A stretch of 50,351 nt of DNA from Crocinitomicaceae bacterium (GTDB lineage Bacteria > Bacteroidota > Bacteroidia > Flavobacteriales_G > Salibacteraceae): positions 1 through 50,351 of the forward strand of contig PAVO01000021.1 in the NCBI GenBank assembly GCA_002713215.1, written 5' to 3'. Position 1 is the stretch's first letter, and each line of letters opens with the position of its first letter. The translations under genes were made by a program, and so were the position numbers. This document shows positions 1-50,351 of the stretch, one piece after another. Below the pieces are notes generated by a model. The model ran no database searches. It was not told the origin of the DNA and saw only the letters and a program-made list of their open reading frames with translations.

Positions 1-2
1 GA

Positions 3-3000
3 ACCTATAGTGGCACCGGAGTAAGTGGCACGACTTTTAATCCAGTAACCGCAGGAGTAGGAACCCATACGATAACCTATAAGCATACCGATGCGAACAG
101 TTGTAGTGATAGTGCTACCCAGACGATTAAGGTGAATGCTTTACCGACAGTAAGTATGTCAAGTTTAAGTCCAGTTTGTGTCAACCAGGCAGCGTTTACC
201 CTTACCGGCGGAAGTCCAACTGGCGGAACTTATAGTGGCACCGGGGTGAGTTCAGGGACCTTTAATCCGGGCACAGCCGGAGTAGGTACCCACAGCATAA
301 AATATACTTATACCGATGGTAATGGTTGTACCAATAAGGACAGTACGAACCAGGTTGTAAATGCACAACCCACAGTAAGTTTATCGAGCTTTAGTGCCAT
401 CTGTAGTAACTCAGGATTGTTGACCTTAACTGGTGGAAGTCCAGGTGGTGGAACCTACTTTGGAAACAATGTAAGCTCAGGCAAGTTCAATCCATTGACA
501 GCCGGAGCCGGTACGCATACCATTAATTATGAGTACAGTAATAGTAATGGTTGTAAAGACACAGCGAGCCAAACCATTGTTGTAAATTCAAGTCCGTCAG
601 TTAGTTTGTCCAGTTTTGCAAACCTATGTGCTAATGCAGATAGTGTTACATTAAGTGGTGGAGTGCCGAGCAGTGGAACCTACAAAATAAATGGTAGTAC
701 GGTAACAGGATTTAACCCTACAACCTATGGAAAAGGAAGTTATACCGTTTGGTATTCGTTTACCGATGGAAATAGTTGTACAGACAGTGCCAGTCAAACT
801 TTGACGGTAGATAGTGTAACTCCTTTAACGTATCCGGCTCTTGCCAGTATTTGTAACGGTGTTTCTCCGGTGGCAATCAATACAGCAACACCAACTGGAG
901 GTATTTACAGTGGTACAGGAGTAACAGGTAACATGTTTGATCCAAGTGTAACTGGTATTGGAACATTTACCATTAAGTATGTATTTACTAATGGTTTAAG
1001 TTGTCAAGATTCTATTTTCCAGACTATTGGAGTGGATACACTTCCTGCTGTTAGTTTCCAATTCTCAGCAGATAGTATTTGTGCAAATGCAGACAGTATA
1101 TTGCTTACCGGAGTTCCCAGCGGTGGTACTTTTAATGGTAGCGGATCGAGTGGGTCATACTTTAATCCAAAGTTGACTTCAGCGGGTATGAGGACAATTA
1201 CCTATACCTATACAGGAGTAAATGGGTGTTCTAATTCTGCGGTAGATTCTATTCGCGTGGATTCTATTCCGGTGGTAAGTTTCAACTTGCCAGACTCAAT
1301 TTGTTTTAATTCATCTTTAATAAACTTACTTGGAGTTTCTTCTCCATTGGGTGGAACGTATTCAGGAAGCGGAGTTGTTTCGACTAATTACAATCCATCC
1401 GTGGCTGGAGTAGGTTTGGATACGGTAGGTTATAAGGTGACCAATGCATTTGGTTGTAGTGATTCGGTAATAGAAATAATACGAATTGATTCAGTTCCTG
1501 CGGTATCACTTACCACATTTACACCCATGTGTAGTTCCGATTCTTTAATTCTTACTCAGGGAATGCCGAGCGGTGGTATTTATTCAGGAAATGGTGTAAC
1601 TGGAAATGTATTTAAGCCTTCTTTGGCTGGAATGTATACTGTTAGTTATAAGTATACCGATTTAAACAATTGTTCGGATTCAGTGGCAGACTCAATTCGA
1701 GTCAAATTATCACCCCAGGCCTCGTTATCATCCTTAGGAACTATTTGTGCAAATGCAGCAGATTTCACGCTTAAAAATGGCCTTCCCGCAGGAGGTGTCT
1801 ATCTTGGTAGTATGGTTAAAAATGATTCGATTTTTAGTCCGACTACGGTTGGAGCAGGGTCTTATGTTTTAAGATATGGAGTAGCCGATACTAATGGATG
1901 TACGGATACTGCTTCTTTGACGGTAAATGTAGATACGGTTCCTATTGTTTCCATTAGTCCTTTTCCAACACTTTGTCTAGGTTTCTCCAATTACAGACTG
2001 GTAGAAGGAATACCAGCCGGTGGTAAATACTATGGTACTGGTGTTGTGCAGGATACTATGTTTAACCAGTCCGTTGGTGTAGGTCCTCACTCGATTAAAT
2101 ACATATTCTCTGATATAAATGGATGTACGGATAGTGCTTTCAGATCATTGACCCTTGATACTATTTTGAAGGTAACCGGGGCTCAATTCAAAGATGTATG
2201 TGCTTATGGAGATACGTTGAAACTATCTGGAGGGCTTCCCCTTGGAGGTAAATATTCAGGAAATGGTGTGCTTAATGATACCTTGTTTGTAAGTGAATCT
2301 TCAAGGATTGGAACCAACAAACTGTATTATGTAATAGAGAATCATTGTGGTAAGGATTCCATGCAATTTAGTTTTAGAGTAAAAGGATTGCCTACGGTTT
2401 CTTTAGATTCAATTCCCGAAATCTGTCAAAACAATGGTGATTATAAACTTTCCGGAGGTACACCAGAGGGAGGTAAGTATTATGTATTTAGCCTTGAAGA
2501 TTCGGTAGTAAAAACAACATATGCTGGAAAAGTAAGTGTAAGGTACACATATACCGATACCGCTGGATGCTTGAATGACGATATGCGAATTGCAGTTATT
2601 CGTCCAGGTCCATTGGCACAAATTCATGGACCAAGTTCAGTTTGTTCGAAGGATTCTTTGCAACTAAGTACGGATTCTCAGTTTAAGTCATATATCTGGA
2701 ACGGGAAAGAAGGTGAGGCAAGCCACAGTTGGTCTTATCAAGAAATGAAATATGGCATAAACAACATCAGTCTTAAGGTGCTCGACGATAAAGGATGTAG
2801 TGCAACCGTAACTAAGAGAGTTGACGTATACAACTGCGGAGACCCTATAGAAATGTGGCCAAATCCTTCAAATGGAAATTTCCAGATGAGATTCTTGTCT
2901 AAAATTGATCAGGAGGTAATTATTACTATTACCAACGATATTGGTCAGGAAATACTGAGGGCAACGCCCTATATTAATCCGGGTAACAACGTATACGACA

Positions 3001-3086
3001 TTGTTTTGTCGGTTGGTGCGGGAATCTACGTGGTCAAAGTTGAAATGGATGGAGAAACGCATCTCCAAAAAATTATCATTCGTTAG
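3..3086 (+). CDS. T9SS-exported repeat adhesin-like protein, 5'-truncated by the window edge
   Basis: The reading frame is open from base 3 with no start codon, so the gene begins outside the window; the GTG at 132 is internal. The visible part carries one partial and eleven full repeats of 72-76 residues (132 to about 2600). Each has a Cys after the first strand, a GGxYSGxGV turn and a final NGC-(x)n-T motif. These are Ig-like/PKD-like modules typical of giant Bacteroidota surface proteins. A twelfth, diverged PKD-like module (about 2601-2840) precedes a C-terminal domain starting at the WPNPSNGNF motif (about 2855) and ending in KIIIR, a type A T9SS sorting signal. The protein is therefore expected to be secreted and surface attached or released after sorting-domain cleavage. 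Function is inferred as adhesion or matrix; no enzyme domain is visible. Confidence 0.9.
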   Translation, partial: TYSGTGVSGTTFNPVTAGVGTHTITYKHTDANSCSDSATQTIKVNALPTVSMSSLSPVCVNQAAFTLTGGSPTGGTYSGTGVSSGTFNPGTAGVGTHSIKYTYTDGNGCTNKDSTNQVVNAQPTVSLSSFSAICSNSGLLTLTGGSPGGGTYFGNNVSSGKFNPLTAGAGTHTINYEYSNSNGCKDTASQTIVVNSSPSVSLSSFANLCANADSVTLSGGVPSSGTYKINGSTVTGFNPTTYGKGSYTVWYSFTDGNSCTDSASQTLTVDSVTPLTYPALASICNGVSPVAINTATPTGGIYSGTGVTGNMFDPSVTGIGTFTIKYVFTNGLSCQDSIFQTIGVDTLPAVSFQFSADSICANADSILLTGVPSGGTFNGSGSSGSYFNPKLTSAGMRTITYTYTGVNGCSNSAVDSIRVDSIPVVSFNLPDSICFNSSLINLLGVSSPLGGTYSGSGVVSTNYNPSVAGVGLDTVGYKVTNAFGCSDSVIEIIRIDSVPAVSLTTFTPMCSSDSLILTQGMPSGGIYSGNGVTGNVFKPSLAGMYTVSYKYTDLNNCSDSVADSIRVKLSPQASLSSLGTICANAADFTLKNGLPAGGVYLGSMVKNDSIFSPTTVGAGSYVLRYGVADTNGCTDTASLTVNVDTVPIVSISPFPTLCLGFSNYRLVEGIPAGGKYYGTGVVQDTMFNQSVGVGPHSIKYIFSDINGCTDSAFRSLTLDTILKVTGAQFKDVCAYGDTLKLSGGLPLGGKYSGNGVLNDTLFVSESSRIGTNKLYYVIENHCGKDSMQFSFRVKGLPTVSLDSIPEICQNNGDYKLSGGTPEGGKYYVFSLEDSVVKTTYAGKVSVRYTYTDTAGCLNDDMRIAVIRPGPLAQIHGPSSVCSKDSLQLSTDSQFKSYIWNGKEGEASHSWSYQEMKYGINNISLKVLDDKGCSATVTKRVDVYNCGDPIEMWPNPSNGNFQMRFLSKIDQEVIITITNDIGQEILRATPYINPGNNVYDIVLSVGAGIYVVKVEMDGETHLQKIIIR
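132..2600 (+). repeat. Eleven tandem ~225-bp coding repeats in the adhesin
   Basis: Repeat units begin at 132, 360, 585, 810, 1035, 1260, 1488, 1704, 1932, 2157 and 2382, with lengths of 216-228 bases; a partial unit fills 3-131. Copies nearest the window edge are most alike (shared GGTYSGTGV and FNPxTAGxGTH blocks). Copies toward the C-terminus are more diverged. This is a protein repeat, not CRISPR: there are no spacers and the frame is kept throughout. Confidence 0.85.
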
Positions 3087-3101
3087 TATCAGCGCTACAC
3101 T

Positions 3102-3109
3102 TATGTTTG
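3102..3109 (+). promoter_or_regulatory. Bacteroidota -7 promoter box for the formyltransferase
   Basis: TATGTTTG is a perfect match to TAnnTTTG. It lies 7 bases before the ATG at 3117, so the transcript would have almost no leader. No good -33 TTTG was found, so this is a candidate only. Confidence 0.4.
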
Positions 3110-3116
3110 CAGCTTG

Positions 3117-3884
3117 ATGGATGAGAATTCTAAACAGGTTGTATTTATGGGCGGAAAGCAAGTGGGGTATACTTGCTTAAAATATCTGCTGGAGAACACT
3201 CATTCACTGTCCATTGACGTTGTAGGGGTATTTGAAAGTATCACTAAAACATCTTCAGATGAATTCTCTATTGGAGCTTTGTGCCAGGAGTATGAAATAC
3301 CGATTTTCAATAATTGCGATGACCTGCTAACTTTCAATAACCTAGACTTTATAATTTCGGTACAATACGGTGAAATCCTTAAGAAAAGGCATATTGACCA
3401 GGCGAAAGAAATGGCCATAAATGCTCATATGGCTCCACTTCCGGAGTACAGAGGATGCAACCAGTTTAGTTTTGCCATTGTTGATGGGGCTAAGGAATTC
3501 GGTACCAGTATTCATCGACTTGAAACAAGTATTGACGGAGGTGATTTAATTGCTGAGCGTCGATTCAAGATTCCTAAAGATTGTTTTGTACAACAATTAC
3601 ATAAGATTACGGTTAATGAGACAGTAGCTTTATTCAAAGAGGAAATTGGCGACATTATTAAAGGAAATGTTACACTTATTCCTCAATCCGAATTGGCCAA
3701 GAAGAGAAATTCAGGATTTCATTTAAGAAATGAAATTGATCACCTTAAAAGGATTGATAATCAATGGGCTGCTGAAAAGAAAAAGAGGTATTTTAGAGCA
3801 ACTTATTTCCCGCCGTTTTCTCCTCCGGTGGAAGTTCATAGTGGCAAGGCATTGGATATGGATTGGTACAATTCAATTTCATGA
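3117..3884 (+). CDS. Formyltransferase family protein (Fmt-like N-terminal domain)
   Basis: A 255-residue protein with the formyl_trans_N fold: N-terminal Rossmann beta strand (VVFMGG), then the catalytic signature NAHMAPLPEYRG with Asn102 and His104, and IDGGD with Asp143. These match the Asn/His/Asp triad of 10-formyl-THF-dependent formyltransferases. It is too short for a methionyl-tRNA formyltransferase (usually about 310 residues with a C-terminal tRNA-binding domain). The next gene is a glycosyltransferase overlapping by ATGA, so a sugar-amine N-formyltransferase in surface glycan synthesis is the likely role; the substrate is inference. ATG 3117 is preferred over the TTG at 3114. Confidence 0.82.
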   Translation: MDENSKQVVFMGGKQVGYTCLKYLLENTHSLSIDVVGVFESITKTSSDEFSIGALCQEYEIPIFNNCDDLLTFNNLDFIISVQYGEILKKRHIDQAKEMAINAHMAPLPEYRGCNQFSFAIVDGAKEFGTSIHRLETSIDGGDLIAERRFKIPKDCFVQQLHKITVNETVALFKEEIGDIIKGNVTLIPQSELAKKRNSGFHLRNEIDHLKRIDNQWAAEKKKRYFRATYFPPFSPPVEVHSGKALDMDWYNSIS

Positions 3885-4978
3885 AGAGAATAATATTAAC
3901 GGTTACAACCGATCTTGTTTTTGATCAGCGAATGTGCAGGATTTGTACAACACTCTCTGACAACGGTTATGATGTTGTACTTATTGGTCGTCGAAAAAAA
4001 TCCAGCCCCGAATTAACCCTGGAAAGTTACACTCAAAAGAGGCTGACTTGTTTTTTTGAAAAGGGTCCTCAATTCTACATAGAATACAACATCAGGCTGT
4101 TTATTTACCTTCTGTTTAAAAGGGCCGACATCTATTGTGGGATTGACTTGGATGCTGTTTTGCCTCCATTGTGGAAATCTAAACTATTTGGTAAACCATT
4201 CGTTTTCGATGCTCACGAGTACTTTACAGGTATGGAGGAGATTGTCGACCGGCCTCAAATTCAGCGAATATGGAAGTGGATTGAAAGGAGGGTGTTTTCA
4301 AAACTGAAGTATGGGTACACGGTTTCTGAAGGATATGTCGACTTATTTAAGTCTGAATATAATGTAGAATTAAAGGTTGTCAGAAATGCAACCGTATTGA
4401 AGGATTTGCTAAGATCCGAGACCCGAAAAACCACCATCTTATACCAAGGTGCTGTCAATGTCGGAAGAGGGTTGGAGTCGTTAATTATGGCTATGCATAA
4501 AATAGAAGCAGAGCTAATAATATGTGGTAAAGGAGATGTTTATGAAGACCTAATCTCTTTGGCCGACAAGGAAAATCTGGGCCATAAGGTTAAATTCATG
4601 GGATTTGTTGAACCGGAACGATTGGTTCAGTTTACTCAAAATGCTGGAATAGGAATAACCCTATTTGACGCCAAAGGAAGGAGTAACAAATATTCCATGG
4701 CCAATCGGTTTTTCGACTATATGCATGCCGGAGTTCCACAGCTTGCTATGAATTACCCGGAATACAAAAACTTTAACGCTAGGTTTGAAGTTGCGAAGTT
4801 GATTGACGACCTTGAGCCTTTTACCATAACCAGTAGCATAAACCACTTGCTTAAGGATGATAACTACTATTCCAGGTTGAAGGAAAATGCACTGAAAGCT
4901 CGGGAGGTTTTTAACTGGCAAAATGAGGCTAAAACCCTATTGTCGGTCTATAGTCAGGTGGAAGAAGAAAATTCTTAG
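3881..4978 (+). CDS. Glycosyltransferase, GT4-like (two-domain GT-B fold)
   Basis: A 365-residue protein. The ATG at 3881 overlaps the preceding stop as ATGA, indicating translational coupling with the formyltransferase; an in-frame TTG at 3863 is less likely. The N-terminal half has a Rossmann start (RIILTVTT) and FDAHEY at residues 109-114. The C-terminal half has the GT4 donor domain: GAVNVGRGLESLI, then GKGD, a GFV loop, and NRFFDYMHAGVP in the place of the usual E-x7-E region. It likely transfers a nucleotide-activated sugar at the cytoplasmic face of the membrane during glycan assembly. The acceptor is unknown. It converges with the next minus-strand gene with only 28 bases between them. 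Confidence 0.85.
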   Translation: MKRIILTVTTDLVFDQRMCRICTTLSDNGYDVVLIGRRKKSSPELTLESYTQKRLTCFFEKGPQFYIEYNIRLFIYLLFKRADIYCGIDLDAVLPPLWKSKLFGKPFVFDAHEYFTGMEEIVDRPQIQRIWKWIERRVFSKLKYGYTVSEGYVDLFKSEYNVELKVVRNATVLKDLLRSETRKTTILYQGAVNVGRGLESLIMAMHKIEAELIICGKGDVYEDLISLADKENLGHKVKFMGFVEPERLVQFTQNAGIGITLFDAKGRSNKYSMANRFFDYMHAGVPQLAMNYPEYKNFNARFEVAKLIDDLEPFTITSSINHLLKDDNYYSRLKENALKAREVFNWQNEAKTLLSVYSQVEEENS

Positions 4979-5006
4979 TTCAGCTTATTAGTATTTGGTC
5001 AACGAA

Positions 5007-5906
5007 TTAACCATTCTTCCTCGATAATCTGTAAGAATGAATGAAGTGATACAGCTTCCACTGATCAAATTTCCTTAAATCGGGATTATCAGAATTAAGA
5101 TTTTCTACAATTCCTTTAATTCGTTGGTTAAGAATCCATTCGGCAATGAATAGCAATCCAAATCGTTTTAATCTTTCAAAAACGTTTATCAGCTTAAGTC
5201 CTTCTCCAGCACTGTTATCTTTATAAAGTTGTACCAGGTTTTGAACCCCCGAGAGCGATTTAGTAAGGAAGTCCTCTGCCGTATCCAGGCCGATGTGCAC
5301 CACTGCGTTTTCAATGTGTTCAATATCAATGTTGCGTTCCATCAGTTGTAAGCCCAGCCAAGTATCTTCATGGCCATAGCCCTTTATGTTCTTTTGGAGA
5401 GGTATTGAAAGAAAAAGTTCCCGGGTGATAAAGAGGTTGCTGGCAAGAAAATGTATGAACCTACCATTTTTCCTTTCCTCAGCACTTCGTTGTTCCCGCT
5501 CAGTTCCATACAACCAGCGCAACTTATGTTTTGGATCTTTTGGTGGCTCCCGATAGTAAGCAATTCCACCAACGCACACAGCTGCATCGGCATGATTCAG
5601 GTAGTTAGAAATGAAATTTTCATTGGTAATTTCAATGTCACAATCAAGAAAAAGCAAGTTGGAATATTGAGCTTCTTCTGCGAGTAGAGATCTTATTTTC
5701 GCTCTTCCTATGTTGTTTTCAAGCTCTGTATAAATTACAGAATCGTATTTTTTAACTTCTTGATTTTTAGACTTAAACTCGTCTAAACTACCATCGTCGA
5801 TACAAAGAATTTCAAAGTTCTGATCTTGTTGCTGACATTGTTGGAGTAGTTCGGTAACAAGTTTGGTTACATCGAAATTGTAAATTGGAATTAGAACCGA
5901 AAGCAT
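5007..5906 (-). CDS. Glycosyltransferase family 2
   Basis: A 299-residue GT-A enzyme. It starts with VLIPIYN, has CIDDGS at about 35-40, the metal-binding DxD as DCD at 88-90, and a GYGHEDTWLG segment (about 176-185) that matches the catalytic ED region of galactosyltransferase-like GT2 members. The C-terminal 90 residues are helical without clear membrane spans. Its ATG lies 2 bases beyond the stop of the upstream FtsE-like gene, so the two are cotranscribed. A donor or acceptor cannot be read from the sequence. Confidence 0.85.
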   Translation of the reverse strand: MLSVLIPIYNFDVTKLVTELLQQCQQQDQNFEILCIDDGSLDEFKSKNQEVKKYDSVIYTELENNIGRAKIRSLLAEEAQYSNLLFLDCDIEITNENFISNYLNHADAAVCVGGIAYYREPPKDPKHKLRWLYGTEREQRSAEERKNGRFIHFLASNLFITRELFLSIPLQKNIKGYGHEDTWLGLQLMERNIDIEHIENAVVHIGLDTAEDFLTKSLSGVQNLVQLYKDNSAGEGLKLINVFERLKRFGLLFIAEWILNQRIKGIVENLNSDNPDLRKFDQWKLYHFIHSYRLSRKNG

Positions 5907-5908
5907 GT

Positions 5909-6586
5909 TTATATGGCCGAATCTTTAATAAAACCGGCTTCGCATTTCAAGGTCCTCTGGTGATACTTTTCCATTAACGAATAATCGTGAGTGGCCATTA
6001 GAACAGCCGTTCCCTTTTGACTAATGTTTATTAGCAAGTTTAATATGCGAAGTGAAGTTTCGGGGTCCAGGTTACCAGTTGGCTCATCTGCAAGAATTAA
6101 ATCAGGATCATTTAGTAACGATCGGGCAATGGCAACCCGCTGTTGCTCTCCACCTGACAGTTGGTGAGTCATTTTAAATCCTTTGGTGTGGAGGCCTACC
6201 ATTTCAAGTACCTCATCAATTCTGTTTTTAATTTCCTTTTTGTTTTTCCAGCCGGTAGCTTTAAGCACAAATTCCAGGTTCTTCTCCACAGATCGATCTG
6301 TCATAAGTTGAAAATCCTGGAAAACAATTCCCAGGCTTCTTCGGAGATAGGGGATTTTACTTCGTTTAAGGTTGTGCAATTCGAAGTCGGCAACAATTCC
6401 TTCTCCCTCTTCAAATTTCAATTCGGCATAAAGGGTTTTCAGCAAACTACTTTTTCCACTTCCCGTTTCGCCAATCAGATAAACAAATTCGCCCTTCTGA
6501 ATTTTTATATTGATATCTGTAAGAACAAGATTTTCTTCCTGATAAACCTTGGCATTTTTTAATTCCAAAATGGTTTCCGCACTCAT
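5909..6586 (-). CDS. ftsE: FtsE-type ABC transporter ATP-binding protein
   Basis: A 225-residue ABC ATPase with all motifs: Walker A GETGSGKS (39-46), Q-loop Gln90, signature LSGGEQQR (143-150), Walker B LILADEP with Asp167 and Glu168, and switch His200. The start ([17 protein letters not shown]) and overall length fit Bacteroidota FtsE, which works with the membrane protein FtsX to control septal peptidoglycan hydrolysis. No ftsX is adjacent. ATG at 6586 is chosen because the alternative TTG at 6604 sits inside a perfect -7 promoter box. A LolD/MacB-type ATPase is the alternative reading. Confidence 0.82.
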
Positions 6587-6601
6587 GAAAAGCAATTTTT
6601 C

Positions 6602-6609
6602 CAAATGTA
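6602..6609 (-). promoter_or_regulatory. -7 promoter box for ftsE and GT2
   Basis: On the minus strand this reads TACATTTG, a perfect TAnnTTTG. The start would lie near 6597, giving a leader of about 10 bases before ATG 6586. Confidence 0.5.
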
Positions 6610-6829
6610 ATTTATTCGATCTGTTAATTACCAGAACATGCGCCTAATTATTAAATAATATACTATGAATAAGTTCCTTTTTTCTTTGACTTTATAGGGT
6701 TACAACGGGTAAAAAACCGAATTTGGGTTTAACATATTTGCGTTGAAAACTTTGAACCATTAGAAAGCCTGTCCTTCTGAAGCCTCCTACTTTTATGATT
6801 TGTCTATAAGCAGATTTTCATAGCCCATT

Positions 6830-9800
6830 GTGATTAAACGAAAGCTCTTAATTTCACTTACTTTTTTAATGCTGTTTGGTCAAATAGTGGCTCAGCAAAC
6901 TGAACTTTTTAGAAATCCAATACGAGTCTATAACCTTGGACTAGAGTATTATGATAAAGAGCTATACAGCAGTGCTCAAAAGCAATTTGCAGAAGTTGTT
7001 AAGCAGATTGGCGACGAAAATGCTGAAGTATCTGTCAATGCAGAATACTTTGCCGCATTGTGTGCTCTTAAGTTATTCCATAGAGATGCCTCCTTGCAAT
7101 TAAGGGAGTTTATTCGAAAGCATCCTGAGAGTTCTAAGGTCAGGCATGCCAAATTTCAATTGGGTGGTTATTATTATCGAAAACGAAAGTGGGATGACGT
7201 TATCAAATGGTACAGTCAGGTATCGCCGTATGATTTGGGAAAGGAAGAAAAATACGAGTATAAATTTAAGCTCTCGTATTCGTACCTTATGAAAAAAGAG
7301 CACGACCTGGCTTCTCGTGGCTTCTATGAGATTAAGGATGTTAATAACAGCTATGCTTCCCCGGCGCGATATTATTTTGCCCATATTTCTTACCTCAAGG
7401 AGAATTATCAAACAGCACTTACCGATTTTAGACGATTGAGCGATCATCCCAAGTTTGGTCCTATTGTTCCTTATTATATCAGTCAAATTCTATACAACCA
7501 AAAGAAATACGAGGAGTTACTGGATTACGCTCCACCTTTACTAGATTCTGTTATCTCCAAAAGAAAACCTGAGATGGCCCGGCTAATCGGAGAGGCCCAT
7601 TATTATGAAAGAGACTATGAAGAAGCCCGACCGTATTTGGAAATGTATCAGAAGGAATCAAGGTCGCTAAACAATGACGATCGTTACCAGCTGGCGTTTA
7701 CCTACTATAAAACAGAGTACTATGAAGAGGCTATAAAACTCTTTAGCCGATTAACCGGGTTGAAGAATGAAATGGCACAAATATCATCTTATCATTTGGC
7801 CGATTGTTATTTAAAGACCGGACAAAAGAATCATTCCCGGTCAGCATTTAAAATTGCCTACGATCTTGGTTTCGATCCCGAGATAACAGAAGAATCTTTA
7901 TTCAATTACGCACGATTAAGCTACGAGTTGTCACTCAATCCATACCAGAAATCGATTGAGGCTTTCAAGGAATACATAGCCAAATATCCAGAGTCGTCCA
8001 AGATTGATGATGCTTATCGGTATTTGATTGCTGTGTATTTGACTACCAAAAATTATGATGCTGCATTGGCCTCTATTCAAAGTGTAAAGAACAAAACACC
8101 GCAACTGAAATCGGCCTACCAAAAGATTGCTTATAAAAAGGGGACTTCATTGTATCAAAATCGGGCATATCACGATGCGGTTCGCTATTTCGATAAATCT
8201 CACCTGTATAAAAGCGATGAGAAACTTACCGCTCTTGCTTTTTATTGGAAAGGCGAAGCAAGGTACAGGCAGCGAGAATATGACAATGCAATCGAGAATT
8301 ACAGAGCATTTATATACGAAACCAGTGCCATTCTAACTTCTGTTTTTAATCAGGCAAATTATAATGTTGGGTATTGTTACTTTAAAAAAGGAGATTACCA
8401 GGAAGCGAACCTGTGGTTAAGAAAATACATATACAACAAAGAGGATATCGATACCTTTAAGTTGAACGATGCTCTATTAAGAATTGGTGATGGGTATTTC
8501 ATGCTCAAAGATTATGATCAGGCCATAGACTTCTATACACAAGCAGAAAAAGTCGGGGCATTCGATGCCGACTATGCTTTATTTCAAAGTGCGGTTTGTT
8601 ATGGAATTAAAAAAGATTTTGGTTCCAAAATTTCAAGTTTAGAAAAACTAATTGCAGAGAATCCAGGGTCTGCGTATTTGGATGCGGCTTATTACGAATT
8701 AGGAAGGTCCTATAACATTCAGGGAAATAATGAAAAAGCATTGGCTTCCTTCAAACAGGTGATTGACCAGGGAAATAAAAACGTATACCTTAAAAAATCG
8801 TTGAATAGTACCGGGTTGATCCATTACAATTCAAACAATTATGATGGCGCAATTACCGTTTTTACAAGAATTGTAAACGATTATCCAACCTACCAGGATA
8901 CGAAAGAAGCGTTAGTAGTTCTTAAGAACATTTATATCGAACGCGGACAGGTTGAAAAATACTCAGAGCTAATGGCTGGTTTGTCCTTTGTTGATGTTTC
9001 GCAAAATGAGTTAGATTCAGCCGTATTTGAAGCTGCTCAGGATATTTATTTCGAAAACAAGTGCGATAAAGCTAAACCATACCTGATTAGTTACCTCAAT
9101 AAATTTCAACAGGGAATTCATAAGCTTAAAGCAAACTATTATTTGGCAGACTGTTATTATCGTTCAGAGAGTTATGACTCTTCGATTACTTTTTATGAAA
9201 ACATTACAGCCCTTCCTTCCAACGAGCATACCGAGGAAGCATTAATTAGAACCGCTAATTATTATTTCGATAAAAAGCGATACAGCGAAGCACATAATCA
9301 GTACAAGCGATTGGAAGTTGCTGCAACAAGCGCCCCCACATTAAGGCAGGCTGTAGGAGGGAGGCTGGAAAGTTCGTTTATCATGGATTCCACCGATCGG
9401 GCACTGGAGGCTGCTGAAGTCTATTTGGCACATGAATTTAATGAAGCCCATTACCTGGCTATTGCCTACATATTGAAGGCGAGGAAAGCGGTTAACAATA
9501 ATAAATACGATGATGCATTAACCTATTATTCCATCGTTGCAGACACCAGTAAAACAGAAATCAGTGCTGAAGCAGCTTATGGAATGGCGAGGGTTTATTT
9601 TGAAAGAGACAGCCTGTCTAAAAGTGAAAAACTAATTTTTGGTCTTTTAAACACCCCTGACTATGAAGTTTGGGTGGCTAAGTCCTTAATTCTTTTATCC
9701 GATGTATACATCAAGAAGGAAGATTATTTCCAGGCTAAGGCAGCGTTGAATAGTGTAATTGACAACTATGATGGCGAAGACATGGTTAAGGTAGCCCGGG

Positions 9801-9997
9801 CTAAACTTCTGGAAGTTGAAGTCATTGAGCAGAAACAAGATGAAAAGTTGAAAGAGGCACCTGATATGGAATTGAATTTCGATGGTGTCGACATAGACAA
9901 TGAAGAAATTGACGCATTGTTTGACGAGGAAGAGATTGAGGAAGAAATTATTCCTGAAACCGAAAACAAAGAGGAGGGACAAGATGAAGGTAAATAA
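6830..9997 (+). CDS. Large secreted tetratricopeptide-repeat protein
   Basis: A 1055-residue protein with a signal peptide (MIKRKLLISLTFLMLFGQIVAQ, split after AQ). It consists of many TPR-like helix pairs with the recurring pattern Y-x(2)-A-x(3)-Y/F and paired KxYPESSK linkers. It ends in a very acidic tail (from about residue 1010, rich in D/E). The start codon is GTG. Proteins of this type are common in Flavobacteriales just upstream of an outer-membrane barrel gene, as here, where the next gene overlaps by 14 bases. It is probably a periplasmic or outer-membrane-associated scaffold; TPR domains bind partner proteins. A weak -7 box (CATATTTG, 7 of 8) lies at 6733-6740. The precise function is unknown. 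Confidence 0.85.
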   Translation: MIKRKLLISLTFLMLFGQIVAQQTELFRNPIRVYNLGLEYYDKELYSSAQKQFAEVVKQIGDENAEVSVNAEYFAALCALKLFHRDASLQLREFIRKHPESSKVRHAKFQLGGYYYRKRKWDDVIKWYSQVSPYDLGKEEKYEYKFKLSYSYLMKKEHDLASRGFYEIKDVNNSYASPARYYFAHISYLKENYQTALTDFRRLSDHPKFGPIVPYYISQILYNQKKYEELLDYAPPLLDSVISKRKPEMARLIGEAHYYERDYEEARPYLEMYQKESRSLNNDDRYQLAFTYYKTEYYEEAIKLFSRLTGLKNEMAQISSYHLADCYLKTGQKNHSRSAFKIAYDLGFDPEITEESLFNYARLSYELSLNPYQKSIEAFKEYIAKYPESSKIDDAYRYLIAVYLTTKNYDAALASIQSVKNKTPQLKSAYQKIAYKKGTSLYQNRAYHDAVRYFDKSHLYKSDEKLTALAFYWKGEARYRQREYDNAIENYRAFIYETSAILTSVFNQANYNVGYCYFKKGDYQEANLWLRKYIYNKEDIDTFKLNDALLRIGDGYFMLKDYDQAIDFYTQAEKVGAFDADYALFQSAVCYGIKKDFGSKISSLEKLIAENPGSAYLDAAYYELGRSYNIQGNNEKALASFKQVIDQGNKNVYLKKSLNSTGLIHYNSNNYDGAITVFTRIVNDYPTYQDTKEALVVLKNIYIERGQVEKYSELMAGLSFVDVSQNELDSAVFEAAQDIYFENKCDKAKPYLISYLNKFQQGIHKLKANYYLADCYYRSESYDSSITFYENITALPSNEHTEEALIRTANYYFDKKRYSEAHNQYKRLEVAATSAPTLRQAVGGRLESSFIMDSTDRALEAAEVYLAHEFNEAHYLAIAYILKARKAVNNNKYDDALTYYSIVADTSKTEISAEAAYGMARVYFERDSLSKSEKLIFGLLNTPDYEVWVAKSLILLSDVYIKKEDYFQAKAALNSVIDNYDGEDMVKVARAKLLEVEVIEQKQDEKLKEAPDMELNFDGVDIDNEEIDALFDEEEIEEEIIPETENKEEGQDEGK

Positions 9998-11732
9998 TCT
10001 ATTTCTGGCTCTGATAATTCTAATCGCAAGCTCATCGTTACAAGCACAGCGTGGAACGGGGGATTCTCTTAAATCGGGAGATGTATTTATTATTAAAGAA
10101 TACGAACCACGAATTGCCGATGCATTTAAGCTAAGCGATGTTCCTAAAATGTTGGACACGGTTATTGAAATTGACAATAACCTGCCCTTTGAGATTAAGT
10201 CTAAAAAAGCGATGACCTCATTTAGCCCCGAGCCAATTAAACCGGCCAAAATGAAGGGGGAGCCATTGAACAAGTTATACAAAGCTTATGCGCTTGTTGG
10301 AATTGGTAATTATCTGTCGACCAGGGCAGAATTGGTTGTCAATAATACCCGATCCAGAAAGTGGGATTACGGTTTTTCAGCATATCACCATGGTAGTGCA
10401 GGTAAGGTTAAGGACCGTGGATATTCAGGATTTTCTGACAACAACTTTAATTTGTATGGGAAGAAGTTCTTTTACAATAAAATCGCTTCTGGGCAATTAA
10501 AATATGATTTGAATTCGTTGCACAAATACGGATTTGACCCTGTATCAATTTCTAATACTCAGGTACTCAATGACAGTTTGGGGAAAAAGAATACGGCTCA
10601 GAATTACCAGAATATTGAGCCTGGTTTGAGGTTCAAAACGTATTTCAAAGATTCAAGTGAATTCAATTACGACATTAAGTTTAATTACTATCACTACTGG
10701 GATAAATACAAGTCCAGTGAAGATAACTTAAAGCTAAGTGCAACGGTAGATCGTTATTTTAATACAGAATTTGGGCAAGTCGAAGCCTGGATCGATGTCA
10801 ATAGTTTTAAATACGATAGAAGTGATGTAGCTCGAAAAGAATCAAGCACCATATTTGGTATTGCACCCAGTGTAATAACGGGTAAGGATGCGTGGAAACT
10901 AAAGATAGGGGCTGACGTGGTGTTTAGCAATGGAGGGAGACACAATTTTTATTTTTATCCGAACCTGTACCTTAAATATGATCTCGTTAAAGACATCCTG
11001 ATTCCTTATGCTGGTGCTAACGGTCAACTTAAGCGGAACAACTTTAAATCACTTACCCAAATAAATCCATTTATAGTTTCTGACCCTACTACCGGAACCG
11101 AGAATACCAAGTTTAACATATACGGAGGTATTCGTGGAGAATTGGCTTCAGATGTTTCCTTCAACATTTCAGCAGCTTTTAAAAACGTAGAGGATTTAGC
11201 CCTCTTTATCAATAAACCTGATACGGTAGGTGGTTTTGCCATAGACAATGAGTTTAATGTACGCTACGATGATGTAAAAATTACAACGCTCGCTGCCGAA
11301 ATAGGCTATCAAAGAATTCGAGATTTTAGTTTTTTACTGAAGGGGGAGTATTTTATTTACTCACTAACCAATCAAAAAGCGGCATGGCATCTTCCCGATT
11401 TTAAACTGTCTTTTAACGGAAGGTATAACATTGGTGAAAAGATGACCCTGACAGCTGATTTGTTTTTTATTGGAGAAAGAGTTGCAAGAACCACTAATCC
11501 GGTTGGTACAGCAAATTTAGGTGGAGGTGTCTATGGTCAAAAATTAGATCCTTTGTTCGATTTAAACATTGGAGTTGAGTACTTTTTCTCACCCCGATGG
11601 ACAGCCTTTGTTCGTTTTTACAACATGACCAATAGCAGGTATGCCATTTACAACGAATACTACCAGCAAGGATTTACGGTAATGGCCGGAATGACTTACA
11701 AGTTTTGGCAAGCGAAGAAAGGAAAAAGGTAG
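9984..11732 (+). CDS. Outer-membrane beta-barrel protein (TonB-receptor-like barrel)
   Basis: A 582-residue protein with a signal peptide MKVNNLFLALIILIASSSLQAQ. ATG 9984 is inside the end of the TPR gene (14-base overlap), and a longer in-frame extension upstream lacks a signal peptide, so it is rejected. From about residue 90 the sequence alternates polar and aromatic residues in strand-length stretches (e.g. WDYGFSAYHH, FNYDIKFNYYHYWDKY). It ends in TYKFW followed by a short basic tail, typical of a barrel. No TonB plug or box is evident, so it is not a full receptor. Coupling to the TPR protein suggests a joint envelope role. Confidence 0.8.
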   Translation: MKVNNLFLALIILIASSSLQAQRGTGDSLKSGDVFIIKEYEPRIADAFKLSDVPKMLDTVIEIDNNLPFEIKSKKAMTSFSPEPIKPAKMKGEPLNKLYKAYALVGIGNYLSTRAELVVNNTRSRKWDYGFSAYHHGSAGKVKDRGYSGFSDNNFNLYGKKFFYNKIASGQLKYDLNSLHKYGFDPVSISNTQVLNDSLGKKNTAQNYQNIEPGLRFKTYFKDSSEFNYDIKFNYYHYWDKYKSSEDNLKLSATVDRYFNTEFGQVEAWIDVNSFKYDRSDVARKESSTIFGIAPSVITGKDAWKLKIGADVVFSNGGRHNFYFYPNLYLKYDLVKDILIPYAGANGQLKRNNFKSLTQINPFIVSDPTTGTENTKFNIYGGIRGELASDVSFNISAAFKNVEDLALFINKPDTVGGFAIDNEFNVRYDDVKITTLAAEIGYQRIRDFSFLLKGEYFIYSLTNQKAAWHLPDFKLSFNGRYNIGEKMTLTADLFFIGERVARTTNPVGTANLGGGVYGQKLDPLFDLNIGVEYFFSPRWTAFVRFYNMTNSRYAIYNEYYQQGFTVMAGMTYKFWQAKKGKR

Positions 11733-11852
11733 AATCCCCGCTAAATTATTACAGTTAAACCTGGAGTATTTTGCTGTGCGAATATGTTAATTCATTGTTG
11801 ATAAATTAAGGGAATAAACAAACCAAAAAATAACCTTCGACAAGCATAACAA

Positions 11853-11860
11853 TATCTTTG
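11853..11860 (+). promoter_or_regulatory. -7 promoter box upstream of gyrB
   Basis: TATCTTTG is a perfect TAnnTTTG. The predicted start near 11866 gives a 67-base leader that opens directly with the hairpin at 11872-11901. Confidence 0.5.
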
Positions 11861-11871
11861 TGTAAAGTCAG

Positions 11872-11901
11872 AAATAGCCGTTGTTTTACGGTTATTTTTT
11901 T
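11872..11901 (+). terminator. Terminator-like hairpin in the gyrB leader
   Basis: Arms AAATAGCCGT (11872-11881) and ACGGTTATTT (11888-11897) pair over 10 base pairs including one G-T, with loop TGTTTT, and are followed by four more T. It may end the TPR/barrel operon. However, it is downstream of the best gyrB -7 box and would then act as an attenuator. Confidence 0.6.
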
Positions 11902-11932
11902 GTAATTAATATTCGTTAATAATCGAACTTAA

Positions 11933-13879
<1,947 letters not shown>

Positions 13880-13905
13880 GTTAGCCTATCGAAATACTTT
13901 TTGCC

Positions 13906-13928
13906 AAGCCCTGTCATTGACGGGGTTT
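13906..13928 (+). terminator. Terminator hairpin after gyrB
   Basis: Ten-base-pair stem AAGCCCTGTC / GACGGGGTTT with an ATT loop, followed by a T-rich tract. It lies 26 bases after the gyrB stop and between convergent genes. Confidence 0.75.
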
Positions 13929-13942
13929 GGTGTTTTAGGAGC

Positions 13943-14314
13943 CTATGTGTTGTCAATCCAGTCCAGGTGATCCTTGGTAAGATCGGACTTAGTATCACCC
14001 GTATTTAGGGTGCTCTTTGGTTCAAACAACAACACCTTAACTTCTTCATTGGCTAAGGGCTTATGCTCGACACCCTTTGGAATTACGACAAACTCTCCCG
14101 CTTCCAGTACAATGGTTTTATCTCGAAGAAGTATTTCAAGGTGACCTTCTATTACCAGAAACATCTCGTCTTCGTCGTCGTGCTTGTGCCAAACAAACTC
14201 ACCTTTGAGCTTGGCCAATTTTACATATTGACTGTTTAGTTCTCCAGCAATTTTGGGCGACCAGTATTCCTGAATGGAGTCAAAGCCCTTTTTCAACGCA
14301 ATTTTCTGAATCAT
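13943..14314 (-). CDS. Cupin-domain protein
   Basis: A 123-residue single-domain cupin. Motif 1 gives His43, His45 and Glu50 (HKHDDEDE) plus VIEG. Motif 2 gives IPKGVEH with His84. These are the usual metal ligands. Small cupins of this type are common stand-alone proteins of unknown substrate (mannose-6-phosphate-isomerase-like). ATG 14314 is supported by a perfect -7 box 18 bases upstream. No partner gene is adjacent. Confidence 0.85.
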   Translation of the reverse strand: MIQKIALKKGFDSIQEYWSPKIAGELNSQYVKLAKLKGEFVWHKHDDEDEMFLVIEGHLEILLRDKTIVLEAGEFVVIPKGVEHKPLANEEVKVLLFEPKSTLNTGDTKSDLTKDHLDWIDNT

Positions 14315-14331
14315 AATAAAGAGTTATCACT

Positions 14332-14339
14332 CAAATATA
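14332..14339 (-). promoter_or_regulatory. -7 and -33 promoter elements of the cupin gene
   Basis: The minus strand reads TATATTTG (perfect) with a TTG at 14360-14362, a 20-base spacing close to the Bacteroidota norm. The predicted leader is about 12 bases. Confidence 0.55.
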
Positions 14340-14349
14340 GAAATACAGT

Positions 14350-14386
14350 CTGCCTATTACAATACAATACTGTATTAGCCTGGCAG
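14350..14386. promoter_or_regulatory. Nested inverted repeat over the cupin -33 region
   Basis: Outer arms CTGCC/GGCAG enclose inner arms AATACA/TGTATT around ATAC. It covers the -33 element, so it could be an operator. No regulator gene is next to it. Confidence 0.35.
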
Positions 14387-14458
14387 TCAGTTGCAAATAT
14401 TCAGGAATAATGAATGATTAGAGTTTCTCTAACCTGTAAGAAAGCGGAGAAAGGTTTG

Positions 14459-14671
14459 TTATTTGACCTGGATGGCAGGGTTCAAGAATTTACCTTTTTT
14501 AGATTCACCCAAAATGGTAACTTCTTTCGTTCTGCGGTATTCATTAACGGCATCGTTCATTTGCTTCTCGCTATCTCTGCGAATTTTAACGCCCGATTTT
14601 GTTCCCTTATTTCGGACTTCAATGTAATACCCATCTTTGAGGGCTTTAGGTCTTGTAGGAGGTCTTCCCAT
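14459..14671 (-). CDS. Small basic conserved hypothetical protein
   Basis: A 70-residue, Lys/Arg-rich protein starting MGRPPTRPKALKDGYYIEV, with a beta-rich N-terminal half and a short amphipathic helix (KQMNDAVNEYRRTK). The opening GRPP resembles an AT-hook-like basic segment. The gene is intact, has an ATG start, and stands alone with about 120 bases on each side. I recall similar short proteins in Flavobacteriales but cannot name a domain. Nucleic-acid binding is only a guess from composition. The opposite strand also has an open frame here, but it lacks protein-like character. Confidence 0.6.
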   Translation of the reverse strand: MGRPPTRPKALKDGYYIEVRNKGTKSGVKIRRDSEKQMNDAVNEYRRTKEVTILGESKKGKFLNPAIQVK

Positions 14672-14792
14672 AATATATTCTTAATCTTACTTTAGGCAGT
14701 ATTTTCAGTATTTAAGCCTGCCATCGCGTCAAATGTATCTTTTTTTTTGGACAAGCATAAATTAATTCTTACTAAATGTAATCATTGATAAT

Positions 14793-15314
14793 CTATTTCG
14801 TCGAAGAGTTGGGTATGTTTAGGTCAATTCCGGCGTAAAATCCCAGGTCTTTTTCAGTCATTAACTTGGTTAGCAAGGCAATTTGTCCCGTGTGGTAGGA
14901 GAGGTGTTCAGCTACATGAATCAGGTTTCCCATTCCGGCCATTTCAAAGCCCTGAACCTTTTCTCGGTTTAGTAACCTCTGCTTATCCGTTTGCTCAATA
15001 ATACGATTGGCCTTAGTTACACATTCCGTAATTTTTTCCAGGAGTTCCACCTTGGAAATTCCCGATTGTGTAGAAAACTCCAGGTCACGCTGTCGGTTGT
15101 CTGGTTCATTACCTATGGAACTATGAATGTATTGGGTAATGTTTCCACGCAAATGCAATACAAGGTTGGCTACCGAGTTGGTTTGCGAATTGGGTTTATG
15201 CCACAATTGTTTTTCGTTCAATTGAGAAAAGCATACTTTGATTCGATCTAAGTTTTCACTATTTCTAAGAATAATCTCAGATTTAAAGCCATCAACCCAA
15301 TTGGTATCATCCAT
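14793..15314 (-). CDS. DinB-like (DUF1572-type) metal-binding protein
   Basis: A 173-residue four-helix-bundle protein. The expected metal triad is visible as His54 (VLHLRGN), His137 and His141 (HVAEHLSYHTGQ); His133 is an extra nearby histidine. The DinB/YfiT superfamily includes thiol-dependent transferases and many uncharacterised members. Its start overlaps the end of the upstream NTF2-like gene by 8 bases, so the two are translated from one message. Confidence 0.82.
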   Translation of the reverse strand: MDDTNWVDGFKSEIILRNSENLDRIKVCFSQLNEKQLWHKPNSQTNSVANLVLHLRGNITQYIHSSIGNEPDNRQRDLEFSTQSGISKVELLEKITECVTKANRIIEQTDKQRLLNREKVQGFEMAGMGNLIHVAEHLSYHTGQIALLTKLMTEKDLGFYAGIDLNIPNSSTK

Positions 15315-15702
15315 TTCTTAGCGCATTTTGTACCAAATGGGTATCTGTGAATTGCCTAAAATGGGTTATTAGTCCATCTTTTAACGTGTACAAGTGAATG
15401 AGTGGTGATTTTAGCTCCTTTCCACTTTCAATGCTTACACCTTTGTAATATCCGATAACAAAAACTTTATCATCAGCACCATAGAACTCCTGAGCCACAG
15501 CACCCCATCCTTTCCAGTACATTGGAAAAAGTCCAAATACTTTTTCAAAAACATCATTTGTTCCTACAAATGTTCCCCCATTTGGAAAACCTTCCATTTG
15601 CTGCCATTCAATTTGAGGGTGAAAGAGCGAAGCCAGTTTTTTACCATCACCTGTGCTAAAAGCATCGTACAGCTCCCTTACTAATTCTACGTTCGAATTC
15701 AT
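15307..15702 (-). CDS. NTF2-like / SnoaL-like protein
   Basis: A 131-residue alpha+beta-cone protein. The initial helix (VELVRELYDAFSTGD) is followed by LFHPQIEW and curved strands ending in HLYTLKDGLITHFRQFTDT, the classic SnoaL/NTF2 pattern. ATG 15702 is chosen because the upstream TTG at 15729 lies within the -7 box. It is first in a two-gene operon with the DinB-like gene. Members act as isomerases, hydrolases or binding proteins; no specific substrate can be given. Confidence 0.8.
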   Translation of the reverse strand: MNSNVELVRELYDAFSTGDGKKLASLFHPQIEWQQMEGFPNGGTFVGTNDVFEKVFGLFPMYWKGWGAVAQEFYGADDKVFVIGYYKGVSIESGKELKSPLIHLYTLKDGLITHFRQFTDTHLVQNALRNG

Positions 15703-15726
15703 TCGATTTTGGTGTTTATTTACTCT

Positions 15727-15734
15727 CAAAAATA
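15727..15734 (-). promoter_or_regulatory. -7 promoter box of the NTF2/DinB operon
   Basis: The minus strand reads TATTTTTG, a perfect TAnnTTTG. Predicted leader about 19 bases to ATG 15702. Confidence 0.5.
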
Positions 15735-15773
15735 CCTAATTCTCAATTCCTGATTTACTCCAACTATTCAAAT

Positions 15774-15781
15774 TAAATTTG
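15774..15781 (+). promoter_or_regulatory. -7 promoter box of the arginase gene
   Basis: TAAATTTG, perfect TAnnTTTG, 22 bases before ATG 15804. It is divergent from the box at 15727-15734, 39 bases away. Confidence 0.55.
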
Positions 15782-15803
15782 TCTTTTTTAAAAATGACTG
15801 TTT

Positions 15804-16748
15804 ATGGTTAAAAATCCAGTTTTTATAAGAATGAGGTCGGAAATTGCAGCAGGCACACGAGGCTCCAGTTTTGGCCCTTTAGCGGTCGAATGGGCTGCCA
15901 TAAAAAGTGGAAATACATTGTTCAATGACTATCCAATCATTGATTTAAAAGATCAAAATCAGTCGTTGTACAACAACGTCGATACACCCAATGCTATTCG
16001 AATAGAGGCGTTGTGCGATGTATACAAAGAGCTTTCAGGGGCGGTTCAGGAAACGCTTGAAAAAGGAAAAAACTTTCCTGTTGTTATTTCTGGTGATCAT
16101 GCAAATGCCGGCGGGACTATTGCAGGTATTAAAACTGCCTTTCCGGATAAACGGATTGGCGTAGTTTGGATTGATGCCCATGGAGACTTACACACTCCGT
16201 ATACAACACCTTCGGGAAATGTTCACGGAATGCCGGTGGCGCTTTCCCTGGGAATGGATAATCAAAGCAACGGGATCAATAATCTTTCAGAAAAGGAAGC
16301 CAGGCTTTGGAATGAATTAAAAGGGTTTGGCGGAATTCAACCTAAAATCCTTCCTCAGGATATTGTGTTCTTTGCCGTAAGAAGTACCGAAGAACCTGAA
16401 GATAAATTGGCCCTGGAACATGGGATTAAAAATTATTCGGTTCCTGAATTACGATACAGGGGCCTTGACCTTTGTTTAAAGGAAGCGGAGCAAAAACTCG
16501 CTGACTGTGATTTAATCTACATCAGTTTTGATGTAGATAGCATGGATTGTGACCTTATATCCTATGGAACAGGAACCCCAGTTCAAAAGGGGCTTGACCA
16601 ACAAGAAGCAACGTCCATAATTCAATATTTCATGAATATGGATAAGACCGTTACTTTGGAGTTTGTTGAAATAAACCCGCTTCTAGACGAAAAGGGAAAT
16701 CGAATGGCAGAAACTGCCTTCGAAGTGCTTGACGAGTTATTGAAATAA
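15804..16748 (+). CDS. Arginase family protein
   Basis: A 314-residue ureohydrolase. The two-manganese ligands are all present: His99 (GDHA), Asp124, His126 and Asp128 (IDAHGD), His141 (GNVHG), and Asp243 and Asp245 (SFDVD). The common SxDxDxxDP ends here as SMDCD; this variation is familiar from Bacteroidota arginases. The late motif EFVEINPLLD also fits. It most likely hydrolyses arginine to ornithine and urea; agmatinase or formimidoylglutamase activity is not excluded. It is monocistronic and its stop is 3 bases from the convergent membrane gene. Confidence 0.88.
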   Translation: MVKNPVFIRMRSEIAAGTRGSSFGPLAVEWAAIKSGNTLFNDYPIIDLKDQNQSLYNNVDTPNAIRIEALCDVYKELSGAVQETLEKGKNFPVVISGDHANAGGTIAGIKTAFPDKRIGVVWIDAHGDLHTPYTTPSGNVHGMPVALSLGMDNQSNGINNLSEKEARLWNELKGFGGIQPKILPQDIVFFAVRSTEEPEDKLALEHGIKNYSVPELRYRGLDLCLKEAEQKLADCDLIYISFDVDSMDCDLISYGTGTPVQKGLDQQEATSIIQYFMNMDKTVTLEFVEINPLLDEKGNRMAETAFEVLDELLK

Positions 16749-16751
16749 TCC

Positions 16752-17156
16752 TTATTTCTTTATTGCCCATTTTGCACCAAGTAGCGCCATGGGAATATAA
16801 GCCAGTCCAATGTCCATAATGTCAAACCAGAGCGGTGCGTCAATTTCGAATGCGTTAGAAATCCCACCTAAGAGCCAAAATATACCGGTTGCAATAGCAA
16901 ATTTCATCTTGTGCGTGGCTGCTATTAATGCGGCTAAGTATCCTGAAAGCAGTGTGCCCAGACCATGGGCTAATAATGGAAATGCATAATTTATTGGTGT
17001 AAACCGATGCATATTTTCCGATAGACTTGTTGCATCCATAGGTTCAATTCCTTCCGGCATAAACGGAATACCAGCAAACAGGATAGCCATGTGGAGGATC
17101 ATGCCGCCTGCAATTGAAGCTACAACGGCTAATATATTTTTTAAAATTGGGTTCAT
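16752..17156 (-). CDS. Hypothetical four-helix inner-membrane protein
   Basis: A 134-residue protein with four hydrophobic spans at about 7-29, 57-79, 86-101 and 115-130. Glycines are frequent within the spans. No family is recognised. It is last in a run of minus-strand genes behind the LuxR-type regulator and DUF4199 protein, 40 bases after the preceding gene, so it may belong to the same unit. Confidence 0.7.
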   Translation of the reverse strand: MNPILKNILAVVASIAGGMILHMAILFAGIPFMPEGIEPMDATSLSENMHRFTPINYAFPLLAHGLGTLLSGYLAALIAATHKMKFAIATGIFWLLGGISNAFEIDAPLWFDIMDIGLAYIPMALLGAKWAIKK

Positions 17157-17196
17157 TCTACTTGTTTTTAGTGTTTATTTAGTTCTAATTCCAGGC

Positions 17197-17577
17197 CTAT
17201 CTCCAGCCTAGTCCTTCGTATAATGTTACTCCTTTCTGTAACAGTTTTTCCATTTCATCAAATACTTCAGGGTCATCTTTTTTAATATGAAAGCAAGATT
17301 TTCCTTTTAAGGTTTTCATAAGATTGGGAAATTCTTCCGCAGTAAACTCTTCCTTGTGCGTATAAATGGGGAAGAAATAAAAACCAACAAAATTCTTGTT
17401 CTTCATCGATGAAGCGAAGTAATGTCCTTCGGTGGTTTTTTTACCTATTACTACAGTTGTTGTTCCATAAACATGATATGCCTTATCAGTATCAGTTCTA
17501 ATGTCCTGGTTTTTCGCATGAGGTTCAATTTTGGCTTTAACTTTTTCAAAAAGCTTGCCTTTCATACTGTCTTCCAT
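17197..17577 (-). CDS. Small conserved cytosolic protein, YdhG/DUF1801-like (tentative)
   Basis: A 126-residue soluble protein. The strand order (TTVVIGKK, GHYFASSM, FVGFYFFPIYTH) and the later KGKSCFHIKK segment with a helical tail recall the DUF1801/YdhG group of small alpha/beta proteins. That assignment rests on pattern memory only. It sits 4 bases downstream of the DUF4199 gene, so they are surely cotranscribed. Function is unknown. Confidence 0.6.
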   Translation of the reverse strand: MEDSMKGKLFEKVKAKIEPHAKNQDIRTDTDKAYHVYGTTTVVIGKKTTEGHYFASSMKNKNFVGFYFFPIYTHKEEFTAEEFPNLMKTLKGKSCFHIKKDDPEVFDEMEKLLQKGVTLYEGLGWR

Positions 17578-17581
17578 AGTA

Positions 17582-18097
17582 TTAATTTTTTCGTCTAAGA
17601 ATTGCTGCTGAAATCAATGAAATGAGAATTCCAACCGGTAATATTTCCATCAAAGTTAATCCAGCTTTTATAAAAGGGTTTTTATAATATTCGATCCACA
17701 TGCGCATTTCCGCTGCTTTTTCTTCTATTTCCTCAGCACTCATATCACTGGCCTGAAGTTTTGCAATGGCTGCATCTACATAATTAGTCATAAAATCGGG
17801 AGCGATTGTACTTGATATAATCATCCAGGTGACCACGTAGAAGGAAGAAGCCAGCAGCGAAATGTACAACCCAAGCAAGAATGCCTTTCCAAAAGAAATA
17901 GTTCCGTCGAGCTCATTGTCCCGATAACTTTTAACACCAACAAAAATGGTGGACAATGCAATTACCATTGATGCATAACCGAATAACTCCGACGCTGGAT
18001 TGTCCAGGTTATCAACCATAAAGGACCAGGACCCCGCCAGGAAAGCCGCTATTATTACTCCACCAATTGATCCGTATTTTAATACTGTTTTTTTCAT
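17582..18097 (-). CDS. DUF4199 membrane protein
   Basis: A 171-residue protein with four transmembrane spans (about 8-24, 38-54, 73-96, 147-166). It has the DUF4199 hallmarks: the SYRDNELDGTISFGKAFLLG stretch after helix 2 and a charged helical loop before the last span. The family is almost confined to Bacteroidota and has no known function. It often stands near LuxR-type regulators, as here (116 bases downstream of one). Confidence 0.85.
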   Translation of the reverse strand: MKKTVLKYGSIGGVIIAAFLAGSWSFMVDNLDNPASELFGYASMVIALSTIFVGVKSYRDNELDGTISFGKAFLLGLYISLLASSFYVVTWMIISSTIAPDFMTNYVDAAIAKLQASDMSAEEIEEKAAEMRMWIEYYKNPFIKAGLTLMEILPVGILISLISAAILRRKN

Positions 18098-18213
18098 AAT
18101 TCTTGTCTTATTTGTGAGCTACAAATCAAAACAGATTGATGTTTTTCAGACTCATACTAAAGTACCAAAGTTTATAAAATGGGTAAAATAGTACGAAAGT
18201 TGTACACTTATTT

Positions 18214-18636
18214 CTAGCTTGAAATAAGTCCGCTCTTTCTTGCAGTTTGTACCGCTTGTGTACGCCGTTTCACATCTAGTTTTGCGAATAAATTGCTCGT
18301 ATGCGATTTTACGGTACTCTCAGAAACGAATAATTTTTCAGCGATTTCTTGATTGGTTAACCCTTCGGTAATACCCAACAGAACATCCATTTCTCTCAAT
18401 GAAATTCCAAGATCTTTCATCACTTCTTCATTGGATTTCGGTTTTTCACCGCCGACCTTTTTGTGATTAACCCACTTAATTCCTGCCCATATTCCTGCCG
18501 ATGTGAACAGGATGGCTAGTAAACCTATATACAGTTCTAACGAAACATTTTTTACGAAGTAGGAATATTCCAGGTATTTTAATATTCCTACCAACACAGC
18601 CAGAAGAAAACCAAAAAGAATTACTTGTTTTTGCAC
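18214..18636 (-). CDS. Membrane-anchored LuxR-type HTH regulator
   Basis: A 140-residue protein. Two hydrophobic spans (about 5-20 and 34-55) are followed by a GerE/LuxR DNA-binding domain (about 78-138) with the canonical GLTNQEIAEKLFVSESTVKSH core. No receiver or ligand domain exists, so the membrane part may sense or tether. The start codon is GTG 18636, directly beside a perfect -7 box at 18641-18648, implying a leaderless message. It probably regulates the DUF4199 group downstream. Confidence 0.85.
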   Translation of the reverse strand: MQKQVILFGFLLAVLVGILKYLEYSYFVKNVSLELYIGLLAILFTSAGIWAGIKWVNHKKVGGEKPKSNEEVMKDLGISLREMDVLLGITEGLTNQEIAEKLFVSESTVKSHTSNLFAKLDVKRRTQAVQTARKSGLISS

Positions 18637-18640
18637 CTTT

Positions 18641-18648
18641 CAAAAATA
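18641..18648 (-). promoter_or_regulatory. -7 promoter box of the LuxR-type gene
   Basis: The minus strand reads TATTTTTG, perfect TAnnTTTG, ending only 4 bases before the GTG start codon. Confidence 0.5.
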
Positions 18649-18737
18649 GATGTATAGCCAGATTTTCGATGCAAAATCAGAAGCCCTGAGAAGAAAATGC
18701 TATTTTAGTGAATCAGTTTTATTAAAGAACCAAGGAT

Positions 18738-19292
18738 ATGAAGACGTTTTTTGCTGTTTTGACTCTCTTAGGTTTTTTAAGTACTCTAAATGCTCAAAGC
18801 ACCTATTTGGTAACGGTATACGGAGATACGGTTGCCTGTGATTCCGTTGACGATGGAGACTGCATAATTGATGGTAAACTGAGTACCAAATTTGAAAAAA
18901 GGGAAATAACACTTACCGTGTCGAACGGAGAAACCACTATTTTCAAAAAGGGATTTAATAAGGGCAAGATTATCATGGCAAGTGACTCTGTATTACTGAC
19001 CTTACAGAGTCTTGAGGTAGTAAAACATGGATTGGTGGTTACCGATAGTCGTATTTATTTTATTGATCGCGCCAGTCTTGATATTTTGCACGAATATTCC
19101 AGCTGGTATCTGGATGGTGCAGGAATATTACTCAAATACTTTCCAAAGGATGATACTAAATGCCCCAGGTATTCCTATGCCATTGAAAAATTTGATGTTG
19201 CCTGTAAAAAAGCAATTGAAACCCCAACTATTGAAGGGCGAATGGTAGTTCGGGCCTGGAACGATTGCTTTCCAATGAAAAAGCTGGAATAG
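18738..19292 (+). CDS. Secreted hypothetical protein
   Basis: A 184-residue protein with a signal peptide cleaved after LNAQ (about residue 20). The mature part opens with TYLVTVYGDTVACDSVDDGDC and is beta-rich, with six cysteines that could form disulfides (CD, GDC, TKC, ACK, DC). No domain is recognised. It is a single gene between divergent and convergent neighbours; its stop is 2 bases from the SCO1 stop. A possible 7-of-8 promoter box (TATTTTAG) lies at 18701-18708. Confidence 0.7.
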   Translation: MKTFFAVLTLLGFLSTLNAQSTYLVTVYGDTVACDSVDDGDCIIDGKLSTKFEKREITLTVSNGETTIFKKGFNKGKIIMASDSVLLTLQSLEVVKHGLVVTDSRIYFIDRASLDILHEYSSWYLDGAGILLKYFPKDDTKCPRYSYAIEKFDVACKKAIETPTIEGRMVVRAWNDCFPMKKLE

Positions 19293-19294
19293 TT

Positions 19295-19927
19295 TTATTT
19301 TCCTTCCAATAGGAGTTCAATATCCTCAATTAGTCGCTCAGTTTCTAATGCGTTGGTTCCGTTATAGATTCCTCTAATGTGGGCATTTTGGTCTACCAAA
19401 ATTATATGTTCCGTGTGCAGAAACTGACTAGAATCTTTTGAAAACCCAGGCTCTTCTTCCGCAAAATAGGAATAACGTGCGAGGGAGTATATGTCTTTCT
19501 TATCTCCCGTAAGCAGGTGCCAATTGGAAGTATTAATTTTCATGGTTTCGGCATACTCTTTAAGCCTGGGCACTGAATCGATCCAAGGGGTGACCGTATG
19601 AGATAAGATTAAAAACTCATTGCTGTTTGCAAACTCCGATTGTACCGTTCGAAGGTTGTTCATCATTTTAGGGCAAACGCTTGGGCATGCTGTAAAAAAG
19701 AAGTTCGCTACATATATTTTTCCGTTGGTTTTTGAATCGGTGATATTGGTTCCACCGTTGGATGTAAAACTAAATTCACCTATTTGATGCAGCGTGTCAA
19801 CATAAGGAGAATTTGTGCTCATCCAAATGGCCTTAAAACTTGGCTCATGGTAATACGGAACTCGTGAGTTCTCTTCTCTACAAGACCACAGAGTCAACAC
19901 CAGTACGCAAAACACTGTCCACTTCAT
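19295..19927 (-). CDS. SCO1/SenC family copper protein (lipoprotein)
   Basis: A thioredoxin-fold protein of 210 residues from ATG 19927, chosen because MKWTVFCVLVLTLWSC is a standard lipoprotein signal (an ATG at 19936 is also possible). It has the copper-binding CPSVC (Cys81, Cys85) and the distal His171 in FLHTEH, all the ligands of SCO proteins. SCO proteins deliver copper to the CuA site of cytochrome c oxidase or serve as thiol-disulfide redox switches. No oxidase gene is in the window. It is last in a five-gene minus-strand cluster and overlaps the MORN gene by about 50 bases. Confidence 0.88.
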   Translation of the reverse strand: MKWTVFCVLVLTLWSCREENSRVPYYHEPSFKAIWMSTNSPYVDTLHQIGEFSFTSNGGTNITDSKTNGKIYVANFFFTACPSVCPKMMNNLRTVQSEFANSNEFLILSHTVTPWIDSVPRLKEYAETMKINTSNWHLLTGDKKDIYSLARYSYFAEEEPGFSKDSSQFLHTEHIILVDQNAHIRGIYNGTNALETERLIEDIELLLEGK

Positions 19928-20483
19928 CCCAAACATTTTCGCAATTTTTGACTCCTACCAGGCCGTATCGGCGTCCATTTTTAATTTCGTAATTGGCCTT
20001 AATTCTTCCATCCCTTTTCCACATTTTCTGAATTCCTGTTTCCTGGCCCTTCGAATAATTAAAAACCCGATAAAGCTGACCGGAAGCGTACCATTCTTTT
20101 AGTTCGCCTTCAAATTCATCGTCCTTAAAATGATACAAAAATTGCATTTGCCCATTTTTCCACCAACCAGTATGAATCCCTTCTTTAGCCCCCTTTTTAT
20201 AATAGCGTTTTGATTTTGGCTTGCCGTTGTCGTAATATTCCAAACTCCATCCTTCTTCCTGGCCATTTAAAAATGGGGTGTAAATAATGGTGTCCGTATT
20301 ATTTGCGATTAAACCGGAATAACCTGAATACGGTAAGTTATTATATAGCAATACTCCTTGTTCAAATCGGAAACTTGAATCCGAATTAGCAATAAATTGG
20401 TTTGGGATTTCTACTGCCGGTATTTCAGAATTACAGGATACGAAAAGCCAAATGCTACTGAGTAACAGTGCCAGGCGTACCAT
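19878..20483 (-). CDS. MORN-repeat (YwqK-like) lipoprotein
   Basis: A 201-residue protein from ATG 20483, chosen because MVRLALLLSSIWLFVSC is a clean lipoprotein signal; ATGs at 20492 and 20498 would add acidic residues before it. The mature part holds four to five MORN-variant repeats (GWSLEYYDNGKPKS, GIHTGWWKNGQMQ, GELKEWYASGQLY, GIQKMWKRDGRIK), as in the YwqK group. These are extended beta-hairpin repeats that mediate binding. It overlaps both neighbours (YHYH and SCO1), implying tightly coupled expression and a shared outer-leaflet location. Confidence 0.82.
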   Translation of the reverse strand: MVRLALLLSSIWLFVSCNSEIPAVEIPNQFIANSDSSFRFEQGVLLYNNLPYSGYSGLIANNTDTIIYTPFLNGQEEGWSLEYYDNGKPKSKRYYKKGAKEGIHTGWWKNGQMQFLYHFKDDEFEGELKEWYASGQLYRVFNYSKGQETGIQKMWKRDGRIKANYEIKNGRRYGLVGVKNCENVWDEVDSVLRTGVDSVVL

Positions 20484-21216
20484 AAAAACCATCTCCATTT
20501 ATATAAGGATCAGTTGAAGTTATATGGTAATGATATATTCCATTGGGATAATCTGCGGTGGCATGAGAATGCCCATGATAATTGTCCAAATCAGCATTGG
20601 TAACCGTTTTCCCGTTTTCCACGGGGCCATACACCGGAAACCCATCCAATAAAAAACCGAGTAGTACACTACTTCCTTGAGCACCGGTTAAGTAGGTAGG
20701 CTCCAAATGGTAGTGATACATACCTTGTTGTTGAGGATGTCCGGCATATTGATCAAAGGTGTTAATCTCATTCGACAGGTCATCACCTGGAGCTGCGTTT
20801 TGATTAAAAAAGGCTACACCGTTAATAGCAACTCCAATAGCTCCCATTGGGGTTGCCGATTTATTCGCGGCCTCTGTAGGAGTGTGTGGGATTTTGAATG
20901 TGAAGTTTATTGCGGCAATTTTATTTGGGTTTTGATTGTAAGCCGAGTTATTGCCATTGTACGCTTCGTAGAGTGTGGATTCCCATTCGGTTCCTTTATA
21001 ATAAGGGCTTTTATGATCCGGCCTTCCGTTTGTTTTAATAACGATAAATTCGCCGTCCTGATATACTTCTGAGGCCGCATAAACTTTCTTATACACGGTT
21101 AAATCGACTGATGTAGAAGGGGTTGGACTTGTGTCTTCATCTTTATCTTTTTTACAAGAGGAAAAGGCTAATAATGAAGCAACCAAAGCCAGGCAGAATA
21201 AGTTCGCGTTTTTCAT
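20455..21216 (-). CDS. YHYH-domain lipoprotein
   Basis: A 253-residue protein. The lipobox gives Cys21 (AFSSCKK), then a DK/DE-rich linker to about residue 38. The YHYH domain (Pfam family named for this motif) has two copies of the signature, GMYHYHLEP and GIYHYHITS, plus YHGHSHAT between them and GRPDHKSPYY earlier. The dense histidines make metal binding likely, though this is not shown for the family. It ends inside the MORN gene (about 29-44 bases overlap) and starts 11 bases after the preceding lipoprotein gene. Confidence 0.88.
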   Translation of the reverse strand: MKNANLFCLALVASLLAFSSCKKDKDEDTSPTPSTSVDLTVYKKVYAASEVYQDGEFIVIKTNGRPDHKSPYYKGTEWESTLYEAYNGNNSAYNQNPNKIAAINFTFKIPHTPTEAANKSATPMGAIGVAINGVAFFNQNAAPGDDLSNEINTFDQYAGHPQQQGMYHYHLEPTYLTGAQGSSVLLGFLLDGFPVYGPVENGKTVTNADLDNYHGHSHATADYPNGIYHYHITSTDPYINGDGFYGTPGTVTQ

Positions 21217-21227
21217 AATTGTAAATT

Positions 21228-21731
21228 TTAAGCAGGTACTTCTTCTACATCAAAATACCTGAGGTACTGTGCAATTAATTCATCTATTTTTTTGATGCTG
21301 GCATCTGCATCTTCGTAGGAGGCAGCATTCTGAGCAGCGGTAACATTTTCCAGTATTGGGTGTAATACTGCATGTAACTGCTCATGAGCTTCTCCTTTCA
21401 TCGTGCAATTCTTAATAATGTAATTGCATTGATATTGAAGTTCACCCGTTAGTTCTGCGTAATTTCTATTGTCTTCATGCGTTTCGTAAAACCCTTTTAT
21501 GATGACTTGCATCATCAACATACCTTCCGATGTTTCAGGGTTAGCTAACCATTTTTGTCCATCATTAAATTGCAAAAGGTCATCAGGTTGTTTCGTACTC
21601 TCTGTTTTTGTAGGAGCTGTTTCCTCTACCGATTCTGCTGCAGGCGCCTCTTTTGCGTCGGTTGCCGATCCTGGATCACCACAGGAACTTATTAAAAGTG
21701 AGAAAACAACTAGCTTTAATATGGATTTCAT
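21228..21731 (-). CDS. Hypothetical His/Met/Cys-rich helical lipoprotein
   Basis: A 167-residue lipoprotein with Cys17 as lipidation site (LLISSC), an acidic/Ala/Thr linker to about residue 50, then a helical domain resembling a four-helix bundle. Candidate metal or heme ligands cluster in one helix: Cys102, Cys109, Met111, then His116, His120 and His124 at i, i+4, i+8. The block FNDGQKWLANPET and CTMKGEAHEQLH recur, as far as I recall, in related lipoproteins of Flavobacteriales without assigned function. It lies 71 bases downstream of the cytochrome gene. Confidence 0.75.
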   Translation of the reverse strand: MKSILKLVVFSLLISSCGDPGSATDAKEAPAAESVEETAPTKTESTKQPDDLLQFNDGQKWLANPETSEGMLMMQVIIKGFYETHEDNRNYAELTGELQYQCNYIIKNCTMKGEAHEQLHAVLHPILENVTAAQNAASYEDADASIKKIDELIAQYLRYFDVEEVPA

Positions 21732-21802
21732 TATTGATAAGATTTAATTGCACCCAAAGTAAATAAAACTAACAGGATGGTAGAAATATTTTATGTTCAC
21801 CA

Positions 21803-24250
21803 TTAGTTTTTTCTCTGAGCTCTAATTTTTCGTACAACAAGAAAGAGGGTTAAGGTTAAAATAGCTCCAATTAAGACTTGCATCCAGGCACTCAGCAACA
21901 AGATTTTATTAAGCATGAAGTTATGAAAGTTTGTATCCACCTTTTGGCCGGAGTATTCCTTCATATGAACCAATAGGCTAACCGCTAAATCTTTGTCTGG
22001 AATTTCTTGATGGCAGCCTTGGCAAACGCCTCGTCGATCGAGTTTTCCCCTTTCTTCCTTGTTTAGTGGCCTTGACCCTTTGAAGTGGTGCCCTACGGTT
22101 TGCAACTGTTCACTGGTTTCCGTTATAAAACGACTCCAATCGTGATCCAATTCAGGAATAGCACCAATTTGATTTATCGTACAGTCGGCAATTGCATTTC
22201 CTTCCGCGTCTTGCAAGTCAATGGTGTATCCTTTACTTGGGTCAGCCAGAAGTTCACCCGATTGAATTCCATACCCCATTGCTTTTGGATTGTTATGACA
22301 ACTTTCGCAACTTCTACCTTTTTTAGATACTGTGTGGGTATGAGTTACTGCCATATCCAGGGCTTTTTGACCTTCTTCACCGGCTCCTTCCGAATTAGAA
22401 ATCCGATAGATGTGATTGAGCAACAAGGGCACCGAATCTTTACCAATTATCGTAATGGAAGTCTGGCAACCCGGAATGGATGGAGCAATTCTATTTTCTC
22501 CATTTACGGCTAATGGAGGGTCTTCAAATCGCAAATAACTTCTTTCTTCGCTGACCAGACCGTCGATTTGATGTTGATCATTTTCTCCCCTCATTTCAGC
22601 GGTTATACCTGCTTCGTCATGAGCCAGGCCCATAGATACCCAATCCTCCTTGGTCATGTTTTTTGAATAATCGATTTTTATGTGACAGCCATAGCATTGA
22701 GGTGCCCAATCATCATGGCAGGCATAACATTCCATATTATCAATATGACCATCAACATTAACCATGGCTACAATACCTTCTTCACTAAGCTCGTTATCCT
22801 CCAGTAATTTTTTTAAGGGTGAAAATTCAATGTCTTTTCCGCCGGCAGAATGTAGGATAACCTGATCTCCGTTTTTTACCAATTGGGGTAGTGGATTGCC
22901 TCTGGCGGAGATTAAATACCCGTCTTTTGGTTCTACCACGGTACCTTGCTTGAAATGTTCCAACAGGTCTTTGGTTACTCCACGGGCTTTGCCTTCGGCT
23001 GGAACAACACCATCGATTTCATCGCTATAACCAATTGGTAATTCCCAGGGAAATTTTTGAGGGGTACCATGGCAATCCTGACATTCAATTTCAACCGCTC
23101 CCAGGGTGCTTCCTGCTAATATTCCGGAGCTATGAACGTCGCCACTGGTATGACAATCCTGGCACATCATTCCTTTGTCTTTATGAATATCGGCATGCAG
23201 TTGAATGTACTTTTTACCAAATGTTTCTTCCTGTTCTTCACCACCTCCCATAAATGGTGCTGAATAGGCGGTTTCGAACAAGCCCATATAAGAAGTTCCT
23301 ATTCTTCTTCCACGATTGTGGCAGGTAACACAAGTACGCGACGGTATTCCGGAATATTCTTTTCCGTGAACGTTTACTTTACATTCCCGGGTACTTTGAA
23401 AACTGTGAACCAATGGATGTCCTGGTTCTGTCCTGGAAATACTCAAGTCATTTCCTTCGTAGTATCCTTGGGTGGAGTATGGAACATGGCAGGATGAACA
23501 TCCAATACCGCGAAATTCACCTTTTCTCATACTTCCCTGGCCACCGGTATGGCACCGTTGGCATTCTTGTCGTATGTAGGTAAATACTGCTTTTTGTGGA
23601 TCCTTCATAACCTGGTCGGCATCAGGAGCCAGAGGCAATTGCTTCATTTTTGAGGGGAAAACATTGGGCTCAATTTCCTTTAATTTTTGCATGTAAGCTT
23701 TATGAATCTCGGTTCCCAATTGCTCATGAAGAGGAAGCTCTTCCACATCAAAATTCGCCCAATCGTGTTTATATCCATTGGGGGCTCCAAATCCCCATTG
23801 AGTTCCCTGAATTTTTCCGGCTTCAGTAAACATAAGAGAAGTAAATTGAGGTTTAACCTGGGCCTCGTGGCAACCTCCACAGGTATTTTGATTGATCCAG
23901 GGACTTCCCGGATCGGGATAAAACTCCTTAGGGCCTTGATGGTTGATGAAGTAATCGACCGTTCCCTTGTGCGCTATTTTCTTGTCCTTAGATGTTGGGT
24001 TCCCACCATGACAAACAATGCAGTCATTTCCTTTGAAACTGGCTTTTTCCGCCACCTTCAGAATCTCTTTCATCATTTCAGATTCATAAGAACGAATGGG
24101 CTCAATTCCACCATGGCAGCTTAAGCATTGGTTTTCGCCGGTAGGTCCTTTTAGCTCATCCAGTTCCTCAGGATTTGGTTCAAAAGTTTTATTTGCTCCC
24201 AATAGGGCAAAAAGAACTACTCCCGATAGAACTAGTAAATGTTTTTTCAT
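21803..24250 (-). CDS. Twelve-heme c-type cytochrome with C-terminal membrane anchor
   Basis: An 815-residue protein with an N-terminal signal segment (MKKHLLVLSGVVLFALLGA) and twelve CxxCH heme sites at Cys42, 77, 124, 230, 251, 307, 363, 390, 508, 519, 648 and 743. Two heme-free stretches (about 395-507 and 524-647) may be extra domains. A single span at about 783-805 with a basic tail (RKIRAQRKN) anchors it, leaving the hemes in the periplasm. It is not a pentaheme NrfA, octaheme HAO or ACIII subunit by count and length. It starts a cluster with YHYH and SCO1 lipoproteins. A role in periplasmic electron transfer is sure; the partner and acceptor are unknown. Confidence 0.9.
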   Translation of the reverse strand: MKKHLLVLSGVVLFALLGANKTFEPNPEELDELKGPTGENQCLSCHGGIEPIRSYESEMMKEILKVAEKASFKGNDCIVCHGGNPTSKDKKIAHKGTVDYFINHQGPKEFYPDPGSPWINQNTCGGCHEAQVKPQFTSLMFTEAGKIQGTQWGFGAPNGYKHDWANFDVEELPLHEQLGTEIHKAYMQKLKEIEPNVFPSKMKQLPLAPDADQVMKDPQKAVFTYIRQECQRCHTGGQGSMRKGEFRGIGCSSCHVPYSTQGYYEGNDLSISRTEPGHPLVHSFQSTRECKVNVHGKEYSGIPSRTCVTCHNRGRRIGTSYMGLFETAYSAPFMGGGEEQEETFGKKYIQLHADIHKDKGMMCQDCHTSGDVHSSGILAGSTLGAVEIECQDCHGTPQKFPWELPIGYSDEIDGVVPAEGKARGVTKDLLEHFKQGTVVEPKDGYLISARGNPLPQLVKNGDQVILHSAGGKDIEFSPLKKLLEDNELSEEGIVAMVNVDGHIDNMECYACHDDWAPQCYGCHIKIDYSKNMTKEDWVSMGLAHDEAGITAEMRGENDQHQIDGLVSEERSYLRFEDPPLAVNGENRIAPSIPGCQTSITIIGKDSVPLLLNHIYRISNSEGAGEEGQKALDMAVTHTHTVSKKGRSCESCHNNPKAMGYGIQSGELLADPSKGYTIDLQDAEGNAIADCTINQIGAIPELDHDWSRFITETSEQLQTVGHHFKGSRPLNKEERGKLDRRGVCQGCHQEIPDKDLAVSLLVHMKEYSGQKVDTNFHNFMLNKILLLSAWMQVLIGAILTLTLFLVVRKIRAQRKN

Positions 24251-24258
24251 GAATAGGC

Positions 24259-24272
24259 AGAGTGGAGACTCT
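24259..24272 (-). promoter_or_regulatory. Small leader hairpin before the cytochrome start
   Basis: Arms AGAGT and ACTCT around a 4-base loop, 9 bases upstream of the ATG and inside the predicted 34-base leader. Confidence 0.35.
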
Positions 24273-24288
24273 CAGTTTGTTTAGGTTT

Positions 24289-24296
24289 CAAATGTA
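24289..24296 (-). promoter_or_regulatory. -7 promoter box of the cytochrome cluster
   Basis: The minus strand reads TACATTTG, a perfect TAnnTTTG, 38 bases upstream of ATG 24250. It may drive all five genes down to SCO1. Confidence 0.5.
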
Positions 24297-24351
24297 ATGT
24301 TTGGTGTAAGGGGAAAAACTTATGCTCTGCGTTTTTTTCATAATGCGATGA

Positions 24352-24365
24352 GGTAGGTATCTACC
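24352..24365. promoter_or_regulatory. Inverted repeat between cytochrome and CotH genes
   Basis: GGTAG / CTACC with a GTAT spacer, placed about 56 bases upstream of the cytochrome -7 box. It is a possible operator or a chance palindrome. Confidence 0.25.
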
Positions 24366-24430
24366 AATGTTTAACATTGAGGGTTATACCCTTTGCTGGG
24401 TTAACTAGAGTAGGCAATCTTCTAACTTTC

Positions 24431-24450
24431 AAATAACTGTAAAGTTATTT
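24431..24450. promoter_or_regulatory. AT-rich hairpin upstream of the CotH gene
   Basis: Perfect 8-bp arms AAATAACT / AGTTATTT around GTAA, 69 bases before ATG 24519. No TAnnTTTG box is seen for this gene, so the hairpin could be part of an unusual control region. Confidence 0.35.
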
Positions 24451-24518
24451 CGAAGGATTGAGATAGGTTTATCGTCTAATCAGATATTCGGTATCAAAAC
24501 AATCTTTAAAACGTAATA

Positions 24519-26870
24519 ATGAAATTAAGTATCCATTTAATAATCGTGCTCACCCTGGGTATTGCCGGGAGAATAATTGGACAGGATTTACCATTAGAAT
24601 TTAATTATTCTGTAGATAGCCATCGACTAATCGTTGGCAATACAGTTACAACAGGTTTTTACGACGAAACGCAAATAGACACCATTTACCTTCAATTTTC
24701 TCAAACCAATTACTGGAACCAGTTGGATCAAAACTATGAGGATAAAATTGAGTTGCCGGCCACCCTCACGCACAATGGGGTTACCTACGATAGTGTAGGT
24801 GTTCGGTTTAAGGGACAAACATCGTATAAGCGTTTGGGCAATAAAGACAAAAAATCTTTTGCAATTACCCTTGATGCCTTTATTGATAATCAGGATGTGG
24901 AAGGGTATGAGGGATTGAACCTAAATAACGCCTTTGAAGATGAATCTCACATGCGTGAAGTGCTGTACCTGAATGCAATTCGAAAGCATATTTATGCGGC
25001 AAAAGGAAACTTTATTCATCTATATATAAATGGGCAGGACTGGGGCATATACCCAAATATTCAAAACCTGAACGCCGAACACGTCGATGAATGGTTTTTG
25101 GATCGGGATGCTACTCGTTGGAGATGTGAACGAACAACAACTGGTCGTCCAGGGCCAGGAGGTAATTTTAATACTGGATTCTCTACCCTTAATTATTTAG
25201 GAGATAACTCTACTGACTATACTCCGCATTACACGTTGAAAAATGCTGAGAAACAGGACCCCTGGCAAGATTTAATTGTGGCATGTAGTCTAATTGAAAA
25301 GACCAATTCTTCTGCAATGGTAGATCTGCTAAACGATCATTTTGACTTAGATCAGGCCTTATGGTTTCTTGCTGCTGAAATAATTTATACCGATGACGAT
25401 AGCTATGTATATAAAGGTGGTATGGACTATTACGTATATTTTGACGTTGCTACTGATAGACTTGTGCCCATTGAATATGATGGAAATTCTGGGATGGCAT
25501 TAAATAAAGCCAAGACATGGACACCGTTTTATAATGAAACAGATAACCGATTTCCATTGCTATATGTATTGATGAAGGTTCCGGAAATTCGACAGCGATA
25601 TTTGGCTCATTTCAGAACAATGATGGAGACATCATTTGATACAACAGCAATGATGTCAAGGATTGATTACTACTCCAATTTGATTGCTCAACGGTATGCC
25701 AATGATCCCAAGAAGTTGTACACCGTTCAGGAGTTTAACACTGAAATTGCTAACCTAAAGCAGTTCGTACGTGACCGTGATTCATTTTTACGATCTAATT
25801 CTGAGTTTAAAGAACAAGGAGTTGGAATATCTTCAGTGTCTCATTTTGTTAACGGGAAGCAGTGGGGTAGTCCTGAAAATACCGATTCTGTTTTGGTATT
25901 GGCAACAGCAGCAAGCACAACATTACTTAAATCAATGAACTTATATTATGGAACCGGCTTGGCCGGGCGATTTAAGAGCACTGCAATGTATGATGATGGA
26001 ATGCATGGAGACGGAGCAGCTGGTGATGGACAATTTGGAGGATACATTCCGGCGCAAACCGGAGGACAGTATATACGGTATTACATTGAATCGGTTGCCA
26101 ATAATTCTGCAAATAGTAGGGCCTATGAACCCGTTGGTGCAGAGCATGACGTGTACATTTATCGAGTAAACAGTGGTGTAAAAGTGGCTTCTGATGTTGT
26201 GATTAATGAATTGATGTCATCAAATAAATTAGGTTATGCGGATCCATCTGGTGAATATGATGATTGGGTTGAATTGTATAACAATGGAAGCACAACCATG
26301 GATCTTACAGGTTATTATTTAACGGACAACAATGCCGAATTTCTACAATGGGAGTTTCCAAAAGGTACCACCATTGATCCCGGGGGTTATTTAATTGTTT
26401 GGTGCGATGGAGACGAGGGGCAATCCGGATTGCATGCCAATTTCAAGCTTTCCGCCAATGGCGAGCAGGTATTGCTGATCAATTCTGACGGTAATATTGC
26501 AGATGAAGTAACCTTTGACTATTACTTCTCAAATTATGGTTTTGCACGAGTTCCGAATGGAACAGGAAACTTTCAATGGCAGCTAATGACTCCTCTGGCT
26601 AACAATGAGACTTCTTCGGTTGACGATTTAATGGCTGCAGCTGCTAGTATTTCTGTTTATCCAAACCCCGCGAATTCAAGTTTTACGCTTAGGAGAAGCG
26701 AAGGAACCGGAGCAGAACATGTTGCTATTCTTAATATTCAGGGAGTTGTGGTGTTTGAACTGGAGATGAATGATTATTCGGCCGATGTAGATGTTTCTGA
26801 TTGGAACAGCGGAGTTTATATCATTAAAACCCAGGACGGAAATACAAAGAGACTGGTGGTTAAGCCATAG
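24519..26870 (+). CDS. CotH-kinase / lamin-tail protein with T9SS sorting domain
   Basis: A 783-residue secreted protein. The signal peptide ends near residue 22 (IIGQ). A CotH-type domain covers about 50-400, with GVRFKGQTSYKRLGNKDKKSF (94-114), INGQDWGIYPNIQNL (170-184) and PIEYDGNSG (317-325). CotH proteins are atypical secreted kinases first known from spore coats. A middle beta domain contains GMHGDGAAGDGQF. A lamin-tail domain (about 562-680) begins INELMSSN and is followed by the sorting domain from VYPNPANSSF to the C-terminal KRLVVKP. T9SS export to the cell surface is expected. The substrate is unknown. Confidence 0.88.
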   Translation: MKLSIHLIIVLTLGIAGRIIGQDLPLEFNYSVDSHRLIVGNTVTTGFYDETQIDTIYLQFSQTNYWNQLDQNYEDKIELPATLTHNGVTYDSVGVRFKGQTSYKRLGNKDKKSFAITLDAFIDNQDVEGYEGLNLNNAFEDESHMREVLYLNAIRKHIYAAKGNFIHLYINGQDWGIYPNIQNLNAEHVDEWFLDRDATRWRCERTTTGRPGPGGNFNTGFSTLNYLGDNSTDYTPHYTLKNAEKQDPWQDLIVACSLIEKTNSSAMVDLLNDHFDLDQALWFLAAEIIYTDDDSYVYKGGMDYYVYFDVATDRLVPIEYDGNSGMALNKAKTWTPFYNETDNRFPLLYVLMKVPEIRQRYLAHFRTMMETSFDTTAMMSRIDYYSNLIAQRYANDPKKLYTVQEFNTEIANLKQFVRDRDSFLRSNSEFKEQGVGISSVSHFVNGKQWGSPENTDSVLVLATAASTTLLKSMNLYYGTGLAGRFKSTAMYDDGMHGDGAAGDGQFGGYIPAQTGGQYIRYYIESVANNSANSRAYEPVGAEHDVYIYRVNSGVKVASDVVINELMSSNKLGYADPSGEYDDWVELYNNGSTTMDLTGYYLTDNNAEFLQWEFPKGTTIDPGGYLIVWCDGDEGQSGLHANFKLSANGEQVLLINSDGNIADEVTFDYYFSNYGFARVPNGTGNFQWQLMTPLANNETSSVDDLMAAAASISVYPNPANSSFTLRRSEGTGAEHVAILNIQGVVVFELEMNDYSADVDVSDWNSGVYIIKTQDGNTKRLVVKP

Positions 26871-26893
26871 TCTTGGTAGTTGGTTAAAGAAGC

Positions 26894-26917
26894 AGGAAGT
26901 ACAGAAAAAGACTTCCT
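26894..26917. terminator. Bidirectional terminator between CotH and cysteine-synthase-like genes
   Basis: Seven-base-pair arms AGGAAGT / ACTTCCT with a 10-base loop containing a run of A, followed by TTAAT on the plus strand. It lies in the 47-base gap between convergent genes. Confidence 0.55.
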
Positions 26918-27928
26918 TTAATTGCAGGCAATTAACTCAAAACCCAGGAGATCAACATGGGTAGAAAGAAAATCATCTTTTACCGATTCTTCCCGGGCTA
27001 AGTCGGTACTTAAGTATTTCTTGTTGCTATCAGAAAAAATGGTAACCACATTGGCTTCCGGGCTTAGCATTTCCTGAGCTTTTATAGCACCCAAAAAGTT
27101 AGCTCCCGAAGAAATTCCAACAGCAATACCTAGTCGTCTGGCCAGTAACTGAGCCATTATGATGCTATCCCCATCGTCCACCTCAATAATGGAATCCAGT
27201 TCGTCAAGCTTTACAATGGAAGGAATAAATTCATCTGATATTCCCTGAATACGATGTTTCCCCACTTTGTACCCCGTGGATAGGGTAGGAGAGTTGGCAG
27301 GTTCCAATGGGTGAACTTTTACAGCAGGATACTTTTCTTTTAAATAGTTGCCGGTTCCCATCACGGTTCCCCCGGTTCCAACACCAGCGACAAATGCATC
27401 CGGTTGTATTCCTAACTGACTCATTTGATTTTTGATTTCAGGACCCGTGGTTTGGTAATGAGTTTCGGTGTTATAATCATTATCAAATTGGCAGGGCAAA
27501 AACACGTTAGGGTTATTAGCTTTGTGCGTTTTGGTCATTTCAATGCTTCCTAAAAAACCACCTTCTTCTTTAGAAACCAACCGAATATTAGTACCAAAAC
27601 TTTTGATAAGTTGTTTACGCTCTTCACTCATCCAATCAGGCATGTATATGGTTATATTGTGCCGGTATGCAGCACCTACTGCAGCAAATGAAACTCCCGT
27701 ATTTCCACTGGTAGCCTCAACAATTTCATCTCCCGGTTTTAACAGACCTTTTCTGTAGGATTCGTCAATAATGTGCATGGCTATTCGGTCCTTGATGCTA
27801 CCGGTTAGGTTAAAACTTTCCATTTTAGCATATAGAATGCGTTGTTGGCCTTTGTAGGTAAAATAGATTTTAGCCATTGGTGTGTTACCAATAGCAATGC
27901 TTAAATCAGGTCTGATTTGAGTTTCCAT
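26918..27928 (-). CDS. PLP-dependent cysteine synthase family protein
   Basis: A 336-residue fold-type II PLP enzyme. The PLP-binding Lys46 is in NLTGSIKDR. The substrate loop is TSGNTG (Ser74-Gly78). The phosphate-binding GVGTGGTVMGTG is near 178-189, and the PLP nitrogen-contact Ser is in GISSGANFLG. It is most like cystathionine beta-synthase/cysteine synthase A. It probably makes cysteine or cystathionine from activated serine. It has no C-terminal CBS domain. The upstream region has three inverted repeats but no perfect -7 box. Confidence 0.85.
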   Translation of the reverse strand: METQIRPDLSIAIGNTPMAKIYFTYKGQQRILYAKMESFNLTGSIKDRIAMHIIDESYRKGLLKPGDEIVEATSGNTGVSFAAVGAAYRHNITIYMPDWMSEERKQLIKSFGTNIRLVSKEEGGFLGSIEMTKTHKANNPNVFLPCQFDNDYNTETHYQTTGPEIKNQMSQLGIQPDAFVAGVGTGGTVMGTGNYLKEKYPAVKVHPLEPANSPTLSTGYKVGKHRIQGISDEFIPSIVKLDELDSIIEVDDGDSIIMAQLLARRLGIAVGISSGANFLGAIKAQEMLSPEANVVTIFSDSNKKYLSTDLAREESVKDDFLSTHVDLLGFELIACN

Positions 27929-27943
27929 AACTGTGCCTAATAA

Positions 27944-27964
27944 TAAACCGTTTTATCTGGTTTA
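27944..27964. promoter_or_regulatory. Inverted repeat upstream of the cysteine-synthase-like gene
   Basis: TAAACC / GGTTTA arms with a 9-base spacer, 16 bases before the minus-strand start codon; a possible operator. Confidence 0.3.
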
Positions 27965-28001
27965 ATTTGCAATTCAATGCGAAATTAAGCAAGTCAATCT
28001 G

Positions 28002-28068
28002 CTCAAATTATAACATATATCATTTGAGGTAAATGAATCATTCAGTAAAAAGCAATTTGAAATGCTTT
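28002..28068. promoter_or_regulatory. Two inverted repeats between divergent genes
   Basis: CTCAAAT / ATTTGAG (28002-28028, 13-base spacer) and AAAGCA / TGCTTT (28049-28068, 8-base spacer). They lie midway between the cysteine-synthase-like gene and the divergent glycosyltransferase, so they could control either. Nothing else is seen in the 220-base gap. Confidence 0.3.
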
Positions 28069-28148
28069 GTTCATTTTAGGTTGGTGATTAATAAGAAGTA
28101 ATTAATTATAGGTTTGCCACGTAACGTTAAAGTAGTTTCTCTTTAAGA

Positions 28149-29162
28149 ATGCAAAATATCCCGCTGGTTTCCATAATAATGGCATTTAAAGATACTGCAC
28201 CGTATTTGCATGCATGTTTAGATTCTATTTTGACTCAGACTTATGACAATTGGGAGCTTTTGGCTGTTAACGACCATTCCAGCGACTGGAGTGTTACTAT
28301 ACTCGAAGAATACGCTGCGAAGGATTCCCGTATTCGATTATTGCATAGCGACAAACCCAGACTCATTCCGACCTTGCAAGTAGGTTATGCTAATGCAAGA
28401 GGTAGCCTAATCAATAGAATGGACTCTGATGATAAAATGCCTGATTATAAACTCCAGGTATTGGTTGACGAATGGCTTAAACATGGAAAGGGTACTGTAA
28501 TAGCAGGTGGTACTCAGCATTTTGTTGACGAAGGTGAAGTAGGAAACGGGTTTATTAAATATGAGCAATGGTTGAACGAAGTAGCAAGAACCAGCACCCA
28601 TTACCGGGAGATTTATAAAGAATGTGTCATTCCTTCCCATTGTTGGATCATTCATAAAGAAGACTTTGATGCTATTGGGGCATTTGATCCATTGGTTTAC
28701 CCGGAGGACTACGACCTGTGTTTTAGGATGTACCGGCATAAATTGAAGGTCATTGGTATAGATTCCATACTACATCATTGGAGGGATCGATCCAACAGAA
28801 TTTCCAGAACCTGGGAAGAATACAAGGACAACCGCTATTTTGATTTAAAAACCCGATTTTTTTATGAGTTGGATCGCGATCGAAACCGGCCTCTTGTTCT
28901 ATGGGGAGCAGGTAAAAATGGTAAGGATATGGCCAGGATACTATTGGCTCATAACGATCAGTTCCATTGGGTTTGCGATAATGAGCGAAAAATTGGAAAG
29001 GATATTTATGGTGTCCGGCTTCAACATTTTAACGACGTACCGGCGCTTCGCAATCCTCAGATTATGATGGTGGTGTCATCCCCTGAAGGTAAGCAGGAAA
29101 TTAAAGCATTACTTGGTTCCTGGAACAAAGAACCGGTTAAAGATTATTGGTTTTTTGCGTAA
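28149..29162 (+). CDS. Glycosyltransferase family 2 with C-terminal Rossmann-like extension
   Basis: A 337-residue protein. The GT-A domain (1-220) shows VSIIMAFKDTAPYL, the metal-binding DSD at 92-94, and YPEDYDLCFRM with the catalytic ED (185-195). An extension from about 248 has a glycine-rich nucleotide loop, LWGAGKNGKDMA (251-262), followed by WVCDNERKIG, like the small Rossmann module in some LPS-modifying enzymes. Such modules commonly bind a nucleotide or NAD, but its role here is inferred. It is monocistronic. Confidence 0.83.
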   Translation: MQNIPLVSIIMAFKDTAPYLHACLDSILTQTYDNWELLAVNDHSSDWSVTILEEYAAKDSRIRLLHSDKPRLIPTLQVGYANARGSLINRMDSDDKMPDYKLQVLVDEWLKHGKGTVIAGGTQHFVDEGEVGNGFIKYEQWLNEVARTSTHYREIYKECVIPSHCWIIHKEDFDAIGAFDPLVYPEDYDLCFRMYRHKLKVIGIDSILHHWRDRSNRISRTWEEYKDNRYFDLKTRFFYELDRDRNRPLVLWGAGKNGKDMARILLAHNDQFHWVCDNERKIGKDIYGVRLQHFNDVPALRNPQIMMVVSSPEGKQEIKALLGSWNKEPVKDYWFFA

Positions 29163-29185
29163 TAAAGCTGAATAAAATTGTCTAT

Positions 29186-30571
29186 TTACAGCACCTGGCT
29201 TTTTATTACCATTAGTTTTTCTCTTGTCATTTCATGCATACTGTATTGAATTCCACCCATTCCAATTCCTGACGAATCTCTTCCACCAAAAGGCATCCAG
29301 TCTACCCGAAATGCCGTATGGTCGTTGACCATTACAGCTGTTGCATTTAACTTCTTAACAACATCTAATGCTACGTCGATATTCTTAGTAAAAACAGAAG
29401 CTTGAAATGCATAGGGCAACGAATTGGCGATTTCAATGGCCTCTTGCCTGTCAGAGTATGAATAAACGCATACCACCGGTCCAAAGATTTCCTGGGTGGA
29501 TACTTTTGAATCTGGTGACGGATTAAGCAATACTGTAGGTTCGTAACAAGTCTCTGACATCCGTTTTCCTCCGCACAATACCTGGGCTCCTTTCTCAACG
29601 GCTTCGTCCACCCATTCTCCAACCCGATTTACCTCTCGGGGTAAAATTAATGGGCCAACTTCTGTTTTCGAATTCATGGGATCGCCAACCTTTAATTTTC
29701 TTGCAATATCTGCCAATTCGGAAGCAAGTTTTTCGCAGATAGATTCATGAGCAAATACACGTTGCACGGAAACGCATACCTGGCCCGCGTGATAAAATCC
29801 TCCCTTGGCCAATGCAGGCATCATTTCGGCAAAATCCGCATCTGCTTCTACAATTACAGGGGCTGCGCCGCCATGTTCCAGAGCAAAACGAGTTCCAGGG
29901 GAAAGTTTGGTTTGAAGGTACCAGCCAACTTTGGCTGATCCTATAAATGAGAAATAATTAACCCTCCAATCGGTGATCAACTTTTCAGCAACATCATTGT
30001 CACAAATGACCGCCTGACACCATCCATCTGGCAAACCAGCTTCTTTTAGAATTTCTACCAGTGCCATACAGGACATGGGAGTGGTTGGTGCGGGTTTTAT
30101 TATTACCGGACAACCGGCCGCAATGGCAGTAATGGTTTGATGAACGATTAGGTTTAAGGGATGATTAAAAGCGCTTACCGAAGCAACCACACCTATGGGT
30201 TCACGCATGGTAAATGCCATTCTTCCCTCCGAAGCCTTGGTTAAACCCATAGGAACTTCTTCGCCTTTCAACTCTGCAATTTGCTCAGCGGCTATCTCCA
30301 CACCATTTATGGCACGCAATACTTCTACTTTGGAGTCGGTGTAGGGTTTCCCTCCTTCACGGGCTGCAATGTTGGTTAGTTCATCAATCCTCTCAGACAT
30401 AATTTCGGCACATCTTTTTAAAATGTCCTTTCGGTGATGGGGTTTAAGCCAACCATCTTGATTAAGAAACAAGGAATGGGCCGTATGGAGAATGCCATCA
30501 ATTTTTTCCATTTCCACCAAGGGATATTCTCCAATTCTTTCCTGATTGTAAGGGTTAAATACTTCCAACAT
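29186..30571 (-). CDS. Aldehyde dehydrogenase family protein
   Basis: A 461-residue NAD(P)-dependent ALDH. Key residues are in place: oxyanion Asn136 (FNHP), cofactor Lys159 (IIKPAP), general base Glu232 and nucleophile Cys266 (HAGQVCVSVQR). The usual ELGG around the base is EHGG here, and the family-typical GSxxVG loop is GSAKVG (211-216). It lies 10 bases downstream of the acetolactate-synthase-like gene, so the two form an operon. It probably oxidises an aldehyde to the acid; whether the aldehyde comes from the partner enzyme is inference. Confidence 0.87.
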   Translation of the reverse strand: MLEVFNPYNQERIGEYPLVEMEKIDGILHTAHSLFLNQDGWLKPHHRKDILKRCAEIMSERIDELTNIAAREGGKPYTDSKVEVLRAINGVEIAAEQIAELKGEEVPMGLTKASEGRMAFTMREPIGVVASVSAFNHPLNLIVHQTITAIAAGCPVIIKPAPTTPMSCMALVEILKEAGLPDGWCQAVICDNDVAEKLITDWRVNYFSFIGSAKVGWYLQTKLSPGTRFALEHGGAAPVIVEADADFAEMMPALAKGGFYHAGQVCVSVQRVFAHESICEKLASELADIARKLKVGDPMNSKTEVGPLILPREVNRVGEWVDEAVEKGAQVLCGGKRMSETCYEPTVLLNPSPDSKVSTQEIFGPVVCVYSYSDRQEAIEIANSLPYAFQASVFTKNIDVALDVVKKLNATAVMVNDHTAFRVDWMPFGGRDSSGIGMGGIQYSMHEMTREKLMVIKSQVL

Positions 30572-30581
30572 AAACCTTGAT

Positions 30582-32222
30582 TTAAGAAATTTTACACGAT
30601 TCTTTTAGTTTAACATTCAGAATAGAATGATTCAATGAATAATCAACTGGTAAATCAATAACATGAACACCATCCGTATTTAAGCAAAACTCAAATATTC
30701 GATTAAAATCTGTATCGCTGGTTGGTCGATGTCCGTTAGCACCATAACTATCTGCATATTTTACGAAATCCGGGTTGTTGTAATCCAATCCATAGTTTTC
30801 GAATCCAACACCTTCCTGCTTCCATTTTATCATTCCATAGGAACTGTCATTTAGGATAATGACGATCATATTGATTTTGTTTCGAACCGCAGTTTCCAAT
30901 TCCTGCGAATTCATCATAAAGCCTCCGTCACCGCAAACAGTTACCACTTTGCGATTTGGGAAAATAAGTTTAGATGCCATTCCCGAAGGTAGGCCAGCAC
31001 CCATGGTAGCCAAGGCATTATCAAGTAATAAGGTGTTTGGCTGGTGGCAGGTGTAGTTTCGGGCAAACCAAATTTTATAAACTCCATTATCCAGAGTGAC
31101 AATTCCATCGTCCGGTAGTGCTTTTCTTATGTTGTTTACCAGGCGTTGAGGTAACATGGGAAAACGGGTGTCTTCAAAGTACTTGTGCAGGTGATTGTCC
31201 ACTTCCTTTTTTACACGCATGTAGTAAGAGAAATCCCAGGAATCCATTGGGTCAACTAATTCTGCCAAATGGTTAACAGAATGGGCAATGTCGCCCACCA
31301 CATTCAGTTGAGGAAAGTACACATCGTCTACCTCTGCCGGGAAGAAATTAATGTGAATGACTTGCTGTTTTCCCTCTCTCATAAAGAAGGGCGGTTTTTC
31401 AATGACATCATGCCCGACATTGATGATCAGGTCTGCGTGGTCAATGGCATTGTGCAAAAAGTCATGGTCAGACAATGCTGCGGTACCTAAGAAAAGGGGA
31501 TGTCTCTCATCAATTACTCCTTTACCCATTTGGGTATTAAAAAATGGAATTCCGGTAGTTTCTACAAAGGCGGAAAGTGCATTACTGGTTCGTTTTCTGT
31601 TTGCACCGGCACCAATAAGAAGCAAGGGGCTTTTCGCTTCTTCGATCATTTTGGCCGCCATCATTATACTCTTGTGACTGGCATCGGGACGGCGATGACC
31701 CACGACCTTAAAAATTCGATCTCCCGCCTCTTCTTCGGCAACGTCTTCTGGAAGTTCCAAATGCACCGCACCGGGTCGTTCTTCCATAGCCAATCGGAAG
31801 GATTCCCTAACCAGGGAAGGAATGTTGTGTCCGTTTACAATCTGTTTAGTCAACTTGGTAAGCGATTGAAACATATCTACAACATCAATGATCTGGAACC
31901 GGCCTTGTTTGCTCTTCTTAATTGGTTTTTGTCCGGTAATCATAAGCATGGGCATGGCACCCAATTGTGCATAAGCAGCAGGGGTTACCAAATTGGTTGC
32001 TCCCGGTCCAAGGGTAGACAGGCAAACACCTGGCTTACCGGTTAGACGACCATAAGTGGCGGCCATAAATCCAGCTCCCTGTTCATGACGGGTAAGAATT
32101 AATTCTATGCTTGAGTTTCTCAAAGAGTCCAGAATGTCAAGATTCTCTTCTCCGGGAATTCCGAATATGTATTCTACTCCCTCATTTTCAAGAGCTTTGA
32201 TAAACAGATCTGATGCTTTCAT
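30582..32222 (-). CDS. Acetolactate synthase large-subunit-like TPP enzyme
   Basis: A 546-residue ThDP enzyme with three domains. It shows the PYR-domain catalytic Glu47 (RHEQGA), a central domain with GAGANRKRTSNAL, and the ThDP motif GDGGFMM (431-437) through N458 with NDSSYGMIKWKQ. This last stretch matches the acetolactate synthase family. No regulatory small subunit and no ilv genes are near, and it pairs with an ALDH. A catabolic acetolactate synthase or another 2-oxoacid carboligase/decarboxylase is possible. ATG 32222; no perfect -7 box. Confidence 0.85.
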   Translation of the reverse strand: MKASDLFIKALENEGVEYIFGIPGEENLDILDSLRNSSIELILTRHEQGAGFMAATYGRLTGKPGVCLSTLGPGATNLVTPAAYAQLGAMPMLMITGQKPIKKSKQGRFQIIDVVDMFQSLTKLTKQIVNGHNIPSLVRESFRLAMEERPGAVHLELPEDVAEEEAGDRIFKVVGHRRPDASHKSIMMAAKMIEEAKSPLLLIGAGANRKRTSNALSAFVETTGIPFFNTQMGKGVIDERHPLFLGTAALSDHDFLHNAIDHADLIINVGHDVIEKPPFFMREGKQQVIHINFFPAEVDDVYFPQLNVVGDIAHSVNHLAELVDPMDSWDFSYYMRVKKEVDNHLHKYFEDTRFPMLPQRLVNNIRKALPDDGIVTLDNGVYKIWFARNYTCHQPNTLLLDNALATMGAGLPSGMASKLIFPNRKVVTVCGDGGFMMNSQELETAVRNKINMIVIILNDSSYGMIKWKQEGVGFENYGLDYNNPDFVKYADSYGANGHRPTSDTDFNRIFEFCLNTDGVHVIDLPVDYSLNHSILNVKLKESCKIS

Positions 32223-32330
32223 AATTCATAGGTGTTTTGAATCATGAAAATTATAAGGAATTTAGAACAAATGAAAGATTTGTAATAGCTTGGCAACGAG
32301 GATTACCAAAAGCGTTTATTGGAACGTTTG

Positions 32331-32540
32331 TTAATCGCTAATCGTTACTTTTTCATCCCCCAGTTGAATCCGGTCTCCGCTTCGAAGTTTTCTTCTTATC
32401 CTCAATTCGACTTCGTTATTCACCAAAACCTCTCCTTCGCTGATAATCATTTTAGCAAAACCTCCTGATTCCACCAATCCCAAGGTTTTTAGCAGCTTAT
32501 TTAGCTCGATGTATTCCTTGCCCTTAAGTTCAAATTTCAC
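32331..32540 (-). CDS. S4-domain RNA-binding protein (YbcJ-like)
   Basis: A 69-residue single S4 domain: ELNKLLKTLGLVESGGFAKMII, GEVLVNNEVELRIRRKL and SGDRIQLGDEKV. Small S4 proteins bind structured RNA, possibly rRNA. The start is GTG 32540, supported by a -7 box 17 bases upstream. It is monocistronic. Confidence 0.87.
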   Translation of the reverse strand: MKFELKGKEYIELNKLLKTLGLVESGGFAKMIISEGEVLVNNEVELRIRRKLRSGDRIQLGDEKVTISD

Positions 32541-32556
32541 AGTATTGTCCTTTCGG

Positions 32557-32564
32557 CAAAAATA
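32557..32564 (-). promoter_or_regulatory. -7 promoter box of the S4 gene
   Basis: The minus strand reads TATTTTTG, perfect TAnnTTTG; leader about 12 bases to GTG 32540. Confidence 0.5.
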
Positions 32565-32586
32565 GGTGGTGAGGGAGATTGAATTA

Positions 32587-33906
32587 CTAATACTGCTCTA
32601 AATACAGGCTGTACCTTCCAGGAGTTCGAGGCTGTCGATAGAGGTAGAGCAAGTAGCCATTGTGTACTTTAATTTTTTCGGGAAATATGTTTTCAATCTT
32701 ATGGAACTTGGTAGCCAGACCCGATTTGACGTCTACCTTGTACAAGGTGCTCCAACCGCTTCTTTCCATTATGGTGAAGTAAGATTTCTTTCCTTTGTCT
32801 TGAAATACTTGCGGTTCCCAGGCCAGTTTGGTGTGGTATTTTATTTTGGTCTTACTTACCAGTGCTCCCTTATAATTCATGCGTACAATGGCATTGTTTC
32901 CATGATCGAAGGCAATTATTTCTTTTTTGTCCAGAAATATGGGACAATAATTGGGTTTGTAAAACATGGACTCCGAAAGGTCTTCTTCCATAACCAGGTT
33001 TCTGATTCTGTTTTCTTCGGTATTGTCGAGGTTGGCGTCGAGGTACATCAGATCCTGAATAATGTTTCCATACTTTTCCCTCAAAACCAATAAATCTTCC
33101 TGAATAAGCCGAATGGTTTGCCGATCGGCAGAATAGTAATAAAGGGTAGAGTAGCGCTGGTCGAACTTTCTTTTAAGGAACCAGGAAATCAATCGGGCGT
33201 AGCCATATTCTTCATAAATAAGAAAGCTATCGGTTAAAACCCGACAAGGGTTTTTTATTCTGTTTTCTAGGTTTTGGCTGCTTCGGGTTACGGTTACATC
33301 AATATCATAGTGAATTTTTAAATAGCGATCATACATGATGAGGTACACTTCGTCCCGGCAATCTTTAAACAGCGATACGGGTTTTCCTTTTACAATGGTT
33401 TCACCTAGTAAGTTCCCGTAGAAATCGACGATTCTAACCCTGTTTTTTCTTGATCTGTCCAGGTTTTCCAGCAGTACAATTTTGTCCTTGTAAATTTCGT
33501 AATCAATTATTTGAGAGAAGTAAGGTGATGCCACCATACGTGGCCCCGAGTATACTTCAACCGCCTGAAGGCTCATAACCTTAGGCACCATTTTAACATC
33601 AAGTTTTCGGTTGAAGGAATAGTCAATGGAAGTGCTAAAATCCTGAAAGGAAACGTGTGAAAAATCGAGTTGAACGGGAAAGCTGTCTTTTGGAAGTTTT
33701 ACTTTTAAACTAAACTCTCCGTTGGCAAGCGAGCTGGTGCCTATGGCTGTGTTTGCAATTTGAATATGTACGCCTTCGATTGCCTTTTGACTCGCAACAT
33801 CAATGATCTTTCCTTTAATATAGCGGTCTTCGGTTTTCTTCTCCTGTGCGCAAATACCAGAAGAAATCAGGCAAATCAGAAGAAGATATAAGGTTCTTAT
33901 TTGCAT
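32587..33906 (-). CDS. Secreted protein with carboxypeptidase-regulatory-like domain
   Basis: A 439-residue exported protein; signal peptide ends at ICAQ (about 21). Residues 28-110 form a CarboxypepD_reg-like beta-sandwich (GKIIDVASQKAIEGVHIQI, then GTSSLANGEFSL), often found at the N-terminus of TonB-dependent receptors, but here it is not followed by a plug. The remaining 330 residues are beta-rich with repeated WD40/6-bladed-propeller-like turns (IVDFYGNLLGE, KVDVKSG), so a beta-propeller or lectin-like domain is possible. Function is unknown. Confidence 0.75.
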   Translation of the reverse strand: MQIRTLYLLLICLISSGICAQEKKTEDRYIKGKIIDVASQKAIEGVHIQIANTAIGTSSLANGEFSLKVKLPKDSFPVQLDFSHVSFQDFSTSIDYSFNRKLDVKMVPKVMSLQAVEVYSGPRMVASPYFSQIIDYEIYKDKIVLLENLDRSRKNRVRIVDFYGNLLGETIVKGKPVSLFKDCRDEVYLIMYDRYLKIHYDIDVTVTRSSQNLENRIKNPCRVLTDSFLIYEEYGYARLISWFLKRKFDQRYSTLYYYSADRQTIRLIQEDLLVLREKYGNIIQDLMYLDANLDNTEENRIRNLVMEEDLSESMFYKPNYCPIFLDKKEIIAFDHGNNAIVRMNYKGALVSKTKIKYHTKLAWEPQVFQDKGKKSYFTIMERSGWSTLYKVDVKSGLATKFHKIENIFPEKIKVHNGYLLYLYRQPRTPGRYSLYLEQY

Positions 33907-33986
33907 ACGAATGGCACGAAAGTGAACTTAAACGGAGCGCTGATGATATAGTTTGATTAAAGGGTTGGAAATACCCAATTATCGGT

Positions 33987-34412
33987 TTACTTGGTTGTGC
34001 CCCCTTGTTCCGCTAATTGTTGGGTAAAGGCATTGTCAATGGGCTCCCAAAGCTCAATTTTATTTCCTTCGTGGTCCATAATGTGCAGGAACTTACCATA
34101 TTCATATTCTTCGATTTCATCGCAGATGGTAACACCTTGTGCTTCTAGTTCCTTTTTCAACTCGAGCAAATTATCCACCCGAAAATTGATCATAAATTCC
34201 TTTTTGGAAGGTTCGAAGTACTTGGTAGATTGCTCAAATGGACTCCATTGCAGGTAGGCCGGATCGGTTGGATCATCAGCCTTTCGAAATTCGAATAACG
34301 ATCCGTATTCGTTAGTGCTTAACCCTAGATGCTCTTTGTACCATTCCCTTGACTTTTTTGGGTCTTCACTTTTAAAAAAGATTCCTCCAATACCGGTGAC
34401 TTTTTTTGCCAT
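33987..34412 (-). CDS. VOC-superfamily (glyoxalase/bleomycin-resistance-like) protein
   Basis: A 141-residue single-module VOC protein. It opens VTGIGGIFFKSEDPKKSREWYKEHLGL and closes HIMDHEGNKIELWEP, with Glu120 in the position of the usual metal-ligand Glu. The expected early His is not obvious (GIGGIFF), so the metal site may be altered. ATG 34412 is used because the upstream TTG 34436 overlaps the -7 box. It could be a thiol transferase, a dioxygenase-like enzyme or a binding protein. Confidence 0.82.
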   Translation of the reverse strand: MAKKVTGIGGIFFKSEDPKKSREWYKEHLGLSTNEYGSLFEFRKADDPTDPAYLQWSPFEQSTKYFEPSKKEFMINFRVDNLLELKKELEAQGVTICDEIEEYEYGKFLHIMDHEGNKIELWEPIDNAFTQQLAEQGGTTK

Positions 34413-34433
34413 GACTTTGTTTTTGTGACCCTT

Positions 34434-34441
34434 CAAATATA
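34434..34441 (-). promoter_or_regulatory. -7 promoter box of the VOC gene
   Basis: The minus strand reads TATATTTG, a perfect TAnnTTTG; leader about 17 bases. Confidence 0.5.
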
Positions 34442-34526
34442 TTGAAGTCCATCGGATTGTTTCAACAAAAAAGGCGCTATTAAAGAATAATGTGGGTTAG
34501 AAATATTACCTAATTAAAAAGAAACG

Positions 34527-34613
34527 TCATTCCTGCGAAAGCGGGAATCTAGAAATAACACTAGATTAGTTTCACTGAGCTCCTTCGTCGGTTCGTTGTC
34601 AAGCAAGGAATGA
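34527..34613. repeat. REP-like palindromic element
   Basis: A nested structure. Outer arms TCATTCCT (34527-34534) and AGGAATGA (34606-34613). Inside it lies a hairpin with arms ATTCCTGC and GCGGGAAT around a GAAA tetraloop (34529-34548). Beside that is a second pair, ATCTAG / CTAGAT (34547-34552, 34561-34566). The ATTCC-GCGAAAGC-GGAAT core resembles dispersed intergenic palindromes of many bacteria. The rest of the 297-base gap shows nothing else. Confidence 0.6.
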
Positions 34614-34709
34614 AGACTATTCACACATTGTTATACAACATGGCATTTTTTTCGTACTCCAGCCTCTTACTCTGTAAGTTATATTCAATACAATGGACCT
34701 TGTTTTGAG

Positions 34710-35414
34710 TTACCACTTGCCATGCATTTTATAAAATCCATGGAGTTGTTGATTCATTTTTTTTACAACGGTTTTTGGTTTTCGTTTAAATGGCAGTGAG
34801 TCTAGTTTTCTCACATAATATGGAAATGGCTTTCTAAGTTGAACAAATTGATCACTTTTAATAATCAAGGCACCAAAACCAAAATTGGTCCCACCCTGGT
34901 AAGAACTTCTTTGTTCAGGCCCATCTTTACCTGGTACACTTTCATAATAGTCAAAATGTTTAGCTGTATCTTGCTCAATGACTGTGAATTCTGCCGTTAA
35001 AAAGGAAGTATTGTTGAATTTTATGGTAGAGTCAACTTTTAAATCATCACCAATAAAATACAAACTGTCAAGTTGTTTATTTATGATAAACCTGGAATCG
35101 TCGCTTAGGAAAAAATAGGTGGAGCAGAAATCAAAGTTTTTGGCAAACGCCTTAATTATTTGCAAATTAATTTCATCTTGTTGTTTTTTGACCTTCTCAG
35201 CCAATTTCCGTTTTCCGGCTTGATTTAGTGCATCAATTGATTTTTGTTTGGTTTTAAGACGAACAAGGAGTGCTCCGTTGTGCAATAGGGTTATTTGTTG
35301 TTTGGCAGCTTCCTGTGCCAGCTTTTTGCGGCTTAGTTTCTCCTTCTGCTGGGCATATCCTGTAGCCCCTATCAGCAGAACAAAAAGGTACAGAACAATT
35401 TTTTTTAAGGACAT
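34710..35414 (-). CDS. Secreted hypothetical protein
   Basis: A 234-residue exported protein; signal peptide ends near YAQ (about residue 21). A strongly basic helical segment (about 23-90, rich in K/Q/A) could form a coiled coil, followed by a beta-rich domain containing STYFFLSDDSRFI and DSLYFIGDDLKVDST. No domain is recognised, and no cysteines suggest a redox role. It lies 63 bases downstream of the seven-span membrane protein and may share its transcript. Confidence 0.72.
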   Translation of the reverse strand: MSLKKIVLYLFVLLIGATGYAQQKEKLSRKKLAQEAAKQQITLLHNGALLVRLKTKQKSIDALNQAGKRKLAEKVKKQQDEINLQIIKAFAKNFDFCSTYFFLSDDSRFIINKQLDSLYFIGDDLKVDSTIKFNNTSFLTAEFTVIEQDTAKHFDYYESVPGKDGPEQRSSYQGGTNFGFGALIIKSDQFVQLRKPFPYYVRKLDSLPFKRKPKTVVKKMNQQLHGFYKMHGKW

Positions 35415-35477
35415 AACAAGAGAAAAGAGAATGATTTGCCCGCAAGATAAAAAAAGAGCTTATCCCTGACCTTAAAC

Positions 35478-36182
35478 TTAAGAATTGCTGTGTTTTAATT
35501 GAGCAATCGATAGCAAATGCACAAACACAGCCAACGGCATTAAAAAGGAAGCAACAAGTACGTAGGGGTATTGAAGAAAATCGATGGGGAAAGGTTCTAT
35601 ATCACCATATATTTCAGGAAGGTAGATCGTGGTTTGGAAAACAACAATGATACTTGCGATTACCAAGAGCCCTAAATGATTCCACCAAAGGATTAGGTGC
35701 CGGTATTTGTTGAAATTGGAATAGGTAATGATGCCAATGAATAGTATGGAATAGGCATAAATCATGTCAAAATTATAACCTTCTATGGTTGCGTTTACAT
35801 GCAATATTCCTTTAGCAACACTGAAATAGAACAACGTTTCAATAAAAATCCGCATCGTCTGGAAAAGGAATAACCCTCTTGAAGGAAGGTTTTGAATCCA
35901 TCCAAACTTCTGGTTTTTATACACGAAGACTCCTGAGAATATGAAAAGAGGGATGATGGTAAATAAGGCAAAACGGGGAGGAAAATCCAGGGTGTACATG
36001 GCTTCGGTTTTCGTCAAAACATACAGGTACACATGCCAACCCAATAGGGCACCAAATAAGATGTACTTTCCTTTTTTTCGTGCAGCTTCCTTATTGTAGG
36101 TCTGGTTTATCGTCTTGTTCCCAACAAACAGCACAATGCAGGTCATTATAGTAGTTAGGGAGAGGTATCCAAATTCAAGCAT
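35478..36182 (-). CDS. Seven-span hypothetical membrane protein
   Basis: A 234-residue protein with about seven hydrophobic spans (5-21, 42-58, 71-88, 105-122, 139-154, 166-183, 205-226). It contains scattered Trp/Tyr/His and no transporter or catalytic motif that I recognise. It starts 1 base beyond the MarR stop, so the two are translated together and the MarR protein probably controls it. A multidrug-type or small-molecule-sensing role is inference only. Confidence 0.75.
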   Translation of the reverse strand: MLEFGYLSLTTIMTCIVLFVGNKTINQTYNKEAARKKGKYILFGALLGWHVYLYVLTKTEAMYTLDFPPRFALFTIIPLFIFSGVFVYKNQKFGWIQNLPSRGLFLFQTMRIFIETLFYFSVAKGILHVNATIEGYNFDMIYAYSILFIGIITYSNFNKYRHLILWWNHLGLLVIASIIVVFQTTIYLPEIYGDIEPFPIDFLQYPYVLVASFLMPLAVFVHLLSIAQLKHSNS

Positions 36183-36183
36183 A

Positions 36184-36603
36184 CTATCGAATTACAATTT
36201 TTTGATGAAGGAGGTTTAGAGCATCAGAACCATCTTCCTGCATTAAATGGCTTATTTCATTCATGGCTTTTTTCCACTCGGGAATAACGTCGTTTACAAA
36301 TGATTTTCCGATTGAGGTAATTTCTATAATCGGGAATTGATCTTTTTGAATAAACTCCCTATCAAAAAGCCTTTTAAGGTTGCGGTTTAGGGATGATTTT
36401 TCAAGTATGGTAATATCAGTCATTTGCCGTTGAGTGAGCCCTCCTTTTTTGGTAAGTACAAAAAGAATACTGAGTTGACTGTCCGTAATGTTGAATGGTT
36501 TGAGGTACTTTCTAAAAATGTTGCCCACTGCGCGATTGATTCGCATCACTTTCCCAGATATGCAGGTGGAAGGATCGAAACCCTCCAGATTTTTATATTC
36601 CAT
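36184..36603 (-). CDS. MarR-type winged-helix regulator
   Basis: A 139-residue MarR-family protein: helix 1 (about 18-35), wHTH with LTQRQMTDITILEKSSLNRNLKRLFDREFI (56-85), and a C-terminal dimerisation helix. The recognition-helix part (EKSSLNRNLKRL) and wing (QFPIIEITSIG) are clear. It binds a pseudo-palindrome as a dimer; a perfect 16-bp palindrome lies right upstream at 36622-36637. The box TACATTTG at 36608-36615 ends 4 bases before the ATG. Autorepression and control of the membrane gene are strongly suggested. Confidence 0.88.
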   Translation of the reverse strand: MEYKNLEGFDPSTCISGKVMRINRAVGNIFRKYLKPFNITDSQLSILFVLTKKGGLTQRQMTDITILEKSSLNRNLKRLFDREFIQKDQFPIIEITSIGKSFVNDVIPEWKKAMNEISHLMQEDGSDALNLLHQKIVIR

Positions 36604-36607
36604 GAAA

Positions 36608-36615
36608 CAAATGTA
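36608..36615 (-). promoter_or_regulatory. -7 promoter box of the marR gene
   Basis: The minus strand reads TACATTTG, a perfect TAnnTTTG. It sits between the start codon (36603) and the operator, giving a leaderless or nearly leaderless message. Confidence 0.6.
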
Positions 36616-36621
36616 ACGAAT

Positions 36622-36637
36622 AGTTGTATATACAACT
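36622..36637. promoter_or_regulatory. MarR operator palindrome
   Basis: AGTTGTATATACAACT is a perfect 16-bp palindrome, 6 bases upstream of the -7 box, where it would block RNA polymerase. Length and symmetry fit MarR-dimer sites. Confidence 0.65.
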
Positions 36638-36751
36638 TTAATTATCTGAATATGAAAAATGCCAACCCAACCTGTGGAAGCTCGTCATTTCATTGAATCG
36701 GTGATAAGAATATTCATGGGTTCATAGGGTTAGCTCCTATATTTACAAAAA

Positions 36752-39100
36752 ATGAAACACCTTGCTACTTTATTCTTAATTGGGTTAATGCAAGCCATGG
36801 CTTATGCTCAAGCTCCGGTTTTCGACTGGGTAAAAGCAACCCAGGGAACTTATAGAAGTTGGGCTAGGTCAGTATTAGTAGATCCGTTTGGTAATCTGGT
36901 GATTACAGGTGCTTTCGACGGGACCGTCGATTTCGATCCGGGGCCGTCGGCCTTTAACCTTACATCGAATAACAAATTCGATTGCTATGTGCTGAAACTG
37001 GATTCCAATGGAAATTTCCTTTGGGCAAAATCTTTTGGAGGGATCGGAAATGATGCTACTTCATGGGCAGAGGTCGACCGAAATGGTAATGTTTATGTAG
37101 TTGGAGAATTTAGAGATACGGTTGATTTTGACCCTGGAACGGGTGTATATAAATTGCATTCAACACTTAATAACTGGGACGATGGATTTCTGGTGAAGCT
37201 AGATGCCAATGGAAATTTTCAATGGGCCAATAAAATGGGAGGCCCTCCTGGTGATTATTACCAGTCGATTGAAGTAGATGTTTTCGAGAATGTTTACTTA
37301 ACCGGTTTCTTCTATGGTCCTGCCGATTTCGATCCAGGGGCAGGTGTGTACAATATAAACTCCAAGGGGAATGGAGACATTTTTATTCAAAAACTGGATA
37401 AAAATGGGAATTTCAAATGGGCTAAAGGATTTGGTGGAAAGGAGAAGGATATTGGTTTTAGCATTCTTACGGATGACTTGGGTTTTGTGTATTTAACTGG
37501 AATTTATGGTGATACGGTAGACTTTGATCCCGGCTCAGGAACATCAAATTTAGTATCAGCAGGTAAGCAAAATTCCTTTGTACAAAAACTGGATAGTAAC
37601 GGGAATTTTATTTGGGCCAAATCCTTTGGGGGAAATACTACCCTTAGTGTAAGCCTGGCTATAGATCCCAATCAAAATTTATTACTTACAGGTCATTACT
37701 TCACTGGAGGAGATTTTGACCCTGGCCCTGGAGTGTTCAACCTGGCACCTATCGGGGTAATTAATTCCTTTGTTCTCAAACTGGATAATTCGGGTAATTT
37801 TCATTGGGCAAATTCGGCCTTTGCGGTTGGTCAATCTATTCAATCTGATAGTCTTGGGAACGTGTACGTCCTTGGTGATTTTTCAGATACCTGTGACTTC
37901 GACCCGGATACCTCCACTTTTAATTTAATTTCAAATGGAGTCCGGGATGTGTTTATCCAGAAACTGGATTCTTCAGGAAAACTAACCTGGGCGCTTTCAT
38001 TTGGTGCAGACAAATACGAAGGAGCGGCTTCTTTGTTTCTCGATCGAAAACTGAACATCTACAGTTGCGGTATATTTTACAGTTCAACTGTAGATTTTGA
38101 TCCAGGTCCTCGAGTCTACAATTTGACCAATCCATCGCAACAAGAGGCATTTATTCATAAGATTAGTCAATGTAAAACCATAGAAACAGACAGCATTACA
38201 GCCTGTGATTCCATTAAATGGACCGATGGAAACACCTATTATTCCAGTAACAACAACGCTAAAGTTGTATTAACTAATTCAGTTGGTTGCGATTCGGTAA
38301 TTGAATTAAGTCTCGAATTGAACAAGTCTTCTTTGGTTATCGACAACCAGCAGTCTTGTACACCATATACCTGGATTGATGGAATTACCTATTCAGCGAG
38401 TAACGATACGGCAAAATACAGGCTTACGAATAGTGTGGGTTGTGATTCCATTATTACACTAAACTTTATTCGAAATTATGCCAGCACAGTGACCGATACC
38501 CAAAAGGCCTGTAATAGTTACAGCTGGATTGATGGCAATACCTATACGGAGGATAACCATTCGGCTAAGTACACCTTAATCAATTCACAAGGATGTGACT
38601 CGGTAATTACCCTGGACTTAAAGATCAACAAATTGGATAATGGAGTCACTTTTCAAAGCGATTCTGTTTTAACTGCTCATTCATTTAATGCCTCTTACCA
38701 ATGGCTTAAATGTGATCAGAATTTTGAACCGATTCCATCTGAAATTAAGCAAGTAATGATTGCGAATACCAATGGGCAATATGCGGTTGAAGTTGCTAAG
38801 AATGGATGTAAGGATACGTCCAATTGCATATCAGTTACCACTTTTGTTCCTCCGGTTTATCCTGCTTTTACCTGTCGTTCTATCTATCCCAATCCCAGCC
38901 AGGGAGAACTTAGTGTGGTGTTGGGAGAGCTAAAAAATACTCGCATTCAATTGTATTCGATTGAGGGTAAGATCATTGGATCCGAGGACAACATTTCAGG
39001 TCCCATTTACCAGCTGAATTTGGAATTACCTTCGGCTACTTATATTCTCGAAGTGGAAACTGAATCGGGGACACATCGCTGCAGAATAGAGGTAAATTAG
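36752..39100 (+). CDS. Seven-bladed beta-propeller protein with T9SS sorting domain
   Basis: A 782-residue secreted protein (signal peptide to about 20, AYAQ). Exactly seven repeats of about 60 residues follow (about 30-465). Each carries a DFDPG (once DFDPD) turn and a KLDxxGNFxWA end, so they should close a seven-bladed propeller (SBBP-like). Then come three repeats of about 47 residues with CDSIxWxDGxTY and NSxGCDSVI (about 475-625), an Ig-like segment with paired cysteines, and a T9SS tail from YPNPSQGEL to RIEVN. A 7-of-8 promoter box (TATATTTA, 36738-36745) is 7 bases upstream. Its stop overlaps the convergent MDR gene by 4 bases. Confidence 0.88.
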   Translation: MKHLATLFLIGLMQAMAYAQAPVFDWVKATQGTYRSWARSVLVDPFGNLVITGAFDGTVDFDPGPSAFNLTSNNKFDCYVLKLDSNGNFLWAKSFGGIGNDATSWAEVDRNGNVYVVGEFRDTVDFDPGTGVYKLHSTLNNWDDGFLVKLDANGNFQWANKMGGPPGDYYQSIEVDVFENVYLTGFFYGPADFDPGAGVYNINSKGNGDIFIQKLDKNGNFKWAKGFGGKEKDIGFSILTDDLGFVYLTGIYGDTVDFDPGSGTSNLVSAGKQNSFVQKLDSNGNFIWAKSFGGNTTLSVSLAIDPNQNLLLTGHYFTGGDFDPGPGVFNLAPIGVINSFVLKLDNSGNFHWANSAFAVGQSIQSDSLGNVYVLGDFSDTCDFDPDTSTFNLISNGVRDVFIQKLDSSGKLTWALSFGADKYEGAASLFLDRKLNIYSCGIFYSSTVDFDPGPRVYNLTNPSQQEAFIHKISQCKTIETDSITACDSIKWTDGNTYYSSNNNAKVVLTNSVGCDSVIELSLELNKSSLVIDNQQSCTPYTWIDGITYSASNDTAKYRLTNSVGCDSIITLNFIRNYASTVTDTQKACNSYSWIDGNTYTEDNHSAKYTLINSQGCDSVITLDLKINKLDNGVTFQSDSVLTAHSFNASYQWLKCDQNFEPIPSEIKQVMIANTNGQYAVEVAKNGCKDTSNCISVTTFVPPVYPAFTCRSIYPNPSQGELSVVLGELKNTRIQLYSIEGKIIGSEDNISGPIYQLNLELPSATYILEVETESGTHRCRIEVN

Positions 39101-40053
39101 GGTTGATCTTCCCATATCATGGCCACCTTTCCCTGGGTTCTCATGGCTTCAATGTATTCAATGGCTTCCGGAATTTGCTCATAAGGATAGGTTCTTTCAA
39201 TGTGTACGCGAACTTTTCCAATGGCCATTAAATCTGCAATGGTTTTCAGGTCCGGTGTGCTGGCTTCTGCCGTAAATTGGGCCAGCTTAAATTTACTAAA
39301 ACCAGCACGAATAAGTACACCCATCATGTGTGACATAGTTGTAAAACCGACCATGACTCCACGCTTACCCATTCTTGTGTAATCGCTGAAAGATAGGTTT
39401 CCATTGGTATCTACTACCAGGTCGTATTTTCCCTGGTGATCATGAATATTTTCTTCGTCGTAGGCAATTACCCTATCGGCTCCTAAACCCACTACAAAGT
39501 CTCTGTTTTTTGAAGAGCAAACCCCGGTTACCTCTGTACCATAAGCTTTTGCAATTTGAACCGCAAAATGGCCGACTCCTCCGGAAGAACCATTAATAAG
39601 AACGGATTCACCTTCCTTTATTTTTCCATGAGTAATCAGTGCTTGTAATGCCGTAACACCTGCGATGGGTACGCTGGCCATCTCCGCGAAGTTGTTTTCT
39701 TTTGGCATTAAACCACAAACCTTTGCTGGTACACAGGTATATTCAGCAAAAGCGCCACCAGCTAAATTTTCACCAAAAACCCGATCACCCACGTTAAAAT
39801 GAGACACATTGTTTCCAACTTCTTCAACAACACCGGCAAAATCGGCTCCCATAATTTTATCCTTGGGTTTGAACAAACCAAAACTAAATCGGGCAAAGAA
39901 GGGTGCTCCCCTTAAGATGTGCCAGTCGGCAGGGTTAGCAGAATTGGCCATTACTTTAACCAACAAATGGCCGTCTTTTATTTTGGGTTTTTCAATGTCC
40001 TCCAGTTGAAGGACTTCAGGTCCTCCATAAACCGATTTTGTAATGGCTTTCAT
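39097..40053 (-). CDS. Zinc-independent MDR-family NAD(P)-dependent oxidoreductase
   Basis: A 318-residue medium-chain dehydrogenase/reductase of the quinone-oxidoreductase type. The GroES-like domain starts MKAITKSVYGGPEVLQL and has GADFAGVVEEVG. The Rossmann loop is INGSSGGVGHFAVQIAKAYG (about 153-172). No structural-zinc Cys cluster is present. It probably reduces quinones or enones with NADPH. ATG 40053 is supported by a -7 box 26 bases upstream. Confidence 0.87.
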   Translation of the reverse strand: MKAITKSVYGGPEVLQLEDIEKPKIKDGHLLVKVMANSANPADWHILRGAPFFARFSFGLFKPKDKIMGADFAGVVEEVGNNVSHFNVGDRVFGENLAGGAFAEYTCVPAKVCGLMPKENNFAEMASVPIAGVTALQALITHGKIKEGESVLINGSSGGVGHFAVQIAKAYGTEVTGVCSSKNRDFVVGLGADRVIAYDEENIHDHQGKYDLVVDTNGNLSFSDYTRMGKRGVMVGFTTMSHMMGVLIRAGFSKFKLAQFTAEASTPDLKTIADLMAIGKVRVHIERTYPYEQIPEAIEYIEAMRTQGKVAMIWEDQP

Positions 40054-40078
40054 ATAAGCGGTTTTAATTTCGTGGCAT

Positions 40079-40086
40079 CAAATCTA
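40079..40086 (-). promoter_or_regulatory. -7 promoter box of the MDR gene
   Basis: The minus strand reads TAGATTTG, a perfect TAnnTTTG; leader about 21 bases to ATG 40053. Confidence 0.5.
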
Positions 40087-40206
40087 GATTGGAATTAGGA
40101 ATAATTGATTCTCAAACTACACGAGCCAGGTAATTTCAAGGACTAATGGTATTTATCCAATGTTGCTATTGATTTTCCGTATTATTGAGGAGTAAAACAG
40201 ACCATT

Positions 40207-40452
40207 TTGAGTTTACCGTTTATTTTATTTTCCCTTCTTTCTTCAATATCCTTGCTTTTGTATCTGGTAGATGGATATTATCAAAACGACATTAAAAAAG
40301 GAGTTTATCATATTGTTGGTTTCCTGTGTTTTGGAATCACCTCTTTGATCCTTATCAGATACTTAAATATAATATTGGTATTCCTTATTCCATTTATTGT
40401 ACTCCTCTATGTATTGGTGTTCTCTTCTAAAAAACGAAATAGAATGCGTTGA
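40207..40452 (+). CDS. Small three-helix membrane protein (hypothetical)
   Basis: An 81-residue protein that would start at TTG 40207; there is no ATG in the open stretch from 40189. It has three hydrophobic spans (about 4-20, 34-50, 54-72) and a basic tail (SSKKRNRMR), a positive-inside pattern typical of real membrane proteins. No family is recognised. With a non-ATG start it remains uncertain. Confidence 0.5.
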   Translation: MSLPFILFSLLSSISLLLYLVDGYYQNDIKKGVYHIVGFLCFGITSLILIRYLNIILVFLIPFIVLLYVLVFSSKKRNRMR

Positions 40453-40519
40453 ATTAATTGTAGCTTGATTTTACTGTTTCCAAACCATTAAAGTTAAGCG
40501 TTTAATTCATTCCTGTTGT

Positions 40520-40852
40520 TCAAGCATTGGTTGAAACCGCAATTAGCGCCTTCTCATTAAACTCAAGCTTTCTAAGGTTTACAAATGCTGAGCATTCCAA
40601 AATTGCCTCATGAATTTCAGGAAGACGCTCTTTAAGATCTCGTCCATTTGATAGTTCAATCACAAGGGTTTCGTTTTTACCAACAAGGACAGAAGTCATA
40701 CCTGTTCCAGGGTTGTCAATATCCGTCATACAGTCTATCCAGGCATTCATGTTATTACCATAGAATCCCGGAAATCCCATGGTATCGGAGAAGACTTTAT
40801 GGAAGGAGTTCCAGTCAACAATTTTATTGGTATCAATTTTAACAGTTTTCAC
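40520..40852 (-). CDS. Barstar-family protein
   Basis: A 110-residue protein with the barstar core: DWNSFHKVFSDTMGFPGFYGNNMNAWIDCMT (split: helix, then the GxFYGNNMNAW loop, then Asp40-Cys41, equivalent to the Asp39 of barstar that inserts into the barnase active site). Barstar inhibits barnase-like RNases. No RNase gene is adjacent, and the gene 5 bases upstream is a membrane protein, so this is an orphan antitoxin-like protein. It may have its own target. Confidence 0.87.
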   Translation of the reverse strand: MKTVKIDTNKIVDWNSFHKVFSDTMGFPGFYGNNMNAWIDCMTDIDNPGTGMTSVLVGKNETLVIELSNGRDLKERLPEIHEAILECSAFVNLRKLEFNEKALIAVSTNA

Positions 40853-40857
40853 TCTTC

Positions 40858-41226
40858 TTATGTATAGTTCATTCTCATGTGCATTGAAAGGGAATTCATA
40901 TCGTGTTTAATATCTTCCAGAGTACGTATTCTGTTCCGTTGCTGCCTTAGCATGGCCACATAGGCCCAGGTTCCTACAGTTACAAAAGCCAATAACATAT
41001 AAACCGCATTTCTCTTAACCTTTTTCCGGGTGTAGTTAAATTCAACTTTGGCGATTTTGCTTTTTAGTTCCTCAGGCAGATCACTTCGTTTAATGTGTTC
41101 CTGAAATCGATTAAATTCAATGATCAGTTGAAACAATTCATCATCTTCCACCACGCCGTCGGCCAAATGCCTTTCACATTCTGCATGAACGAATTCCAAG
41201 TATTTAAAACAGGTATCAAGTTCCAT
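40858..41226 (-). CDS. Single-span membrane protein with helical cytosolic domain (hypothetical)
   Basis: A 122-residue protein. An N-terminal helical region (1-68, with many E/D/K) is followed by one span at about 73-92 (AVYMLLAFVTVGTWAYVAML) and an arginine-rich juxtamembrane helix that may coil. It has no signal peptide. The stop is 5 bases before the barstar start, so they form an operon. No barnase-like or other RNase motif is visible. Function is unknown; it could be a partner or anchor for the barstar protein. Confidence 0.7.
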   Translation of the reverse strand: MELDTCFKYLEFVHAECERHLADGVVEDDELFQLIIEFNRFQEHIKRSDLPEELKSKIAKVEFNYTRKKVKRNAVYMLLAFVTVGTWAYVAMLRQQRNRIRTLEDIKHDMNSLSMHMRMNYT

Positions 41227-41263
41227 TTAAAAAGTAAACACCTTCTGGTCGATAAATCCTCGA

Positions 41264-41278
41264 GCCAATCTTGTTGGC
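41264..41278. promoter_or_regulatory. Leader hairpin of the membrane/barstar operon
   Basis: GCCAA / TTGGC with a TCTTG loop, within the predicted 67-base leader, 37 bases before ATG 41226. Confidence 0.3.
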
Positions 41279-41297
41279 GAAAAGGGGTATTTCCTTT

Positions 41298-41305
41298 CAA
41301 ATTTA
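41298..41305 (-). promoter_or_regulatory. -7 promoter box of the membrane/barstar operon
   Basis: The minus strand reads TAAATTTG, a perfect TAnnTTTG. It is inside a 17-base string (41295-41311) repeated exactly at 48043-48059. The remaining 190 bases to 41503 show nothing else. Confidence 0.5.
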
Positions 41306-41503
41306 CACTATTAATGGTATTTATCTTTTGGCTTTGTTGAGCCGATTTATTCGTGCGATCAAACACACTTAGTTAAGCATTTAAGAATTATCTATCAACC
41401 TGCAATTGGGTTGTGTTTTGACAATAGTTGAGTTTCGAAAGTGAATGGTAATTTTACCTATTGCCAGGGCTTGTGGAAGTCCGGCGAAAAGAGAAGTTTC
41501 GGC

Positions 41504-42028
41504 TTATTTTATATCAGTTTGATTCTTTTGACCTATTAGTTTTCCGACTGCAGCAATGGTGAAAGCAATTACAATTGACATTAAGATTGAACTGATTAAA
41601 TAGCTGGAAATACGTATTGGATCATCTTGCATATAATCTCGATGCAAGCTGGTAATTATGATAAACCATTTCTCTATAAGAACCCCTATTCTAGAGAATA
41701 TTGAAACTAAAAAGACAAGTAGAAACGACGACCCGGTTTTCTGAAACAAGAGTATAAAAGGTAAAACCATGGAACAAATACTAAAGAATACATATTGGGT
41801 GGTGTAATCTCTATTTAACCAGGAAATGGTTTGATCCTGATTCAAGCCATAGGTTAAAGTTTGAAACCCAAGATCCAGCAGATTCAGCACTCCCAACGAA
41901 ATTATGATCCATTTTGCAATGAGTAAATTATGCCGAGACCATGATTGATTAATTCTGGAATTCAAAATCCAGAGAAAGAGAATGGCGATTGGTAGGTTAC
42001 CGTAGATCAGTTCATTGAGGTAAATCAT
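41504..42028 (-). CDS. Four-span hypothetical membrane protein
   Basis: A 174-residue protein with four to five hydrophobic spans (about 8-22, 37-57, 80-96, 101-124, 145-165). No motif or family is recognised. Its ATG overlaps the stop of the upstream secreted gene as ATGA. It is last in the operon that starts with gamma-glutamyltransferase. Confidence 0.68.
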   Translation of the reverse strand: MIYLNELIYGNLPIAILFLWILNSRINQSWSRHNLLIAKWIIISLGVLNLLDLGFQTLTYGLNQDQTISWLNRDYTTQYVFFSICSMVLPFILLFQKTGSSFLLVFLVSIFSRIGVLIEKWFIIITSLHRDYMQDDPIRISSYLISSILMSIVIAFTIAAVGKLIGQKNQTDIK

Positions 42029-42504
42029 TCTTTATGCATGATTGGAATTCCAATTGCGGTGGAAAGTACCCAGTTGCCTATTTCATTTTTGTGAAATTCA
42101 TTCATAAACAGATTGTATCCTATATTCAGGCGTACAATATTTTGGATGGATAGCCCTATATATGGGCGAATTGAAGTGTTGGTATTCATTTCTTTGGTAT
42201 AAAAACAAAGACGAATTCCCGCTCCAGGCCCAATACCATATACGCTAGTTCCAATGTCAGCCGTTGCACTTATTTGATGTAACTGATTCCATGGAGAATA
42301 TCCATAATTAACTCCTGCGCCGTACCAAGAATAAAAATCGGAATTGGTGAGATCAGTTCCAACGCTAAAAAAGCCATGGTCGAATTGATCATAACCAATA
42401 TTTACCTGCAACCATGACCAATCAATTTTATTATCCTGTGCCTTCAATTGGTTATAAGAGAACGCGGAAATTAGCAAAAAAGGAATTAAAATATGCAGTT
42501 TCAT
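42025..42504 (-). CDS. Secreted beta-rich hypothetical protein
   Basis: A 159-residue exported protein (signal peptide to about 22, LKAQ). The mature part alternates aromatic and polar residues (LQVNIGYDQFDHGFFSVGT, YGAGVNYGYS, GAGIRLCFYTK), suggesting a small outer-membrane barrel. No family is recognised. It is 6 bases downstream of the lipoprotein gene and overlaps the next gene by 4 bases. Confidence 0.65.
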   Translation of the reverse strand: MKLHILIPFLLISAFSYNQLKAQDNKIDWSWLQVNIGYDQFDHGFFSVGTDLTNSDFYSWYGAGVNYGYSPWNQLHQISATADIGTSVYGIGPGAGIRLCFYTKEMNTNTSIRPYIGLSIQNIVRLNIGYNLFMNEFHKNEIGNWVLSTAIGIPIMHKE

Positions 42505-42510
42505 TTGATG

Positions 42511-43281
42511 TTAATCATAGCTCGATTTAACCATCCTAAGCGCATTGATCAAATCTTTCACGACACTCGAATCCCGAAAGATCATTTTACTGTTTTGAAT
42601 TGAGTCGATCAAGCCATTTTCACGATAAGCATCGTTCAATGGAGCTGCTATTTCTTGAATAACGTATTGTTTTTGTTCTCGCGCCAGGTTTTCTATGCAG
42701 AGGGCAAAGGCAAATTTTTGCGGATGGTTCTGTAGTGCCAACCACAGATACTCATTTAGCATTTGGGTATACTCTACATTGTTTTTACAATAAGGATTGA
42801 TAGACTTGATCAGGAGGTAGATATCTTTTTCGTTTAATCTTCTGAGGGTCATAAGGGAATCAATCCATAAAAGGGTTTTTATATCACATTTTCGAGATTC
42901 ATCATAGTTGTATTTAATTAGGGAATCCAAGGTTTCGTCATATTCAAAAACATGACTGGTGGTGTCTGAATAGGTTTTAAAATTGGATACAAAGCGGTCT
43001 TCATATTCATGGCCAAAACTGGAAACGGTATATTCTATGCCTGCTTTGGATTCCTTAGAATGGCGAATTTGCCTACCTGTATAATATCGGTTGGTATTTA
43101 TCAAATACCATTTGTCTATGGAATCAATATTAGAAGAGGAGATGGCAATCATCAAATGGCTGGTAGCAGGTTCCTGATTTACTTTATTAAGAACTGAGGT
43201 ATTTTCAGAAGAAGTCCCTTCATTGCAGCCTGCAAACGCAATGGTTATGATAAAAAGTACTACTAATTGTATTCGCTTCAT
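42511..43281 (-). CDS. Hypothetical lipoprotein
   Basis: A 256-residue lipoprotein: lipobox IAFAGC with Cys19. A linker with Ser/Thr/Asn precedes a mostly helical region (from about 115) with many Tyr/Leu/Asp, e.g. RRLNEKDIYLLIKSINPYC. No domain is recognised. It begins 19 bases after the gamma-glutamyltransferase stop, so cotranscription is likely. Confidence 0.65.
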   Translation of the reverse strand: MKRIQLVVLFIITIAFAGCNEGTSSENTSVLNKVNQEPATSHLMIAISSSNIDSIDKWYLINTNRYYTGRQIRHSKESKAGIEYTVSSFGHEYEDRFVSNFKTYSDTTSHVFEYDETLDSLIKYNYDESRKCDIKTLLWIDSLMTLRRLNEKDIYLLIKSINPYCKNNVEYTQMLNEYLWLALQNHPQKFAFALCIENLAREQKQYVIQEIAAPLNDAYRENGLIDSIQNSKMIFRDSSVVKDLINALRMVKSSYD

Positions 43282-43300
43282 ATTACTTCATTGAATTCCT

Positions 43301-44986
43301 TCAATACCCAACCGCTCCTCCATCAGGACTTGAAGAATCGGCTGTTCCTTTATAGACCCTTTGTTCTTCCATGATTTGAATCCCCATCAACCGCCCAAGG
43401 TTTTCTACTCCTCGAATTGAATGGCCCATATTCTCCAATGATTTTCGGGTATCGGGAGACAGTAGGTTCGTTTCGTATACAATCTCGTCGGGCATCCATT
43501 GGTGATGAATTTTCATTCCTGCTATCGCCTTTTCAACCGGCATATCGTATTCCAATACACATAATATCGTTTGGAAAACTGTATTGATAATGGTCCTGCC
43601 TCCGGGACTTCCAATTATTAAGTAGGGTTTTCCGTTTTTAGTAATTATGGTTGGACTCATACTCGAAAGCATACGTTTTTCGGGTTGGATAATGTTGGGA
43701 GGTGTACCAATCAGCCAGCCCGAATTGGTATAGCTGGGCTTAGGGTTAAAGTCTCCCATTTCGTTGTTGAACAGGAAGCCAAGTTTCGGAGAACCCAATC
43801 CACATCCATACGATTGCTCCAGGGTGTAGGTTAGTGATACCGAATTGCCGACTTTGTCAATAATTGATAGGTGAGTGGTGTTTTGTCCATCATACAGTTG
43901 ACCAAATTTTGAAGAGTCACTTATCGATGCCCGGTTAAAATCAATGTTCTTGTAACGCATTTGTGCAAATTCTTTGGAAGTCAGTTTCTCAACGGGCATA
44001 TCCGGGTTAAAATCAGGATCACCCAGATGCTCTGCCCGATCGGCAAAGGCCCTTCGCATGGCTTCTGCAAGCAAATGAACATACTCGATTGAATTGAACT
44101 GGATAGAATCAAAATTGGCCAGCTCCATCATATTGAGCATTTCAATCAGGGCAATTCCACCGGAGCTTGGCGGAGGCATAGCAATAATTTCAAACTCTTT
44201 GTACTGCCCTTTAACCGGTTTCCGTTCAATGGCCTCATATTTATTAAGATCTTCCAACGTAATTAATCCGCCGTTGGCTTTCATGAATGATACAATCTCT
44301 TGGGCCACATGACCTTTATAAAACCCATCTTTACCCTGGTCGCGAATCAACTTCAGAGTATTGGCCAGCTCTTTTTGAACCCAGGTCTCTCCTTGTTTTG
44401 TAGGTTTTCCCAATGAATTATTGAAGTAGTTTTTTAAAAAATCGGGATAGTCACCGGCCTTAAAATCTTTTGCATGTTGTTCCAGTGTCCAGGAAAGCGT
44501 TACCCCCTTTTCAGCCAGTTCAACTGCGGGCTGAATCAATTCTTTCCAGGGGAGTAACCCGTATTTTTGATGTGCTAAATACAAACCCGCAACAGTTCCC
44601 GGAACCCCAACCGATTTAAGCCCTTCGCGATTACTACCTTTGACAAAATTGCCTTCTGCATCCAAAAAGAATGTGGGTGAAGCACTTAAGGGTGCTTTTT
44701 CCCTGAAATCAATAGTTGTGGATTTTCCATTCGAATCCAGATAAACCAAAAATCCACCTCCTCCTATATTTCCAGCTTGCGGGTGAGTTACCGCCAATGC
44801 AAAAGCCGTTGCAACCGATGCATCAATAGCATTTCCACCTTTTTTTAATATTTCAATGCCAACTTGTGATGCAACCGTATTGTCGCAAACAACCATTCCA
44901 TTTTTACCGTACGATTGTCCCAGTGCAAGGCTGGATACAGTTAAGAATAAGGAGACGAGTAAACCTGGTTTAAGTTGTTTAATCAT
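43301..44986 (-). CDS. ggt: Gamma-glutamyltransferase (periplasmic)
   Basis: A 561-residue Ntn-hydrolase precursor with a signal peptide (to about 23, LALGQ). The substrate-carboxylate Arg95 lies in DFREKAP. The autocleavage site precedes Thr370 in NTTHLSIID, the nucleophile of the small subunit. The SSMSPTI and SPGGRT motifs form the oxyanion and binding loops. It cleaves glutathione and other gamma-glutamyl compounds to glutamate and a dipeptide, giving a source of Cys, Gly and Glu. It heads a run of four genes with short gaps. Confidence 0.93.
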   Translation of the reverse strand: MIKQLKPGLLVSLFLTVSSLALGQSYGKNGMVVCDNTVASQVGIEILKKGGNAIDASVATAFALAVTHPQAGNIGGGGFLVYLDSNGKSTTIDFREKAPLSASPTFFLDAEGNFVKGSNREGLKSVGVPGTVAGLYLAHQKYGLLPWKELIQPAVELAEKGVTLSWTLEQHAKDFKAGDYPDFLKNYFNNSLGKPTKQGETWVQKELANTLKLIRDQGKDGFYKGHVAQEIVSFMKANGGLITLEDLNKYEAIERKPVKGQYKEFEIIAMPPPSSGGIALIEMLNMMELANFDSIQFNSIEYVHLLAEAMRRAFADRAEHLGDPDFNPDMPVEKLTSKEFAQMRYKNIDFNRASISDSSKFGQLYDGQNTTHLSIIDKVGNSVSLTYTLEQSYGCGLGSPKLGFLFNNEMGDFNPKPSYTNSGWLIGTPPNIIQPEKRMLSSMSPTIITKNGKPYLIIGSPGGRTIINTVFQTILCVLEYDMPVEKAIAGMKIHHQWMPDEIVYETNLLSPDTRKSLENMGHSIRGVENLGRLMGIQIMEEQRVYKGTADSSSPDGGAVGY

Positions 44987-45041
44987 GGTACTAAATTAAG
45001 AGATTTCACAGTCTCAAATGGTGGCAAGAGATTACCTTCTA

Positions 45042-45515
45042 TTAGTCATCGTTTAATACTTCTATTTTCATTGAATCAAGTTGCTTAGAAGTGTATAATC
45101 CTTTTTTAAGGATGGCACTATACACGTAAGGAGGAATGTACGCCGTATCAACAACCAGCGAGATTAAGGAGTAGCTTCTGCGCTTTATCTTCTCAGTCAA
45201 ATGGGTTTGCAGTTCTTTTTCGATGGAATCTTTTCGAAATATTAAATTGTTCAACTTATAGTCTCCTCCTGCATGTCGGACAAAGGACCTTGCGAGGTAA
45301 AAAATTGAGTCTCGCTGAACCTCGGTTAAATTTGAATCCGATGTTACAACATAGTTGACTTTATAACTGCATACCAGTCCGTGTTTTTCGAGAAACCAGA
45401 ATTGATGGTTAAGCCTGAATGAAGATTGATTTGCTTGCTGACCAATTACAAAACTTGAATAAAGGAATAAACACGCCAGTACAAAGCAGTTTTTTATGAA
45501 ATTGGAAGGAATCAT
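45042..45515 (-). CDS. Secreted hypothetical protein
   Basis: A 157-residue protein with a signal peptide cleaved near VIGQ (about 25). The mature part has beta strands (LVCSYKVNYVVTSD) and a helix containing VQRDSIFYLARSFVRHAGGDYKL. No domain is recognised. It stands between ggt and another hypothetical gene, with 55 and 139 bases on either side. Confidence 0.62.
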   Translation of the reverse strand: MIPSNFIKNCFVLACLFLYSSFVIGQQANQSSFRLNHQFWFLEKHGLVCSYKVNYVVTSDSNLTEVQRDSIFYLARSFVRHAGGDYKLNNLIFRKDSIEKELQTHLTEKIKRRSYSLISLVVDTAYIPPYVYSAILKKGLYTSKQLDSMKIEVLNDD

Positions 45516-45625
45516 TCAACAGGCATTTGAATCACCTCATCGGAATTGGTGAATTTCTTTTTTTTGTCAAAGTTTAGTTGAATCCATATAGTTTCCATAC
45601 TGTCGTTCGACCCTCTCTTTAATCG

Positions 45626-45633
45626 CAAAATTA
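45626..45633 (-). promoter_or_regulatory. -7 promoter box upstream of the 45.0-45.5 kb gene
   Basis: The minus strand reads TAATTTTG, a perfect TAnnTTTG, with a predicted leader of about 106 bases. The sequence is weak because TAnnTTTG is partly generated by AT-rich background. Confidence 0.35.
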
Positions 45634-45654
45634 GCCAGATGAATACAAGTTTAT

Positions 45655-46500
45655 TCAGTCCCCATCTTCTTCACTCCATGCTTCTGAGATGAATAAACCC
45701 GATACTCCAAAATATCCCATAATGGCTGAGGTGTCTTTATTTCCAATAGAAAGCCAACTTCCTCCATTAATGGAAAAGGTGAATTTAGTCTCTAACTGTT
45801 GCAATTCTCCTTTAACCTGGCAGGGTAAATGATCATATAAGGCATGCCACTCTGAACCTGAAATGTACCTGGAATTTCTGAAGACAAGTTTGGTATATTC
45901 TTCATCAAGCCACCAGCCTTCGCACATTGAGTCATCTTCAGCCGAGGATGGGTAATTGGTATTCGTTTCAAGATTTAAGATTTGAAAAGGCAAGTTGCGG
46001 TCGAATAATCGTTTGTCCTTTTCCAGGCATTCTTCTGCATAACAGGTAGCACAGGGTTCAATAACCTCCTTGAAATTGAAATAGTTCTTATCGGAAATGT
46101 ACAATTCGTCATTATCGAAATCGAATGATGAGAATGATTCCTTCCAGGTTGCTATGCCGCTTTCATCGTCTACAGAACAAAAGACAATAGTATCCAGACT
46201 ATGGTCCGTTTCAAGTATGAACCTGTAAAAACCTCTTCGGTTAGAATCAATGTTCAGAACTTCAAACACAACTTCCTCTTGTCCATAATCAATAGTAACG
46301 GAACCCTCAGTTAGGTTTATTGACTTATTCGCCGCATCACAGGGTTTATAGGCGATATAACCGCTATCGGTTTCAGTAAGTTTATACCAATTTCTATGAA
46401 AGCCTTCAGGTAAATTAGTCTTATAAAACTTGTTCAATTGTACTGGTTCCCCACATCCAAAAATTAAAATTGATACAACGACTACTCCACAAAATTTCAT
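45655..46500 (-). CDS. Hypothetical lipoprotein
   Basis: A 281-residue lipoprotein: Cys16 in LIFGCGEP. It is acidic with eleven cysteines in the mature part, including a CATCYAEEC cluster (about 150-158). This is not a CxxCH heme site. The cluster could bind metal or form disulfides. It abuts the upstream gene with no gap (stop and start adjacent), so they form a unit. No family is recognised. Confidence 0.65.
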   Translation of the reverse strand: MKFCGVVVVSILIFGCGEPVQLNKFYKTNLPEGFHRNWYKLTETDSGYIAYKPCDAANKSINLTEGSVTIDYGQEEVVFEVLNIDSNRRGFYRFILETDHSLDTIVFCSVDDESGIATWKESFSSFDFDNDELYISDKNYFNFKEVIEPCATCYAEECLEKDKRLFDRNLPFQILNLETNTNYPSSAEDDSMCEGWWLDEEYTKLVFRNSRYISGSEWHALYDHLPCQVKGELQQLETKFTFSINGGSWLSIGNKDTSAIMGYFGVSGLFISEAWSEEDGD

Positions 46501-47952
46501 CTAATTCTTAATGTTAAAGCCATTGTCAATCAAAAGTTTGTCTAGTGCCTCGCCTCCCCAATCTTTGTTTAGTTCATCGTTCTTCTTTCTGGTGGCTATT
46601 ATTCGTTCATTAATTTTCGAATCGTCATAGGCTATAAGAGTTTTCACAACTTCTAAATAGACATGAGCATTCCATTCGGTTTCCATCCGGTTAAATAAAG
46701 GGTCAATAAATGAGCTGTCTTTTAATTCAGCTGCTTTGGTTGAAAAAGTGAGAAATAGATGAACGTTTGCCTGCTTAATGTTTATTCGAATAATTTCAAG
46801 AGCAAATGCTTCATCTTGAGTTAAGGTCAGATCAAGCATTGTTTTTATTAGACTGTCCTTTCCCCAGCCAAATGCATTTATGTTTTCCAGGTTTTTTTTG
46901 GAAAGCTCATAGGCTTTTTCAGGATTTTTATCCAATAAGTAAGTGTATACGTCAATGGTAATTCGGTTTTCCTCAGCCCACAACCTCCAGAGTAACTCAT
47001 CGTAAATGGGCGATTTGTATTGTTGAATTGCATCGTAAACAAAATCAATGTGATACTTTCTAATATCATCGTGCTTTACCTCTGTAAAAGGTACCTGAAG
47101 TAATTCCTTTGCTTTGTTATTCTTGTAACAGGCTATAGCCTTATACAGTTCCCTCCATTCATTACTAAAGTGCGTTTTGTTCAGTGTCTTTTTTTGGTTG
47201 GTTTCAAGCAGGGGAAAAAAGTCAGGATGTGGGAATTGGCATATTGCCTTATAGGTATATAGGAAGCCGCTCCCTTTATATTGACTCTTGAACTGGTTAT
47301 TCAGAATTAACTTAACGTCCTGTTCTTTTAGATATTTGGCTAAGGTTACCAAGGCGGGTTGGTGTTTATCTGTTACAACTAATTCCCGAATTACCGGATA
47401 AAGCTTTTCGGTTGGCTTGGCCCTATTAATTGCCTTTGTTTTGGCCCATAGGTAGTTGGTAGAATAGATTAGAGTACTGTCAAGGGTTGCAAACTCTGCA
47501 GAATCTAGTTTTTTTGAGTTCAAATCAATGTATCTTGGGGTTACTACGCTAATAAAAAAATCGCCAACGGGCTTACTACTTCCAATACATCCAAATTGAG
47601 TATCCACCATGGCTGTGTCATCAATATGGTCCAATACAATTGAAAACAAGTCAACTGAATGATCATAGGACAAAGCCCAGAATGCATAGCAGCGAACCGT
47701 AGGACTCGCATGATTGGTTAATGCTTTTAATTCATCTGATGTCGCCTTTTCTTTTAAGTGAATAAAGTTGTCGTATTGTTTAGGCCGTATTCCCGCATAG
47801 CCAATTCCGCTGTTCATTACTACACCTACTTCTTCGATATCGTCAGCTATTTTGTTGGTTCCCTTTGAAATTTTGGAACTATCAAAGTTTGATTGTCCAT
47901 AAGAGGTAAGAAGCAAAAACAGAAATAATAGGGTTGTCCAGGTTTTCATCAT
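46501..47952 (-). CDS. Secreted HEAT-repeat-like helical protein (hypothetical)
   Basis: A 483-residue exported protein; signal peptide MMKTWTTLLFLFLLLTSYGQ. The body is almost all helix, with HEAT-like pairs around 70-110 (HASPTVRCYAFWALSYDHSVDLF) and 190-260. HEAT arrays bind proteins. No catalytic motif is visible. It is first of a two-gene unit with the 45.7 kb lipoprotein. A perfect -7 box lies at 48046-48053. Confidence 0.66.
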   Translation of the reverse strand: MMKTWTTLLFLFLLLTSYGQSNFDSSKISKGTNKIADDIEEVGVVMNSGIGYAGIRPKQYDNFIHLKEKATSDELKALTNHASPTVRCYAFWALSYDHSVDLFSIVLDHIDDTAMVDTQFGCIGSSKPVGDFFISVVTPRYIDLNSKKLDSAEFATLDSTLIYSTNYLWAKTKAINRAKPTEKLYPVIRELVVTDKHQPALVTLAKYLKEQDVKLILNNQFKSQYKGSGFLYTYKAICQFPHPDFFPLLETNQKKTLNKTHFSNEWRELYKAIACYKNNKAKELLQVPFTEVKHDDIRKYHIDFVYDAIQQYKSPIYDELLWRLWAEENRITIDVYTYLLDKNPEKAYELSKKNLENINAFGWGKDSLIKTMLDLTLTQDEAFALEIIRINIKQANVHLFLTFSTKAAELKDSSFIDPLFNRMETEWNAHVYLEVVKTLIAYDDSKINERIIATRKKNDELNKDWGGEALDKLLIDNGFNIKN

Positions 47953-48045
47953 TATTATTTACACGAAGGTTTATTCACTTGGTTCTCTTATGACTAACGC
48001 TCTGCCACTATCTCAAATGTGGAGTTAAGTGTTGAACTTCGTTTT

Positions 48046-48053
48046 CAAATTTA
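48046..48053 (-). promoter_or_regulatory. -7 promoter box of the HEAT-like/lipoprotein operon
   Basis: The minus strand reads TAAATTTG, a perfect TAnnTTTG, with leader about 88 bases. It is in a 17-base string identical to that at 41295-41311. Confidence 0.45.
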
Positions 48054-48075
48054 CACTATCGCTAGCATTTTCATT

Positions 48076-49527
48076 TTAGTGGCTATTGGCATCCGTAGCG
48101 TTCATATTTATTTTAAAATTTAGCATTGGGCCAGGTGAACCTTCACGCAGCGTTAGATGTACAGTAGATTCCTTCGAAAGAAACCAAAAACGCCCTTTCC
48201 ATTGGTCAGTGTTAATCTGTTCTTTTTCCGCTTTACTTAGCGATTCCATATTAAAATCAGATGATCCAAAATGATTAACAATACATTTTACAAGTGTTTC
48301 AATTTCTTGCCAAAAAAAGAAGGTTGAGTAATTATCTACTTTTTTATAGAAAGAAGCTGTAATGTACTCATCGTGTCGGGTAATTTGCATTCTATTAAAA
48401 AAGTCGAAATATTTTGGGTTTATACTGTAAATCAGCACCGGGTTTTTCTCATCATTTTCACCATTTAAAAGAGGTTCTTCATTTTCGATAGTATTATTGA
48501 TTAATTCAAACCAATTAGTCCATTTTCTAGGTTGAATCGCAGGATTTCCTTTTACCACGGCGATAAATTCTTCCGGGTTTAGCACCATTGTTTCGATATT
48601 CAATTTTTTATAGACTTCTTTAGACTTATGATAGGCTTTTTTGTCCTCAATAACGAAATAATCACAATGAGCGGCGTAAAACGCGTGGGTAGAATCTATA
48701 ATTAAGTTCCTAGACTTTTTATCTCTTTGAAAACCATATGTATCCAACGTTACGAAGAGGTACATAAAATGATTGTACCTCGTACTATCTTTAGTATTTG
48801 ATTGAATTTTGAGTTGTTCTTCAAAAACATGATCAAAAGGTTTTCCAACTTCGGTATGTGGTAATTTATTATTTAAATAATCAAATGGGTTACCCCATTT
48901 GCCAGAATCCGTTTCTATTTTTAATTGATCAACTACATTGTTTCGAACTTGTCGATATGCTTTGGAGTGTTGCTCCCTGTTTGTCGAAAAATCCAAAATA
49001 TCTTGAATAGCTGAATAAAAGTTGTTTGATTTGGCCGTCTTCGGAAAAAATGTTGCAAGTCCTTTATTATATCCAGTTGGCCCTTCATTTTTGTCAAAAT
49101 GCATACCTGAAGGAATCTTTTTTAATGTGTCAGTAAGTTTTTCATATAGCAGTTCAATTCCAGGGTTATTTATGTCTTTAATTAATGTTTCCAATGAAAG
49201 TGGAGTATTATCATATTTCGGAATGTTTTCGAAAAAGTACTCTACTGGGTTGATTAATCTAGGCTTAACATGTTTTTGTTCGGAATCAAGGACAAGCCCT
49301 TCTCCTCCAGTTAACATTCGCAGAAACTCAAGGTCTAATCGCGTAAGAGCTTGTTGTTTTTCCGAATGAGAATAATTTGAATTTAAGTCGTCAAAGTGAG
49401 CCAACGACATTGGTGTTAAAAACCTATGTCTATTTTTATTCATTGAGGAAAGTAGATTGGAATATGGCCCAACTTGGTTGGTTCTCATCTTATTTATAAT
49501 TCCCCAATCGAAATAGACTCTTTTCAT
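48076..49527 (-). CDS. Probable PIN-like nuclease-domain protein (hypothetical)
   Basis: A 483-residue protein without signal peptide or membrane span. It opens with KRVYFDW (Asp7), the first strand and acidic residue of PIN-like nucleases, then MSLAHFDDLNS (Asp46, Asp47) and, after a long insertion, LIIDSTHAFYAAHCDYFVIEDK (split: Asp278, His281, Asp289, Asp295). This D-x2-H/A-x(6)-D-x(4)-ED series matches the second half of the PIN core. The last 160 residues are unassigned. PIN domains cut RNA, often as toxins or in defence. The call is by pattern only; no antitoxin is adjacent. It is AT-rich and lacks a perfect -7 box. Confidence 0.5.
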   Translation of the reverse strand: MKRVYFDWGIINKMRTNQVGPYSNLLSSMNKNRHRFLTPMSLAHFDDLNSNYSHSEKQQALTRLDLEFLRMLTGGEGLVLDSEQKHVKPRLINPVEYFFENIPKYDNTPLSLETLIKDINNPGIELLYEKLTDTLKKIPSGMHFDKNEGPTGYNKGLATFFPKTAKSNNFYSAIQDILDFSTNREQHSKAYRQVRNNVVDQLKIETDSGKWGNPFDYLNNKLPHTEVGKPFDHVFEEQLKIQSNTKDSTRYNHFMYLFVTLDTYGFQRDKKSRNLIIDSTHAFYAAHCDYFVIEDKKAYHKSKEVYKKLNIETMVLNPEEFIAVVKGNPAIQPRKWTNWFELINNTIENEEPLLNGENDEKNPVLIYSINPKYFDFFNRMQITRHDEYITASFYKKVDNYSTFFFWQEIETLVKCIVNHFGSSDFNMESLSKAEKEQINTDQWKGRFWFLSKESTVHLTLREGSPGPMLNFKINMNATDANSH

Positions 49528-49610
49528 AATTGTAATTGTTGCTGGCTCTTGATGCTAACTTGTATATATACTGACAAAAGGTAAGCATAGCCAACTAATC
49601 TGGATGGTTA

Positions 49611-49625
49611 ATCAAACCTTTTGAT
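49611..49625. promoter_or_regulatory. Small inverted repeat upstream of the PIN-like gene
   Basis: ATCAAA / TTTGAT with a 3-base loop, 84 bases before the PIN-like start and 43 bases after the OsmC stop. It may be an OsmC terminator or a chance repeat. Confidence 0.25.
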
Positions 49626-49667
49626 CGTTAGTTGTTTTAATTGATTGCATTTCCATCAAAGTTAGTA

Positions 49668-50096
49668 CTATTCCATCAATTCTGTTTTCACAACCGCACT
49701 CCCTTCCAACGTCCGATGCACCGGACAGCGATCCGCGATATAAAGCATTCGTTTAAGTTGAGTTTCGTCAAGGTTTCCGGAAATATGAATACGCCGTTCG
49801 AAAATGTCCTTCTTCTGGCTCGATTTTTCACAATCTTCGCACTCCGCATGGTAGTCCTTGTTGTGGCTTACCTCTACCGATATTTCTCCCAATTCCCAGC
49901 CCTTTCTTTTTGCATACATTTTCATGGTAATGAGGGTACAGGCCGCCAGACCTGACGAAACCAACGCATAGGGGTTGGGGCCCCGATTGTCTCCGCCCAA
50001 TTCTACAGGCTCGTCGGCAATCAACTGGTGGTCATCAGTTTTTAGGTAGGTAGTAAAGTTAGCGTCTTCCTTTAATACAGCTGTTACATTGTTCAT
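49668..50096 (-). CDS. OsmC/Ohr family protein
   Basis: A 142-residue OsmC-fold protein. The two redox cysteines are Cys53 (GLAACTLITMKMYAKRKG) and Cys124 (ADRCPVHRTLEG), as in thiol-dependent organic hydroperoxide reductases. An extra CEDC at 86-89 is unusual for OsmC and could bind zinc. It reduces lipid or organic peroxides using dithiol donors. ATG 50096 has a -7 box 20 bases upstream. Confidence 0.88.
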   Translation of the reverse strand: MNNVTAVLKEDANFTTYLKTDDHQLIADEPVELGGDNRGPNPYALVSSGLAACTLITMKMYAKRKGWELGEISVEVSHNKDYHAECEDCEKSSQKKDIFERRIHISGNLDETQLKRMLYIADRCPVHRTLEGSAVVKTELME

Positions 50097-50115
50097 AGTT
50101 CAATAGTTAAGAAAC

Positions 50116-50123
50116 CAAATTTA
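50116..50123 (-). promoter_or_regulatory. -7 promoter box of the OsmC gene
   Basis: The minus strand reads TAAATTTG, a perfect TAnnTTTG; leader about 15 bases. Confidence 0.5.
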
Positions 50124-50256
50124 GCAGGTTGTGGAATATGGTGAGAGAAGTTGTCAGTCTGAGTGCCCAGGCTAAATTACTATTTAACCGTGTATCGAAG
50201 ACAGATCAACCTTTCCAGAGATGTGGTTCATTGTCGTTTGTCTACCCTTCGATACA

Positions 50257-50290
50257 ATTCCTGCTACCCGATGTAATCGAGGGCAGGAAT
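50257..50290. repeat. REP-like palindrome at the right edge
   Basis: A long hairpin: outer arms ATTCCTGC (50257-50264) and GCAGGAAT (50283-50290), then inner arms CCCGAT / ATCG-A-GG around a GTA loop. The ATTCCTGC arm is the same as that of the element at 34529. The flanking 50150-50255 contains TTGTCAGTCTGAG and ATCGAAGACAGATCAACC, which resemble dispersed intergenic repeats. No gene is seen from 50097 to the window end. Confidence 0.55.
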
Positions 50291-50351
50291 CACTCCTTTA
50301 GACTTGCAAAGGATGTTATTGATATCTTGAAATTATAATTAAAAAGGAAAA

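Follow-up and report, generated by a model that had tools for sequence, protein, structure and literature searches.

A YHYH-MORN-SCO1 gene trio, widely conserved in Bacteroidota, with a probable role in envelope copper handling

SCO1 proteins are known for the maturation of CuA sites. The CnrYXH system of Cupriavidus senses nickel and cobalt, its module standing with an RND efflux pump, and MbnH is described as a MauG-like copper protein. The YHYH proteins are a common family for which we found neither a known function nor a solved relative. A survey of phages assigns YHYH a predicted zinc-hydrolase activity (PMC7824862), and another survey terms the MbnP-MbnH pair mysterious (PMC3621798). No YHYH-SCO1 operon was recognised in the literature searched, subscription journals lying mostly outside its reach. 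Our results show that genes for YHYH, MORN and SCO1 proteins form a little-known trio, widely conserved in Bacteroidota, with a probable role in copper handling at the cell envelope; we infer the metal from the company that the trio keeps.

The window, that is, the whole stretch of 50,351 nucleotides analysed here from a Crocinitomicaceae bacterium, carries five predicted open reading frames on the minus strand, a cytochrome gene followed by four lipoprotein genes, exactly where a sequence-only reading had placed them. The 12-heme cytochrome c (21,803 to 24,250; 815 aa) is separated by 71 bases from the gene for a helical lipoprotein (21,228 to 21,731; 167 aa), which carries a CxMx4Hx3H arrangement, and this gene lies 11 bases before the trio. 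The trio comprises a YHYH lipoprotein (20,455 to 21,216; 253 aa), a MORN_2-repeat lipoprotein (19,878 to 20,498; 206 aa) and a SCO1/SenC lipoprotein (19,295 to 19,936; 213 aa). These family calls, also made earlier, exceed the Pfam cut-offs: 89.1 bits against 25 for PF14240, 33.2 against 29.6 for PF07661 and 88.4 against 22.8 for PF02630. The overlaps proposed for these three genes were likewise found, with 44 bases shared by YHYH and MORN and 59 by MORN and SCO1, as counted from the predicted starts of the called frames. In simple scans for promoters and terminators, the locus gave signals at or below chance. On the plus strand, a CotH-LTD-T9SS protein (24,519 to 26,870) may be associated with the trio, if weakly; L075, L278, L109, L118 and L126 have CotH as well.

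The sequence-only reading had joined all five genes into one envelope redox module, in which the 12-heme cytochrome would pass electrons to copper-bearing lipoproteins. The shared strand and the short gaps on either side of the helical gene are consistent with such a module, but conservation argues strongly against it. The complete trio was present in 76 of 80 named loci with a YHYH orthologue, in the order YHYH-MORN-SCO1 in 74 and YHYH-SCO1-MORN in 2, and the other four loci stop 163 to 724 bases past YHYH. A homologue of the cytochrome or the helical lipoprotein was found at none of the 80, within up to 6 kb. Similarly, none of 12 orthologous cytochrome neighbourhoods contained any of the other four genes; two of these contigs end just downstream (46 bases in L012 and 134 in L201), and the other ten show 1.5 to 7.9 kb. 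In one genome (G020), the cytochrome and the trio are encoded on different contigs. As far as examined, therefore, the cytochrome and the helical lipoprotein adjoin the trio in the window genome only, being unlinked to it in every other locus, and the five-gene module, largely refuted by this lack of synteny, an outcome that the sequence-only reading had itself named as refuting, is the least probable of all the readings considered here.

The cytochrome thus looks like a separate, stand-alone gene that is a neighbour of the trio but no member of it. The earlier description of the protein itself stands: it has 12 CXXCH motifs, every one invariant across 7 aligned orthologues, and a C-terminal stretch that is hydrophobic by eye. 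A protein-only scan of named genomes gave no relatives of it. An identity as ExtM, known from selenite and tellurite operons, was rejected, as the weak similarity to that family (199 bits) falls under the curated cut-off of 800 bits and no ext operon was recognised by eye in the 12 cytochrome neighbourhoods. Striking as it is next to the trio, this protein is a separate problem. The helical lipoprotein, also outside the conserved unit, matched no family in profile searches. In an alignment of 26 rows, of which at least two (L071 and L072) look spurious, four of its proposed ligands were conserved (Cys109 in 25, Met111 in 24, His116 in 23 and His120 in 24), but the fifth, His124, was not among the columns conserved in 60% or more of the rows. 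As its gene lies 11 bases upstream of YHYH, it is perhaps co-transcribed with YHYH in the window genome.

Conservation within the trio extends to residues of the type that bind metals. Both YHYH motifs noticed at first (residues 167-170 and 228-231) are invariant in an alignment of 78 rows. In a larger alignment of 80 rows, from which one sequence (L177) was dropped and in which another (L126) is a fragment, His160, His168, His170, His214, His216, His229 and His231 are present in every row, and two further residues, His68 and a lipoprotein-type Cys21, are kept in 79 rows each. The MORN protein retains a lipoprotein-type Cys22 in 78 of 81 rows and a C-terminal Cys186 in 79. For SCO1, the predicted CxxxC and distal histidine were borne out, with Cys84, Cys88 and His174, as well as Cys19, found in 76 of 76 rows after three proteins that were short or contained X had been left out; His174 aligns by profile with the histidine of Bacillus Sco, and the relatives in the PDB are 1xzo, 1on4 and 4hde. 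The SCO1 of the trio is also recognisable by score. In all seven genomes, the window's own included, with a SCO match above 330 bits (336 to 366), that SCO is the one in the trio, and the other matches reach 266 bits or below. Given the role of SCO1 proteins in CuA maturation, the trio could be a specialised assembly line for the copper centre of a terminal oxidase. This is very unlikely, as a crude motif screen found an oxidase-like frame at 0 of the 80 loci and the window genome has two further SCO-type genes, one lacking CxxxC among apparent cytochrome oxidase operon genes and one adjoining a small cytochrome c.

A different reading starts from YHYH itself, which could be a zinc-dependent envelope hydrolase; SCO1 would then serve some other partner as thiol-disulfide reductase, and the sensor described below would answer to zinc, nickel or envelope stress. 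The prediction for phage YHYH domains favours a hydrolase, and the AF2 model of the window YHYH (pLDDT 91.2) had nine matches among viral folds with E values of at most 0.001, all five named ones being YHYH proteins. Against the PDB, the same model had no match at E 0.001 or below, and a second look with VIA-align found none of 113 chains at Z 2 or more, which does not prove a new fold. We consider this reading unlikely, though clearly less so than the oxidase assembly line. Apart from the cysteine at the N-terminus, the YHYH proteins of the trio conserve none that SCO1 could reduce, and the company of YHYH is of the copper type, consisting of SCO1, MbnP, MbnH and, once, a CueO-like oxidase.

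The trio is often accompanied by what appears to be its switch. By BLAST clustering, an ECF sigma factor and a sensor both occur at 34 of the 80 loci, and the trio stands directly behind the sensor module in most of these, the remaining neighbours having been judged by eye only; in two loci (L111 and L172) the sigma factor and sensor are divergent from the trio. One representative sigma protein (L136) was assigned to the ECF family. A model of one sensor (L104; pLDDT 89.7) had CnrX as each of its top eight fold matches, with Z scores of 11.5 to 10.5 over 104 to 109 residues. As helical bundles easily reach Z scores near 11, the likeness to CnrX is drawn from fold and gene order together; CnrX, ZraP, Spy and CpxP have this fold in common, which is also what a sensor of zinc, nickel or envelope stress might show. 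Two of seven sensor proteins reached the Pfam cut-off for Metal_resist. His70 is present in 34 of 34 sensors, His123 in 33 and Cys131 in 28; a residue-level match to CnrX was not obtained. A third protein of the module, of about 90 to 110 aa, has a membrane stretch by eye, and two representatives had no meaningful family match. In the window genome the sensor module lies on a contig other than that of the trio. Among 100 relatives, this genome included, 8 have the trio, 27 the sensor and 3 both, a co-occurrence not above chance.

Upstream of the sigma genes we learned a predicted promoter motif, CGCAAGTTTT-N12-CATCTAAT, with spacers of 11 to 14 and seeds picked after inspection by eye of these training regions; searches with spacers of 14 to 18 had missed it. 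It reached or exceeded the 99% shuffle level in 16 of 32 training regions, half being without it. The YHYH upstream regions were outside the training, and there the motif occurred in 22 of 79 loci at or above a threshold taken from 574 other genes, their 99th percentile, where 1% is expected (binomial p 1.1e-25). Cultured carriers that have both the motif and an adjacent sigma module include Agaribacillus aureus BMA12 (L170) and Niastella vici DJ57 (L131). Neither the binomial p value nor the count of 76 in 80 reflects independent draws, because the loci were picked by similarity to YHYH and are mutually related. The motif is thus common to part of the genomes. It was not found upstream of the window trio, no recognisable form precedes the sigma gene of the window genome, and its strict form has 0 matches in that genome; the sigma upstream regions of 13 modules in relatives also lacked it, the best reaching 12.3 bits. 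The best match in the window is weak (24,451 to 24,480, plus strand; 17.8 bits) and sits 38 bases before the CotH gene, where about 2.6 matches of 17 bits or more would be expected in DNA of this size, from a density of 48 such matches in 915,566 bases that includes true sites.

The same kind of sensor module also stands before a second set of genes. Sensor loci were read in 20 of the 26 other genomes carrying the sensor, and in 9 of them the genes for sigma factor, putative anti-sigma factor, sensor, MbnP, MbnH and YHYH follow in a row; a tenth (L265) is broken by a contig end. Three of three MbnP proteins scored 115.9 to 138.2 bits against a Pfam cut-off of 27, but 35.7 to 41 against the NCBIfam cut-off of 140, and four of four MbnH proteins fell below the NCBIfam cut-off of 362.85 (199 to 232.6). 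One of the 80 trio loci (L104, where the motif scores 15.6 bits) has a CueO-like multicopper oxidase near the trio, and in one other (L116, where it scores 22.6 bits) the trio is followed by an MbnH-like di-heme gene. A copper role is therefore backed by context, namely SCO1 (76 of 80), the CnrX-like sensor with its ECF sigma factor (34 of 80) and neighbours of the MbnP, MbnH and oxidase type. Of the copper-linked electron-transfer or metal-loading system once suggested for this locus, metal handling by YHYH, MORN and SCO1 gains from this context, but the data give no support to a cytochrome that feeds electrons to the lipoproteins.

We therefore favour, with a probability of about 0.65, the reading that the trio is an envelope copper operon, switched on in many genomes by an ECF sigma factor with a CnrX-like sensor. 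In Bacteroidota and some Ignavibacteria, the products of these three closely packed, often overlapping lipoprotein genes would act at a membrane or in the periplasm. SCO1, with its CxxxC and distal histidine, may be a metal carrier or reducer, and the His/Asp-rich YHYH protein its likely client, receiving the metal either to store copper or to work as a metal enzyme, while the MORN protein would keep the partners together. The sigma factor would, in many genomes, be held by the small membrane protein and the membrane-anchored, CnrX-like metal sensor. A bolder reading, which we put forward tentatively, is that the YHYH proteins make up a class of envelope copper proteins that is new and unique in structure, with dedicated partner sets under CnrX-like, copper-sensing ECF command, and hence a phylum-wide system not described before. 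The partner sets would be SCO1 and MORN in one operon type and MbnP and MbnH in the other. Through its links with SCO1, MbnP/MbnH and a metal-sensing sigma module, the YHYH family gains a testable role, a probable metal and a predicted promoter.

In comparison with known systems, the SCO1 of the trio shares family, CxxxC and distal histidine with the SCO1/SenC copper chaperones, but it is distinct by score, has no oxidase-like neighbour that we could find and is tied to YHYH and MORN. The window YHYH resembles the YHYH domains of phage tails, to judge from the viral fold matches, but is a lipoprotein beside a member of a copper-chaperone family and no tail protein. The MbnP-MbnH pair, with a copper role by family name, is found with YHYH behind a sigma/putative anti-sigma/sensor module of the type seen with the trio, whereas the trio itself lacks MbnP and has an MbnH-like gene at the single locus noted above. 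Finally, that module resembles CnrYXH in combining, in one operon, an ECF sigma factor, a small protein with, by eye, a membrane stretch and a membrane-anchored sensor of predicted CnrX fold. It differs in that no RND efflux pump was found directly behind it, and, although not adjacent to the trio in the window genome, at other loci it instead precedes YHYH, MORN and SCO1 or MbnP, MbnH and YHYH.

The sequence-only reading treated five minus-strand genes as one envelope redox module: a cytochrome (21803-24250), a helical lipoprotein (21228-21731), a YHYH protein (20455-21216), a MORN protein (19878-20498) and an SCO1 protein (19295-19936). All five positions were confirmed, as were the 12 CXXCH motifs of the cytochrome, the two YHYH motifs of the YHYH lipoprotein, the MORN_2 repeats and the SCO1 domain with its CxxxC. 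The gene-neighbourhood check on five-gene synteny was negative: the helical, YHYH, MORN and SCO1 genes were absent from all 12 cytochrome orthologue neighbourhoods that we read (L010-L015, L198-L203), and none of the 80 best YHYH loci carried a helical or cytochrome homologue. Hence, the five-gene set is not the unit. What stands is a true conserved operon inside it, the YHYH-MORN-SCO1 trio, of which no description was found in the papers searched.

Close YHYH relatives lie upstream of MORN and SCO1 (L073-L075, L077-L079); L076 begins at a contig end directly after MORN. Profile scanning of named genomes gave at least 527 confirmed YHYH candidates, of which we retained the best 80; by their titles, these are mostly from Bacteroidota, with four from Ignavibacteria. 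MORN and SCO1 were on the same strand as YHYH in 76 of these 80 loci (all ORFs counted), a figure that speaks for conservation and is not that of a random sample, as the loci were picked by YHYH similarity and are related. The order was YHYH-MORN-SCO1 in 74, with SCO1 before MORN in L144 and L178. SCO1 was missing from L110, L123 and L152, whose contigs end 724, 675 and 506 bases after YHYH, respectively, and both MORN and SCO1 from L162, whose contig ends 163 bases after YHYH. In 72 of 76 loci, YHYH and MORN overlapped or were separated by no more than 154 bases; the others had gaps of 710-3882 bases. Against an SCO1 profile, trio proteins from seven genomes (the window's own included) scored 336-366 bits versus at most 245 bits for other SCO proteins; a contig-cut SCO copy in one genome (G086), with YHYH and MORN on another contig, scored 266 bits. 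Second YHYH genes adjoin the trio in L112, L122, L168, L169 and L174, and the YHYH and SCO1 frames of a Crocinitomix MAG (L126, 5900-7900) appear split, perhaps by frameshifts.

The cytochrome is a stand-alone gene, apart from the trio. Orthologues with 57-60% identity occur in six other genomes of 100 searched (own included), one of which, G095, is shared with a sample of 395 class genomes where the cytochrome was found in 8, again counting its own. All 12 heme motifs are invariant across 7 aligned orthologues. An identity as ExtM was rejected (199 bits versus a curated NCBIfam cut-off of 800). Among the 12 neighbourhoods, 1.5-7.9 kb of downstream sequence was visible in ten; L012 and L201 provide no real test of the trio side because their contigs stop 46 and 134 bases after the cytochrome. 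Neighbours were common only within genera, except for one membrane-protein family common to L011, L012 and L014. In G020, the cytochrome and the trio are on separate contigs (C6 and C88). The same 100 genomes held one distant relative, in G003 (L016), adjoining genes that resemble a molybdopterin oxidoreductase, an FeS protein, an NrfD-like protein and rhodaneses.

The helical lipoprotein is a separate family of its own, with no family in Pfam or NCBIfam. Matches were found in 21 of 100 genomes (own included), and C109, M111, H116 and H120 were each retained in 23-25 of 26 rows. No homologue was present in the 7 close trio loci. By eye, neighbours differ between loci and include RND-type efflux genes in some; in L093 and L099, homologues lie shortly 5' of efflux genes resembling TolC/HlyD/AcrB, which hints that this family, too, encounters metals or drugs. 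In the window, the helical gene lies 11 bases upstream of YHYH, and the two may be co-transcribed in this genome.

Residues of the trio proteins were compared in the window protein and the loci proteins, with three SCO sequences and one YHYH sequence dropped (short or containing X). The SCO1 N-terminal Cys19, Cys84, Cys88 and His174 were present in 76/76 rows; YHYH His160, 168, 170, 214, 216, 229 and 231, together with Asp191 and Asp211, in 80/80, and His68 in 79/80; and the MORN N- and C-terminal cysteines in 78 and 79 of 81 rows, respectively. A simple lipobox pattern was matched by 45/79 YHYH, 51/80 MORN and 55/75 SCO1 sequences, many trio sequences having over-extended start codons, and was not matched by the window's SCO1; predicted lipidation of the trio proteins is therefore only likely. 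An AlphaFold2 model of YHYH (78 sequences; mean pLDDT 91.2, pTM 0.82) had no Foldseek match in the PDB at E <=0.001, and a second look with VIA-align gave nothing at Z >=2. A viral library gave nine matches at E <=0.001; all five named ones are YHYH proteins. A jumbo-phage survey predicts YHYH as a zinc-binding hydrolase (PMC7824862), and a pelagimyophage paper places it among host-recognition domains (PMC7029224).

In clustering of neighbours across the 80 best loci, an ECF sigma factor and a sensor-like protein each turned up in 35 and occurred together in 34; in 27, a small membrane protein accompanied the pair. These genes are normally upstream of YHYH and are divergent from it in L111 and L172. 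The sigma factor was confirmed by Pfam in one representative. The sensor reached the Pfam Metal_resist cut-off in L147 and L170 and not in L104, L165, L271, L278 or L187. In the sensor alignment, which omits one of the 34 loci with both genes (L132), His70 was present in 34/34, His123 in 33/34 and Cys131 in 28/34.

A motif, CGCAAGTTTT-N12-CATCTAAT, was trained on the upstream regions of 32 sigma genes, reaching the 99% shuffled-sequence level in 16 and falling below it in 16; 13 of the 16 matches were 0-60 bases from the start. With the threshold at the 99th percentile set by 574 other genes from these loci, the motif was upstream of YHYH in 22 of 79 loci (expected 0.8; binomial p 1.1e-25, uncorrected for the relatedness of the loci), 16 of these matches being 0-60 bases upstream of the annotated start. 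Neither a sigma nor a sensor gene was present in six of these 22 loci. The motif was also found 5' of an MbnH-like di-heme gene in L116 (22.6 bits), a second YHYH gene in L174 (16.1 bits) and a contig-end-cut CueO-like multicopper oxidase in L104 (15.6 bits, about the 99th percentile). The window's best match is 38 bases before a CotH-LTD-T9SS protein gene (24519-26870, plus strand) that adjoins the cytochrome. CotH genes occur in trio or YHYH loci L075, L278, L109, L118 and L126 as well.

Copper handling is our best reading of the role of the trio. The sensor was found in 27 of 100 genomes (own included), and 20 of the 26 loci outside the own genome were read. Sigma, anti-sigma, sensor, MbnP, MbnH and YHYH were consecutive in nine (L260, L263, L264, L266-L269, L271, L272); L265 stops after MbnH, L270 has MbnH only, and in L278 sigma, anti-sigma and sensor are followed by EF-hand, two YHYH genes and MORN before the contig ends. 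None of the other eight had YHYH beside the sensor. Three MbnP proteins tested were well above the Pfam cut-off and below NCBIfam's stricter MbnP model; for four MbnH proteins, MbnH was the top NCBIfam match, yet under its cut-off. The promoter motif was absent from the 13 sigma genes scored in relatives' modules (best 12.3 bits). These sub-threshold scores and the lack of the motif in sister modules slightly lower our confidence in the copper reading and in the wider case for novelty. Among the 100 genomes, trio and sensor occurred together in 3 of 8 trio genomes (own, G013, G022), close to the expected number; a further one might be G035, which a contig end cuts short. In the own genome, sigma, anti-sigma and CnrX-like sensor stand alone (L187, 4221-5477, contig C41); upstream sequence suggests that this sigma frame has no ATG, GTG or TTG start before its conserved part, and the motif was absent upstream of both this sigma gene and the trio. 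An SCO-like protein without CxxxC also lies in this genome (L189, 5522-6193, contig C6), amid genes resembling a cytochrome oxidase operon.

As to known systems, the eight best fold matches of the sensor model (pLDDT 89.7) were all CnrX (Z 11.5 to 10.5), with Spy, NccX, ZraP and CpxP among those that followed, and a methanobactin survey describes MbnP and MbnH as mysterious partners whose conservation extends far beyond methanobactin producers (PMC3621798).
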